DNA from: Halichondria panicea
Taxonomy: Eukaryota > Porifera > Demospongiae > Suberitida > Halichondriidae
Assembly: GCF_963675165.1 (NCBI RefSeq)
Contig: NC_087385.1
Location: 2,170,501-2,234,500 of the forward strand
Direction of reading: 5' to 3'
DNA: 64,000 bases
A program made the translations under genes and the position numbers. Of the stretch, positions 1-64,000 are shown piece by piece; position 1 is the stretch's first letter; each line of letters begins with the position of its first letter. The notes below the pieces were generated by a model that worked only from the letters and a program-made list of their open reading frames with translations, was not told where the DNA came from and ran no database searches.

Positions 1-239
1 AATTATGAGTCATCGAAGTTATTTTGAGTGCTACACGTTCATAGTTGCTTGTGTACGAGTCAAGTTTTCTGTTCATCAATTATCTACACAAAAGAATGAT
101 AACAGTAGCTCAATACTCAGTATTAAGCATGAACACTTACACCTTTGCGCTCTCTTCATTCTGAGTTCATGTCAGTACACTTATTTCCTGTGCTCACCTT
201 CATTGTTGCAAAAAACTGGGTTCGATATCATGACACCTC
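1..239. other. 3' flank of Reeler/EGF gene
   Basis: AT-rich sequence downstream of the minus-strand stop codon at 240-242. It probably holds the 3' UTR of the Reeler/EGF gene. No supported gene is seen on either strand. Confidence 0.5.
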
Positions 240-3200
240 CTACCACTGGTGATCCTGCCACATCATAAGTTCTCTTCTTTTGACGCAGTTTGCACCACAA
301 TATACTAATAGTAGCATTAATGTTGTCAGAAACAATATTAGAAAAAAAGCACCAATAGCTATAGCAACCACACCACCAATCGTAGCTTTGGTACATGATA
401 TTCCAAAAACCAAATTGCACAAATCTTGAGTAACATCAATAGAATTTAGTCCTGAACCACTGGTTAGTCTGCAGTCAACACCACTGAAACCATCTGGACA
501 TACGCAATGTGTTGTATAACCAATTCCTTCGACACAAGTGCCATCATTTTGGCATCGATAAGTGGGTGCTTTATCACAAAAATTATCGTCCGTTTGGCAC
601 CGATCCCCATTGTAACCATCAGCACATGAGTAAGAAAATTGGATGCCAATTTCTTCAATGCATGTACCACCATTAAAGCAGGAATCTGGCTCACAGAAAT
701 CAATATCAATCTCACAAACATCACCAGTGAATCCATCCATGCAGTCGCAGCTAGTCTCAGTTCCAAAGCCCTCAATACAGCTTCCATTGTTCGTACAGTT
801 AACACTCAATTCTGTACCACAAAAGTTGTCATCATTATCACAATGATTTCCACTAAAACCGAAGGAGCAGTTACAAAAGGTTGTTAGTCCAAATCCTTCG
901 ATGCATATCCCATTATTAAAGCAGGAGGTAGCTTCGCAAAAATTTAAATCAGTTTCACAACGGCCACCCAAAAAACCAGCAAGGCAAGAACAGCTAAACG
1001 TTGGGCCGAATTCCTCTACACAGGTTCCATTGTTCTCACAACTATTACCAGCACAGGCAAAGAAAGCTCTGTCGTCCTGATCGCAAATGTTCCCAGAATA
1101 ACCGTCCGAACAAATGCAACTGATTCTTGATCCTTCTCCCTCGATACAAGTGCCTTTATTTGCACAAGTCTTTGGCTGACAGTAATCAAGGTCAATGTCA
1201 CATCTCAGACAACTGAAGCCCTCACTACACTCACACATAATAGGCTCACCATTGGTTTCAGAACAGTTTCCATTAAAGCTGCAGCTATTCTCAAGACAAA
1301 TTTCTGTTTCACACTGAATTCCACGATAGGTGCCAGCACAGTTACAGGAAATATGGATACCAATACCTTCAACACATGCTCCACCATTGCGACAAGAGTC
1401 CTGGTCACAAAATGGGAGATCTAGCTCACAATTTTGTCCGGAAAATCCGTCAACACATTCACAAGTTGTCATTGTTCCCACACCTTCTACACAAACACCA
1501 CTGTTCACACAAGTTGAATCAGTACAAAACTCGAGGTCAGTCTGACAAGCATCTCCTGTGAAACCAGTAGCACATTCACAAGAGAAAGCTCCACTTCCAA
1601 GGCCAGCATCGATACAAGTACCATTATTCATGCAAGGTACATCGTTACATGGGAACAAAGGTATACCACAGTTAAGACCTGTGTAGTCTGGAGTACAATC
1701 ACAAGTGTAGGCTCCATTAAGTAGGTTGTTACAGGTTGCATTACTTAAGCAAGGGGCCTCATCACATTCATTGATATCAACAGCACACGTATATCCTGTG
1801 AAACCTGTCAAACAAGTACAGGAAAATGTTATGTTTCCATCGATACACGCACTGCTACCAAAGTCACTGCAGGGACCAAATGGAGCAGGACCAAATGAGC
1901 AATAATCTATATCGTTCTCGCAAAGGTAACCAGACCAGCCTGGGTAACAATCACATGTGAAGCTGTTGATGTCATCTATACACACTCCATTTTGACAACT
2001 GGGACTAGCACTCTCACATTTATTAATATCAGTTTCACAAAAGTCACCAATGAATCCATCGATACAATCGTAAGAGAAAATACCAAATCCATCGATACAC
2101 GTGCCATTGTTACAGACTCCTTGGTTTAAGGTACACTGATCTATTTCAATCTCACAATTCTCACCAGTGAAGTCAATTGTGCAGTTGCACGTGTAGTTTG
2201 TAGTGCCAATGTTCTCACAGGTGGCATTGTTAAGGCAACGGTTTAGAGCACATGGGTCGAATAATGTCTCACAAAATTGACCTGTGTATGCTGGATGACG
2301 ACAGTCACATGTGAAATTGAGTTCTCCACTTGTGTTTATTGCTCTGCAAATTCCTCCATTGAAGCAGGTGACATCTTGACATTGATCTGTTGGAATTGTA
2401 TAAAGTGTACATGGAATTGTTTACATACATACCTGGCGTCCTAGTGATTGTAACAAACAAAGAAGTATCAATATCCATGGGTACCTCCATACTGTCTGCT
2501 AGACTCCCAAATACCACTGCATTCAGATTTAGACTGAAAATGGCCAAATTGTCACTGAACAGTTGAACAGGAATTGTATCACGAAGAAAGATCTGTTCTT
2601 GAATTACGATGAAATTGTTTTGTCTGTCTAAATTTGCAAGTGATGAAGCCTGATAATTCTTTTCTCTAGAACCGCTGTCATATCTAAATATACTCTGAAT
2701 TGGTCCTGACAATGTTAGAAATATGCCAAAAACGAAATCAAAAGCTGTTTCATTCACTATCACTGTGTAATTCAATACTCCTCTACCAACTACAACATCA
2801 GCCTAGTGTAGATGATGCTGGCCCTGTAATTAATTATTAATGAATGCAGTAATATAGTTATTTTGTATCTCACATTGTTGGCAAGTTGCTGTTGTATGAT
2901 CTCCATAGGAACCAAAGGAGCACACGTCCGTGCAGTGAGTTGTCAATAAGTATTCCGGTGGTTCACAGGCTGAAGTTTAGCAGTGAACAGATGTAAACAA
3001 TTATAATTATATCACTTACGATGTTCATTTATTTCAGGAGTTCTCAAATCAGCCCAAAAGATTTGCATTGACTGTACCACTGTGTATCTAATACCAAGGT
3101 TGATAATTATTGTTAACACACACTTTCAAGAACGTTTGTTTGTCTTACACAAAGTATACTGGACCCGAGCCTTTTGGGGGAGCTGTCCATTCAAATGTAA

Positions 3201-3784
3201 CGTTCATCTTACTGCTCCCATTCACATGGGTAACTGCACTGCCTAGGGGGTACTGCGAAGGGGGTGGTGCAAACAATTATTCATTGTTTACGTGGCCGTA
3301 ACAAACTATAATAATTCATCTCGATAATTCATACCTGAGCTTAATCGCAATTTTGAAAACCATACTCGTTGGTATTTGAAGAATTAAAAATACCGGTAAC
3401 ATTGTCAGGAAACCTGATATTTCTTGCCTGAATTAGGAAGCCTCTGAAACCCACAAAATTTGAATTGTTGGCTTGTAGTATCACTGTGTACATGTTGTGA
3501 AAAAGTAGTTCATCTACATTTAGGTATACACGATGGTATACTCTTCTTACTGTAAATTGTATACCTGTGTAAGTGACCCCAGGCACATATTGATACACAC
3601 TGCTTGGAGCAAGAAATTCTTCGATTGCTAGCTCATATGGGTTTGTTTCCGCTGGTTGTGATGAAGCTCCATCATGGTTTGGCTGTAAGGTAGAACAGGC
3701 CTCTGGTGGAGCTCCTGATGAATAGCCATCACTTTGTTGCATTAGTGCAGCAATTAGACTGAGTATAATAATGAGTCGACGCAT
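240..3784 (-). CDS. Reeler domain plus multi-EGF single-pass membrane protein (one in-frame stop)
   Basis: Six exons fit in phase: 3784-3335, 3252-3149, 3087-3020, 2969-2874, 2789-2433 and 2386-240 (stop TAG 242-240). The start is the ATG at 3784, followed by a hydrophobic signal peptide (MRRLIIILSLIAAL). Exons 1-3 encode a Reeler domain (start SGAPPEAC, then GFRGFLIQAR, SAVTHVN and VTFEWTAPP). Next come a short Cys-rich stretch (HCTDVCSFGSYGD), an unassigned beta-rich region of about 115 residues, and about 16 EGF-like repeats. A transmembrane helix (about AIAIGAFFLILFLTTLMLL) and a short tail ending WQDHQW follow. In two repeats the first Cys of the CxC pair is replaced by Tyr (FSYDC, FSYSC). 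The model gives 1074 codons including the stop, but codon 148 (3343-3341) is TAA, two codons before the exon 1 donor. All other exons keep the frame. Role inferred: cell-surface adhesion or recognition. The acceptor at 2789 was chosen by phase and is the least certain junction. Confidence 0.8.
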
Positions 3785-5260
3785 CTTTTCAGAAACTGTC
3801 AGTTTAATATAGGGTGTAATTATGGCCCAAGATAACACAATCACATAATTATGCTGCATGTGTGGTATGCAGTGGACATAAACAATGTTTTCCCTTGTGG
3901 AATAGCTGATGATTTCCCTTGTGGAATGTCTGATGATTTAACATGCAGTGAACTGTTATTGGTGTTTGTAAACAAATCAGGCAATAATCTTAATGTTCAA
4001 GGAATATGCAGTCATTTCCCATGTGTTTTTCATGTTCTCAAGTGTATATATACAGTAGGTACGTTGTATTACTGTGAGTTAATAGAATGTACACTAGTAA
4101 ATAATTCATGTGTTTACTGTACTGTTAGCTAGTGTATAATTTGTGAAAAATTTGCAAGTCAGCCAATCAGCAGAACATTTGACTTTGTGCTAACTTTTTG
4201 TGTTCTAGCAGGAATCATGGTGTCATATAACTACCGGTGTAGAAGCGATATGGGGCTCCGCTCATTTTTGGGCCCCCAGCCCTAAAACGCTAGCGATTTG
4301 GATGTTATATAGGGGGGTCCTATTGCACTAGTGCCCTTGGTCCCCCATAGTGATTTAGGGCCCCCCTACAGCAGTCTATTCTGAGCAGTGGAGTCAAGCC
4401 AGCACAACAGTAATAGGAGGTTGAGTTGAGAATCAAGTTATGTAGATCTAAATTTCGATCTATAATTTGTGATGCTATATAACAACAGTATAGGGCAGCA
4501 GCCATAAGTGCAAAATACCTGCGCGTTACAGTGTTAGCACAAAGCACCATTGTACACAGGACATGCATTCATACTGAACATAAGACGTTGGCTATAATTA
4601 TAGCTACTGCATGACAATACAGGTTAGAGCATCAGCCACAGCCCACTTTGTGTAATTGTTATCAAGAAATTTTTTTGGTAGAGTTGAAAATAAACTATAA
4701 AGAAAGAGCAAGAAATTTTGCTAAATAGACTAGACAATAGCACTTGCAAGTCATGGTGTTATCAAACATTCAGCAAGAGAGCTTGGTGAATGGTAGGAGC
4801 TGCTTACCTATATGGCCATAGACTGTGAGTAAGCAGAGCAAGATCTAGTCAGCAAGGAACATCTAGATTTAATCAGAGCCTAGGGCTGAGATTAATACTA
4901 TCTACACTGTAAGTTTTAAGTGGGGGCCCCAAATCTACACGGTATAGATTTAGCTTTTGCGAACTGATCACTACTCGCTATGTTTGCTGCTCGCAAAACA
5001 TTCTAGTAGTGTCAGTACTGTTGATACATGTAAATGTAGTTTGCAGTACTGTGAAGTATAAACACCTCAGTCACTGACAGACAAAAATCTGGAACTGCAC
5101 ACATTTTTAATATATTAGGTAGTGCTATAGTGTCCATTAGTTCTGAAGTACATTTACAATTGCATACATGTTCTAAATTATGTGAGCAATCACCCAGAGG
5201 CATCACCAAAATAACAAGAGGGTATATAAGTAAATGGGGAGAAATGAATTAACTTAGAGT
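3785..5260. other. Intergenic spacer
   Basis: About 1.5 kb between the Reeler/EGF start and the transporter stop. It holds AT-rich sequence, a short direct repeat near 3890-3940 (two copies of a tttcccttgtggaat core), and GC-rich patches near 4255-4370 and 4920. ORFs here are short, show no recognisable motif and have no splice support. The left part is probably the Reeler/EGF promoter. Confidence 0.5.
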
Positions 5261-6976
5261 TTAATCTCTGAGTTCCTCGTAATCTTGTCTTCTCGGCCTG
5301 TTCTGTGCTGCCTCTTCATTATGTTCATGAAATGATTCCTCATCTCTCCTGCGATACTTGTACTGATTCACAGCTATTGCAAATGAAACAAATCCGATCA
5401 AAGCAACGGTAATGCACACAAGATAAAAGCCAAACCCACAACTGATCACTGGTGGATATTTTCCCAAGTAACTGTCTTTCCATATGCGATCCATTCTGAA
5501 AGGAATGGAAAGGACAATACCTAGAATACGATTTGAGCCAACTAGTGCATAGAAAGCCCCCACTAGAACTCCCTTCATTGTGTGTGGACCTTGTGCCGAT
5601 ATAAACTCAAGACTGGTGGCCAATAATAGGAAGTAACATCCGTTTATGACCCCTGGAAATAGTAATACTGTCCAATGCATATTCAAGGTGGTTTTATTGT
5701 GTTCAACCTCGTGCAAAAACATACACTTTGGTTGCGGTTCTTTGTGAGTATACAAATTAAGGTGACCGGCGAAGTCAATTGTAAGCATGCTCACAACTGC
5801 TAAGATATAGAGAGGCACCAGTATGAGAAGGCGGTGAACAATCTTTGGTCGTCTGTTTCGCAGTACGGAGTACATTAGCCAAATGTAGATGGGGAGTATG
5901 AATACTGTAAGTACATCTGAAAAAAACTCTGGGCTTAGTCGGTCACAAGTGGTGTTCACATTACTAAATGATATTGAAAATCCGGTGTGTGTTGAGAAAT
6001 TATTGAAGAAGGAAGTCATTGGTAAGTCAAGGATAAAAACAGGTCCTAGAGCAAATAGTATTAGAAGTACACTCTTAAAAGATTTCACATCTTCAACATC
6101 TGAAGTTTTGAATGGTCCGCCATATCGTTCTTTTGCGTAATCAAGTCTTGAAAACTTAAAATGAGTGGAAAAAGTTGGGACAGGAAGTAATGGGTGACTA
6201 TTCTTGCGTGCAAAATTTAGAATCTTTATTATCATTTTGTAAGGGTTGTACTGTACACCGTCATGATTAAATTGACGCCTTGTACAGCAACTTACCAGGA
6301 GCAAAATGAGGAGGAGCGTTAGAAAACATATTGGTAAAGACTGAATGAAGAACTTAAATATGTGTGTAATTTCTTCATCGATGCAAGTGTCAACAACATA
6401 GATCACCTTAGTCGAAACTTCGCCCACCTTAACGGCCCACACCAGCCAATGCACAAATATGCCAAGACTTTCACTAGGTTTATCGATCAGCTGATCCAGT
6501 CCAAACTGAATGATATTACTGTTGAGAATTGAAACCCCGACAACGAATATTAGCGAGGAACATATGTTCAGTATCATGGTCGCAATTGCTAGCATGACAC
6601 CATTTTCAGGTTTTGTTGAATCTCCAACAAATTGAATGATTGAAGCAATTGATGATGCCAGCATGGATACAGTCGCAAGTATTAGACCACTGATCAATGT
6701 TTTGTATCTGCCCAAACACACATCACCTACGATCACACCTAGTGGATATGCAACAAGCAGCAAACTAAGGATTGTGCCCTCCAAAATCGCCTTCCAATCC
6801 ACAAAATCCGGCGGTACTTTTAAGATGGTCGGTAACGCTTCAAGAGCTGTGAAGTAGATAGATGTTACAAGTGTCACCCACAATAGTATTTGCACCACTG
6901 GTTTGGTGAAGATGAACATGGGCCTCCTAAAAGAGCACATGCGAATAGTCATCATCTGTCTAGTTTGTCGTAACAT
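5261..6976 (-). CDS. SLC15/POT-like proton-coupled peptide transporter
   Basis: An uninterrupted 571-residue ORF with ATG at 6976 and stop TAA at 5263-5261; single-exon, unlike its neighbours. It has about 12 hydrophobic segments and a hydrophilic middle loop. The motif VIVGDVCLGRYKT after the second segment matches the TM2-3 loop of POT/PTR transporters. The central loop (QYNPYKMIIKILNFARK, then LDYAKERYGGPF) resembles a group of invertebrate SLC15-like proteins that I recall from sponges and cnidarians. The tail is charged (RRRDEESFHEHNEE), as expected for a cytosolic end. Established for the family: H+-coupled uptake of di- and tripeptides or related solutes across plasma or lysosomal membrane. 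The substrate here is unknown. Lack of introns could mean retroposition or intron loss. The ATG eight codons in (MMTIRMC) is an alternative start. Confidence 0.8.
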   Translation of the reverse strand: MLRQTRQMMTIRMCSFRRPMFIFTKPVVQILLWVTLVTSIYFTALEALPTILKVPPDFVDWKAILEGTILSLLLVAYPLGVIVGDVCLGRYKTLISGLILATVSMLASSIASIIQFVGDSTKPENGVMLAIATMILNICSSLIFVVGVSILNSNIIQFGLDQLIDKPSESLGIFVHWLVWAVKVGEVSTKVIYVVDTCIDEEITHIFKFFIQSLPICFLTLLLILLLVSCCTRRQFNHDGVQYNPYKMIIKILNFARKNSHPLLPVPTFSTHFKFSRLDYAKERYGGPFKTSDVEDVKSFKSVLLILFALGPVFILDLPMTSFFNNFSTHTGFSISFSNVNTTCDRLSPEFFSDVLTVFILPIYIWLMYSVLRNRRPKIVHRLLILVPLYILAVVSMLTIDFAGHLNLYTHKEPQPKCMFLHEVEHNKTTLNMHWTVLLFPGVINGCYFLLLATSLEFISAQGPHTMKGVLVGAFYALVGSNRILGIVLSIPFRMDRIWKDSYLGKYPPVISCGFGFYLVCITVALIGFVSFAIAVNQYKYRRRDEESFHEHNEEAAQNRPRRQDYEELRD

Positions 6977-8572
6977 AGTGGACTAGCTTGTTGTAGACTG
7001 CATGCATACTAGACTGAGGCTGTGATACAGCAAAAAGTGTTTCTAAGCTTTCAATGTTGTAACTGCGTGTGTGTGATTCGAATAACGTACTTGTATCGAT
7101 AACATTAATCTGATACAATGCGCTGTTTTACTTTCAGAATAAACAAAGTACCCGCGCATGTGTCAGCAGCTGTATGTATGATGTAGGAACTAGGTACACA
7201 ATGATGTAGCTAGATCTACCAATAACTGGGCAGTCCTTTGGGAGTCCGCTTAGGGTAATTTGTTCTAAACGTGGGAAATTAATTAAATTATTAGAAATCA
7301 AGTAAGTGTAATGAATTCGCTCATGCATGACTTGTGACTTGCATGGGCAAAATCTTAGTGAGATACCTGTACAACAATCGATTTAAATCGACTGAAATCA
7401 TTCACTAGCTATTATGTAGTCAATGGTGTATAGCAGACTACCGTATAGTGCTAGAAATAGATTTATTAATTTTGTTCATTATTTTTAAGATTACAAAACT
7501 TTATGCGATAATTATTACCCGAGGCGCGCGTGGGCGGCCACGGGTATAGTAGTCCGTTGGTCTGTTTGTTTGTTTGTAATGTGTGAGTCTACTCACCTGC
7601 ATGCCATGGCACTGCGTTTACAGCATGGATAGCCTTCATACAACAAGTTATTAATTTTAATAGTGGCAGAATTTCATGTTAAACCTTCGTTGTCAAATAA
7701 AAACGAGCAAAAGCTAAGAAGCTTGTGACTGGGTCTGCTTACCTGGATGCTCTAGCACTGCGTTTACAGCATGGGTAGCCTCCACACAACAAGTCAGTAC
7801 TTCTAATAGTGGCAGCTTTCGGTGTTAAAGCTTCGTTGTCTAATAAAAGCGAGCAAAATGTAGCTTGAACAGAACTTGCACATGCGTTACTTATAACTGA
7901 AGTGATCCTGTACCAGGTCCAGAAACAATGGAACAGGGTCACTAAAGTAGAAAGCTGTATATACCAGGAACAATATTGGAACAGGGTCACTAAACCAGAA
8001 AGCTTGCTTTAGCTGACTGGGATCCATGCAGGACCTGGAGCCATACTTCTCTGAGACTCCATGCTTCTTTGCTGTGATCCTAATCCACAGTGCATATATT
8101 TATAGTACTACTACCTGTTCTCAAATGTTTCAGCATGCCTCCAGTCTGGTTTAGTTTTATTGCTCCTGAGTTGCTGTGCAAGTCATGCATGATGATGATA
8201 ACAACATCACTATATGCACTGCATTATATCAGTCTTCTGGTTTCTTTATAATCATGTCACCAGCCGAGGGTTTGCACTTTAGTGCTCTAGTTTCTTTATG
8301 CTTTCCTCCATTAAACGCCGCAATTTCAATGGGATTGTATAGGCCTCGATGAAAAGCCAATTTCGATACAAATTAATGCGACGTAGCCGCTTGCATAAGT
8401 AGCATTAGTTGGTCTCACGCATTAATTTCTAGCACAGTATGGTATACATGAACAGTTTTATCATCGATGTGTATACACTTCGGTCTGTTATACATAATTA
8501 ATAAGTACTGAAATTATGCAGCAAAAAAGTTTCAGCTTAATAAGTCAGACTACTGAGTACAGTTCAGTGTTT
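6977..8572. other. Intergenic spacer with tandem duplications
   Basis: Non-coding as far as I can see. The first part is probably the transporter promoter. The rest holds the duplication at 7594-7860 and a shorter direct repeat (aacagggtcactaaa, near 7934 and 7981). No supported ORF. Confidence 0.5.
7594..7860. repeat. Diverged tandem duplication, about 120 bp x2
   Basis: Segments 7594-7712 and 7740-7860 align along their whole length. Shared blocks include cactgcgtttacagcatgg, aatagtggcag, cttcgttgtc and cgagcaaaa. The offset is about 147 bp. Each copy opens with a cacctg or tacctg block that looks like a minus-strand splice donor, but no coding frame is apparent. Confidence 0.7.
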
Positions 8573-11500
8573 TCATGGTGTAGCAATACTGTCCCCATTC
8601 CTCTTCATCACGTCATCTCCCTGTACGTTTATAATGAGTAATCATGACTATAGTTAAGAAATTGAATGCAGTTCACCTGTTCAAAATGAGCAAGCTGTTT
8701 TTGTAACTGGGCAATCTTTGCTTGGATGTCTTGAACGGTTACTGGTTCCAGTAAGTCTTGCGAGGTGTTGTGAGTTACTGTGAAGTGGCTGGTATTTGGT
8801 TGTGAATCATGCTCAGTGAAGACATTACTGCCGTCAGGATCTTTGTACAGCAGTATTGCCTATAATTATATGTGTAAAGTATGCGTTTAAAATACACTTT
8901 ACTATACTTTAATTTATTAGAATAAAACATACCTTTGGAATGAAGGTTAGACCCAGGAAGAGAGTTGCTCCAGCGAAGATGGCCAGCCCATACAGGGTGA
9001 CGTACACATCACGATGGCTCCTGAGAGCAAACTCTGTCACTATCAGCATTGTGATAATCACCGTGTTGATGTAAATAATAGTGTACAGTTCCTTCGTATC
9101 ATTCAACCCCTTAACTTTCACTTTCCGTGTCGTGAAGGCCATGAAAATAGCTCCAAGTTGTAGCAGAGCTTTGTAACCAAAAGAAATTGCAATCCAGACT
9201 GTAGCTGCTGTGCTGGCACACACAAAAATGAACACTCTTTCGTTCCTTCCATTCTGCATGCATAAATATACGATATCATTAAACATGTGCCCCTAGGCCC
9301 TATATAGGCTATAGAAATTGCCCTAGCTATTCATACTAATTATGCACTTACATGTTGACGATCATCATTGACAAGAGTGGCATTTGCTGTGATTCTTGAC
9401 CCTGGAATGGCCGTTCCCACTGTCATGACAATCATCTCTAAGCCAACAATAACAGCCACAATAATCACCAGCATCCAGTCTTTGATCACCTGTACATTAG
9501 CATGCATTCTGACAGAGTAATATCCTTTGTATTGATGTGTACATGCAAAAGAAAAGATAAATGGGTAATTTTATTAAAGTGTACCATTTTATTAGGAGTT
9601 GGGTTGCTGAAGATGTAGTAAATCCTCCATTGTTTGGCCAGAATGACGGCAAAGCAGAGAGTGTTGCCAACAGAGAACAGCCAAAATCGAAACTGAAAGA
9701 ACGTGTATGATCAATGTTCTATCATATTGACTGTTGCTCACATTGCACAGTATGGTCTCTTCCAGTTGTTGTGAGCGCTCTTGTGCTGATGTACCATAGA
9801 AAAATAAAGCTAGGTAGAGCAATGTTGCCCCGGCAATTAGCAGGAAGTTCAAGTTTGGACTTCCAAGTTTGACAACACTGAAAATAGGTTATGTTGTATA
9901 TAGGATTGAATTTACTTCTTTATTATCTTTCACTTACCGTTTCTTTCTAAAGAGTGTGTTAAAAATGAGTGCCACTACAACGAATGCTAGGCCGATAATT
10001 CCCAGTAGGGAGTATATGATCGTTATCGCTAAGTGAGTGTGGTCTATGACATCCTGTGGGCTACCATCGTATGGTACAACTCCATCTATAAACGACAGAC
10101 AGAATAGTACTCTATAATCACTTTTCTGAAGGCAGAGTGTGTATGGCGTGAGGTCACAAACAGTATAATTATCTCTAGTTCACATCTAAATTGTACAACC
10201 CAGAGTATACAAATAGAATCTGAAAGTTTCACTCACTTGGTTTTGATGTGCGTGCACAAGTAAACGCACTGTTTTCATAACTACCACTTTTCTAAACTAG
10301 CTATAGGTATATAATTATTCAGTGTAGACTTTGGGAATGCAAATCACATGTCTGGTATTGCTTGCCTGGCCATATGCTGTTGTAGCTTTCGTTGAGACTG
10401 AATACAACAGAGCCATTGCTAACATATTGAACAATTCCAAATGCATAGTTGTCCTCGTTGGTCACCCTAGCAACAGCCGGTCTTGTAACCTTGTAACCAT
10501 CTATTATCGTCAATCAGAATTTACTTATAAATTATAATATTTTTGATGTTCATAACACACCTCCATGTTGCATGACTCTATGTTGCTTAAGTCTCATTAC
10601 ATTCTCAGGTCTAGCACCATCTGGCTTGAATCTAATGGGTCCCTGTGTGAAAAAAGCATTTAGCCATAATAACATTATAGCTAATTGACCTACCGTTATT
10701 CCAGTTATTTTAACTTCATGGAATGCTTTTTCCATGTAGCAGCCCATCCTTCTGTTTGTGTGGTTGAAGTTATACAAACGAACAAGTTCCCCAGGGTATT
10801 TGTTGTCGTCACAATCGCTGATGATGGTACCATTTTGCGCCCATCTGTCCACTAAGTCCAGTCCGTAAGCAACTACCCACATTGCATCATAAGCATTCCC
10901 AAAGAAATTGAGTGATGTATAATTTGAATAGCGTTCCTCCTTCATCAGATTTTGATATTTGGTTAAGAATTCTGCAGGTGTCTATAAAAAGGGGAATGCA
11001 ATATTATTAATTGAGTGTTCCCCGTGCAGTATTAGAACTGGTGCTCCATGAATGTTAATTTACTCAATAAATTATCATCAATGCTCTATAGCTAGCTGTC
11101 TTCTTACCATTCCTGAGTATGAAACTGCTGAAGAGTTTTCCATTAAAGCGTACGACTCAGGGGTTATTGCATACGTTTTGTTTAGAGCCATCATAACTTG
11201 TTCTCTGGTGCAAGAGCTGTTGACGTGTTTGTAGGCTGTATCCCACCACTCAGTCATGTATCGACCGTGCATTATGAGCACTATCTCCTGGTCCAGCAGT
11301 CTCTGACCATACTTTCGATAGGCCTATAGTGCAGTTCATGCAAAGATACAATCAAGCAAAGCTATCGGGATTTATTATTCTTTCAGTTTGGGAGAATTCT
11401 CTGGCGCTATGAGCGCTATGAAGCCAGTACACACATGCATAACTAACCTCACAAAGGATATGGTAAGCATGAACTTCAAAGGTATTGATCATGATGATTC

Positions 11501-13007
11501 GGTAGTCTTCTTCCTGTTGTGACAAAACAAACAACAAGTTCACAGTCTATATCAACTGTTTGTGTGTGTGTGTAGGGCTTACCCAATCTAGAAGTTGTTT
11601 GTAATCAATTTTCTCCATAGAAGGAGTTATCATTGCACCTTTTCCAAGCTTCCATCCTTGTTCTCGAAATATTATCTCTATTCCATTGGCAGCCTATGCA
11701 TTGCAATTACGGATGAAGTACCTTACAGTTAAGAAATTAGTTATGCAGTGGGGAAAAACTGTTTTAGGTGCGTGATAACATGTGTGATCAAAGTCACAAA
11801 AATGATTATGTGGTTTGTGAGTGATTTAAAACATGCTCTAAATTTTGTCGGGAGCTCCTTAGGAGCAGCCAACTATGGCAGTTGTAGTACAAACCACGTT
11901 ACGGTACGAGTATGTCATACTACGTCACTATTGGACCGCATTTTAAGTGTGTGCGGTACAAGTATGTCATACTACGTCACTATCGGACCGCATTTTAAGT
12001 GTGTGCGGTACAAGTATGTCATACTATACGTCACTATCGGACCGCATTTTAAGTGGGTGCGTAGGTGTAGAGTGGTTAATTAGATATCCTCCAGCCCACA
12101 TTTAATTTATTCATGGCTAACAGTTTACACAGCTACAAGCTACTGTTAGTGACCTAGATGTAGAATGGAATGTGCGTGGGATTGCATAGTACAGCTAAAC
12201 TAATGACATTTTGTTTGTCTTGGTTTTGTTGATAGATAGTTTTAGTTGATACTCACAGAGTTGAATGGGCTTTCGTCTTGAGTGATGATGCCTAATTGCT
12301 TCCAGTTGAAGTGTTGTAATATTGTTGCAATGGTAGGTGGTACGTAAACATAGCAGGGCAGAGTCCGAAAGAATGTTTTGAATCTCTCTCGATTATTTAA
12401 AGTGGGAGAACTTGATGCAAAAGAGATCTGAGTGTAATAAGTTAACTATTAGCTATTGAAACAGAATACAATAATTAGCGTACATGAGGCACATTCCAGT
12501 GATGGCTGATCTCAGCCACAGGAATGGTGGCAGAGGAGCACCCACAGCACATTGACGTGATGTAGGTGGGCTCGGTCTCACTGTCAAAGTGTTGCAAGAA
12601 ACTTTCCAGTGCAGAAATGCTTTTACACTGCATTATTTATAATACATTGTTTATAATTATATTATAATGCATTATTTATAATACATGCATTATATATAAT
12701 ACAGATACAGACATACCTTTGTAAAGAAAAAATACCCATGCAGCCAGCGTACCTTTGAATCCAGAACTTGTGTGTACTTGAGGTTGTAATCTGGGAGCAA
12801 CCTAGAGTCATTGTTGATCTGTTCTAGAGCAAAGTCGATAATTGGGATACCGCCAGAAGAAGTGGAGCCTCCAGTTAGTGCAGTGATGAAAGAAAAGTGC
12901 AGGTCTTTTTTTCTTTCATCTGCACATTGAACTTTATAGCCATTGTGCAGAATAACTATAAAAGCAGTTAATACTGCAATCTGTTTAATGACTTGATTAT
13001 TCATCAT
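8573..13007 (-). CDS. GABA-B-like metabotropic receptor (class C GPCR)
   Basis: Sixteen exons join in phase to 867 codons: 13007-12717, 12627-12484, 12427-12257, 11693-11583, 11513-11448, 11323-11108, 10981-10694, 10642-10561, 10500-10348, 10085-9938, 9877-9742, 9692-9585, 9489-9352, 9253-8933, 8859-8677, 8620-8573 (stop TGA). The ATG at 13007 was chosen over an upstream in-frame ATG at 13088 because a signal peptide follows it directly. Exons 1-9 encode the Venus-flytrap ligand-binding ectodomain (early motif FSFITALTGG). The seven-helix region starts in exon 10. In exon 14, YKALLQLGAIFMAFTTRKV and GLNDTKELY match the TM6 area of GABA-B receptors, and LGLTFIPKV lies after TM7. The long Cys-rich linker of mGluRs is absent, as in GABA-B. 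Exon 15 ends in a heptad-like helix (IQAKIAQLQKQLAHFE) in the place of the GABA-B dimerisation coiled coil. Acts at the plasma membrane through G proteins. The ligand cannot be told; sponges have many such orphan receptors. Confidence 0.88.
11902..12060. repeat. 52-bp tandem repeat, 3 copies, in GPCR intron
   Basis: Copies start at 11902, 11954 and 12006. Each contains gtatgtcatacta, then cgtcacta, then ggaccgcattttaagt. The inner gtatgtcatac is near-palindromic. Copy 3 has a small tata insertion. It lies in the 560-bp intron between the exons at 11693-11583 and 12427-12257. Confidence 0.85.
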
Positions 13008-13708
13008 TGCAGCAGTTAGTTTCACTTTTGTCCTTTTGTCACAGAAAAAACTGGCAGCCCTATTTATAGTCCGTGAATGTAGGTGCATTGATCATGCATG
13101 GTTGTTTACTTTGATAGTACATACAACAGATGCTTTGAGTTCATGTTTTGTTTTAAGAGTATAACTTTGCACTTCAAAAGAAAACAAACAGGGTGCAAAT
13201 TTGTAAACTTTCAATTTCAAGCAACTTTGCCGGATTTCAAGGTTTAGTCCCAAAAAACTTAGTACAGGTTTATTATGATCGTTTATGTTCTATTCTTTGC
13301 TGTGTGTGATCCAACTATAGTAACTCCTCTCGATCTATTCACCAGCGATGATCAAAAGTACCATGCATGGCTATCTTTAGAGGTGATAAAAATATGCTGT
13401 GTACAGTTACGTTATTTTTTGTCTGTTACATGCAAATGCAAAACAGATTACTGGTTATACTCCCACTTTACTAAATAAACTTTGTGTGACATTTATGTTA
13501 TGATGGTTGCGCAGTGCAGGGTACCTCAGCAAACAACGTCATCGACCAAATATATAGTTCATTCATAAGAACTCTTGACCACAATAACTCCCCTGAATTG
13601 TATACACAACTGCCCACGCAGTTACACTAGATCTACAACGTGAATAAAAATGATCATTAATAATTGCTTCACTGTCAAGTTAATTGGGGCCATACATTTA
13701 ATTTAGCA
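13008..13708. other. Spacer between GPCR start and INTS8 stop
   Basis: About 700 bp of AT-rich sequence between two minus-strand genes: probably the GPCR promoter plus the INTS8 3' UTR. No supported gene. Confidence 0.5.
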
Positions 13709-16700
13709 TCATAATAATTGTGTCATTTCAGTTAAGAAAGTTCTTAGAAATGTTCGTCTCCTGACATGAGCTGCTCTCTTGAGAACCTCACTGCTGTTGT
13801 TGGTGTTCAACTCAGGCTGACCAGCCACTTGCATCTGAAGGGGGTTTATTAGCAGTGTACAAAACATTAATGAGTGGGAAGATGGCCCTCAGACTAACAG
13901 CTGAACAAATAATTTTGCTGAGGAAAATACGCTGGCTCAATATAATTATTTATACACCTGGTTCAATCACACAAATTAACTCACAGCAATTTTCTGCTTG
14001 TGTTTGTCGCCCTTTGACGTGAGAGTGTCTATGAGAGAAGTTAAGGCACATCTTCACAGATCACACAAACACTCAGTCACACAACAGTACCCATTCAATG
14101 GCATTAAACTAGTGCATAAAAGACAATCTATGTACAGTGTACAATTTGATGTTTAAGCTTCAAACTCTTGAAAGGGGAGGTCCGATCAGGCGGGGCCCTC
14201 ACCAGGAGCTGGGGGGGTATTTATTAGCAACAAACTTTTAAGGTGCCAATCTGTCATTACAACACACAAGTGAGAATCTGGATACCTCAGACACGTAACA
14301 CAAATCCAAGTTGTAATATTAACCGTGAGACAATGAGGATACAGATGAGATATTCGATGATGGTCATGTCCCAGAGGTGTGTGAACAGTCCCTCAGTCAT
14401 GGCTCCCACGTTGCTCCTCACGATACCGAATGCACCCTCGTAATCCACCGGCTCTAACAGCTGACACACTATCAGGGAGTGTGTGTGATAACGCAGCCTC
14501 GTGCAACAAGCCCTTAGTCGCTGATGGACGATGGGAGACCAGATGGCCTCAGGCACTTCCGTCGTGAAGTGGTTACTGGCCATGGAGCCGACAGACAAGA
14601 AGCCATATAGGGCTGCACCGTAGTCTTGCTTTGCTGTGGAGAGAAAGTGGGTGTAGAAAATATGTATAGTTTTTGGTGTATACAGGGGGAAAGCAAAACA
14701 ATGTAAGACTGCATGTGTACAATGTGCACCCACTCATGCAGGTAAGACTGCATTTCACTTTCTGTTATCGCCATTGTCTGCCTTACAATCAAAGGACAGT
14801 CTTATACAGTTAGCTAAATCTCACCGCAGTAGAGGTGGGCCTGCATGAGTAGCCAGGAGGTGTTGTTAGGCTGTAGCCGTAGTGACCGCCTGATGGTGGT
14901 GCTCAGGGAGCGGTATACTTGCTGTACATCAATACTGCCAGGACTGAAGGGGTCAAAGGTTAGTTATAATGGGGGAGCATTATGGATACTCTGCCCATAG
15001 TTATAGATCTTATGAGTTTAATTCTAATCTCAGATGCCAATGTCTTTGACTATTAATTATTGATTGATGAATTGGTGAATTAATAGCGAAGTTGCAAAGT
15101 TAACTATCAAAACGTACATCGGGTAACATTAACTCACAAATTGCAACTTCGTTATTAATTCACCAATTCATCAATCAATAATTATTATTGGATTAAGTAA
15201 CTCACGTTCCAATGGCAGTCGGCCAGTGACTCTTGTACTCACTGAGGACTTCAAACTCAGGTTTCTACGCAGGAGGCAAAATAACACATTGATAACTAAT
15301 CAGCCTCAACATTCAGGAATCAAGTACGTACAAACTACACATGTATGTAGACTTCAAATTCCATCACACTCAATCACACCCAAACACTCCAACTGTACTT
15401 ACCTCTAGGAGGTTCCAGACTCTTACCAGGGCTGCCAGTAGCAGAGACAGGCTAGTGGTATCCTGAGGGGGAGATTGAGCTACAGGTCAGTACAGTGAAG
15501 CATACATGTGTATGTACACAGCTTAGATACTAGACTTAGGGGACAAACTATACGAGCACTTGAAGTGACACTCGTAAGTTTGAGGAATTGCATTTCTGAA
15601 TGATCGAGGCAGCTGTTCTCGGTGTTACTGTTTGCCTTACCATAAGGTTCTCTACGAAGACGTCCAAGTTGGCCCTGAGTTTGGACTGTCTCTCACTCGT
15701 CTCTGCCTTACCCTCCCCCGCATGAAGAGGGGGGCAGAACACCGTCAGCACTGAATGTGTGTACGTGTATGATAAGGGCACAGGCTACATGTATGTGTGT
15801 GCGTGTAAAAGGGAGGGTATGTAAAGGCACAACCTGTGTATGCCACAGTACAACAAACCTTGTCACTGTACAAAAAGTGTACAATGTTGTATGCCAGTGT
15901 ACAAACAACGTGACTGTCAATGTACAACAACAAGGACATGTATAAGCTATTTAGTATGAAAATGCTGAGAACCACACATTCAAGTAAGCTAACTTGCTGG
16001 GTGCAACAATCGTATATTTCACACAGTCAAACATAATGTACATGTACAGGTGGGACCCTACCAGTGTATGTGTTATACCTGCGTCAAAGAGGTCTCTGAT
16101 GGGCTTCCTCAACTCCCGTCCCTCCTTCACACAGTGGACACAGTTGGCCAGGCGAGGGGCAATCTGATGGGGGGAGGTGCATAAGAGTAAATGGCAAAAA
16201 TAGGTATCTGTCATCCTATTGCATGTACATACAAGACTTTTCTACACGTAGACTGTATGTACCTACATTCAATGTGTAAACTGAAAACAGCATAACAACC
16301 ATTCTGCACATTGTACTCCACCCACTTACTACACCCGGCTCCAGCTGTGTCTCCCTGGAGAAGAGAAATGAGTAGTGTTGGGTGTTCAGTAGCAGAGCAT
16401 TGGTCAGGTGTGACGTCACACTGTCACATGACTCTATAGTATTGGAAAAATAAAGCTACACACAGACTCAGTGATTGTAACGAGCTATAAATGTACACAT
16501 CCACTGATGGTAGTAACTCACTGTGTCTTCCATCCAAACAGTAAGCCTTTGACTTAGCAATCAGTGGAGCCAGCTCTCCGGACTGTAACCTAGGACAACC
16601 AGAGCAGATAGTTAATCATCAAATTCTGAAACAATGCTAACAGGTTCATAGCTGGAAAATGCTTCACCTCTTCTCCACATTGTCTGGCGTGAGGATGGTG

Positions 16701-19700
16701 TGAGTGTCCAGTAGTTCCAGAGTGAGTATCTCCTCCCTCAGCCACTCCTCCAGACCTTGACGGACGGGGGAACTGAGGGGTGTGGTCTTGGGGGAGAGCA
16801 GCTTCAGAGCACATGAGAAAATCTCAATAGACGATGAGTAACTCTGCAAAGGAGACAAGGAGTTCTTACAGCTAGTTTCTGGGCTACATAAGATCCTCTG
16901 ATGTATAATTATTTTCTTTTGTTAACACACTCACGTCAAGATGTTTCTACTTTGGTATCAAGGTTTAGCCAAAAACATTAATATGTGGCTTGGGAAATCA
17001 AATTGGTCAAGATCACAAAAATATTTACTGTGTATAAAGCACCACTACACAGTGGTTATCAATGCAAATGTATAGAAAGCTAGGGGAAATGGTAAAGCTT
17101 GAAATAGCCTATACCCATAATATGGTCTTGGGTATCGTATATCTTCTAATTGATCAGTTTTTCTGGGCAATTTTTTAATAGCGGACACTCTGGTACTTTA
17201 ACAAAAATTTATCCGGACAATACCGAAGCAACGTAGCTTTATAAGTCCAGCAAGGAGTGCTGCAATCGATAGTTTTTTGAGGATTAGCTAGTTTTAGATA
17301 GCTAGTCCAACTATTCAGTCGCACACTGTTCTATTAAACTTAGCTAGCTCGCACGCAGCTGCATGCCTGTTCTAATTATTCTGAATTATACCCAGACAAC
17401 TAACTTCCGAAAAAATTATTTTTTGCTGTCCGATAAAAATAATAATTAGAACATTATACAGTATATCCAGTCATACCTTAGCTTGTTTGAGAGTCTTCCC
17501 CCTGTGAACAAGGATGTTGTACTTTGTGAAGGTGAGAGGGTCGGTCATAGACTCCACGGGAACAAAGCCTTGAGACACGCCCACCCACTGTCAGGCAAAC
17601 AAACGCATGGTACAACTTACTGTTTAGGATCACATGATACAAGTATTAATGCAGACAAGATGCAACCCATCGTATAACGGGAAAATTTGGTGAGACATTT
17701 AAACGTTTAATTTGGTGTCTCGGGCGTGGCTACTCTGGTCAATGATGTTAGATCCACAGCTTAGATTTAATATTGGCAGTTAAATTTGGCAATCTTTGCC
17801 AAATCTTCCCGTTATACGGTATGTACATATGTAGGTGAGAGTACACATGCATTGTACCCGTTCTTATTTACAAAAACCGTCTTTGCAAACAACAATGTAA
17901 TGGCTAAGGACAAGGGAATGCACAAACTGTAATTGAATTCATCTGTGGTACTTAAGAGTCTCATGATATTCACTAAGTGCAAGGAAAGGCATGATTGGGC
18001 AGGATTTTAGACATATGACCTAAATTATTACCGGTCTAGGCTAAAGTCACCTTTATAGCGATGGCCCTATGTTGGTTGGTGGGTGTGGCTTTAAACAGTC
18101 TCTCCACAGCTGTCAGAGTGGCCTCGGCTGTGACCTCACGACACATTGCAGAGTCCAGGGTCTGTAGGGGTGAGCTGCTGTCCATGGCAACCAGCTCCGG
18201 CACAACTGTCTCTGACACAAGGCCACGATAGACAGACTGCTCCTGATAGGCAGAAAGAAATTTACTCAACAAACGTAAAGACAAAGTTATTCATAAGTTA
18301 AAGTAGGTCTTATAATAATCATGTGATGTTTAAAAAAAGCACAACAGGCAAAGTAGAAAGCAAGAAGAAAGTTTGAAGAGATGGGAAATAATAATACAGT
18401 TCCAGCTAATAATAAGCCAACTACAGTGTTTACATATCCAGACTTCTACAACCAAGTCAATGAGGTAACTACAGCGCTTATGCTTCCAGCTATTATTGAC
18501 CACCACAAGGTTGAGCTGTTGCCAGCTATTATTCACCACCAGGACCAAGATAATGAGCTAACAAACAAAAAGGAGTTGTATGCAGTTGCAAAGGCCAAAG
18601 CCCAACGAAACCAATCAAAATCGATGCTCTTTCGGGACTACAACATTCGATCAGAGTTGAAGCTTATTAAACTGTTGATACATGTAAATAAACTGTTGAG
18701 AGAGTGCACCATATATGCAATCGACCATATGCTTATATTTCGACATACAAGTTCAAAAAGTGTTCCAGTGCTTTCAATGTCTATGAAAGAGTTGGTTTCT
18801 CTCCTCAGGAGCATTCGCTCAGGCTGGGGTCCTCCACTGGAACTGGTCACAAGGATGCTCAATTCCAAGTTCTGGGTGATGGAGGCAGACGTCTGGGCTG
18901 ACCTGCTCATCGTCTGCTGCTGGGCCAACCCCACCACTATCTACTGCGAGAAATGCAGCAAAGATGTGGAATCAACTACCACCTCTTGCAACCATGTTGT
19001 GTGTCCTGTTTGCGTTGTGGGGAAGGGAATAGGTCCAATAAGCTGTCCTGAATGTGGGCAAAGATTGACTGCCTTGCTTTTCACGTCAGCATTGACATCC
19101 ACACCGGAAAAAATAACAAGTAGGTTCTTAAGGCATTTAAGTGTTGTTTTGTGCACTAGTGGTTATACAAACTTTTTCCTATCAACACAGGGAAGCGTAG
19201 TTTTTGCGAGTCAACAACAGCTGCCACTAAGAAAGCATGTACAAGCAAAGCATGTACAAGCTCAGGTTAGTTCAATTCTACAGCCTGACAACATAACTTT
19301 ACATACGTATTACTAATTAATTGTAGGCAAGGCAAAAAGTACAAGACCAAGACACAAAGCTGCCACACAAATATCTCAAACCAGCCCCTTCACAACATCA
19401 AACCTTCAAGGGCTATTTGAGACACTCTTCCCTGCTCGTACTAGCTGGTTCAACCTGGGTCTTGCTCTAGACATGTCGTGTGAAACACTCAAGGACATAC
19501 GCATCAAACAGAGGGAAGACTCGGGTGACTGCCTCAGAGAGATGCTAATTATCAGGCTAGAGGAAGAGTTAAGCAAAGAGGAGATTGTGGCAGCTCTCGA
19601 TACAGCTACAGTTGGACGATATTCTCTAGCACGGGAGGCGGAGAAAACTCTTTGAACTGAACTACTTTAATACTGCACATAATTATAAGCCACATGCACG

Positions 19701-22700
19701 CACATGATACCACATTGCACTAATGTTACATGTACATCTACAAAATTCAAGTTGGTCGTCTTGCTATCAGTGTATAAGAACTTTTTAGTGGAGACAAACT
19801 GGGACATTAATTAATCACCTTGTGTGATGCGATTTCTTTCACAGCAGACTTGAGTAGTCTCTCCCAGTCACGCCCACCTTTAGCTCCGCCCACACACAGG
19901 GTACGAACAAACGACTTGAGTCTGCATCGCTCCTCTGGACTCAAGTTCGTAGACAACAGCTGCTCACAAAGCTGCAGAGATGGAAGGGACAGATACTAGA
20001 GCACTCGAAATCTACGACAAGCATAATAGTGTCACTGTAACCACGTATATGTAATTTCAGTAAATGTAAAGTACTAGCTAGGCTGTACTTGTAGTTTTTG
20101 TACACATAGTCTTATTAGCTACGCAAATAGCATTTGAAAAATCACATTGCTAGACTCGTGCATTCAATGCTCGGAACCAAAACAAAATTTTCTTCTCTGT
20201 AACCTTTAAAAATAACATTAAATCTATACTCTCCATGTAATCACATTCTAATCACAAAACACACACCACACCACCACTCACACTGAGCACACAGTCCAGG
20301 AAACACACACCACACCACCACTCACACTGAGCACACAGTCCAGGAAACACACACCACACCACCACTCACACTGAGCATACAGTCCAGGAAACACACACCA
20401 CACCACCACTCACACTGAGCACACAGTCCAGGAAACACACACCACACCACCACTCACACTGAGCATACAGTCCAGGAAACACACACCACACCACCACTCA
20501 CACTGAGCACACAGTCCAGGAAACACACACCACACCACCACTCACACTGAGCACACAGTCCAGGAAACACACACCACACCACCACTCACACTGAGCACAC
20601 AGTCCAGGAAACACACACCACACCACCACTCACACTGAGCACACAGTCCAGGAAACACACACCACACCACCACTCACACTGAGCACACAGTCCAGGAAAC
20701 ACACACCACACCACCACTCACACTGAGCACACAGTCCAAGAAGGCCTCTCTCTCTCTACACAGCTGCCAGAACCTCGGCAGTGGGGACTTGTTCTCCATC
20801 ACCTCCCTCAGGCCATTGTATGCAGTCAGACCCTCCTCCATGGTGACCACATCCACCCCCTCGCGCCTCATCTTCTTACTGGGTGGCTCCTCTATTGATC
20901 GCTCTGTGGCAGCTGTCAACGCTCGCCTCTCAAGGCAGAGTCTGTAACCAAGGGGAAGCCCCTTACTCTGGAAGTCCCTAGTCAGGATATCACGAGTGTC
21001 CTGAAGAATACAAAATAAGTACATGCACACATAAAAATGTTGGCAACATAAATCATTCCTCACGAGCTCTAGCTTACAAAATACTACCTAAGACTATACA
21101 TGTACAATGAAAGCAACATGCATAATTATACACGTATGGTGGAATACTGTACACGTGAGTTTCGTACCGACCAACCGGACATTTTTACTGCCTCCAGTTC
21201 TGCTGCTAAATTCTCCACTATCACCCCCTCGCTAGCCTCGCAGGCATTGAGGAAGCCCCTGACCTCGTCCCTGTTAACAAACAGTGCACTGTGGGTGGTG
21301 GCTATGGAAGAGAGAAGATTGTGACATTGAACAAACAGCTCGCTAGCTCTGGGGAGGTCTCCCTGAGTGAAGTAGTAGCAACCAAGAGTGTAGCTGATCT
21401 GGAGGGTGGCAAGAGACATTGATCAATTATGTACGAGACTTTGAAGCTTATGTTTGAAATCCACTATTATTCTACACACACTCTTGTTCTAAGGTTTAAT
21501 CTAGGCATTTATTACAGAACCTAGCAAGCTACGGAGAACACGGACACCCTATGTATATTTATAAAAAGAAGAACTCACCTCACAGAGCACATGATCCTGT
21601 GGTCTGTTCCACTCATTCTGCCCCCCAGAGTCTGGGGGTTCCAAGTGCTCGACAGGCCCCTTGACAGTAGACAGGGACACACCCACTTTAGGAAGCTTGA
21701 AGAGATCGGGAACAGTGGCTGAGGAGAGGATCCCATTGAGTAAATCTAGTGCTTTGGAAACCAGTGGCTTCGTCTGTGAGTGTGTATGCGTGTGTGGAAG
21801 ACAAGTACTGGTCACATACACTCAAACGTTGTTGTTTTGATCCAACAGCTTAATTGCAGAGCCTGAGGTATTGTGTCAGTGCCTTTCACTACACACCACC
21901 GGGCGCCGGTATAATACACTGTAGCACGTACATTAAAACTCACAGTTGAATCGATTTGCTCCAGACTGTTGCTATTAGCCTCAGGGGCTGGTGTGCTAGA
22001 TCGAGAGGGTAGATTGGGCAGGTGCTTGTGACGGTAAATGAACCTGAGCACCCATTGGCTGTGGATCACATGAGCCATGAGTGTGTCCGACTCCTTGCTG
22101 AAAAGTGGGCCCTCCTGGACGTATGCATTACAGAGCTGCGACACTAGGCTGCACTGAATCAAGGTAGGGAGTCTGGGGCGGGGACAAGAGTGACAGTGTT
22201 AGAAACAAAGCACATGACAACATCTGAGGACAAGCAAACGTGCAGAGCAGTATGAGCCTCTTCACTTTGCAAAAGAGATTTTAATGGACCCAGAATGTGT
22301 AGGTCTTCAAAGATCTTCGTAGTTAAAAAAGGTATACTCTACGAAATGTTAAATAGCACAATTTATAGCATGTCATAAAGGATCATTACGTTAAATTCAC
22401 GCTCTTCCAGTCTCAATACACAGCATATTGTTTCATCGTGCACCTTTTCTCGATGACCTCCAGGTTCCAGTGAAGTAGGGAGCCGAGAAGCAGTGCACAG
22501 TTGACCAGAGCCACTCTCCGCTCTTCTTGTACAGCGCCGTCACCGGTTGCTCGTGGCAACTGGCCGGGGAGGCACTCGGCTTTCTCTAGGAATGTCCCTA
22601 TCAACTGGTAGGCTGTGGGCTCAGCTACAAGGAGCAAGCAAAGCAATGTCTGCTATGTGCATACATTGCAGAATTGTGTTACAACATTCAATTTTTCAGT

Positions 22701-22912
22701 CCTAGAATCTGCTATACTTAAAGTCTAGATAATACAGCTAGCTTATTTCACTACAAACATTCACAGGTGAAGTACACACCATCAGGGTTCTTGGAGAGAG
22801 TTTCAAGGTGTTTCCTGAACTTGTCGGGACAGAGAATCAGCTCAAACCAGGAGAGTGGAAGGTCTTTGGCTTTGGCTACATGGATCTTTAAGTGAGGGAC
22901 CTCAGCAGTCAT
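13709..22912 (-). CDS. Integrator complex subunit 8 (INTS8)
   Basis: About 20 exons; the start and the last exons are well supported and the middle ones approximate. Start ATG 22912; exon 1 is 22912-22780 with LPLSWFELILCPDKFRKHL, matching the INTS8 N-terminus (SWFEFLLEP in human). Exon 2 is 22624-22444. Other coding blocks lie near 22170-21950, 21770-21580, 21410-21165, 21000-20726, 19972-19818, 18243-18050, 17590-17478, 16840-16668, 16170-16081, 15720-15640, 14945-14825 and 14634-14320. The C-terminal part has LRLQPNNTSWLLMQAHLY, LLEPVDYEGAF and LWDMTIIEYL, close to human INPNNHSWLIIQADIY, LREIDYKTAF and IWDVTILEYL. The last exon encodes GQPELNTNNSSEVLKRAA, matching the human GQTELNASNPEEVL end, with stop TGA 13711-13709. 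TPR-like helices are expected. Established role: Integrator attenuates Pol II transcription and processes snRNA 3' ends; INTS8 recruits PP2A. Oddities: an opposite-strand gene in one intron and a minisatellite made from an exon-intron junction. Shares a promoter region with PSMB5. Confidence 0.9.
15052..15188. repeat. Foldback (MITE-like) element
   Basis: Arms 15052-15105 and about 15129-15188 are near-perfect reverse complements over more than 50 bp (aattcaccaattcatcaatc and its complement), with a short loop. The size, long arms and AT-rich tips suggest a non-autonomous DNA transposon. It sits in an INTS8 intron. Confidence 0.85.
17671..17819. repeat. Foldback (MITE-like) element
   Basis: Terminal inverted repeats cgtataacgggaaaatttgg (17671-17690) and ccaaatcttcccgttatacg (17799-17818) bound about 110 bp of unrelated sequence. 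It lies in the INTS8 intron between the coding blocks near 17478-17590 and 18050-18243. Confidence 0.8.
18381..19655 (+). CDS. RING finger plus Death-domain protein nested in INTS8 intron
   Basis: Three exons join in phase to 380 codons: 18381-19119, 19191-19265 and 19327-19655 (stop TGA). Residues 1-188 are mostly helical and unrecognised, with a short internal echo (LPAIIDHH / LPAIIHHQ). Residues 189-225 form an exact C3HC4 RING pattern: C189-x2-C192-x10-C203-x1-H205-x2-C208-x2-C211-x10-C222-x2-C225. A basic, Ser/Thr-rich linker of about 60 residues follows, containing AC-T-S-KAC repeats. Residues about 295-378 read as a Death domain: TSWFNLGLALDMS, LKDIR, DCLREMLIIRL, IVAAL, GRYSLA. The whole gene lies in an INTS8 intron (18244-19817) on the opposite strand. 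Inferred role: ubiquitin ligase or adaptor in a death or innate-immune pathway. RING combined with a Death-fold domain is known in cIAPs (CARD plus RING), but I do not recall a standard RING-Death protein. The start codon is the first in-frame ATG; an upstream exon is possible. Confidence 0.78.
20257..20740. repeat. 44-bp minisatellite, 11 copies, spanning INTS8 splice donor
   Basis: Exactly 484 bp made of 11 units of 44 bp (unit boundaries at 20301, 20345, 20389 and so on to 20740). Copies 3 and 5 differ by one base (gagcatac for gagcacac); the rest are almost identical. On the minus strand each unit contains GACTGTGTGCTCAGT followed by GTGAGT. That is the 3' end of the INTS8 exon (LDCVLS) plus its 5' splice site. 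The array therefore carries 11 potential donors. Confidence 0.93.
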
Positions 22913-23094
22913 GACAGAGAAGAAATAGAGCTAGCAAAAAGGCAATCAGAGACAGGATTTTGATTTTAAGATTACTTTTGGCCACGTGGAGTTTGTCCAG
23001 TAATTAGAGTGCAATAAGGGGATTTCCCGTGTCCATGTGAGGAACATTCAGCAAAATCAAGTCCACTAGTTTCTACTCTTCTCTGCTGCTTGTC
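22913..23094. promoter_or_regulatory. Bidirectional promoter, INTS8 / PSMB5
   Basis: The start codons of INTS8 (22912, minus) and PSMB5 (23095, plus) are 182 bp apart and diverge. No room exists for separate promoters, so shared control is inferred. No clear TATA box was found. Confidence 0.6.
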
Positions 23095-25533
23095 ATGGCT
23101 ACACTAGTTGATAGATACTCCTCCATGTCCGTCAAGTCTTGCCTGTCCCGTGGAGACGATAGGCAAGGCATTGGGCTGCTCTCTGATCCCATGGTGGACT
23201 TGCCATTACTGGACAGGGGACAGAGGTCCTTTGCTGTTCCTCCCGGGATTGAAGTATGTCTTCAGCTGCCCTGCTTTGTGTTTGGTTTGTACGCACTGTT
23301 TTAATAAATTGTCTTGTAGAGATGAACAAGTAGATCTAGGTGACAGCCTTTTAGCCTCGTCCCACTCATGCCTAGCGCCTACGTACATGTACTTGACTTA
23401 CCCAGGTGCTAGGCAGTAGTTGCTGAGATAGAGTTGGTTGGAGAGTGTGGGCATGTAATGTGTCAAATGTGTGGTGTGTTTGATAGAGAGGCTAATTCCC
23501 ATTTACAACTAAACAATCACATAACGTACACACTCCACACACATACGTCACTTGTCCACACACACACACACACACACACAGCCAGTGGAGTTCCTTCGGC
23601 CGTTCTCCACAGGGGGTGACTCCAATGTCAAGATCCAGTTTGCTCACGGGACCACCACTCTGGCTTTCAAGTTCCAACACGGAGTCATTGTTGCCGTGGA
23701 CTCCAGAGCCACTGCTGGCTCCTGGATAGGTAAACCAGTGTAATGGCTAAATTACTAGATGATAAGATGATAAGATCTACACAAGTAGTTGCGTGTTAAT
23801 CGAGTACAACAAGTAATATTGTAATGTTCTATGTACTGTGCATTTTATAGCTGGTGTGAGCGTTTCTTTGACATTTCTGTATAATAATAGAGTTTTAAGT
23901 TAGAATTTTAATTTCTTTTGCATACCTGTTAGTGTACCTACATGTATGTACACGCCTAAACCTTCATCTCGCCCACCCCCAGCGTCTCAGACTGTGAAGA
24001 AAGTGATAGAGATCAACCCTTACCTGCTGGGCACCATGGCTGGAGGAGCCGCTGACTGCTCCTACTGGGAGAGGCAGCTTGCCTTTGAGTGCAGGTGAGA
24101 GGTCGTTATCATATCATTGTGTTCTGTTCCGTTGGTGGTGAGTGTAATCACCGTAGAAACTAGATTATTAGCGCTTACTCGACTATAAGCGTATCCTGCA
24201 ACATTGCTTTCTTGTGACTACCATTAAGGGTATAACTCTTACTATAAACTTCTGCTATTGCTACATTGTTGTTTCTTAGATCCCTGCAAACTAATTTGAA
24301 CCTACCGTACCATTCTATGGAAAAATAAATTTGGGGTGCATGTTCAGGGCTGCATTGAGGGGAGGGGGGGTAATTCTCCCCCCCCCTCCCCCTAGGATAT
24401 GGCAGATTCATTTGTACTGATAATTCTATGTGAGATAAAATTGCACCAGAATCGATCTAAGGCCCTCAAATATCCAATTTTTCTGAGGGAGCATGCCCCC
24501 AAGTTTGGCTTGGACTAAAGCATACGCTGTGAGGTACTTCACCCCCTTGACCCAAAATCCTGGATGCAGCCCTGATGTTGCATGTTTTTTAAAAGTATTG
24601 TCAGAGTGCTCTGATGATCATGTACCTGTTCTTGCTCTGCCCAGGCTGTACGAGCTTAGGAACAAGGAGAGGATCTCAGTGGCAGCTGCCTCTAAAGTCC
24701 TTGCCAACATGATCTACTACTACAAGGGAATGGGCCTCTCCATGGGAACAATGATTTGTGGATGGGACAAGAAGGTATAATAATATCAAAGATGCCTGTT
24801 GATTTCGCTTTTCACGATTAGGTAGCCCTACATACGTACATGGAGGTACATGTAGGTACAATAAACTAAAAGACCACATCGTTTTTTTCACCCAATTTTT
24901 CGCTCTGTTGCAAATGTGAATGCCTGCATGGTTTTGTCAACTCTGCTGTCATTAAAGTCACCTTTCTTGCCCCCAGGGCCCCGGCCTGTACTATGTGGAC
25001 ACTGATGGTAGTCGCCTGACTCACCACATTTTCAGTGTGGGCTCTGGTTCCACCTACGCCTACGGTGTGATGGACAGTGGCTACCACTGGGACATGGAGA
25101 TAGAGGAGGCCAGAGAACTGGGAAAGAGAGCTATCTATCACGCCACTCATAGGGACGCTTACAGTGGAGGAGTTGTCAACTGTAAGTAATTAGTTTGGTC
25201 AACATTTCAGCTGGTTCTTAACACAAAATGTGATGGAGTTCCTCCCCTAGTTGTACTATTTTCTAGAATGAACAATTTGTCCTGTCATAATTATACATGT
25301 ATCATGTATAATATCGATACTATAACTCAATGTCAATTTGCATTATTTACCGTAGTTGTGGTTTCTGTTGTGTCAGTGTATTATTGGTTGCTACACGAGT
25401 TTATTGCCAACGCTCTCCTCCTACAGTGTACCACATGTGTGCGACTGGCTGGGAGAAGGTGTCATCCACCAATGTGGCTGAGTTGCACTATCAATACAAA
25501 GACGAGAAGATGGCACAGACAGCCGCTGCATAG
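23095..25533 (+). CDS. PSMB5: 20S proteasome subunit beta-5 (chymotrypsin-like)
   Basis: Six exons join in phase to 286 residues: 23095-23253, 23582-23729, 23983-24094, 24645-24774, 24977-25181 and 25427-25533 (stop TAG). The propeptide is about 70-75 residues and ends at the Gly before the catalytic Thr in [11 protein letters not shown]. Downstream features of active beta-5 are present: [27 protein letters not shown] (with the catalytic Lys), [11 protein letters not shown] and [12 protein letters not shown]. Human PSMB5 is 263 residues, so length fits with a slightly longer propeptide. It sits in the beta ring of the 20S core and cleaves after hydrophobic residues. The second intron acceptor is formed directly by a CA repeat (near 23561-23581). 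Divergent from INTS8. Confidence 0.97.
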
Positions 25534-25699
25534 ACAATGACATGATAGCTATTTGCTTGTGTACATGTATGCCCATGCTTTATTGTTATCATGCTATTTC
25601 ATTAATTTGTTGCACGTTATAAAATTAGTGTGACTTGCATTGTACAATTGTTGGGGTGGTAAAGATCATCAACTAAAAAACAAGTATTAAGCTAAGTCT

Positions 25700-27200
25700 A
25701 TACCAGTTCCAGTGTCTATATATAATTATACTCTCAAAATTGTATCATGCAAACACAAATTTATAACTGCCCATTACATCTCTTGTAGACTTCTTTTCAA
25801 CAATTGTGTCTTCCTCTCTTGGTGCCTCAGCTGAACTCTGAACGGCAGATAAGTAGCAGGATACTGTGACAGTGCATGGAGGATTCCTTTGCATTAAAGA
25901 CAGCTCCTTGTTGTTTGCGAGGGATAAGCGGGAGTGATCTCGAAGAGGAAAGAGGCTTGCAGAAATCATCACTAAAATCACTTTCTTCGTCTTCAGTAAT
26001 TGTTTTCAAAGTAGTGTGGTTCTTAACAGACATCACAAGGAAATAGGAAGCTGTTTCGGGCTCCAAAGGACCCAACTCCAGACATTCGGATTTGGTGGAT
26101 CTGCCACAGGCAATTAATAAGGGGTTGACATGTATGTCGACTCTAATTTGGACTTGAACACATTACTTTTTTGTAGGCAGGGAGGAGTGAGAGTGGTATC
26201 AAGGTGGGAAGGGGCTTGGAGAACTCTTCCGCTTTCTTCATCCTCAATTATTGTATTCAGAGTAGTGTGTTTCTTAACAGACCTCACTTACAAATAGGAA
26301 GCACTTTTGAGCTCAACATAACTCATGCAGTTCCGGACACTTGGATTTTGTGGATTGGCCATGGCCAGACACATGGAATGAGAAGGGGTTAACAATGGAT
26401 GTCGACTTTTGGACTTGAAAACAGTACCCTATTGTTGGCGGTGGATCAGTGAAAGTAGTCTTAGAGTGGGAAGAGGCTTGGAGAACTCTTCGCTGAGGTC
26501 GCTTTCTTCATTCTCAATCATTGTCTTCAACGTAGTGTGCTTTTTAACAGACGTCGCAAGCTGTTCTGGGCTCCAAATAAACCAGTTCCGGAAAATTGAG
26601 TTTGGTAGATTAGGCATGGCTAAACACATGAAATGAGAAGGGATCAACAATGGATGTCGACTCTTTGGGCTTGAATACAGTATGCGACGAAAGAGTAAGA
26701 GTAGTCTTAGAGAGGAAAGAGGCTTAGAGAAATCATCACTAAAATCACTTTCTTCCTCTTCAGTAATTGTTGATGTCACAAGGAAGTAGGAAACTGTTTC
26801 GAGCTCCAAAGGACTCAACTCAGGATATTCGAAATTGGTGGATTGGCCACGGGTATAGTTACATGGAATGAGAAGGGATTGACAATGGATGTCGACTCTT
26901 TACGACTGAACACAGTACTTTTTGTAGGCGGGGAAGGAGTGAGAGTGATATCAAGGTGGGAAGGGGCTTGGAGAACTCTTCACTGAAGTCGCTTTCTTCA
27001 TCCTCAAAAAAATTGGGTTTAGTGAATGAGAAGGAGTTTACAATGGATGTCGACTCTCTGGGCTTGAATGCAGTACCCTTTTGTAGGAGTGAGAGTGGTC
27101 TCAGAGTGGGAAGAGGCTTGGAGCTCTTCACTGAAGTCGCTTTCTGCATCCTCAATAATTGGAAACAAAGATATGCTTTGCTTGGATGATTTAACAAGGA
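25700..27200 (-). repeat. Degenerate tandem repeats, about 250 bp x6, coding-like on minus strand
   Basis: A recognisable core recurs near 25938, 26202, 26467, 26713, 26958 and 27106 (spacing 264, 265, 246, 245 and 148 bp). On the minus strand the core reads about EDEESDFSEEFSKPLPTL, an acidic motif followed by Ser/Leu-rich sequence. Frames shift between units; the last unit has lost 2 bp (gagctc for gagaactc). No single ORF spans them. They may be decayed duplicated exons of the pseudogene to the right. Confidence 0.7.
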
Positions 27201-27494
27201 ACCAATGGAGTAGTGGGTGCAATGACATCATCTTTAGTCAGGTTTTACAGCTTGATTTTCAAGTTTGGAGCCCCTGTATACAAAGTATATTAGTGCACTG
27301 GAATGCATGTGTACAGTGAAACAGAGCAATTAATCCCGTATCACATCCAGACTCTAGTAATCGCACGGCAGCTTGTTCTAATAACTACCGCGGCTGAAAA
27401 TATTATTGAAACTCATCATAAACAATTAGTTTCTTACATGTACCACACTATGAATTATAATTTACTAATGGACCTATAAAAATCTGACTGGCTT

Positions 27495-28020
27495 ACCTCA
27501 GTTCTCTTCGAGGTATCTTGAGCAGAAATTAGGGATTCACAGTCAGGGTTTGTCACTCTAAGAATTAAAATCATGGCAACAAAACCCCTAAACTACGCTT
27601 TTATTAATTCAAAACTTACATAGGAACACAGATACAGCCCTCCAGTGGGTCCACACAGGTCTCCAGAGCCCACCGTCTATTGGCGAATGAGTACCAACCT
27701 CCACATCTCTGACCAGTGTTAACAACACCATACCGGACTGTATACGTATCACCATCAATTTAACGAGTTAACAGCTCTAGTGACTGGTCAAGTTGCGGCC
27801 TACTCAGAGGCAGTAGTCCAGAGACTCTTATATAGGGATTCACTGGAAAAAGGGAATGCACACAAACAGTAAGTGATGTGTTTAATAATTATATAGATGT
27901 AGTTTCTACAAGATTAATTCTGCTGCATAATTATTGTTTATAAGCTTATTAGCAAGTTTTACCTGTTGCCTGCGATGGCTCAATCTTGTCAAGTAGCTGG
28001 TACATTCACAATCCAATCCC
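27495..28020 (-). pseudogene. Probable decayed receptor-like gene fragment
   Basis: Exon-like pieces on the minus strand have plausible splice sites. The main piece runs from an acceptor (TTTTTCCAG) near 27843 to a donor near 27620 and encodes NPYIRVSGLLPLSRPQ, a TAA, IDGDTYTVRYGVVNTG, then RCGGWYSFANRRWALETC and GCICVP. The next exon (about 27556-27499) encodes VTNPDCESLISAQ and keeps the phase. A small upstream piece lies near 28020-27963. The in-frame TAA (near 27761), and the absence of a clear start or end, suggest a pseudogene. The family is not recognised; a Cys-rich extracellular domain is likely. A 27-bp intron removing the stop is formally possible but too short to be credible. Confidence 0.45.
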
Positions 28021-28030
28021 AGCAGTGACA

Positions 28031-29167
28031 ACTAGCCGCAAGTATAATTATGTTTCTCTCAAGTTCCCTCAAGGAGTCCATGATCAAACAGAGATCAAGA
28101 TCTTTAACTTCAATTAAACCACTCTATTATCTATGATTAAACTGAGTAAAATAGTTGAATAAACAGTAGAATGACAGTTTTGTCTCTTTCAGAGCAACTG
28201 GAAAACTGTTGAACAGATATCAGTTTTATGCTTGGATGTTGTTAACTTATGTGTTCATAATAGCTATAAACTAGCTAGCTATTAAACTTCTCAACACAAA
28301 GACTTCTTACCATGCAATCAGTATACAGTTAAGTTGTCACGCGCATGATTGCCAAATGTGAATGGTATAGATCATTCCCACTGCAAGAAATTTGCAGCCC
28401 AATCAGATTGCTGCGTTCAAGTGGGAAACCTTACAGCTCAATTTAGCTGACAAGGCGAGCTGGGACACTATTTCTCTGGAGAATGCAGAAACAGCTCCTG
28501 CTGGATATCTAGGCTACTAGAAAAGAAGCATAGTCTATCTTAGCATCTATGAATGACGCTTGAACAGTATGTATTAATTAATTAAAAGGACTTGTCTTTG
28601 TTTTAAGTTTTGTTGTGCTACCAATAAGATTAGATCATTAGTTTGGACAAAACCTGTGTTATGTATGCCTTCTTTGGTCTTCGAAAAGCTTCTCAGAAGC
28701 CTTGGGGTAGTCTTATAGCTGGCTGTACCTCTCCTTGTGCTAGATGTCTAACTATTATGAAAAAGTTTATTTCTGCCTGTACTAAATCTTATATTACAGG
28801 CTAGAGTATTCTTCTACTTTCTCTAAGAGTCTGAGGTCTTTCTTGAATTCCAAAACAACTATAGCTAGATCCAGTCAGCTAGAATAGCCATCCAGTTAAT
28901 TGATTTCTTTATATCGCACCCCTGAGCCATGCGGTTGTCAGCCACTTAAAGATTAAACAATATTCATACTCTGTCTCAAGTACCAGTGAAACAAAACTGC
29001 TACGTGTACTGATACCCAACCCAGAGCGCAGCGTTGGTTGGACTCCGCCCAACTAGATCCAAGGTAAAAAAAATTTTATGTCACTGATCTACATTACACA
29101 TCTAAATCTACATTGCATGCAGTGTCTAATCCATTCTCCACTTGGCTACTTTGCTATATCTAGATCT
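28031..29167. other. Intergenic spacer
   Basis: AT-rich sequence without a supported gene. A stretch near 28660-28870 has long codon-like runs on the plus strand but no convincing frame or splice structure. Confidence 0.45.
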
Positions 29168-30151
29168 TCAGTATATAGATCTACTAGTAGTAACTAGATC
29201 TTCCATTCCACTTTCATCTCTTGCTCTCTCTTCTGTCTGATCATGTTGGTTAAGTGGCAATGGAGTGCTTTGCTCTTCAAAAGCATCTTCATTGTTTTGG
29301 TGGACTTGAGTGTATTCAGCCTCTGAGTTTCTGCTATCTGTCGTCCATAGTCCAGGTCGCTGGTAAAACGGCCAAAGTGCCAAAATGCAGGCCATTGCAA
29401 TGAATGAAATAAGACTACCACTGAATGCTTTAGTATCAACACTGAGAGTAATCAATTTGTCAAAAAAAAGTCGACCGATGTAAAAACAGTACAAAGATAT
29501 CATGTACACAGCAGCTATTCCTATTGTAGGACTTGCACTTCCCCATGATCCAGCATGAGCTACAACAAAGCCGATAGCAAAAATTCCAAATATGTCATAC
29601 AACACACCAGTCTCACCAACATTTACTGTGCCAGCAGTAACCAATATCCACCCAACAGTCCACAGTAGTACTGGCAGAATGACTAACTTTCTAGCAAGTC
29701 CTTGAAACAAGCGGTTATGGGGTATTTGATAAACTTCTTCGGGTTGAAAATCCTTGTATAAAGTGGAAACTATCAAGTCAATACACAAGCAGTGAGCACA
29801 AATACCACCACCAATCCAGCTGAAGATTACTGAAGCTACTGAAAATGGTTGAACGACTAGAGCATAACCAAGAGACAAAAGTACAGGTACGGTTACAAAA
29901 GCTGAGATGGATCCGAACACAGAACTGGCTTTTCTTGATAAACCAGCATAAAACAGCTTTAGTGAGAATAACATAAGTCCACATAACACAAATAAGATTC
30001 TAGGTATGAGGTCTAGTTTAATATAGGCATCTGGCATAGTGTAGGAGACCTCTCCAACGATAAGTCCGATCAAATACAGCAACCATCCAAGCAGAAACAC
30101 AAACATGATGGACACTGTAAATCTTCTCTCAAATCCATAAAAGTAACTCAT
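29168..30151 (-). CDS. Unrecognised 8-TM membrane protein
   Basis: A single-exon ORF; the chosen start is the ATG at 30151 (MSYFYGFERR), giving 327 residues. The longer ORF begins at a non-ATG codon near 30337 and its extra 62 residues look like non-coding sequence close to the RECQL4 stop. About eight hydrophobic segments are seen, including FTVSIMFVFLLGWLLYLIGL, IFSWIGGGICAHCLCIDLIV and FIAMACILALWPF. The two halves show a faint echo (GWLLYLIGLIVGEVS and GWILVTAGTVNVGET), suggesting an internal duplication. The C-terminal 70 residues are acidic, polar and probably cytosolic. I do not recognise the family and assign no function. It lies only about 200 bp downstream of the RECQL4 stop on the same strand, so its promoter must be very short or lie inside RECQL4. 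Confidence 0.72.
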   Translation of the reverse strand: MSYFYGFERRFTVSIMFVFLLGWLLYLIGLIVGEVSYTMPDAYIKLDLIPRILFVLCGLMLFSLKLFYAGLSRKASSVFGSISAFVTVPVLLSLGYALVVQPFSVASVIFSWIGGGICAHCLCIDLIVSTLYKDFQPEEVYQIPHNRLFQGLARKLVILPVLLWTVGWILVTAGTVNVGETGVLYDIFGIFAIGFVVAHAGSWGSASPTIGIAAVYMISLYCFYIGRLFFDKLITLSVDTKAFSGSLISFIAMACILALWPFYQRPGLWTTDSRNSEAEYTQVHQNNEDAFEEQSTPLPLNQHDQTEERARDESGMEDLVTTSRSIY

Positions 30152-30349
30152 CTTCTTTGGCAGTAGGGTAGGTGACTCTACGGTCCAGTTGAATGATGCT
30201 GCCAGAGCTTGTTGCAGAAGTAGATACGCCCCCCTCTGGAGTACGGATTTTTGCGCATGCGCTGTAACATTTAAAGACTTCACAAACAAAATAATATTCA
30301 TGCACTCCTGACACATAATTATATACAGAACATTCATACATTTCAGCTA

Positions 30350-33300
30350 TCATCTGAATTTCAACACTTCTTTTGTAGCCAGTTGACACAGTAGATTAAA
30401 GTCTACGTCCATATGCCTTCTCCAAAACCTCTTTTGACCTCCCCACACCACCGCTTCGAACAATGGACTAGCAATGCCATGAAAGATCCTTGCAATAGCT
30501 CTACCAGTGAACTGCTGATCGCTGTGAATTGATATTAGAGAGTGTATATCATCACACACCCTACGCTCGCGTTCAGGAGTGAGGGTACTGTGAGAGTGCA
30601 GTACAGATATGTTCATTTCCTGAAGGTGTGCTGAATTGAGGCCGCTTTCACTAAAATATCGCTTGATCATCTTATTCAAAGTGTCCAATCTGATAGCAGT
30701 TTCTTGCTCGTTTTCGAAACACTCTTCGTGAGTTTGACCCGTAACAGAGTGCAACACAGCGTGGAAGAGATGCAGTTTCTCAACGTCTCTTTCTTCTTGC
30801 ATCTTAACTTTTGTATAGAGAAAATCGCACACTAAGTCTTTCTCATCTGGCCTTAAATCACCGGGAGCTCGAAGGTGAAAGGAAAGGTTTCCAAACTCGA
30901 CAAGAACGGTGCTAGCTTTAGTGTTGGGTCCTCCCGTACCACGATCATTGTGAGAGAGGCCACTAAGTTCAGAGCGGACAATGGATGTTTCCCAGCCCAT
31001 GGAGTCAGCCACCTCAACCAATGAGAACTCGATACTGCTGCTCTGCGTCAAGTCCGTCCCTGTAGGGGGGGGAGGGTGCATGGCATGGGTAGGAATAATG
31101 AGTCTAAGCTTTCCAACGAAAGTAATGCTTTTGAGAAATTCTTTATTACATTGGAAATATTATCTTAATAAGAATGAGAAATGTGTGTGATGTATCATGT
31201 ATACAGCAAAGATACATGCAGGAAAAATTTAATACTTACGGTACTATATTTTCGCGGATTTTATTTTAGAGGATAGAGGTTCAAATGACCACACCCCTAC
31301 AGTAGCAATACAGAGGAGGTACAACGCGAGTCATAGTCATGAACCCCACATTCCTTATTATATCCGGGTCAAAGTTCAATAGCACACACTCATGGCAATT
31401 TCAGGAATCCCTCCTGGAGATTCTGAAGCTAAAACGATGGTTGATTAAGGGTTGATTAAGCTAATAGCTATAATCTAGTCTGTGCACGAAAGTATAAATG
31501 CCCAGTACTTGTATTTGGCAGGTAACACGCAATTGAACTTTGACCTGGACATAAGGAATGTGGGCCTTGAACACTATCTGCGACTCACGGACGTTGTACA
31601 TATCTCCTCTGGTTTCAATACCGCAAGTAAACTATTTTCAAGGCACTATATTTTCGAGGTTTAAGGTCGATCTGCGAAAACCGCGAAAATATAGTGCCTC
31701 AAAAATAACCAGCTACATGTATACGGGTATCATGTATGCACGTCCCAGCTCACCTCTCTCCCCGAGTCTTGCAGTGGCAGCGGCCACAGCTGGCACTTTA
31801 CTAGCCAGTGCCCTCAGTTGCCTAGCACCGTTGTAGCAATTGAGTTTGCAGGTATCGTTAAGAGGATTCATGACTTCAAGCCAGTCCTCTAGCTCCAGGT
31901 AACACAACAGTGTGGAGACACACTCCTCCTTCACATCCAGGCTCGTAACCATAGCGTCAATAGGGAATGCCACCTATAGACAGAGAATGGAAAGAGTAAA
32001 TAAAATCCATCCTTTCCTTTTACTATAGTCGGTAAATGAGACACGGTGCGGAGATGATGGAGCATACAGACTTACGTATCACAATGCTGCTCAGCTCTTC
32101 ACAAAGGCTAATGTGTTAATGGATATACTGTACTGTAATATACGTATATAGCGGGTAATTTTTTTCAGAGGGAAAAAAATCTCTGAGCACGAATATTTTA
32201 CCCACGAACAAAACGATCATTGATCACCTTTACCTGCAGTGCACACGCAGCCACAAAAATATAATCCACACGAACTGACTAAATTGCTCAACCACGAATG
32301 TGTTGACCCCCGAAAATTACCCGCTATACGATAGTCTCTATAGTAAGTGCTACGCAAGTACTGTTACCTCGTGTCCATTGCACCATCGAGGTCGGGATAT
32401 CTTGGGAGGAGAGGCACATTCTGACTGACTGGGCAATGAACCTTCATCACTGTTTGGAAGAAAATATCCTGATTTTACAAACAATTTAGTAGACTCTTAA
32501 TTGCTTAATAAGCTATAAATTATCATGGCCACAGGGTGGAGGAAACAGGTGCACAGAAGTTACATCATAGAACGCGCAAGAGCTACAGTCTTATACCATA
32601 TCTAATTATAGCTGCTTATTAATACAGCAAACTACTGGCTGCTCAACTCTCGAGCCTCCCACCCCTCCCCCCCCCAGTCAGGAGGGTTCCTTTTTAGTCA
32701 GATCGCTAAGGTATAATTATTACAAGCACAGCTAATATAGTACACACCTTTTCCTCTTAACCTGCTCACACTGACAGGAAGGGAAAACTCTGCCTACCAG
32801 CTGTTTGATGCAGTAGCGCTCTACTGTATTACTGTAGGCATGACGACGAAGCTCAGACAGATCACCACCCTAAATATTAGGAGGAAAAATATATAATTAT
32901 AACTTGAAGCAGATATACTACTGTCCCCACTAATTCGCATTCTAAATATTTGTCCAGCTCTGTAGAACCTATTGCGCACTAATAAATAGCAATATTTCCA
33001 CCATACGAAAATAACCTTAATAATTATGGTACCATTTTCAGAATCAACTGCTGGGGGATTGCAGTAAGCGATTGCAGTAAGAAGATTTACAGATCTCCCG
33101 ATACACATGCATGTACATGAACCGTAGAAAGTACAATACAGCAGCATACTCTTTGTCAAGGGGGTAATAAAATAAGTATATAGGCTGAACAAGACACCAC
33201 CACCATGCACTCACCATCTTATCAATAAAGACGTGACAATAAGCAGGGAGTCCATCGCGACCAGCTCTCCCGATCTCCTGCACAAAAGACTCGAAGCTCT

Positions 33301-36300
33301 TGGGCAAGTTGTAGTGAATGATCGCTCGGACATCTGACTTGTTTAGACCCATTCCAAAAGCAACCGTTGCCACGACAATTCGAAGCCGTCCAGACATGAA
33401 ATCCGATTGTACTTTTCTCCGACGAGACGCCTGCAACCCAGCATGGTAGCACTCAGCACTCCAGTTAATCTTTTGCCGTTTACTGCCTTTCTTTGAACTT
33501 GTAAGATTTTTTCTTTTTCGACTTTTTGGAATAGGTACAGTTTCTTCTTCAACATCACGTTCCATCCCAGTCTCAGAACTTGGAACGGCAGTGAGACATG
33601 TTCTGAGCAGCTGTGCCACTCTCTCCGTCTCCTGTTGACGGGTGCAGTAGATGATGATCGACTCACAGAACTTGAATGTGGAGTTTTGGAGTAGCTCAAC
33701 TAAAGCCTGTATGAGGAACAATACTGTAACAGTAGAAATTGTAATAGTGGTTGCTGTATTAAAATGCCTCCTATACAAAGACAACTCACACAATAAAGTA
33801 CACCTCTCCAACAGAGATTTTCTGTTGTATCACGTGCAGCAGGTTATTTTTGGGGCACTAAATTTTCGCAGATTGCTCGAACTAAAAATTTCACGGAAGA
33901 GGTCCAAATGACCACACCCTTATAATAGAGGTCTTTTTCGAGGGATAAAATGTTAAAAGTTTGCAACAAAAATTTAGTGCCTCAAAAATAACGCTCTATC
34001 AGTAGTAACCGTTTTGAACGTGAAACTATACATGTATTATTCTGTTCACCTGTGCTTATTATTCTGTTCACCTGATCTCTGTCCTGGTCACATGACACTG
34101 ATACATGAAGATTGTCCGGGAGGGTGGGTCCACGAATGATATTCTCCTGTACTATGCCGAGGTTTGTTGCCACGGACACAGCTGTCTGATGAGTGGCAGT
34201 GGCAGTGAGGGCCAGAATACAGTACACACCCAGTTGCTCTCTGAGCACCTGCAGGAGGAGTACAGCATTACAATAGTATAGTGTAGAAGCATTCAGTGTC
34301 ACTCAGACAACACAATACTAACAGCACAAACATAATCATCATTAAAATATTACTCTCAAGCAAATTTTTATTTGGTAGAACTTAAACATCAAATTTTGTA
34401 CAGCGCATGTAGCATTTATTTTACACACATCTTCACCTTGTATATTCTGAGGTAGGAGGGTCTGAAATTGTGGCTCCACTCAGACACACAGTGAGCCTCA
34501 TCAATACAAGCAAAAGCCACTGGAGGTAGCTGGCTCAGGGACAGTCCCCCACCCCATGACTTGCTCCATAGAGCCCCGCCCACCAGGGCCTCAGGGGACA
34601 GTAGTAGCACATTGAGTCTACCCTCTACAGCATCTTTAAGAACCTGGGAGAATGGGAGGATCAATAAAACAAAGAAAATTGCTACATATATATTTTTTAT
34701 GGAGGTGCTCAAATAAAATCACACACATTTTGTATGCGACTGTACATACCGTCAGGAGTGTATGAATACACTCCTGATACCGTATAGAGGGTAATTTTCG
34801 TGGGACAAAATATTCGTGGTTTTAGCCCGCGAATGAAGCGACCTTGCCTACTTTACCTGCAGTGCAAGCAGCAACCACGAAAATAATATCCACGAAATGA
34901 CTAAATACTGCTCAACCACGAATATTTTGTCCCCCGAAAATTACCCGCTATACGGTACATGCATGCTTTAATGACTCTTTCAGCGAGTTTTACATGCAGC
35001 TTTTGCAAACTTGACATTTCCAATTTTTTTTCGTGAGCACTAAGAACAAAATCAACTTGTTATGCACAGTTATAATTTCATGCAGTGTACGTAAAGCTAC
35101 ATGGTACAATTCGAAGAAAGTGATGTATGAACCTTAATATATAAATGTGTATTATATCCCGTTGCTACGTTGTTGCCAAGTGCAATATGAAGCATATTGC
35201 ACTGCTGAAAGTCATATTGCACTGACCGCAAAGTCATATTGCACTGACCGCAAAACGCCCCTCTGGCAATTAGACAGACAATTAAATTAAAATTAAATTA
35301 ATACGCATGAGAAATAACAAGTATCAAAGTATGTCCAGCCATGCAGGAATGAATGTTCAGCACTGCTGGAGTTTCTTCTTGCAACCGTGCAGGTTTTAAA
35401 ATTGTCCAAGATTTATTTTGTGGAAGATTCTGTGTTCCTAGATCGACCTAGTCCTCGACATCGTGATGCATGTCAATTCTGCTTCACCGTAGCACTCATA
35501 AGAAGTGGCTCTTTTTGCTGGGGGCATGAGCTGTTTTGCAGCAGTGTAGAAGCGAGCTTTCTTGGCTTGGTTATGAGGCCGAGCGTAGACCAGCAGCTAG
35601 TATTCACTGAGTAGTGGGGTGGGGCTGTTTCTTTGCAGCAGTAAGTGGGGCGGGGCTGTTTTGCAGCACCAGAAGTGGGGTGGGGCTGTTTTGCAGATTT
35701 CAGTTAAAACTCCAACAATTTTGTGTCAAGCCATTCGTCGGTCATGCCAATCTTATACGCTGCAGATACTGGCGTCTAGAAGAGAGAAGAGATGGAGCTG
35801 TGTCTAGAGTTGTCTCTGTCTTTTTTTGTGCTGTTTATATTGTGTTACTAGGACAGTGTTATGTTGCTATGCCCTCGGGATATAAACTAGTTATAACACG
35901 TGCACTCGGGCTGCATGGCATATATTGCACTCAGCCCTCGTGCTTCAGTGCAATATATTCCATACATCCCTCGTGCCCGTGTTATAACTATAACATATTT
36001 TTTAGGGGACTACCCCAAGACCCCCTTGCAGGCGCACTTTAATATGTGTGCACATGCGTATCAGCTCCCCTTCTACTATCCATGCTCTCTAAGTGATAAC
36101 TCTCTTCCCACGCCACTGCTGTCACTGCTGTCAATAATTATGTTCACATTTCAAATTGCTAGTTATTTTTCTGTGCGATATGAGATAGACCAAGTACACA
36201 CCTCAGCTCTGGTACATCATTCTCCATCTCACATCTGTGGAGTATAGGCCTTATTACTGCAACCCTGTATAGCTATAGTTGTTGTGTTAGTACACTGGCC

Positions 36301-37977
36301 AATTTGATTTGATACTGCAAATTAGTAAAAATGCATGTAGTCCATGTTTACATTGTGGGTTTACATTGTGGTTTACCCATTTGTGTGTGTGTGTTGCAAG
36401 GTGCTTAAAACTGTTGGTCTATACAGAGATAAAGGAATAGAGGGATTGGCAACGGAAGTAACTCATGTGATCATTTCACATTGGTGTGTACAAACCTATC
36501 CTTGATGGGAAATATTTCCCAGCACAACGCCCGCGAAATGAAGTAATATCACTTTTACTTAGCTAAATAGTCTCTTGACACCTTATTATTGCGTATAATA
36601 AGGCTACACGTGTCCTGTGCTTTATTTAAAGTGAGGTCTAAGCGTGCAAGAATTGACTGTGCTGCTCTAGAGCTGGTCTGTGCCCCTTTTAAGAAGCACT
36701 GCCGTAGCCATATGCTATTTTGCCTACAGATCTGGCTGCATATTATTATAGCAGGTTATTTTCGTATGGTGGAAATTTTCGTATTGCACGAAAATTAAAA
36801 CTACAAAATTATTCTACCGCAATAGATTCAACGTTACTATCCTGTAAATACGAATGGGTAGTCTGTACGAAAATTTGCACCAACGAAAATTACCCGCTAT
36901 ACAGTAGCTATAAATGGAGGCTACAAAAGATGAAAAAAGTCGATGACGTAGTGCATCACGGATATTAACATTTTTTAGACCGTTGCCAATCCCAGTCTAT
37001 ATATAAGAGTATAATTGTAAGAGAAGAGTGTCGAACTACCGATACCTCTACACAAAAACTGTGCACAAAGTAACATGACTCGCACGTGATGAAGTATTGT
37101 AATCTCCTAGTAAATGTTAACCGTGACGTTTTAGGGTGTGGTAATTCAACAATGACATCTGATACTAGCTAGTCGTTCGTATTCAACGTTCAGAGCTGTT
37201 CACTGCACACTGATAGGAGACGATTTCTTCACAAAAATCATTTAAATAGAGACAATAGTCAGGTTGATTTTCTCCACTTGCATTCTTTACTCATGCATTG
37301 TACAAATTCTGTGCATTGCGTAATGTTTGCGCAAACATCATCAATTGCGAGTTGCTCCTCTAAAAGCATTTTGTTGCATACATTTTGTGGGTTGACACTT
37401 ACCGAAAACACTCCCAGGCCACGCCTTCAATCTTTGCACGTTATAGCAGATCATTTTAAAATTTTCGTGTAGCCCATGAAAACAATGAAATTAAGCCCCT
37501 CGCGCTATACAGTATTTATTTGACTAGCATATTATTATGGTTGCAAATGGAATGTTCCCTTTGATCTTAAATGTACAAACAGCTAGGATACATTATTACA
37601 AACTACATAGCTCCTCCACCTTTTCCCTCTGTGGTCTTGTTTGGCTGGTGTGCAGACAGCCTCCCTTGAGTCCATCAGGGAAGTGCTGCACCTGGTCCTC
37701 CATGAGGGACACCAGGGGAGAGATGATCAGAGCCAGACAGCTGCTCGCCTGACAGTATAGGTAGGCTGGCAGCTGGTAACACAGAGACTTGCCAGAACCA
37801 GTCGAGTTGATTAGGAGGGTAGACACTCCTGTGACAAAGTAACAACTCCTATCAATAATTAAGATGTAAAAGCCATTCTCTCATGTCTGTAAGAACTAAG
37901 TAAGAAGGTATTTGTAGACGCTGTAGCAAAAACAACTTTCTACCCATGCGTGTGCAGCGTGCATGGGTAGAGTGATT

Positions 37978-38027
<50 letters not shown>

Positions 38028-41000
38028 TGTGCGTGTGTGTGTGGACACAAAATGAGCTGTTTGAGCGAACTAGACACTTCCATAGACTGCTTTAACTGCT
38101 AATGAGACAGTTGAAAAATTATAGGCTACTTGCTAGGCGATCTTATAGATCGAGTCACGAATATTCCCGTAATAACTATGTTTATAAATAAGGTCTTTAC
38201 AAGTAAATGTATCCGTTTTGCCGCTGTGCGCGTGCAATGAAGCTCAATGCATGAGGTGATGCATCTTTTTTATAATGACCTTATGTACTTTCAGGAACAC
38301 CAGGTCAACAACAAGTAAGATGTGGCCTATGAATGTGTTGATGAAGTATATGCTATGGAGGCTTTGAGGCACGGCAGTATTACAGAGGGTAGCATGCCTA
38401 TAAGGTAACCATAATAATTGGTGGGACATTTGTACATGTGAAGGTGCATCACACACGCACGTGCCCACCTGACAACACTCTCATGACCGCCTCCTCTTGA
38501 CCAGATCTGAATGAATTGTAGCCAAACTTCCTCAGAACGGAGTACACAGACTTGGGAGTGGCTATAGGGCAGTAAAATAATGGCTGAAATTGTTATTACA
38601 CTCTGTATACAACTCAAAAATTAGGCTCACAACAGAGAAAAAAGAGATGTGGAATACAACACATAATAATTATTGTACAGTCAGGGTACCGATTCTAAAA
38701 TGTTTTTAACTACACATAATGCATGTAATTACAAAAGTGTACGTACAATACATGTATAATGTATACACATGTACATTCTACTAGCTCACCTGTGATCTTT
38801 CCATCCTCTGTGGTGAACAGTGGTTCCACTGAGCGTGAACAGGGGGTGGTCCGGCTATAAGAGGGGGGCGGAGGAATGAAACTACTCTCCGTCGTATTGC
38901 CTCCATCACCATCATCATCTAACTGTGAGGTTGTGGGTGTTTTAGACCGTTCTTCTTTCGCCGCTGCAAACTTGACTCCACAAGCCATTTTTGCAGCATC
39001 TTCCACCGACGGAAATGGACTCTCTTTGGCCAGCTGTTCAAACATAGCACTGTTTATCTCTTCATCACCGGCAGCCATTTTATCCGAGAAACCGACGTCC
39101 TCCCCGTCAAATTTGCCGAGGTTTTTTGATCCGACGTTAGAATCACAATTCTTCGCCCAGTGTCCAGGATTCCCACATTTGTAGCACACACTCCTCCCAC
39201 CTTTCCCCAGACCACTCCCACCCCCACCTCCACCGCCACCGCCACTGCCACCTCCCCCTGCTCGGCTCTTTTGCATCTTCTTCCAAGCAATTCTCTTGTG
39301 AGCGGAGCCTGTCAATCCTTTTTTGTTGCGAGAGAACCTCTTCACTTTGATGTTGATACGAACAAAATTCTCGCTTACAGCAGTAGATAGGCCGGTCTTA
39401 ACGGAACTATTCTTCTTGAGTGTGGGTGTGCTAGTGTCTTTGGTGCCAGTACACTCTGAACTGTCATCAATTGATGGGCTTGGAATGTTCTTACTCTGTG
39501 AATCTTCAGCTTCAGCTGTTTCCATACGCTCAATTTCAGCGACTTCAGCTTCGGAAAATTCTGAATCAAAAAACTCAAAATCTTTAGGAGGATCTGGAGT
39601 AGTAGCTAGTGACCCTGTCTGACTTCGACTCTCGTTAAGTTTCTGACAAGCAATCTCCTTTTCAGTTTTGGATTGATTAATGGTATTCATGGTAGGATCA
39701 CCAGTAACATTGGTTACAGGAGGAGATGGGAAGCGTTGCTTGGCAGCGTTTTTCACAGATGGTTGCTTTTTCTCATGACGTAAGAAGCTACTAGAATTTA
39801 ATTTGCTAACAGTACTTGCGTTGTCTCGATTAAATGTCCATTGTTTGGGTTTGCTAACTTTACGTTCAGTTTTTACAGAATGGCTGGTTGTCTTGGTAAT
39901 GCCATGGTGATGCGACTCTAACCTGCCCAGAACAGAGCGGCTTACTGTAGAGGAGAGTGTATTCTGAATGGCAATCGTCTTTTTAACATTAGACTCCAGC
40001 TCAGAAGTGCATTGATCGGTAGCAGTGCCTCCGAGTGACGAATGAGTATGAGTATCAGCCGTACTACTGCTATTAATTGGTGAAGACCCTGCTTTCATTA
40101 TCGATGAAGATCCAGCTTGGATGTCAGTAGAGGGCCCAGGTTTGTTAGAATAAGTCGAGTGAGTTGGTTCGAGTAACCTAGCCTCAGAAAGCTCATCCCA
40201 CTTCTGGACACTAATGACAGGGTCATCCTCGTCATTGCTGTCACTGTAGCCACTCCCTCCGTCACCACTCCACGTTCCAAAGTCATCGTCAATACTGATT
40301 GATTGCCCATAGTGATTCAAGTGAGGAGAAGCTGGTAACTCCCAATCCTCCAAAAATTCTGCCATGCTGTGTTCCTTAAATGTTTTTGGTGAGTCTAGCT
40401 CTTTCAATTGTACATTTTGTGCTTCTTCACGACTAATGCTAGCATCGTCTTTCTTGGAATCTGATATCTCAATTTCTGGTTTACATCTTCCAAGCCACTG
40501 TGACGAGATTCGTGAGGTGTGTTTCTGTCTACTAGCCCTGTTTCCAGTTTTCTGAGTCAACAGTATGTTCTGACACTCCCCAGACACAAGGGACCGATGT
40601 GCTTCTTTAGAGGTGGACTTAAAGACAGTTCTATGGGTCATATTCAATTCTAGTGAGAGCGACTTTAGTTCGTTTTCCAGCTCAGAACATTTACGGGTGT
40701 CCAGAGGTTCCTGTATATAATATAAATGATGAATGCACTTAAACATCGATTTCCTTACCATGATAATGTCTTTTTCATCTTTGTTTGCGACACCATTTTT
40801 TGAAGAGACATCCTTTCCCGTACTCTCATCCCCCACACCTCCACTGGTCGCAGGATCACCGTTGTTATTGGTAACAGTCACATATCCCTTCCCCTTGGTC
40901 CAGCGTCTCAATTTCCACACTGGCTTCCTCTGCTCACCGCTAGGTGCATTTTCATCCTCCTTCACTTTGACGGGCTTGTTCAGGGTTCGACCAAACACCT

Positions 41001-41533
41001 CTTCATCACCAGTGGGCACGGGAAATGAGGGCGGAGCTACTTCATTTAATGCGCCATCAATGTGTGAGGGGTGGGATTTCAAGTGGCGATACTGTCGATA
41101 AGCATCTGCAACAAATACAATTGTCCACGTAAGTACTGTGAAATATGCATGCATTTTGGCTAGCAAGGAATGCAATGATCCCTCACCTTGAATTTCTGCA
41201 GGGCTGTTCTCGATGTCAGTCTATAAAAGGTATAGCGTTAACTTAGATTACTCGTAAGAGCATACATTACACACCTACATACACCCTAATCAGTTCGCCA
41301 AAAATTCTAAAAGCTCAAAATACATTTCAAAGACCACTCCTCAAGTTGCCTCACCTTTGACGGTTTCCGACTGTGTTTTCTTTCAAACATGGACTCCCAA
41401 CCCTTGAGCTCCTTCTTCAAAGATTGCAACATCCTCCTAGAGAAGTGTGGACCATTAGTACATATAGATCTACACTCCATTGTGCTTTGTACTGATTAGC
41501 TATGTGTTACCTTTCTCCATTAGTAGACTCCAT
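30350..41533 (-). CDS. RECQL4: RecQ-like DNA helicase 4 (RECQL4)
   Basis: Multi-exon; start ATG at 41533 ([10 protein letters not shown]), stop TGA 30352-30350. The N-terminus has the Sld2-like element ([18 protein letters not shown], then [12 protein letters not shown]), matching human RECQL4 (LQAWERAFRRQRGRRPS, YREYRTLK). A large exon (about 40710-38790) is low-complexity and basic/acidic, with a Gly-rich tract and a CCHC zinc knuckle ([14 protein letters not shown], near 39190-39150). Helicase motifs are intact: Q-motif exon near 38561-38468 ([14 protein letters not shown]), Walker A (NSTGSGKS) near 37800, DEAH in the exon about 34645-34437, LTATATH near 34170, and [16 protein letters not shown] and [10 protein letters not shown] in the exon about 33708-33217. 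That exon has a basic insert ([17 protein letters not shown]) that could be an NLS. C-terminal exons (31972-31760; 31062-30350) match human RECQL4 ([36 protein letters not shown]). Role: replication initiation and DNA repair in the nucleus. The 3-kb intron between DEAH and Walker A exons is full of repeats. Confidence 0.93.
31239..31709. mobile_element. Composite foldback element, family B
   Basis: The left end resembles B-family tips (actatattttcgcgg, then caaatgaccacacccct near 31290). The right end is a compact hairpin (31640-31709: ggcactatattttcg and cgaaaatatagtgcc), ending with ctcaaaaataac as in the copy at 33843-33992. About 300 bp of other sequence separates the two, so this may be a nested or interrupted copy. 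In a RECQL4 intron. Confidence 0.6.
32141..32332. mobile_element. MITE, family A copy 1
   Basis: Ends tatagcgggtaattt and aaaattacccgctata are inverted repeats. Inner inverted blocks (cacgaatattttacccacgaa; accacgaatgtgttg) and a shared centre (ctttacctgcagtgca) match the copies at 34778 and 49601. In a RECQL4 intron. Confidence 0.85.
33843..33992. mobile_element. MITE, family B
   Basis: Inverted ends gttatttttggggcactaaa (33843-) and tttagtgcctcaaaaataac (-33992); the centre has ccaaatgaccacaccctt, shared with 31239-31709. About 150 bp, in a RECQL4 intron. Confidence 0.82.
34778..34957. mobile_element. MITE, family A copy 2
   Basis: Inverted ends taccgtatagagggtaattt and aaattacccgctatacggta with inner arms acaaaatattcgtggtt and aaccacgaatattttgt. 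About 180 bp. A separate hairpin (caggagtgta/tacactcctg, 34753-34776) abuts its left end. Confidence 0.9.
35380..35700. repeat. Short direct repeats in RECQL4 intron
   Basis: Several copies of ggggctgttttgcag (near 35649, 35682 and diverged ones at 35526 and 35624), spaced about 33 bp. Open frames over this stretch are by-products of the repeat. A set of catattgcact repeats lies just upstream at 35190-35250. Confidence 0.6.
35888..35990. repeat. Foldback element
   Basis: Arms tagttataacacg (35888-35900) and cgtgttataacta (35978-35990), with further inner pairing (atattgcact / agtgcaatat). About 103 bp, in a RECQL4 intron. Confidence 0.75.
36745..36906. mobile_element. MITE, family A copy 3 (diverged)
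   Basis: Right end aacgaaaattacccgctata is a good match to family A; the left end (tatagcaggttattttcgta) is diverged. About 160 bp, in the same large RECQL4 intron. Confidence 0.7.
37979..38044. repeat. GT microsatellite
   Basis: About 65 bp of (GT)n with a few cg interruptions, in a RECQL4 intron. Confidence 0.9.
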
Positions 41534-41665
41534 ATCATTTCACAGTTAAGTACGTTCAGCTAAAGCCCTTTGAATTCTCAGGTCCAAAGGAGAAAGGGGG
41601 ACCAGCCACGCCTCTTCTTCTCTTCTGACCACCACGTGGAGTAACTTTTTGCCAGCTAAAAGAAC
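41534..41665. promoter_or_regulatory. Bidirectional promoter, RECQL4 / NUDCD1
   Basis: Only 132 bp separate the divergent start codons at 41533 (minus) and 41666 (plus). It contains a GC-richer core around 41590-41640. Shared promoter inferred. Confidence 0.65.
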
Positions 41666-44600
41666 ATGGCTTTCAAGCCAAATAGAGATCTCCTGAATGT
41701 GAACTTTGAAGGCTACAAGTTGTCCCTATCTCCCATTACATGCTTGAGCTGTGCCATCCAAGGAGAGGTGCATGCAGCCACTCTAAAGGAGGGTGCCTTC
41801 TCCTACCATCATGTGAGAGCATTCTCCCTGCATAACCACCTCACTCCTGATCCATACGATGAGAGCAGTGTCTACTGGTGCAACAAAGATGGGAGCATAC
41901 AGAGGGGAACCTATGCGGTGAGATCGCACACATGATGTACTGACTGAAGTATCGTGATATATAAAACAAGCCATTTAGTTTCATTGCCCGTGCGCTCTTA
42001 ATTCCAGCCTACCGTGCCTTCGAATTTTATTGCTGACTGTACAAGATTTTGTCACGTAACTATAGTACCATACCATGATTGATGTAATCGCATGTTGTCC
42101 TATTATTCACTGTGATTACTGCAGTGATTAATCGCATATCAGTAATTGCACGTCGTCATTAACGACGTGCAATTACTGCCTTGACGACCGCACATTCGAA
42201 TAACGGCCACGGCTAATTTTTTCACTGAAACTGCAGCTAAAAATGTCCTTAAAACTGCATCACACACGATTATAGTATGGCTACTCGTGCAATAAGGGAT
42301 TAATAGCACTCATAACAAGCACTGGCAAGGTTAATAGCACTCGGCTACACCTCGTGCAATTAGTATCCTTGCCATCTTATTACTCGTGCTATTAATCCCA
42401 TATTGCACTCTTAGCCATACTATTAATTACAGCGCCACGTCAGCATCAGCATAACTTTTGAGGCCCTAAAAGAAGCGCCTACCGTTGCTGTAATTATTTT
42501 TTCTGGCGCTTATAAACTTGTTTGAGACACCAAGACCATGCATAATCCTGCATCTTTCACTTCCTTCACACTACGGCAGTTGTCTGACCCATAGCTACAG
42601 TCAATGAATGTTGTTCACGAGTCACTCAGCTCTCAACGGTGCAGCTAGCTAGCAGTGAAACTGAGCTAGACCACGCCCATTTTCTCTAAAATGTGTATAC
42701 TAGCTGTAGAACATAAGCGCTACCATAATTTTGGCGCCAGTTGGACTGAACGCAATTTTTGTGTTCTAAAAGATGCGCCACTCAGAAAGTGGAATTAATT
42801 GTTCCTCACCTCAAATATGATACTGAACTGAACCATTGATTACGTTTCTGAATTTCCGCAGTATACTCCAATTCATTATTTAGGAGACAAGTATAACTCA
42901 ATTTAAGTGTTCCAATAACCAACCCTAAAATAATGGGCCATCGCTTTACCTACATGTGGATACACCCTCGACCCCTACAGGGGACCACCAGTGCTGAACT
43001 GACAGTGAAGCTGGTATACAGTGGAGATAGTGTTCCCGATATCTGCAACAACCTGTCTCTTGTACTTGTGAGTCCACAGCTGGCGCTGCACTCGTCTGGA
43101 CGAGAGATGAGTCTACTGCACACTGGCAGGAGAGAGGAAGGACGCAAGGTACATGTACAGTGGTACTACTAGTTGGATATCGCGTATCATTCTACTAAAA
43201 TGTCGTGCATTCCTATAAAAACCCGTTGGTAACATTGTCATTGCGGCATCCTAAAGTAGTAATCATCCTAACACCAGATTGTCGTTGTAACTGAGATCAA
43301 ATTTTCTACGTTGCAAATAATTAATTATATATACTTATTGAAAGAGATCATCTTTGTACAGAAGTTGCATGCATACCTTTCCCCACTACATTATAATAAT
43401 TATCTTCTACAGTGGGAGCTGATCAAGACCTACACACTTTCCGAGAGCTCTTCTGTTTCGATCACACGAGCGACCATCACTGATGACTCATCAATACAAC
43501 TGCTCATTACCGAGCTGCAGATTCCGTCCTCAACTACAGCTAGTGATGAAAGGGTTAAGGATAATATTGTAAAGTGCACATGGTACAAGATAAAGTTCAA
43601 ATCCTCCATCGAGACCATCCAACATTCAGCAGCTATAGTACGAGACTCACTCGAATCCATCACAGAAATCACATCCTTTCACTCTAAATCTCTTCCACTC
43701 TACACAGCGTTTCAATCCCACCCCACACACAGCACACAATACCTCCTCTTCATGAGTGAAACCACACCCACTCTGCCCTCGAAAACCACACCAAAGGATT
43801 GCGACATCCACCCTTCAGCGAGCCCACCCCCCGCCGAAGACGCAAACGTTGACACACAATCTCACTTTGGACTCGGTTACAGCACTGACAAGTACGAGTG
43901 GTCTCAAACAGACTCTGAAGTGGTAGTGAGGTTTGAAGTACCTAAGGGAGTGACAAAGAGAGAGATTTACTGCGTAATATCTCGGCAGGAGCTTGTTGTC
44001 GGGTTGACGGATGGTACCACGTTCTTGAGGGGGGAGCTCCATGACATCATTGATACTGAGGGAAGCACTTGGACAATCGAGAATGGCACGTGAGTTTGGA
44101 TATTACCCATGTACGCTTTGGAGTTTCGTAAACTGAATGATTATAAGTGGCCCTGCCTTGTTCATTACATAACCTCTAATCAGAACTAAAAATGTTCATG
44201 GTTAAATGTAAATTAAATAGCTTTGTTGATGAGCCAAGTGAGAATTGGGTGTATACGGTGCTACCATAACCTGAGTCAATTTCAAGCAGCGTTATGATTT
44301 TGTGACAAGCCGAAGCTTAGCGATATACATTACTGCCTCTTTTCTCTAAATAAATTTGTGTCGGCCCCTAATGCCGTTAATCTGAGCTTGAAAGATCAAG
44401 AATGCATTTAGTTTTGCATTTCTTAATGTATGCTGTTTTTATTAAGCACATGTACTAATGTTTGTATCCACATGCAGGTTGGAGGTGACACTGGACAAGA
44501 GTCAGTGTGGGGTTCAATGGCCACGCCTCAAGAGAGGAGAAGAAGGTGTGGTCACCAGGCCAGAGGTCAACAGTGAAAGCTCAGGAAAGGTACAGCATTG

Positions 44601-45489
44601 TATGTACATGTAGTACGTACTATAGAAACATTTCACCTACCGTCCAAAAATTAGAGAATCTTTTGCTGTACGTACAGTTGTACTGCTAATACAACTCTTG
44701 CCCTCAGGGCTACCGTGTACATGCATTTGTTTATCGTTGTGTATGTCTGTTACCACCCTGCAGACGTCTGCCCCACCAGAGGCCAAGAGACCACGTCCCC
44801 TTGTGTCATGTGAGCAAGAGGAATGTGACACAGCTGATGAGGAAGCTACACTCTACCTCGTATCACAGGACGGAGCTCTCGTGAACAAAGTGAGTTGTAA
44901 TTAATATAATTATAAATTGTACACGACTCTTCAACGCACAGTTGTGCGTGCTTTCCTATGTAACTGCTACATGTAAGAACTGCTTACATGTATCTTGCTT
45001 TGCAGCAAAGAAATTTGGTACATATATATTTTGTGAATCATTGTTATTGTTTGTGTCTCTCCTCCTCAGGCCTCACTGTCAGGACGCCAGCTAGTCTTCA
45101 CCGCCCCCTCGCAACCAGACCACGCCCACTACTTCATCACCCGTCACGATGTGGATGCCATTGTCTGGATTCCATCGTCCACGACATTGGAAGAGCCGTC
45201 ATGGACACACGTGAACACATTCAACGCTCTTGGCTACGTGCAAGCTTCCAAGGAAAACAGAAAATTCACAACTTCTCCTCCTAACCTGAAGTTTGCTGTG
45301 ATTACTGACTGTACCAGACACATCTTTGTGTACATCCAACCAGAGGAGGGCGTGATGGGTAACAAGGCACGGGAGTTTGTGTATACCCTGAGTGAAAAGA
45401 TGGATATACTCGGACTGACTGCTTCGAATAGTGGCCTCGTGTTCGTGCTCACTCCTAGGACGCTGTTTGCACTCAAACTGCCTTTATGA
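41666..45489 (+). CDS. NUDCD1: NudC domain-containing protein 1
   Basis: Six exons join in phase to 584 residues (human 583): 41666-41917, 42981-43148, 43413-44089, 44478-44589, 44764-44889 and 45070-45489 (stop TGA). The N-terminus has FEGYKLSLSPITCL, matching human FEGYKLSLEPLPCY. The middle has a CS/NudC fold (YEWSQTDSEVVVRFEVPKG, then LRGELHDIIDTEGSTWTIE). The last exon has RHDVDAIVWIP and [20 protein letters not shown], close to human RHDVDALLWQP and [20 protein letters not shown]. A beta-propeller is expected around the CS domain. Established role: HSP90-linked co-chaperone for a DEAH-box helicase (DHX15) in humans. The Ser/Thr- and Pro-rich insert before the CS domain (SKTTPKDCDIHPSASPPP) is probably flexible. 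Divergent from RECQL4. Confidence 0.95.
42140..42179. repeat. Perfect hairpin
   Basis: cagtaattgcacgtcg and its reverse complement flank a short loop (about 17-bp arms). It is in the first NUDCD1 intron and may be a remnant foldback end. Confidence 0.75.
42272..42423. repeat. Foldback (MITE-like) element
   Basis: Arms start atagtatggct and end agccatactat; inner blocks gggattaatagcact and gtgctattaatccc also pair. About 150 bp, in the first NUDCD1 intron. Confidence 0.82.
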
Positions 45490-45702
45490 TTTCATACGCA
45501 GCTAATAGTTGGTGTATGACTGTATAACCTTTATAATTATAATTATACAAATCATTTCATTTTGTGTAAACATGTATTTTGAATATAAATAGTTCTGAAA
45601 AATTAATTTTATGTGCAGATAGAAAAATGAGCACTCTGGCATTCACGTGAATTCATATATGGACATATTAAAAAGAGAGGGTTAGATCATTATCATGAGT
45701 GT

Positions 45703-47479
45703 CTAGAGGATTTCCTCTGTTATTTTTTCTGCTACCGATACAATTCCTTTTCTGCCCTGCAAACAAGAAGAGATAGTGTTGAAATGTGCACGTTCTAGAA
45801 TATATAGTGCGAGTACATGTACCAAGGGCTTGCTTTGACTCAATAAGGGACACTGCATTATAAAAATATGAACTGTGCCTCCATGGCCAAATTTACTTTC
45901 CTATATCAACCTCTCTACAATAGACAAATGAGGATTAAATTTGTTACGTGTCCTTTAATCGGAGGTTCTCACACTTCATAATTATGATAGCTATTAATTG
46001 TGAAGTAAGAACCTCCGATTAAACATGTAGTATAGCCGATTTTTAAACACTCGACAATTATTATGCTCAGCTATAATTTTAGGATCAAATTAACGTCAGA
46101 GTAAACCTCAACCATATAACTAAGGGAAGGGCTTAATGAACAGGAAATGCCTCCAGGCTATAAATAATAAGTGTGTGCTCACATTGTCCACTGTGCTCTT
46201 GTACTGGCTCAACCATATGCTCTCCAGAAGTCCACCAATAACTGGGATGGTTATGTTGACATTAGCGCTCTGCTTCAATACAGTCCTACAGTGAGAAAAT
46301 AGAGAGCACAAGTATAAATGTCAGGATTTATGGCCAGGGGGAGACTTCTACTCCTAGAGGAAGTTAAGAAATTACAGGGTTTGAGATTGGTTCTGATGCA
46401 ATTTCAGCTGACACATGAAGCTATTTGGAAGTAGAAAACAATGTAGAAAGGAATTGAAAATTGCCTATAATTATGTCAACTGCAGGTACACGTATCATCA
46501 CTCTTTTAACATAGCCTGGCCTGGTTTCTAACATTGCCCTCCCTCTATGCATCCCTGAAAGTGTCTCTATTGAAGAAAACTGTATATTAAGGCGCACTAC
46601 CACCAAGGAAACCACAATCGGTATTTCAATCAGTGCGTTGGGAGGCTTCAGACGTCTACGGCATACAGAACACCTGTGAATAACTACAGCAGACAAACTC
46701 ACAATCGGTGACTCACTTATTGCGATCCTCTGGACACACTGAGTACACAAGTGTCTCATCCATGGTGAAGAAATTCTGTTTAGAGATCTAGAAGCAAGAG
46801 AGCACATTGTCAAAATACGAAAAAACTGATTGTCAATTTCTTACATTTCTTGCTCGTATAGTGAGAGTTTGTCGGCCCACATCGCACACCGACTGCTCAC
46901 TGACCGTCACTTCTGGATCAGTACCAGTCATCTGTAGGGGGGAGGGGTCATGGTCTGCCTTAGCTCTAATTTCTTACACCGCAACAACATTCTCTAAGAG
47001 CTACATACGTACTAGACCTAACTTTTGCATGTAAAAACTGTTAGAATTATTAGAATTATGAGTATACACCGCATGCAAATCCTGTCACCTACCCATTGGA
47101 CTGGTACAGAACTAACAACCCCCCTATCCTTAGATACACACGCACATTACCCTAGTAATGAAAGAGGGTATATTCCACCGAGTACAGAACAGTCTACGAC
47201 TGAGGATACGTGTGCCAACTGCCTCTCCCGGGGCAGCTGTCACGCTACGCTCCAGTGTGTCTAGAGAGTGCACGCTGGATGAGTAGGGATTGGGATACTT
47301 GCGATAGGCTGCCTCCACCATACGCTCCCAAGGAAAACTGAAAGGGTGGGATAAAAATGAATATAGAATCTAGATATAGATTTAGCAGTAAACTTTACTG
47401 GACCTGAGACAACATACTTGAAGACGTGCACATTGGACCATTCGGTTTGATCCTCTTGCTCATCGCTCTTGCTAGCCAT
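45703..47479 (-). CDS. PRELI/MSF1 domain protein (PRELID family)
   Basis: Exons: 47479-47418 (MASKSDEQEDQTEW..), 47337-47151, about 46930-46846, about 46789-46719, about 46287-46189 and a last exon ending at TAG 45705-45703. The product is about 185-190 residues, normal for the family. Motifs: FPWERMVEAAYRKYPNP (human PRELID3B has HPWETVTTAAMQKYPNP), then LERSV, RILSRRLFCT, VSEQSVCDVGRQTLTIRARN, MDETLVYSVCPED and the C-terminal amphipathic end DNGRKGIVSVAEKITEEIL. Family role: with TRIAP1-type partners, transfer of phosphatidic acid or phosphatidylserine across the mitochondrial intermembrane space. PRELID1 and PRELID3 cannot be told apart here. The first about 20 residues before the HVFK start are an acidic, non-family extension; a mitochondrial signal is not evident. 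Divergent from the microprotein at 47690. Confidence 0.85.
45953..46023. repeat. Foldback hairpin
   Basis: Arms tttaatcggaggttctcaca and its near-complement ending aagaacctccgattaaa bound a 20-30 bp loop. About 71 bp, in the last PRELI intron. Confidence 0.85.
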
Positions 47480-47689
47480 TCTTGTATCCTGAAACTGGTA
47501 AAGGGTAGTAATTCAATAAACAATTTTTGTCTGGGAACTGCCAACTGATAAAGGGTCTCATATATGACTCCAATAAACAATTTTTGTCTGGGGAACTGAA
47601 AACTGGTAAAGGGTCATAACTCAAATAAAATTAATGGGCTTTAAGATAGAAGGACCTAGAAGAACTAGAAGAAGGTGAACCCAGCGGAG
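47480..47689. promoter_or_regulatory. Bidirectional promoter with tandem repeat, PRELI / microprotein
   Basis: 210 bp separate divergent starts at 47479 (minus) and 47690 (plus). The spacer holds a roughly 65-bp repeat in 2-2.5 copies (47490-47620) with blocks aactggtaaagggt and aataaacaatttttgtctgg. The repeats may carry duplicated promoter elements; this is inference. Confidence 0.6.
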
Positions 47690-48021
47690 ATGCTCCCTCT
47701 TTTATCAAGACTACGTGATGTAAGGTTCTCAATGAAATCTGTAGCAGTTGGATGGTAAGTCTACACCACTCTGGTTGAGTAGGCTTTATAGCCAATATAG
47801 GTGTCAGCTCGAGTACATATAATTTAATTCATTGTCCTTGTTCGTCTATTATTTCATCTCTCACTCCATGCAGGGTGGTGGTGATTGTAGCAGGTGTGAG
47901 CTCGTTCATCTGGTGCAAACGTGACATCGATCGTCGGAGATTGGAGGAGCTGAAAGCAGATCAGAGGGAGAGACGAAGCAGACGACCACTCACAATAGGC
48001 AATGCTGGAAGACATTCTTAG
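47690..48021 (+). CDS. 70-residue single-pass membrane microprotein
   Basis: Two exons, 47690-47754 and 47874-48021, join in phase to 70 residues. The junction uses a GTAAGT donor and a tccatgcag acceptor. The product begins MLPLLSRLRDVRFSMKSV, has one transmembrane helix (about VAVGWVVVIVAGVSSFIW), then a highly basic C-terminus (KRDIDRRRLEELK, QRERRSRRP). A basic N-terminal amphipathic start, one helix and a charged tail resemble small mitochondrial inner-membrane or assembly-factor proteins, but I do not recognise a specific family. The first ATG is used. Its head-to-head position with a mitochondrial lipid-transfer gene is suggestive only. Confidence 0.65.
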
Positions 48022-48169
48022 CTCATGCATTCACTTCATTTGTCGAGCACATTTGCACCATGGTATATTAAATTGATAGTGATCACTGTGGGACCAATGA
48101 TATTGATGTACGTATCTAAACTAGATCAGCTATTATCAGCATAATGAACTTGATACTATAGCTGAAGCC

Positions 48170-48904
48170 ACTCTGCGCACTTAAGGCCCGGGTCCAGATT
48201 TCAATACCAAAATTTACACTATGTTCATACTCTGCGCACTTAAGGCCCGGGTCCAGATTTCAATACCAAAATTTACACTATATTCGTACTGCTGTATTAT
48301 TTGCAATATACAGTGTATGCTGCATCAAAATGATCCAAAATGAAGCTCAATGTTTTCTTTTTCCAAAAAACTAATTAGCTTAATTCAATTATGCTAATTA
48401 ATCCCATAAATGGTGATGACGTCATGCCACTTTCAGAAAGAGAAGTGCAAATACGGCGTTGAAGATGCCAAGATCAAGCTTCAAAAACAAGGCTAGATGA
48501 ACATCTCATAGCTAGGTACTAGTATCCTTGATGGGAAGAGTAGGAGTTATTGTATTCTTGAGATACACAAAATAGCCTACCTCTAGGGTGGCTGTCAGAG
48601 CTAAAGAAGCTAGCATAGCTAAGAAAGTTTTGGACATTTTTACTTCCCATCAAGGAAATATAATCATAACAACATACTCTATCTTTTGAGGGCCTAGACA
48701 GCTACTCTTACCTTGTTTAAGTCCGCCGTATTTGTTGCCAAAGATAATCTATAATAGTTCTAGCAGCTAGCTAAGCAAATACATTGACCTTATGACGTCC
48801 ATGCAATGAAAACATTAATAAACATTATGAATCTCATTAACACTACATGATCTACATAAAATGTTGGCAATGAGTGCCTGACCCAGGCCTTAACTGCGCA
48901 GAGC
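48170..48904. repeat. Large imperfect foldback element, about 735 bp
   Basis: Left end: two 59-bp direct repeats (48170-48228, 48229-48287) starting actctgcgcacttaaggccc. Right end (48872-48903): gacccaggccttaactgcgc, the inverse of the left end. Inner inverted pairs: aaatacggcg (48450) / cgccgtattt (48730); atccttgatgggaag (48522) / cttcccatcaagga (48643); and a gacgtcat pair. No coding frame. Confidence 0.75.
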
Positions 48905-49049
48905 AGTGAAGGTTCCCATGCAAGCTAGCTATAGTACACACATGCATGCAGACTTTCATTGCATGGCGACCGCATGGGATGTATATAAACTTCCCCTATC
49001 TATTTTGAGCATTCACGGCCTGCATGTATCGTTTGTACGCCAATGCATC

Positions 49050-49073
49050 TTAACCCTAACCCTAACCCTAACC
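49050..49073. repeat. Interstitial telomeric repeat
   Basis: Nearly four perfect units of TAACCC (telomeric TTAGGG on the minus strand), just right of the large foldback and 165 bp from the FRMD8-like stop. Far too short for a functional telomere. Confidence 0.9.
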
Positions 49074-49237
49074 AGAACAGGAAATTATAATTATCAACAA
49101 TGTTTGTTACAGCTAAAATAAGCACAGAACAATATTAAAAAGAAGCTGACAGTATAATTGGTTCTTTAACATTAAAACATAAGCATGTGCGAAAAGCAGT
49201 CACTTTTGAGTGGAAGTATACAAATTTGAACTAATAA

Positions 49238-54170
<4,933 letters not shown>

Positions 54171-54227
54171 TCTATGTGAAAGAGATGCACATGAATCATG
54201 GAATTGCAGGGCAAAAGGACCAATAAA

Positions 54228-54299
54228 AGGTCCTGCCAAGACTCGAACTTGAATCTTTGGATTCAAAGTCCAAGGTGCTAACCATTACACCACAGGACC
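54228..54299 (-). tRNA. tRNA-Gln (UUG)
   Basis: The minus strand folds as a cloverleaf: acceptor GGTCCTG with CAGGACC (7 of 7 pairs), D arm with TAATGGTTAGC, anticodon arm TTGGA-CTTTGAA-TCCAA with anticodon TTG (reads CAA), and T arm TCAAG-TTCGAGT-CTTGG, discriminator T. The sequence closely matches animal tRNA-Gln (GGTCCCATGGTGTAATGG.. in vertebrates). No intron. It lies 58 bp upstream of the FRMD8-like start codon on the same strand. A T-run in the minus strand after the gene is short (54221-54227 region, CTTTTATTG), so the Pol III terminator is probably TTTT there. Confidence 0.93.
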
Positions 54300-54336
54300 A
54301 CAGGCAAGGTCATAGTCTACTACCATAGATTACATT

Positions 54337-54625
54337 AGACTCCAAGCCGTCACTGTTGCACGGCGAACAGTACCTGGTCAAACTCCGTGTAGAGACTCGT
54401 GCAACGTTTGCCACGATATTTGTGGCAACTCAAGTGGTTAGACCGCATGCGGTTACCACAAGATCATTGATCTAAAAACTCTGGTATCACATGCAGTATA
54501 CTGACGTCACGGAAACTGCAGCCACTTAGAATCTTTATCTGATATGCTCACTGTGCAACACGAGTCTTTACACGGAATTTGACCAGTCTACTGTTGGCCG
54601 TGCAACAGTGACGGCTTGTGAGTCT
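54337..54625. repeat. Foldback element with 70-bp arms
   Basis: The left arm (agccgtcactgttgcacgg; cgtgtagagactcgtgcaac) and the right arm (gttggccgtgcaacagtgacggct; cacgagtctttacacgg) pair over about 70 bp with few mismatches. About 289 bp. It is flanked by two copies of a segment containing the tRNA 5' end, accacaggaccaca and caggcaaggtcat (54288-54332 and 54638-54678). Confidence 0.88.
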
Positions 54626-54715
54626 AAGATAACATTTCACCACAGGACCACATAGTACAGGCAAGGTCATATTACCATAGATTAACATTTCAACACAGGA
54701 CCACATGCACTACAG
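54626..54715 (-). repeat. Tandem copies of the tRNA-Gln 5' end
   Basis: The minus-strand text GTGGTCCTGTGGTG, continuing AAATGTTA, recurs near 54651-54632, and a diverged form, GTGGTCCTGTGTTGAAATG, near 54706-54688. Both match the first about 20 nt of the tRNA plus its 5' flank. They lack the anticodon and T arms, so they are fragments. Confidence 0.75.
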
Positions 54716-55156
54716 CATTAGCTAGCCAGGAGCCACACTATATCAAAATTAACTCACCTTCAAGAAATAACGGAGTAGCTGGGCATTCCAAGGTTACCAA
54801 GGAGTATAGTGCACCATGTATCAGTGTAAATCAAAATTAATAGTGATTAACTTTATTTTTCTCAGATTATACATGGGCGTGGTTTAGTATAGAGCTAGAG
54901 GTTGAAGGTCAACATCATCAATGTTCATGTTTGCTGATACAGCAAAATCAAGAGTAAATAGTCAAACACAAGAAGAATGAGTATCAATGTGCATTAAATA
55001 TCTGTGGAGGAAACTTATAAATTGAATGGAAACTCCCCATAAAAGACTAGCAGAGTGACAAAGCAAATGGATTGAATGATTGACATGACAGTCACAAAAT
55101 TTCAACCTATAGAGTACAGAAAATAGTGGTGGGGACTAAAATAAGAGCTGAACTGA
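54716..55156. other. Spacer between tRNA repeats and TAF4 stop
   Basis: About 440 bp of AT-rich sequence; probably the 3' UTR of TAF4. No gene seen. Confidence 0.5.
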
Positions 55157-58100
55157 TCACTTCATTAAAGATTTGTAGAGAGTCAGTGACTTTCTAGTCT
55201 CTCTTTCTTGCTCCAGATAAAAGATGAGGTCTCGTGATGTCACATGTCTCTTAGGGGCTCGAGTCACAGTCTGCAAGGGGGGGGGAGGGGTAAATCGTAA
55301 GCTTTGCACAACAACTGAGCAACGTCGTGAAACTTACTCTCGGCAAAAAAGAAACGAACTGGTAATTCGGTTACAAAAGAGAAGGGCTCAGAGAATGCAT
55401 GTTATAATCACTCTTTGATCGTAACCCAGTGCAAGTCATCGCTGCCCTTCTACCAATAAGTACACAACTATAGTAAACAGTATGATCGAGTGTCTAAAAC
55501 CTCTAACAACTCTAATAGACATGGTTTTAGGGTAGTCACATGGATCAGCCGGACCTAAAGGACTGTCTGAGCACTCTTGATGTACTTTTGTTGCTCACGC
55601 TGGAATTCCAGCGGCTGACTTATTCTAGTCAGGTGATATTATAGGAGGCAATAAAGAACTGCACATGGCTCAATGCATTTGGATAATCATTAACGCATGC
55701 ATTACGCATGGTAAACGCTTCATACGTACGTACATAGACGCTGCTACAAAGCATAAAAAGCAAGCCAAGCAGGGGTCCTTGGGCACAGAGTTAGCACCAC
55801 AGGTAAAACACATACAAGCACCTTCTTCAGAGAGAGAGAGATGGCTGCACTCGACGCTTTGTACAATAAACAAATATGCGGGGGCGTAAGGTCAGGAATC
55901 GATTACATTCCATTGGCCTGGCACATTCCATTGTGAAACGACCTCAAGACAAGAATGCTCAGACCCCTTCTTAGGAGGGGGCTGATCCATGAGACTTAGT
56001 TTTAGGTTGAAAATCAACCAGAGCCAGAAAAACTACCTACATTTAAGAATCATGCAGTAGCAGGTAGAGACTCACTAGTGGTGCAAACAAAGAAGAAGTG
56101 GCTCCAGCCTGAGAGGATGATGGCAACACTCCACTGCTACTTGCTGCCCCCTCACTCTGGGGGGAGGGTCTCTTCCGTCGAGAACCAATAGCCTTCAGAG
56201 CAGTTTCATTGGCCGCCTGATCTCGCATGACTGCAGCCTTGTCTTCTTGGATCTGAGGAGAAAAGTGTTAATTATACAAAAAGTACAAAAGAGGCTACTG
56301 CAACGTTAATTTGTCAATAAGGAGACTCAGTTACTGCACGGTTGTAATCAGGTAAGTTTTCATAGCCCAGTGCAAATCATCACTGTCGCCTACAAGCTGC
56401 TTTAAAAGCAACCAGGTTGACAAAATACAAAGCTACGTAAACCCTAAAACAGACTCTAATGTACCAGTGTCGCAGAACATTGGGGCACATGTAGAATATT
56501 AACGGTTTTTGACTGTGTGATCAATCTGAATGTATACACCAAAAGGTGACCTGTACGTAATACACGCTATGTATGTTGTACAGTGGATACACACTCACCT
56601 GCCTGGCCACCTCTCTGATTTCAGCAGCTTTGACTGGGTCGGCACCTTTCGACCGACTCTTTGCAGCTTTGAGTGTCTGTTCATTCTCTCTTTCGGTCTT
56701 CCTGCTGTCTATCAGTCGGTCTATGGTCTCCAGCACCCTCAGTTGACCACGCACCTCAGACTGGACTCGGTACTGGGAGTTGTCCTGCAGGTGGGAGAAG
56801 GGTCGCCTCATTTACATTGGTAAGTTCATCAACGTACAAAGAGAGGCTATACTGCAAAGATAATCTGTCTATAGAGGACTCAGTTATACTGCACGGCTGT
56901 AATCAGGTAAGTGTCATAGCCCAGTGCAAATCATCACTGTCACCTACAAGCTGCTTCAGAAGCAATCACGTTGACAAAAAAGTACATGAAGCTACATTCA
57001 CTGCGAACCCTAGTACAGTCCCCCCCCTACAATACTAATTTCACTGTAAATTGCTTACGACCTTCAGGTTTTACCAAAGTTATGCTACATGTACCTACAG
57101 TATGTATAATTTATATGTAAACATCTACGTACATGTGTATATGCATTGAACACAAGGTTTACCTTGAGTACTTCTGTTCTGTGCTGACTGATTTGAGTGA
57201 CTTTTTCTAGGATGTCCCTGAGACGTGTCTCAGTGGCGTGGGATAGAAGAGACAGGTAGTCCTCTGACACTTCACCTACACCACTCTGTCGCGCTGAGAA
57301 TGCGGTGGGGAGGGGAGACTTTACATATAGTGTACATACTGTACAATCTTCAGACAATTGCACATCTACATGTATGGCCATAATTATTATTATACATGTA
57401 CACGGTAGGCGTCAAACAAATGCAATGCAGAAAAGTGGAGGTGCGACCAAATTGAGTAGACCAAGCAAGCAAGTGCCAAAGGCCTCATGTACATGTATAT
57501 TAACAGTAAAAGTATGTGATTAGCATAACACCGGATGAGTATTTGTACAGGTTTCAATGCCAAAGGATTTAATTGCAGAATATCAGCCTTTTTGCAGCAT
57601 GACGCGTGTGATATTAAATTCATGGATATAAATATTCGCAGTACATGTTTAATCAACAAAAACTACGAACATTTATATCCTCGAAATATACCCACTACGG
57701 TACATGATGAATGTACATAGTAGAACTTTACACTTTTAAAAGGCCAGACAGAGGGGCCACAGTGAATAAGCTCACCCATCATTGTTACTCTCCTCCTGAG
57801 CAGGTTGAGGTCGATGAATGCCTGGTCCTGTATTGAGCTCCTGGTGCCCTCTGTCTGGGGCAGGAACTGGGCAGACTCTTCCTACAAAGAGGACAAAAGA
57901 CCTAGTAATGGCAATGGTTACAGAGGATGTATTGAAAAGAACATATCTAATACAATGGGAAGGAAATTCTCATTATCAAAATCACAGTACATGTACATAC
58001 ATAATTTTTACCAAACACTATACGTACATGTACATAACCTAAATATGGAAAATGAACATCCACTCACTTGTAGGTTGACGCCCACTTCGTCCAGAATATC

Positions 58101-60378
58101 CATACCTTCGTCATCTTCTCTGTATACATTGTTGACAGGGTATAAAGAACAGTACACACGTACACGTACATGTAAAGAAACGTGGCATGAGAATAACAAG
58201 GCTCCATAATCAATATAATTATTGTACAGTACAATACTTACACTGTGTACACTATCACCACAATTACAAGTACCCAGATCCTAAAACCTCAGCATTACCT
58301 CACGTACAATGTACATACTATACATTAAACCGTATGTACAGCGATACACTCACTCATTTGCATCCACTGAGTGGTCCTTGCCTTTTCCCTTGCTTTTCTT
58401 GCCCTTGAAGGGAGACAAACCAGCCAGGGAGGTGGTTCCAGCATTTGACGTCACTAGCTTCAAACTGGAGAAACTGGTTTTTGAAGGAGGAGTTCGGCCG
58501 GAGACAGTTAATGGCACTTGTTGTTCCTTGACTAGACGCTCTTGAGCTCGAAGAATTTGTTCACTTGATACAGAGCTTGTAACCGTACTGGCCTTTTGTT
58601 TCGATTGCAATTGTTGCCTAAGCATTTGAAGTCTTTTGAAGTGATGTAAGTAAACCATTTTCTGTTGGTCCGGAGGTAACTTGGCTATCTGATCTTGAAC
58701 GTTTTTCGGTAACTGATTGCTCAGCTGTGTTATCAATGCAGGCTGTAACACTATACCTCCACCTGCGGAGATGGCTGCCCCCGCTTGATTAGTACTTGAT
58801 GAGCCACCAGACGTTGTAATAGTCGTGTTGGAATGTGCAGCTTGTGAATGTGAAGCAGACGGTTGAGAACTTGGAGTTGTACTTGTTGCAGGAAGACCGG
58901 CTCCAATGAGTATTGGCTTGGTGATCGTAGAGCCAGTAGGGAATTGAGTGACCGCGACACTTTGAGTTGTGCCTGCTGTCGTTGCTATGGACTGCGTTGT
59001 TGTCTGGGTGGGTGTGGAGGGGGTAGAGGTTGACTTCTCTCGCTCTTGACGCTGGAGAAGCTCCTTCATTATCACTTGCTGAAGGTGGAGTCGAGTCTTC
59101 AGGTGAGGAACACTTTTCTGCAGGGAGGGAAATCAGTATGAGCATTCAGATCTGTTAAAAACACGCAGTGAATCTTTGTCACTATAATAATTATAGTAAA
59201 TAGAACATGTACACATGCATTGATTACAGCTTATGCTGAAACAACAGTTCTTCAAAAGCTTACAGTAAAGTCAAATAGATATTTTAACCTGGGATTAATT
59301 TGTGCTCAGCCTACACTACAGGCACACACAAACAATATCATGAGGTGGCAATTGCAATACACGTACACTGTATATGTATAGTATACAGTGGATCTATATA
59401 TAACGGATGACAACCTGTACCTTGAGAAATGGTAGCAAGTTAGGCTGGTGTTGGGATTGAAGATCATTCTCAATCTGAATAGCAAAGTCGTCTTCAACCA
59501 CTTGCCCAGTCTACAAAGAGGCAACAAAGAACAGCATGAAGACATAATGAAGTAGAAAATTACAGCCACTCAATAATGGATAAACTTCACACAATCATTA
59601 TAATTATAAAGTAATCAGTAAAAGAGATCTATCAGGTACCCCAGACACAAAAGGGGGAGTACCGATCTTCATCTAAAGCCATACTATATGTACACCTGTG
59701 GCTTTAGTCAGGGGTGTTACACTATCACGCACACATGTATAGAGGGCGAACTACTACTATACTCAGACTTACCACCAAATTTTGAACAAGCTGCTGCACT
59801 CTGACCTTCACCTCGGGCCCTTTTTGTCCGGCAAGTGTTATCAAACTCGTTAGGAACTCCTGTAACTTTTGCTGTATCGCCAACATCTCTTTGGCGTTTG
59901 GCCCACCATTCTTTGCCAGTGCTGACAGGGCTAGAATGTTAGCTTTTCGATAAACTGCTGATTGCTCTTCTGGGGTTAAATTACTCGAGACAAGACCAGA
60001 AACATTCCCGCCAAATGTGCTAAACGTCGTTTGTGAGTCAGGGGTTACACTTGCTTTAGCTTGCAAACTTCTTGAAGTGGTTACTGATGTTAGTGAATTA
60101 CTGACAGTGGATGCTTCCCCCTCAGTTTTTAAGGGTCTTGTGAGGTCAATTACACCAACTGAAGGTCCATCGGTTCCATTCTGACCTGCAGGCTTAGTTT
60201 CACCAATATTCAAGGTCAAATCTTTGTTTGTTGGTTCTTGTTTCATGGTTATGATGGCTGCTTTAGAGGTACCATTTAATTCGTTTGTATCCACACTTGA
60301 TGATTTGTCATCTCCTTTAGAATTCACAATGGGCTTGATGTCCACCTTCTCTCCATTGTCAGAGCTATTATCTGCCAT
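55157..60378 (-). CDS. TAF4: TFIID subunit TAF4
   Basis: Start ATG 60378 (MADNSSDNGEK), stop TGA 55159-55157. Exon 1 (60378-59773) is polar and ends in the first half of the TAFH/NHR1 domain (QKLQEFLTSLITLAGQK, VRVQQLVQNLV). Exon 2 (59510-59421) continues TGQVVEDDFAIQIENDLQS and QPNLLPFLK. Exon 3 (59117 to about 58357) has KSVPHLKTRLHLQQVI, then a Ser/Thr/Gln-rich region and a basic patch. A short exon near 58105-58062 encodes DEGMDILDEVGVNLQ. Histone-fold exons follow near 57890-57775 (DQAFIDLNLLRRRVTMM) and 57300-57165 (VSEDYLSLLSHATETRLRDILEKV; human YVSHATQQRLQNLVEKI). Then come coiled and basic exons (56810-56600; about 56250-56080, ALKAIGSRRKRPS). The last exon encodes HVTSRDLIFYLEQERETR and LTLYKSLMK, matching human TAF4 (VNLRDLIFCLENERETS). 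Role: TFIID scaffold, pairs with TAF12 through the histone fold. Divergent from NELFCD. Confidence 0.93.
56270..57020. repeat. Intronic segmental duplication flanking a TAF4 exon
   Basis: About 200 bp near 56275-56475 recurs near 56840-57020. Shared blocks: gtaatcaggtaagt, catagcccagtgcaaatcat and cctacaagctgctt. A diverged third piece (aacccagtgcaagtcatcgc) lies near 55424-55445. The two main copies flank the TAF4 exon at about 56600-56810. Confidence 0.8.
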
Positions 60379-60648
60379 ATCCCACCCATTACAACCCGAT
60401 TGAAACAGATAGATCTCTACACTCCCTAAATAGCTTGTCCACCATTTCTGTCAAAATTGGCGAGCAATTGGCTTTTATAATCAATGAATGGATATACGGA
60501 GAATTTCAAATTAAATCTGTACATTTTCGGTTACGTAAACTTTTGACCTTTCAGAGATTGCTGAGTCAGCTACTTTCTCGGCCTCTGCGGTGCTTAGAAA
60601 GACAAAAATGCATCTTTCTCTGTGTTTGTTACTCTAGATAATTTTAAA
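60379..60648. promoter_or_regulatory. Bidirectional promoter, TAF4 / NELFCD
   Basis: 270 bp separate divergent starts at 60378 (minus) and 60649 (plus). Shared promoter inferred. No TATA box evident. Confidence 0.6.
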
Positions 60649-63600
60649 ATGGCTGAACCTCACACAGATGAAGTCTTTGAGTATGAAGATGTGAGTTATA
60701 AAATCAACAAAAGCATATAAAGTAGATATTCTAAATAATACACAGCACTTGTGATACACCTGCACACACCTGCACCATACCCAGGAGCAGCATCAAGCTG
60801 AAGACGAGGATGATGATGAATCGTTCAAGGAGTTCTTTGATGCTTTCTCAGAGAAGGATGCAATTCTTGAGCCAGGGATTAGCAAAACATTTGAGCAGTA
60901 CGTACTAGACTAGTACATGTACATAAATAATGCACTTGTGTTCAAACATTAAAGCAGCAGTTAGGGTAGCATTAAGGTCCAATAATGGGCACTGCTAGTA
61001 TATAGATTGTAGGTTCGGTTCATACATGAATCATAGTTGTGAATATTACTAATTTAGGGTATCAATATTGCGTATTATTTTAGGTTCCTGAACTATATTA
61101 TTGCTGCTGTGTGGACTTTACATACAACATACAATATTAGTTCCTGTGGATATTATGGTACAACACCAAGTCACAGTGTACATGTACTTTATGCACCATT
61201 CCATTAGATTCCTGGACAATGATGGCGATGAGGAGAAGGGGATTCGCGCTCTGGCTGGTAGCTACGTGGGACTCCCGAATGTGGTGAACGTGATGATAGA
61301 GTGGATGCACTCAGCCGGGTTTAGGAAGAGAGAGATTCATGGAATAGTGGAGGAGCACTTGAAGACACTCATTATGAAACATTTTGACCCCAAGAAAGCT
61401 GACATGATATTCACTGAAGAGGGTTCTGTGAGTTTGTATGCATGTGGTGTATGTTAGAAAAACTCCTCTCGTGTTACTAGTTTCAATGCACAAGTATATA
61501 ATGTAGAGCTCATGTAGTATAGTAGCCTTAGGAAGGAGCATTTTACCAACAAGCCCTAAACAGTTGTCATGATCACTCAGTATCGTACTCTCTTGTGTGA
61601 TGCTCTTGTGTGATGTTTCGGAGATATAGATCTATAGGTATGCATTGTCGTTTCATGCCAGTACATGTTGTACTCATTAGCATGAATGCATTGTACAGGA
61701 ATGTGCCCACACTGGTTGGTAACCACCTTTGAGGCCTACATGTAGCTATAAAAGCGGCTAATTTGTGTGTGAAATTGATATTGAGGATTGAAAATAGCCA
61801 CCGCTTAGAAAATGTTGGGCACATGACTGATTGACATGTACTATGATTCCTTCTCCCCCTCCCACTCATAGACTCCGTCCTGGTTGGAGGAAATGATTCA
61901 ACACAGCTCATGGAGAGAGCTGTTCTATCAGCTAGCTGAACAATACCCTGATTGTCTCATGCTCAAATTTGCAATGAAGCTCATCTCAGATGCTGGTTTC
62001 CAGGGAGAGATAACAAGTGCTTCAACAGCCTTCCACCAACCAGATGCATTCTCAGGCCTGGTACGAAATGTGATTATGAAGATAGCAACTTGCAAGACAG
62101 GTGATGTTCACAAAGGAATGAGGGAATTCACCAATCTTGTTGTGCACAACCAGCAGACATACCTTTACTCACAAGTTGTGTTACATTCTCTCAACTCGAC
62201 TGATAGTATAAAAAATCTCCAATTATGGGTACGAGAGGAGCTGCAGAAAGACGCTCAAGGAAGAAATCGTGATGTGACAAATATGAGTCTGTATTTTCGA
62301 GGAGTGGGTAGCCATGAAAAGTTATTTGAAGCTATGGCGGCCATGTTATCTCGGAACGCTCTCAATCCTGCTGACATGTCCATCCTGTACAAGCACTACG
62401 CTGACCAGAGCAGTTCACCTCCCGTTCACTACCTGCATATTCCGCATCTCCTAGGTACAGTAGAACAAAACTTGTCAGTGAATTTGCTTTTTCATTATGC
62501 GTTGTGACAGGATAGTGCATGTTTGTATTGGTATAGCCACGGGTTTTTCCAAAGTGGATACACAACCATTATTTTCTATGGTCACATTGAACGTACCTGC
62601 ATGATCACATTGCTTCCCTGCAGAGCTTCTGATTCAGGCTTTTTTCAAGCCAGGCTCTTCTATCAACCCCGACCACAGGGACAAGTACATCTTCATCCTG
62701 GCCTACTCTGTGAGTGTGTACGAGCACCAGATGATTGGAAACCCTTGTCTAGATGACTTGGAAGCTACAAAGAAGGCGATTGAGACTGCTCATGTTATCT
62801 GCTCCAGAGCAAACGCTTCACACGCTGAGCTCCAGGTCAGAAAGTGCTACATATAGTGGATTGACTGATTTTGTAATCTTCTCAATGGTAGGTTTCATTG
62901 CATGTATTAAGTTATCCCTGTACCTTCATAGAAGTAGTCTCTTTCTCATGACACTCTTGTGTGTGTGTCTACTAGCCTCCATTGCCTTGTACTGGCCTCC
63001 CCGTGGTCATGTACAGTACGTACGTACCTATAGTACTAGAGAGGCTTAATTGGAGCAATATTATGTGCTAGTGACAGCTACTCTACTCAGACTTCAGCTA
63101 TTACATGCAAGTCAGAACTATTTTACTGCCACAGAGTTTTTCTCATTATGCTCTAAGCAAAATAATGGTGTATTCTGCAGGTGGAGGTCCCCACGCTGTT
63201 TGAATGTGTCAAGTATCCAGTGGTAGCCATGGGTGTGGTCCGGTGGGTGGAGCACACTCTACTGGACCCCATGTTCTTTGAAGAGGCGGCAGAGAGCTCA
63301 GCTTTGTTCCTAGTACTACTGGATGAGGTTAGCCTATATTTGTTGTTATAATGTACATGTATGTATGTGTACAATCATTGTCAGTGTGTCATACAGGAAG
63401 GAAAGGGGGGATATCTAGCAAAGCTCCAATTTCCCCCCTAACAGTTGCATTCAGGTACTAGTAGTATGACTAAATTAATGTCCATAGCCCGTAATTTTAC
63501 GTACTAACAGGGTATTGAAATAACCGTTTACCTTTTTTTTAGCAAAATGTTCTAGTTACTTTTCTTCCCCTCTACTTCAAAATCCTGTATGACACCCTGA

Positions 63601-64000
63601 ATTTGTACACATACATGTACACAGGAATACATTATGTACTCTTGATGTACAATATAAATTATGCACTAACAACAAATGTACAGGGTACAATGTAGAGCAT
63701 TAGCTGCATAGATCTGTAAGGAGCCTACATGTACAGACTCAGCTTGACGTTTTCCCAATACAAGATAGACAAATATTGTCACTTCAGCTACATGTACCAA
63801 TCACAATTGTACTTACATGTATTATTATGCTACTCTATGTGTGCCTGTCCTCTACAGGTTGCAGCTTGTCATCAACTACAGCATCCGTTCATTCTTGAGC
63901 TGCTCAAGAAACTGACAGAAGGCTCCTATCCGATGCTGGAAGTCAGCGTTCAGGTACAATCAGTTACACTGTACAAATGCAAACAGAGTAAACCATACAA
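60649..64000 (+). CDS. NELFCD: Negative elongation factor C/D (NELFCD/TH1), 3' truncated by window
   Basis: Seven exons fit in phase to 471 codons, then the window ends: 60649-60690, 60785-60897, 61208-61427, 61872-62454, 62624-62835, 63181-63327 and 63858-63953. The start is ATG 60649 (MAEPHTDEVFEYED), an acidic N-terminus as in human NELFCD. Matches: LIMKHFDPKKADMIFTEEGS (human LLIKHFDPRKADSIFTEEGE), PSWLEEMIQH, QYPDCLMLKFAMKLISDAG, QGEITSASTA, MLSRNALNPADMSILYKHY and YPVVAMGVVRWVEHTL. Human NELFCD has about 590 residues, so about 100-120 C-terminal residues lie beyond the window. Role: NELF subunit that holds Pol II in promoter-proximal pausing. The divergent neighbour TAF4 acts at the preceding step (TFIID). 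Confidence 0.96.

Follow-up and report, generated by a model that had tools for sequence, protein, structure and literature searches.

A candidate RING-Death gene family, with one member likely nested in an INTS8 intron

Described proteins with RING and death-fold domains

Proteins that carry a RING finger together with a death-fold domain have been described in at least two settings. According to PMC4021871, BAR/RNF47 combines a RING with a SAM domain, a DED-like domain that binds caspase-8 and -10, and a transmembrane domain. In PMC8917759, the oyster IAPs include the arrangements TII-DD-RING (BIRC11) and TI-TII-DD-RING. We analyzed a window, a stretch of DNA of 64,000 nucleotides, in which a predicted gene places a RING ahead of a C-terminal Death domain. 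Like BAR, its product unites a RING and a death-fold domain in one protein, but BAR has SAM and transmembrane domains and a DED-like fold, whereas the window gene has no Pfam SAM match and its death-fold domain is a Death domain. Like the oyster DD-RING IAPs, it joins Death and RING in a lineage-expanded family; the oyster proteins, however, have BIR domains and a RING that follows the Death domain, whereas the window gene is without BIR and its RING precedes the Death domain. Membership in three families was rejected on the Pfam scan, which found no BIR (IAP), no B-box (TRIM) and no SAM (BAR).

Another combination of these domains was seen in the same genome. At C3:7740500-7747000 (locus L062), a Death domain, an ankyrin repeat and two PF13920 RINGs lie on one strand and form a candidate single gene, a stretch that resembles Mind bomb with a Death domain added. 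Death and RING are found there on one strand, 3.5-4.3 kb apart; the ankyrin repeat, the PF13920 type of the RINGs and the position of Death upstream of them distinguish this locus from the window gene. Paired RING places recur along C3 between 7.49 and 8.03 Mb. Our screen for neighboring Death and RING places (PF13920 only, same strand, at most 6 kb apart) returned two pairs at one locus. Its input comprised 75 RING places out of 148 and 99 Death rows out of 259; most long tandem RING frames of C3, C11 and C17 were omitted, as were many Death rows lying in clusters.

A RING-Death family was not found in the literature by title and start of abstract, a search confined to open-licence papers in which absence is weak evidence, nor was one found in passages of PMC2575513, PMC12909245 and PMC3137616. 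The second of these describes Death-domain NLRs of sponges, and no RING was found in passages of its main text. The first-pass annotation had regarded the gene as its best candidate for an undescribed architecture. That view is softened by BAR/RNF47, by the oyster DD-RING IAPs and by the Death-ankyrin-RING-RING stretch on C3. What distinguishes the family is that its RING comes before Death, that it has a core of its own, and that BIR, B-box and SAM are missing.

The gene model, its Death domain and its RING finger

The gene was rebuilt from the letters of the window as three exons on the plus strand, totaling 1,143 nt or 380 codons plus a stop (Table 1). Recomputing coordinates, phases and sequence reproduced the three in-phase exons of the first-pass annotation, separated by two phase-1 GT-AG introns. 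Independently of RNA-seq, the exon joins are supported by the same exon/intron layout, which could be modeled cleanly in 5 of 11 paralogous copies on C6. Inside exon 2 lies a 15-bp tandem duplication (19232-19261) that preserves the reading frame; this exon measures 60 nt in the five array models. An NCBIfam profile search gave nothing significant, and single-sequence structure prediction produced models too poor to interpret, both for exon 1 (pLDDT 38) and for exon 3 (pLDDT 46, four helices).

Table 1. Positions, within the window, of the RING-Death gene, its parts and the surrounding host-gene features.
Feature	Positions	Strand	Basis
Exon 1, aa 1-246 (N-terminus, core, RING)	18381..19119	+	open frame, GT donor at 19120
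N-terminal stretch, aa 1-133	18381..18779	+	own-genome search: self only
Family-specific conserved core, aa 134-188	18780..18944	+	read in 11/11 C6 copies and C15
C3HC4 RING finger, aa 189-225	18945..19055	+	exact pattern; family profile against PDB
Intron 1, phase 1, GT-AG, 71 bp	19120..19190	+	same position in 5 array models
Exon 2, basic linker	19191..19265	+	open frame, splice ends
Intron 2, phase 1, GT-AG, 61 bp	19266..19326	+	splice signals; array models
Exon 3 (linker end, Death domain, stop)	19327..19655	+	open frame; tblastn
Death domain, aa 297-377	19401..19643	+	hhalign to Pfam-Death-positive places; wider profile to FADD
Host-gene intron enclosing the RING-Death gene, 1,576 bp	18243..19818	-	splice signals, phase-0 flanking exons
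Host exon upstream of the intron	19819..19971	-	consensus splice ends, phase 0; INTS8 by inference only
Host exon downstream of the intron	18051..18242	-	consensus splice ends, phase 0
Open frame with recognizable INTS8 C-terminal exon of the host	14287..14733	-	TPR_INTS8, 7cun_H

Scanned against Pfam as a single 380-residue model, the protein yielded neither of the two domains assigned to it at first pass: there was no match to Pfam Death (PF00531) at E<=10, and the RING missed its cut-off (zf-RING_5, 17.8 against 27.9 bits, a database threshold and not a structural requirement). Profiles built from the family, however, recovered both domains.

For the Death domain, the copy on C15 also fell below the Pfam cut-off (0.0075). 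By tblastn, exon 3 matched Death-like places outside the family with E values down to 1.2e-15, and one such place, L060, passes the Pfam Death cut-off (24.9 vs 22.6 bits, 2.2e-5). When eight family Death exons were aligned by hhalign with Pfam-Death-positive places (28 of them, from 30 loci after two with stops were dropped), a probability of 96% and an E value of 3.7e-9 were obtained over 69 columns, against 0.043 for a reversed control and 0.32-0.54 for five column-shuffled ones. These results bear out the homology of the C terminus to Death domains, where the first reading had seen a Death-domain-like helix bundle.

Among solved structures, the best match of a wider Death profile, composed of 15 rows of which three came from loci seeded by Pfam Death, was FADD (1.1e-4), with PIDD (0.0024) and THOC1 (0.0077) also matched. 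FADD consists of a Death domain and a DED and is without a RING, whereas the window gene pairs its Death domain with a RING. The profile of the eight family Death exons alone matched no solved Death domain significantly, its best being PIDD at 0.53; the rows scoring above PIDD were designed TPR repeats without a passing stretch.

Residues 189-225 form a strict C3HC4 pattern, with eight zinc ligands in the right order and spacing. The exact RING annotated earlier at these residues was confirmed by recomputing the pattern and by the matches of the family profile to solved RINGs. A chance occurrence was rejected, as none of 20,000 protein shuffles gave the pattern and the paralogues keep it. Against the PDB, the family profile matched PCGF5 best (3.4e-6), and BRCA1 (7.7e-4) and TRIM21 (0.003) were also found; a value of 2.6e-5 for RNF4 holds only for a two-RING construct, the single RINGs giving 0.054 and 0.068. 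PCGF5, the closest RING by profile, shares the CPxCG ending, but the Pfam scan found no PCGF C-terminal domain in the window gene, which has a Death domain instead.

A rival view is that the window copy is an active single-subunit RING E3, binding an E2 directly and ubiquitinating partners in Death complexes as cIAPs do. Across a 7-row alignment, all eight zinc ligands are present and invariant, as is the Pro that follows C7, and both BRCA1 and TRIM21 are active E3 RINGs. However, in RINGs that bind an E2, position C1+2 is usually hydrophobic and C8 is often followed by a basic residue, and by this rule of thumb the putative E2-contact positions of the window copy are occupied by Lys191 and Gly226; the C15 copy has Leu at C1+2. 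In addition, the best profile match is to a PCGF protein, and PCGF RINGs pair with another RING and scaffold, PCGF5 being non-catalytic alone. We therefore doubt that the window copy acts directly as an E3, and consider it unlikely that the gene encodes such a single-subunit enzyme.

The paralogous family and the history of the gene

A DNA search of the genome (131 Mb in 39 contigs) with the core-RING exon uncovered 14 places: the window gene itself (on C9), 11 copies on C6, a single diverged copy on C15 and, on C14, a fragment. That the gene might belong to an expanded family had been suggested at first pass, and these 14 places, 11 of them in tandem, support it. The C6 array spans C6:2476545-2553315; its five cleanly modeled copies have a RING, a basic exon and a Death exon, with introns at the same places and in phase 1. 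In the C15 copy, too, the core-RING frame is open, and a Death exon comes after it on the same strand. Nine of the 11 array copies retain the strict RING pattern; for five of these the pattern program overran to a later cysteine pair although CPxC is present. The array copies L041 and L042 have a common frame break in the RING. On C15 the RING is loosened, with four residues, not two, between the last two cysteines, and the C14 fragment does not match the pattern.

The N-terminal 188 residues had initially been reported to match nothing. This stands for aa 1-133, which found only themselves when searched against their own genome at E<=10, but not for aa 134-188, the core before the RING, readable in all 11 array copies and in C15. 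With the C15 sequence as query, strong core matches were obtained only in C6, in the window gene and in C15 itself; the weaker matches were mostly RING-only or fell in a short repeat at the C15 N-terminus. Relatives were also sought in the viral_contigs and genome_contigs sets, where none of the 31 and 33 pattern matches, respectively, was confirmed.

Several observations were made in passing on the surroundings of these loci. The RING-Death fragment on C14 (L053, C14:2516367-2519540) is preceded on its strand by an open frame with a caspase domain (Peptidase_C14, 3.4e-56). Downstream of the array copies L036 and L037 on C6 there are coding pieces of two proteins, a glutamate dehydrogenase (PF02812, 1.7e-15) and a Mob1 protein (PF03637, 4.2e-17), and similar frames were seen at other copies. 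Pfam Death at E<=0.001 marks at least 148 places in the genome (150 of 503 candidates were scored), many of them clustered on C12, C14 and C1. A fragment of COX1 at C1:5280527-5280718 (L067) has two TGA codons in frame and may be mitochondrial DNA copied into the nucleus.

The window copy was compared with the five array models by pairwise dN/dS, a measure that does not isolate the window branch. The ratio was 0.16-0.26 for the core (aa 135-188; dS 0.19-0.37), 0.18-0.51 for the RING (dS 0.31-0.44), 0.55-1.06 for the linker and 0.31-0.44 for the Death domain (dS 1.17-1.30). Among themselves (n=5, aa 135-377), the array models gave pairwise values of 0.43-1.06; the array is thus not under strong constraint throughout. 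These array values, the frame-broken RING in two array copies, the fragmentary state of the C14 member and the lack of any relative of aa 1-133 in this genome would fit a window copy that is non-productive or in decay, its frame intact but without a function, in a birth-and-death array. Yet the copy has kept 380 open codons, GT-AG introns and a duplication that respects the frame, and the pairwise dN/dS of its core and RING, although not specific to the window branch, is well below 1; we regard decay as an unlikely account.

The silent sites differ along the gene. Synonymous differences were more frequent in the Death domain than in core and RING in all five window-array pairs (Fisher p 1.3e-5 to 8.5e-4), which are not independent as the window copy is common to all. 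In 20-codon blocks, third-position mismatch was 0.39 at aa 125-144, 0.07-0.28 over aa 145-264 and 0.40-0.65 from aa 265 on. That core and RING have a low dS because silent change is generally lacking was rejected, the C15 core showing a dS of 0.9-2.1 in four comparisons. Core identity was 0.89 between window and array and 0.65 between C15 and array. In a Death tree of 17 sequences with five outgroups, for which 11 of 28 had been dropped as short, distant or second domains, C15 and 10 array sequences exclude the window copy with a UFBoot of 95, the whole family receiving 63 and the array 38. A first tree of all 28 sequences had placed the window copy beside three short distant ones (0.80, UFBoot 79), and it was set aside because of the long branches of these three.

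By these sequence comparisons the gene is a mosaic, with a core and RING near the array and a Death domain that is much older. The best-fitting reading is that exchange with the array, or derivation from it, is more recent for the core-RING-exon 2 segment than for the Death exon. Either this segment would have been homogenized later with the C6 array, or the gene would be a chimaera that combines an array segment with an older Death exon. Intron 1 is 0.63-0.81 similar to that of the array, against 0.65-0.67 for shuffles (intron 2, 0.67-0.83), and the exons flanking it are 82-89% identical to the array; the dissimilarity of intron 1 (19120-19190) is not predicted by a simple conversion tract running across it. 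An origin as a retrogene was rejected, since both introns are kept at the positions of the five array models, and the copy probably arose by DNA duplication.

A wider reading of the family, put forward only tentatively, is that an undescribed core and a non-canonical RING are coupled to fast-changing Death domains. Gene conversion would keep the core-RING part uniform as the Death exons and N-termini diversify, and a single output module would thus be attached to many Death-assembly inputs.

The host gene and the possible role of the RING-Death protein

The RING-Death gene had been placed antisense within an intron of INTS8, and this is supported on the 3' side of the intron. The 3' exon of the host is INTS8, matching TPR_INTS8 at 5e-21 and human INTS8 (7cun_H) at 1.2e-14. 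The 5' side depends on splice phases and very weak collinearity: the host exons on the far (5') side gave no INTS8 match when searched alone, and neither did the exon 18051-18242, alone or with the next exon. A joined host query added two collinear INTS8 blocks flanking the intron (384-449 and 607-668), which are very weak (i-Evalues 200, on the 5' side, and 1.3e4), and one far-side exon resembles TPR repeats (designed TPR proteins, 0.05-2), as would fit INTS8. From this arrangement, it is likely that the gene is nested in an INTS8 intron. A 44-bp tandem repeat (11 copies, 98% match) occupies 20257-20742 of the window; it abuts a minus-strand host exon, whose open frame extends into it.

The explanation we favor, with about even confidence, is that the sequence encodes a member of a lineage-specific RING-Death family, a death-fold adaptor that would carry a RING module. 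Assembly of Death domains is homotypic, and the binding partners of RINGs are E2s or other RINGs. The C-terminal Death domain would join homotypic Death-Death assemblies, in a genome with at least 148 Death-like places, and would thereby carry the family core and the RING into the complex. Once there, the RING could ubiquitinate bound partners or, more likely in the window copy, pair with another RING and scaffold. Its role may lie in death or immune signaling, with a ubiquitin-related output.

A different setting was also considered, in which the RING would be of the nuclear PCGF kind and the Death domain used like that of THOC1. The best RING match is PCGF5, the wider Death profile also matches THOC1, and the linker at aa 244-296, with 12 K/R against 1 D/E, may be a nuclear signal. 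RING similarity alone gives no subfamily, however, and the Pfam scan lacks a PCGF C-terminal domain; we find a nuclear protein of this kind improbable. That the RING gene ends earlier and the Death exon is part of a different transcript, as the jump in silent divergence from the array between exons 2 and 3 might hint, is very improbable given that the five modeled C6 copies show RING, basic exon and Death exon in this order, likewise with phase-1 introns, and that C15 also has RING then Death on the same strand.

If the window gene is indeed a RING-bearing death-fold adaptor, it touches on general questions, as both death-fold adaptors and RING proteins are central to cell-death and immune signaling. 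A tandemly expanded fusion of the two, in which the RING parts stayed alike and the Death parts diverged, would illustrate how circuits of this kind are rewired. The family offers a definite set of paralogues for biochemical tests, and if the animal is a sponge, the fusion arose in an early-branching lineage.
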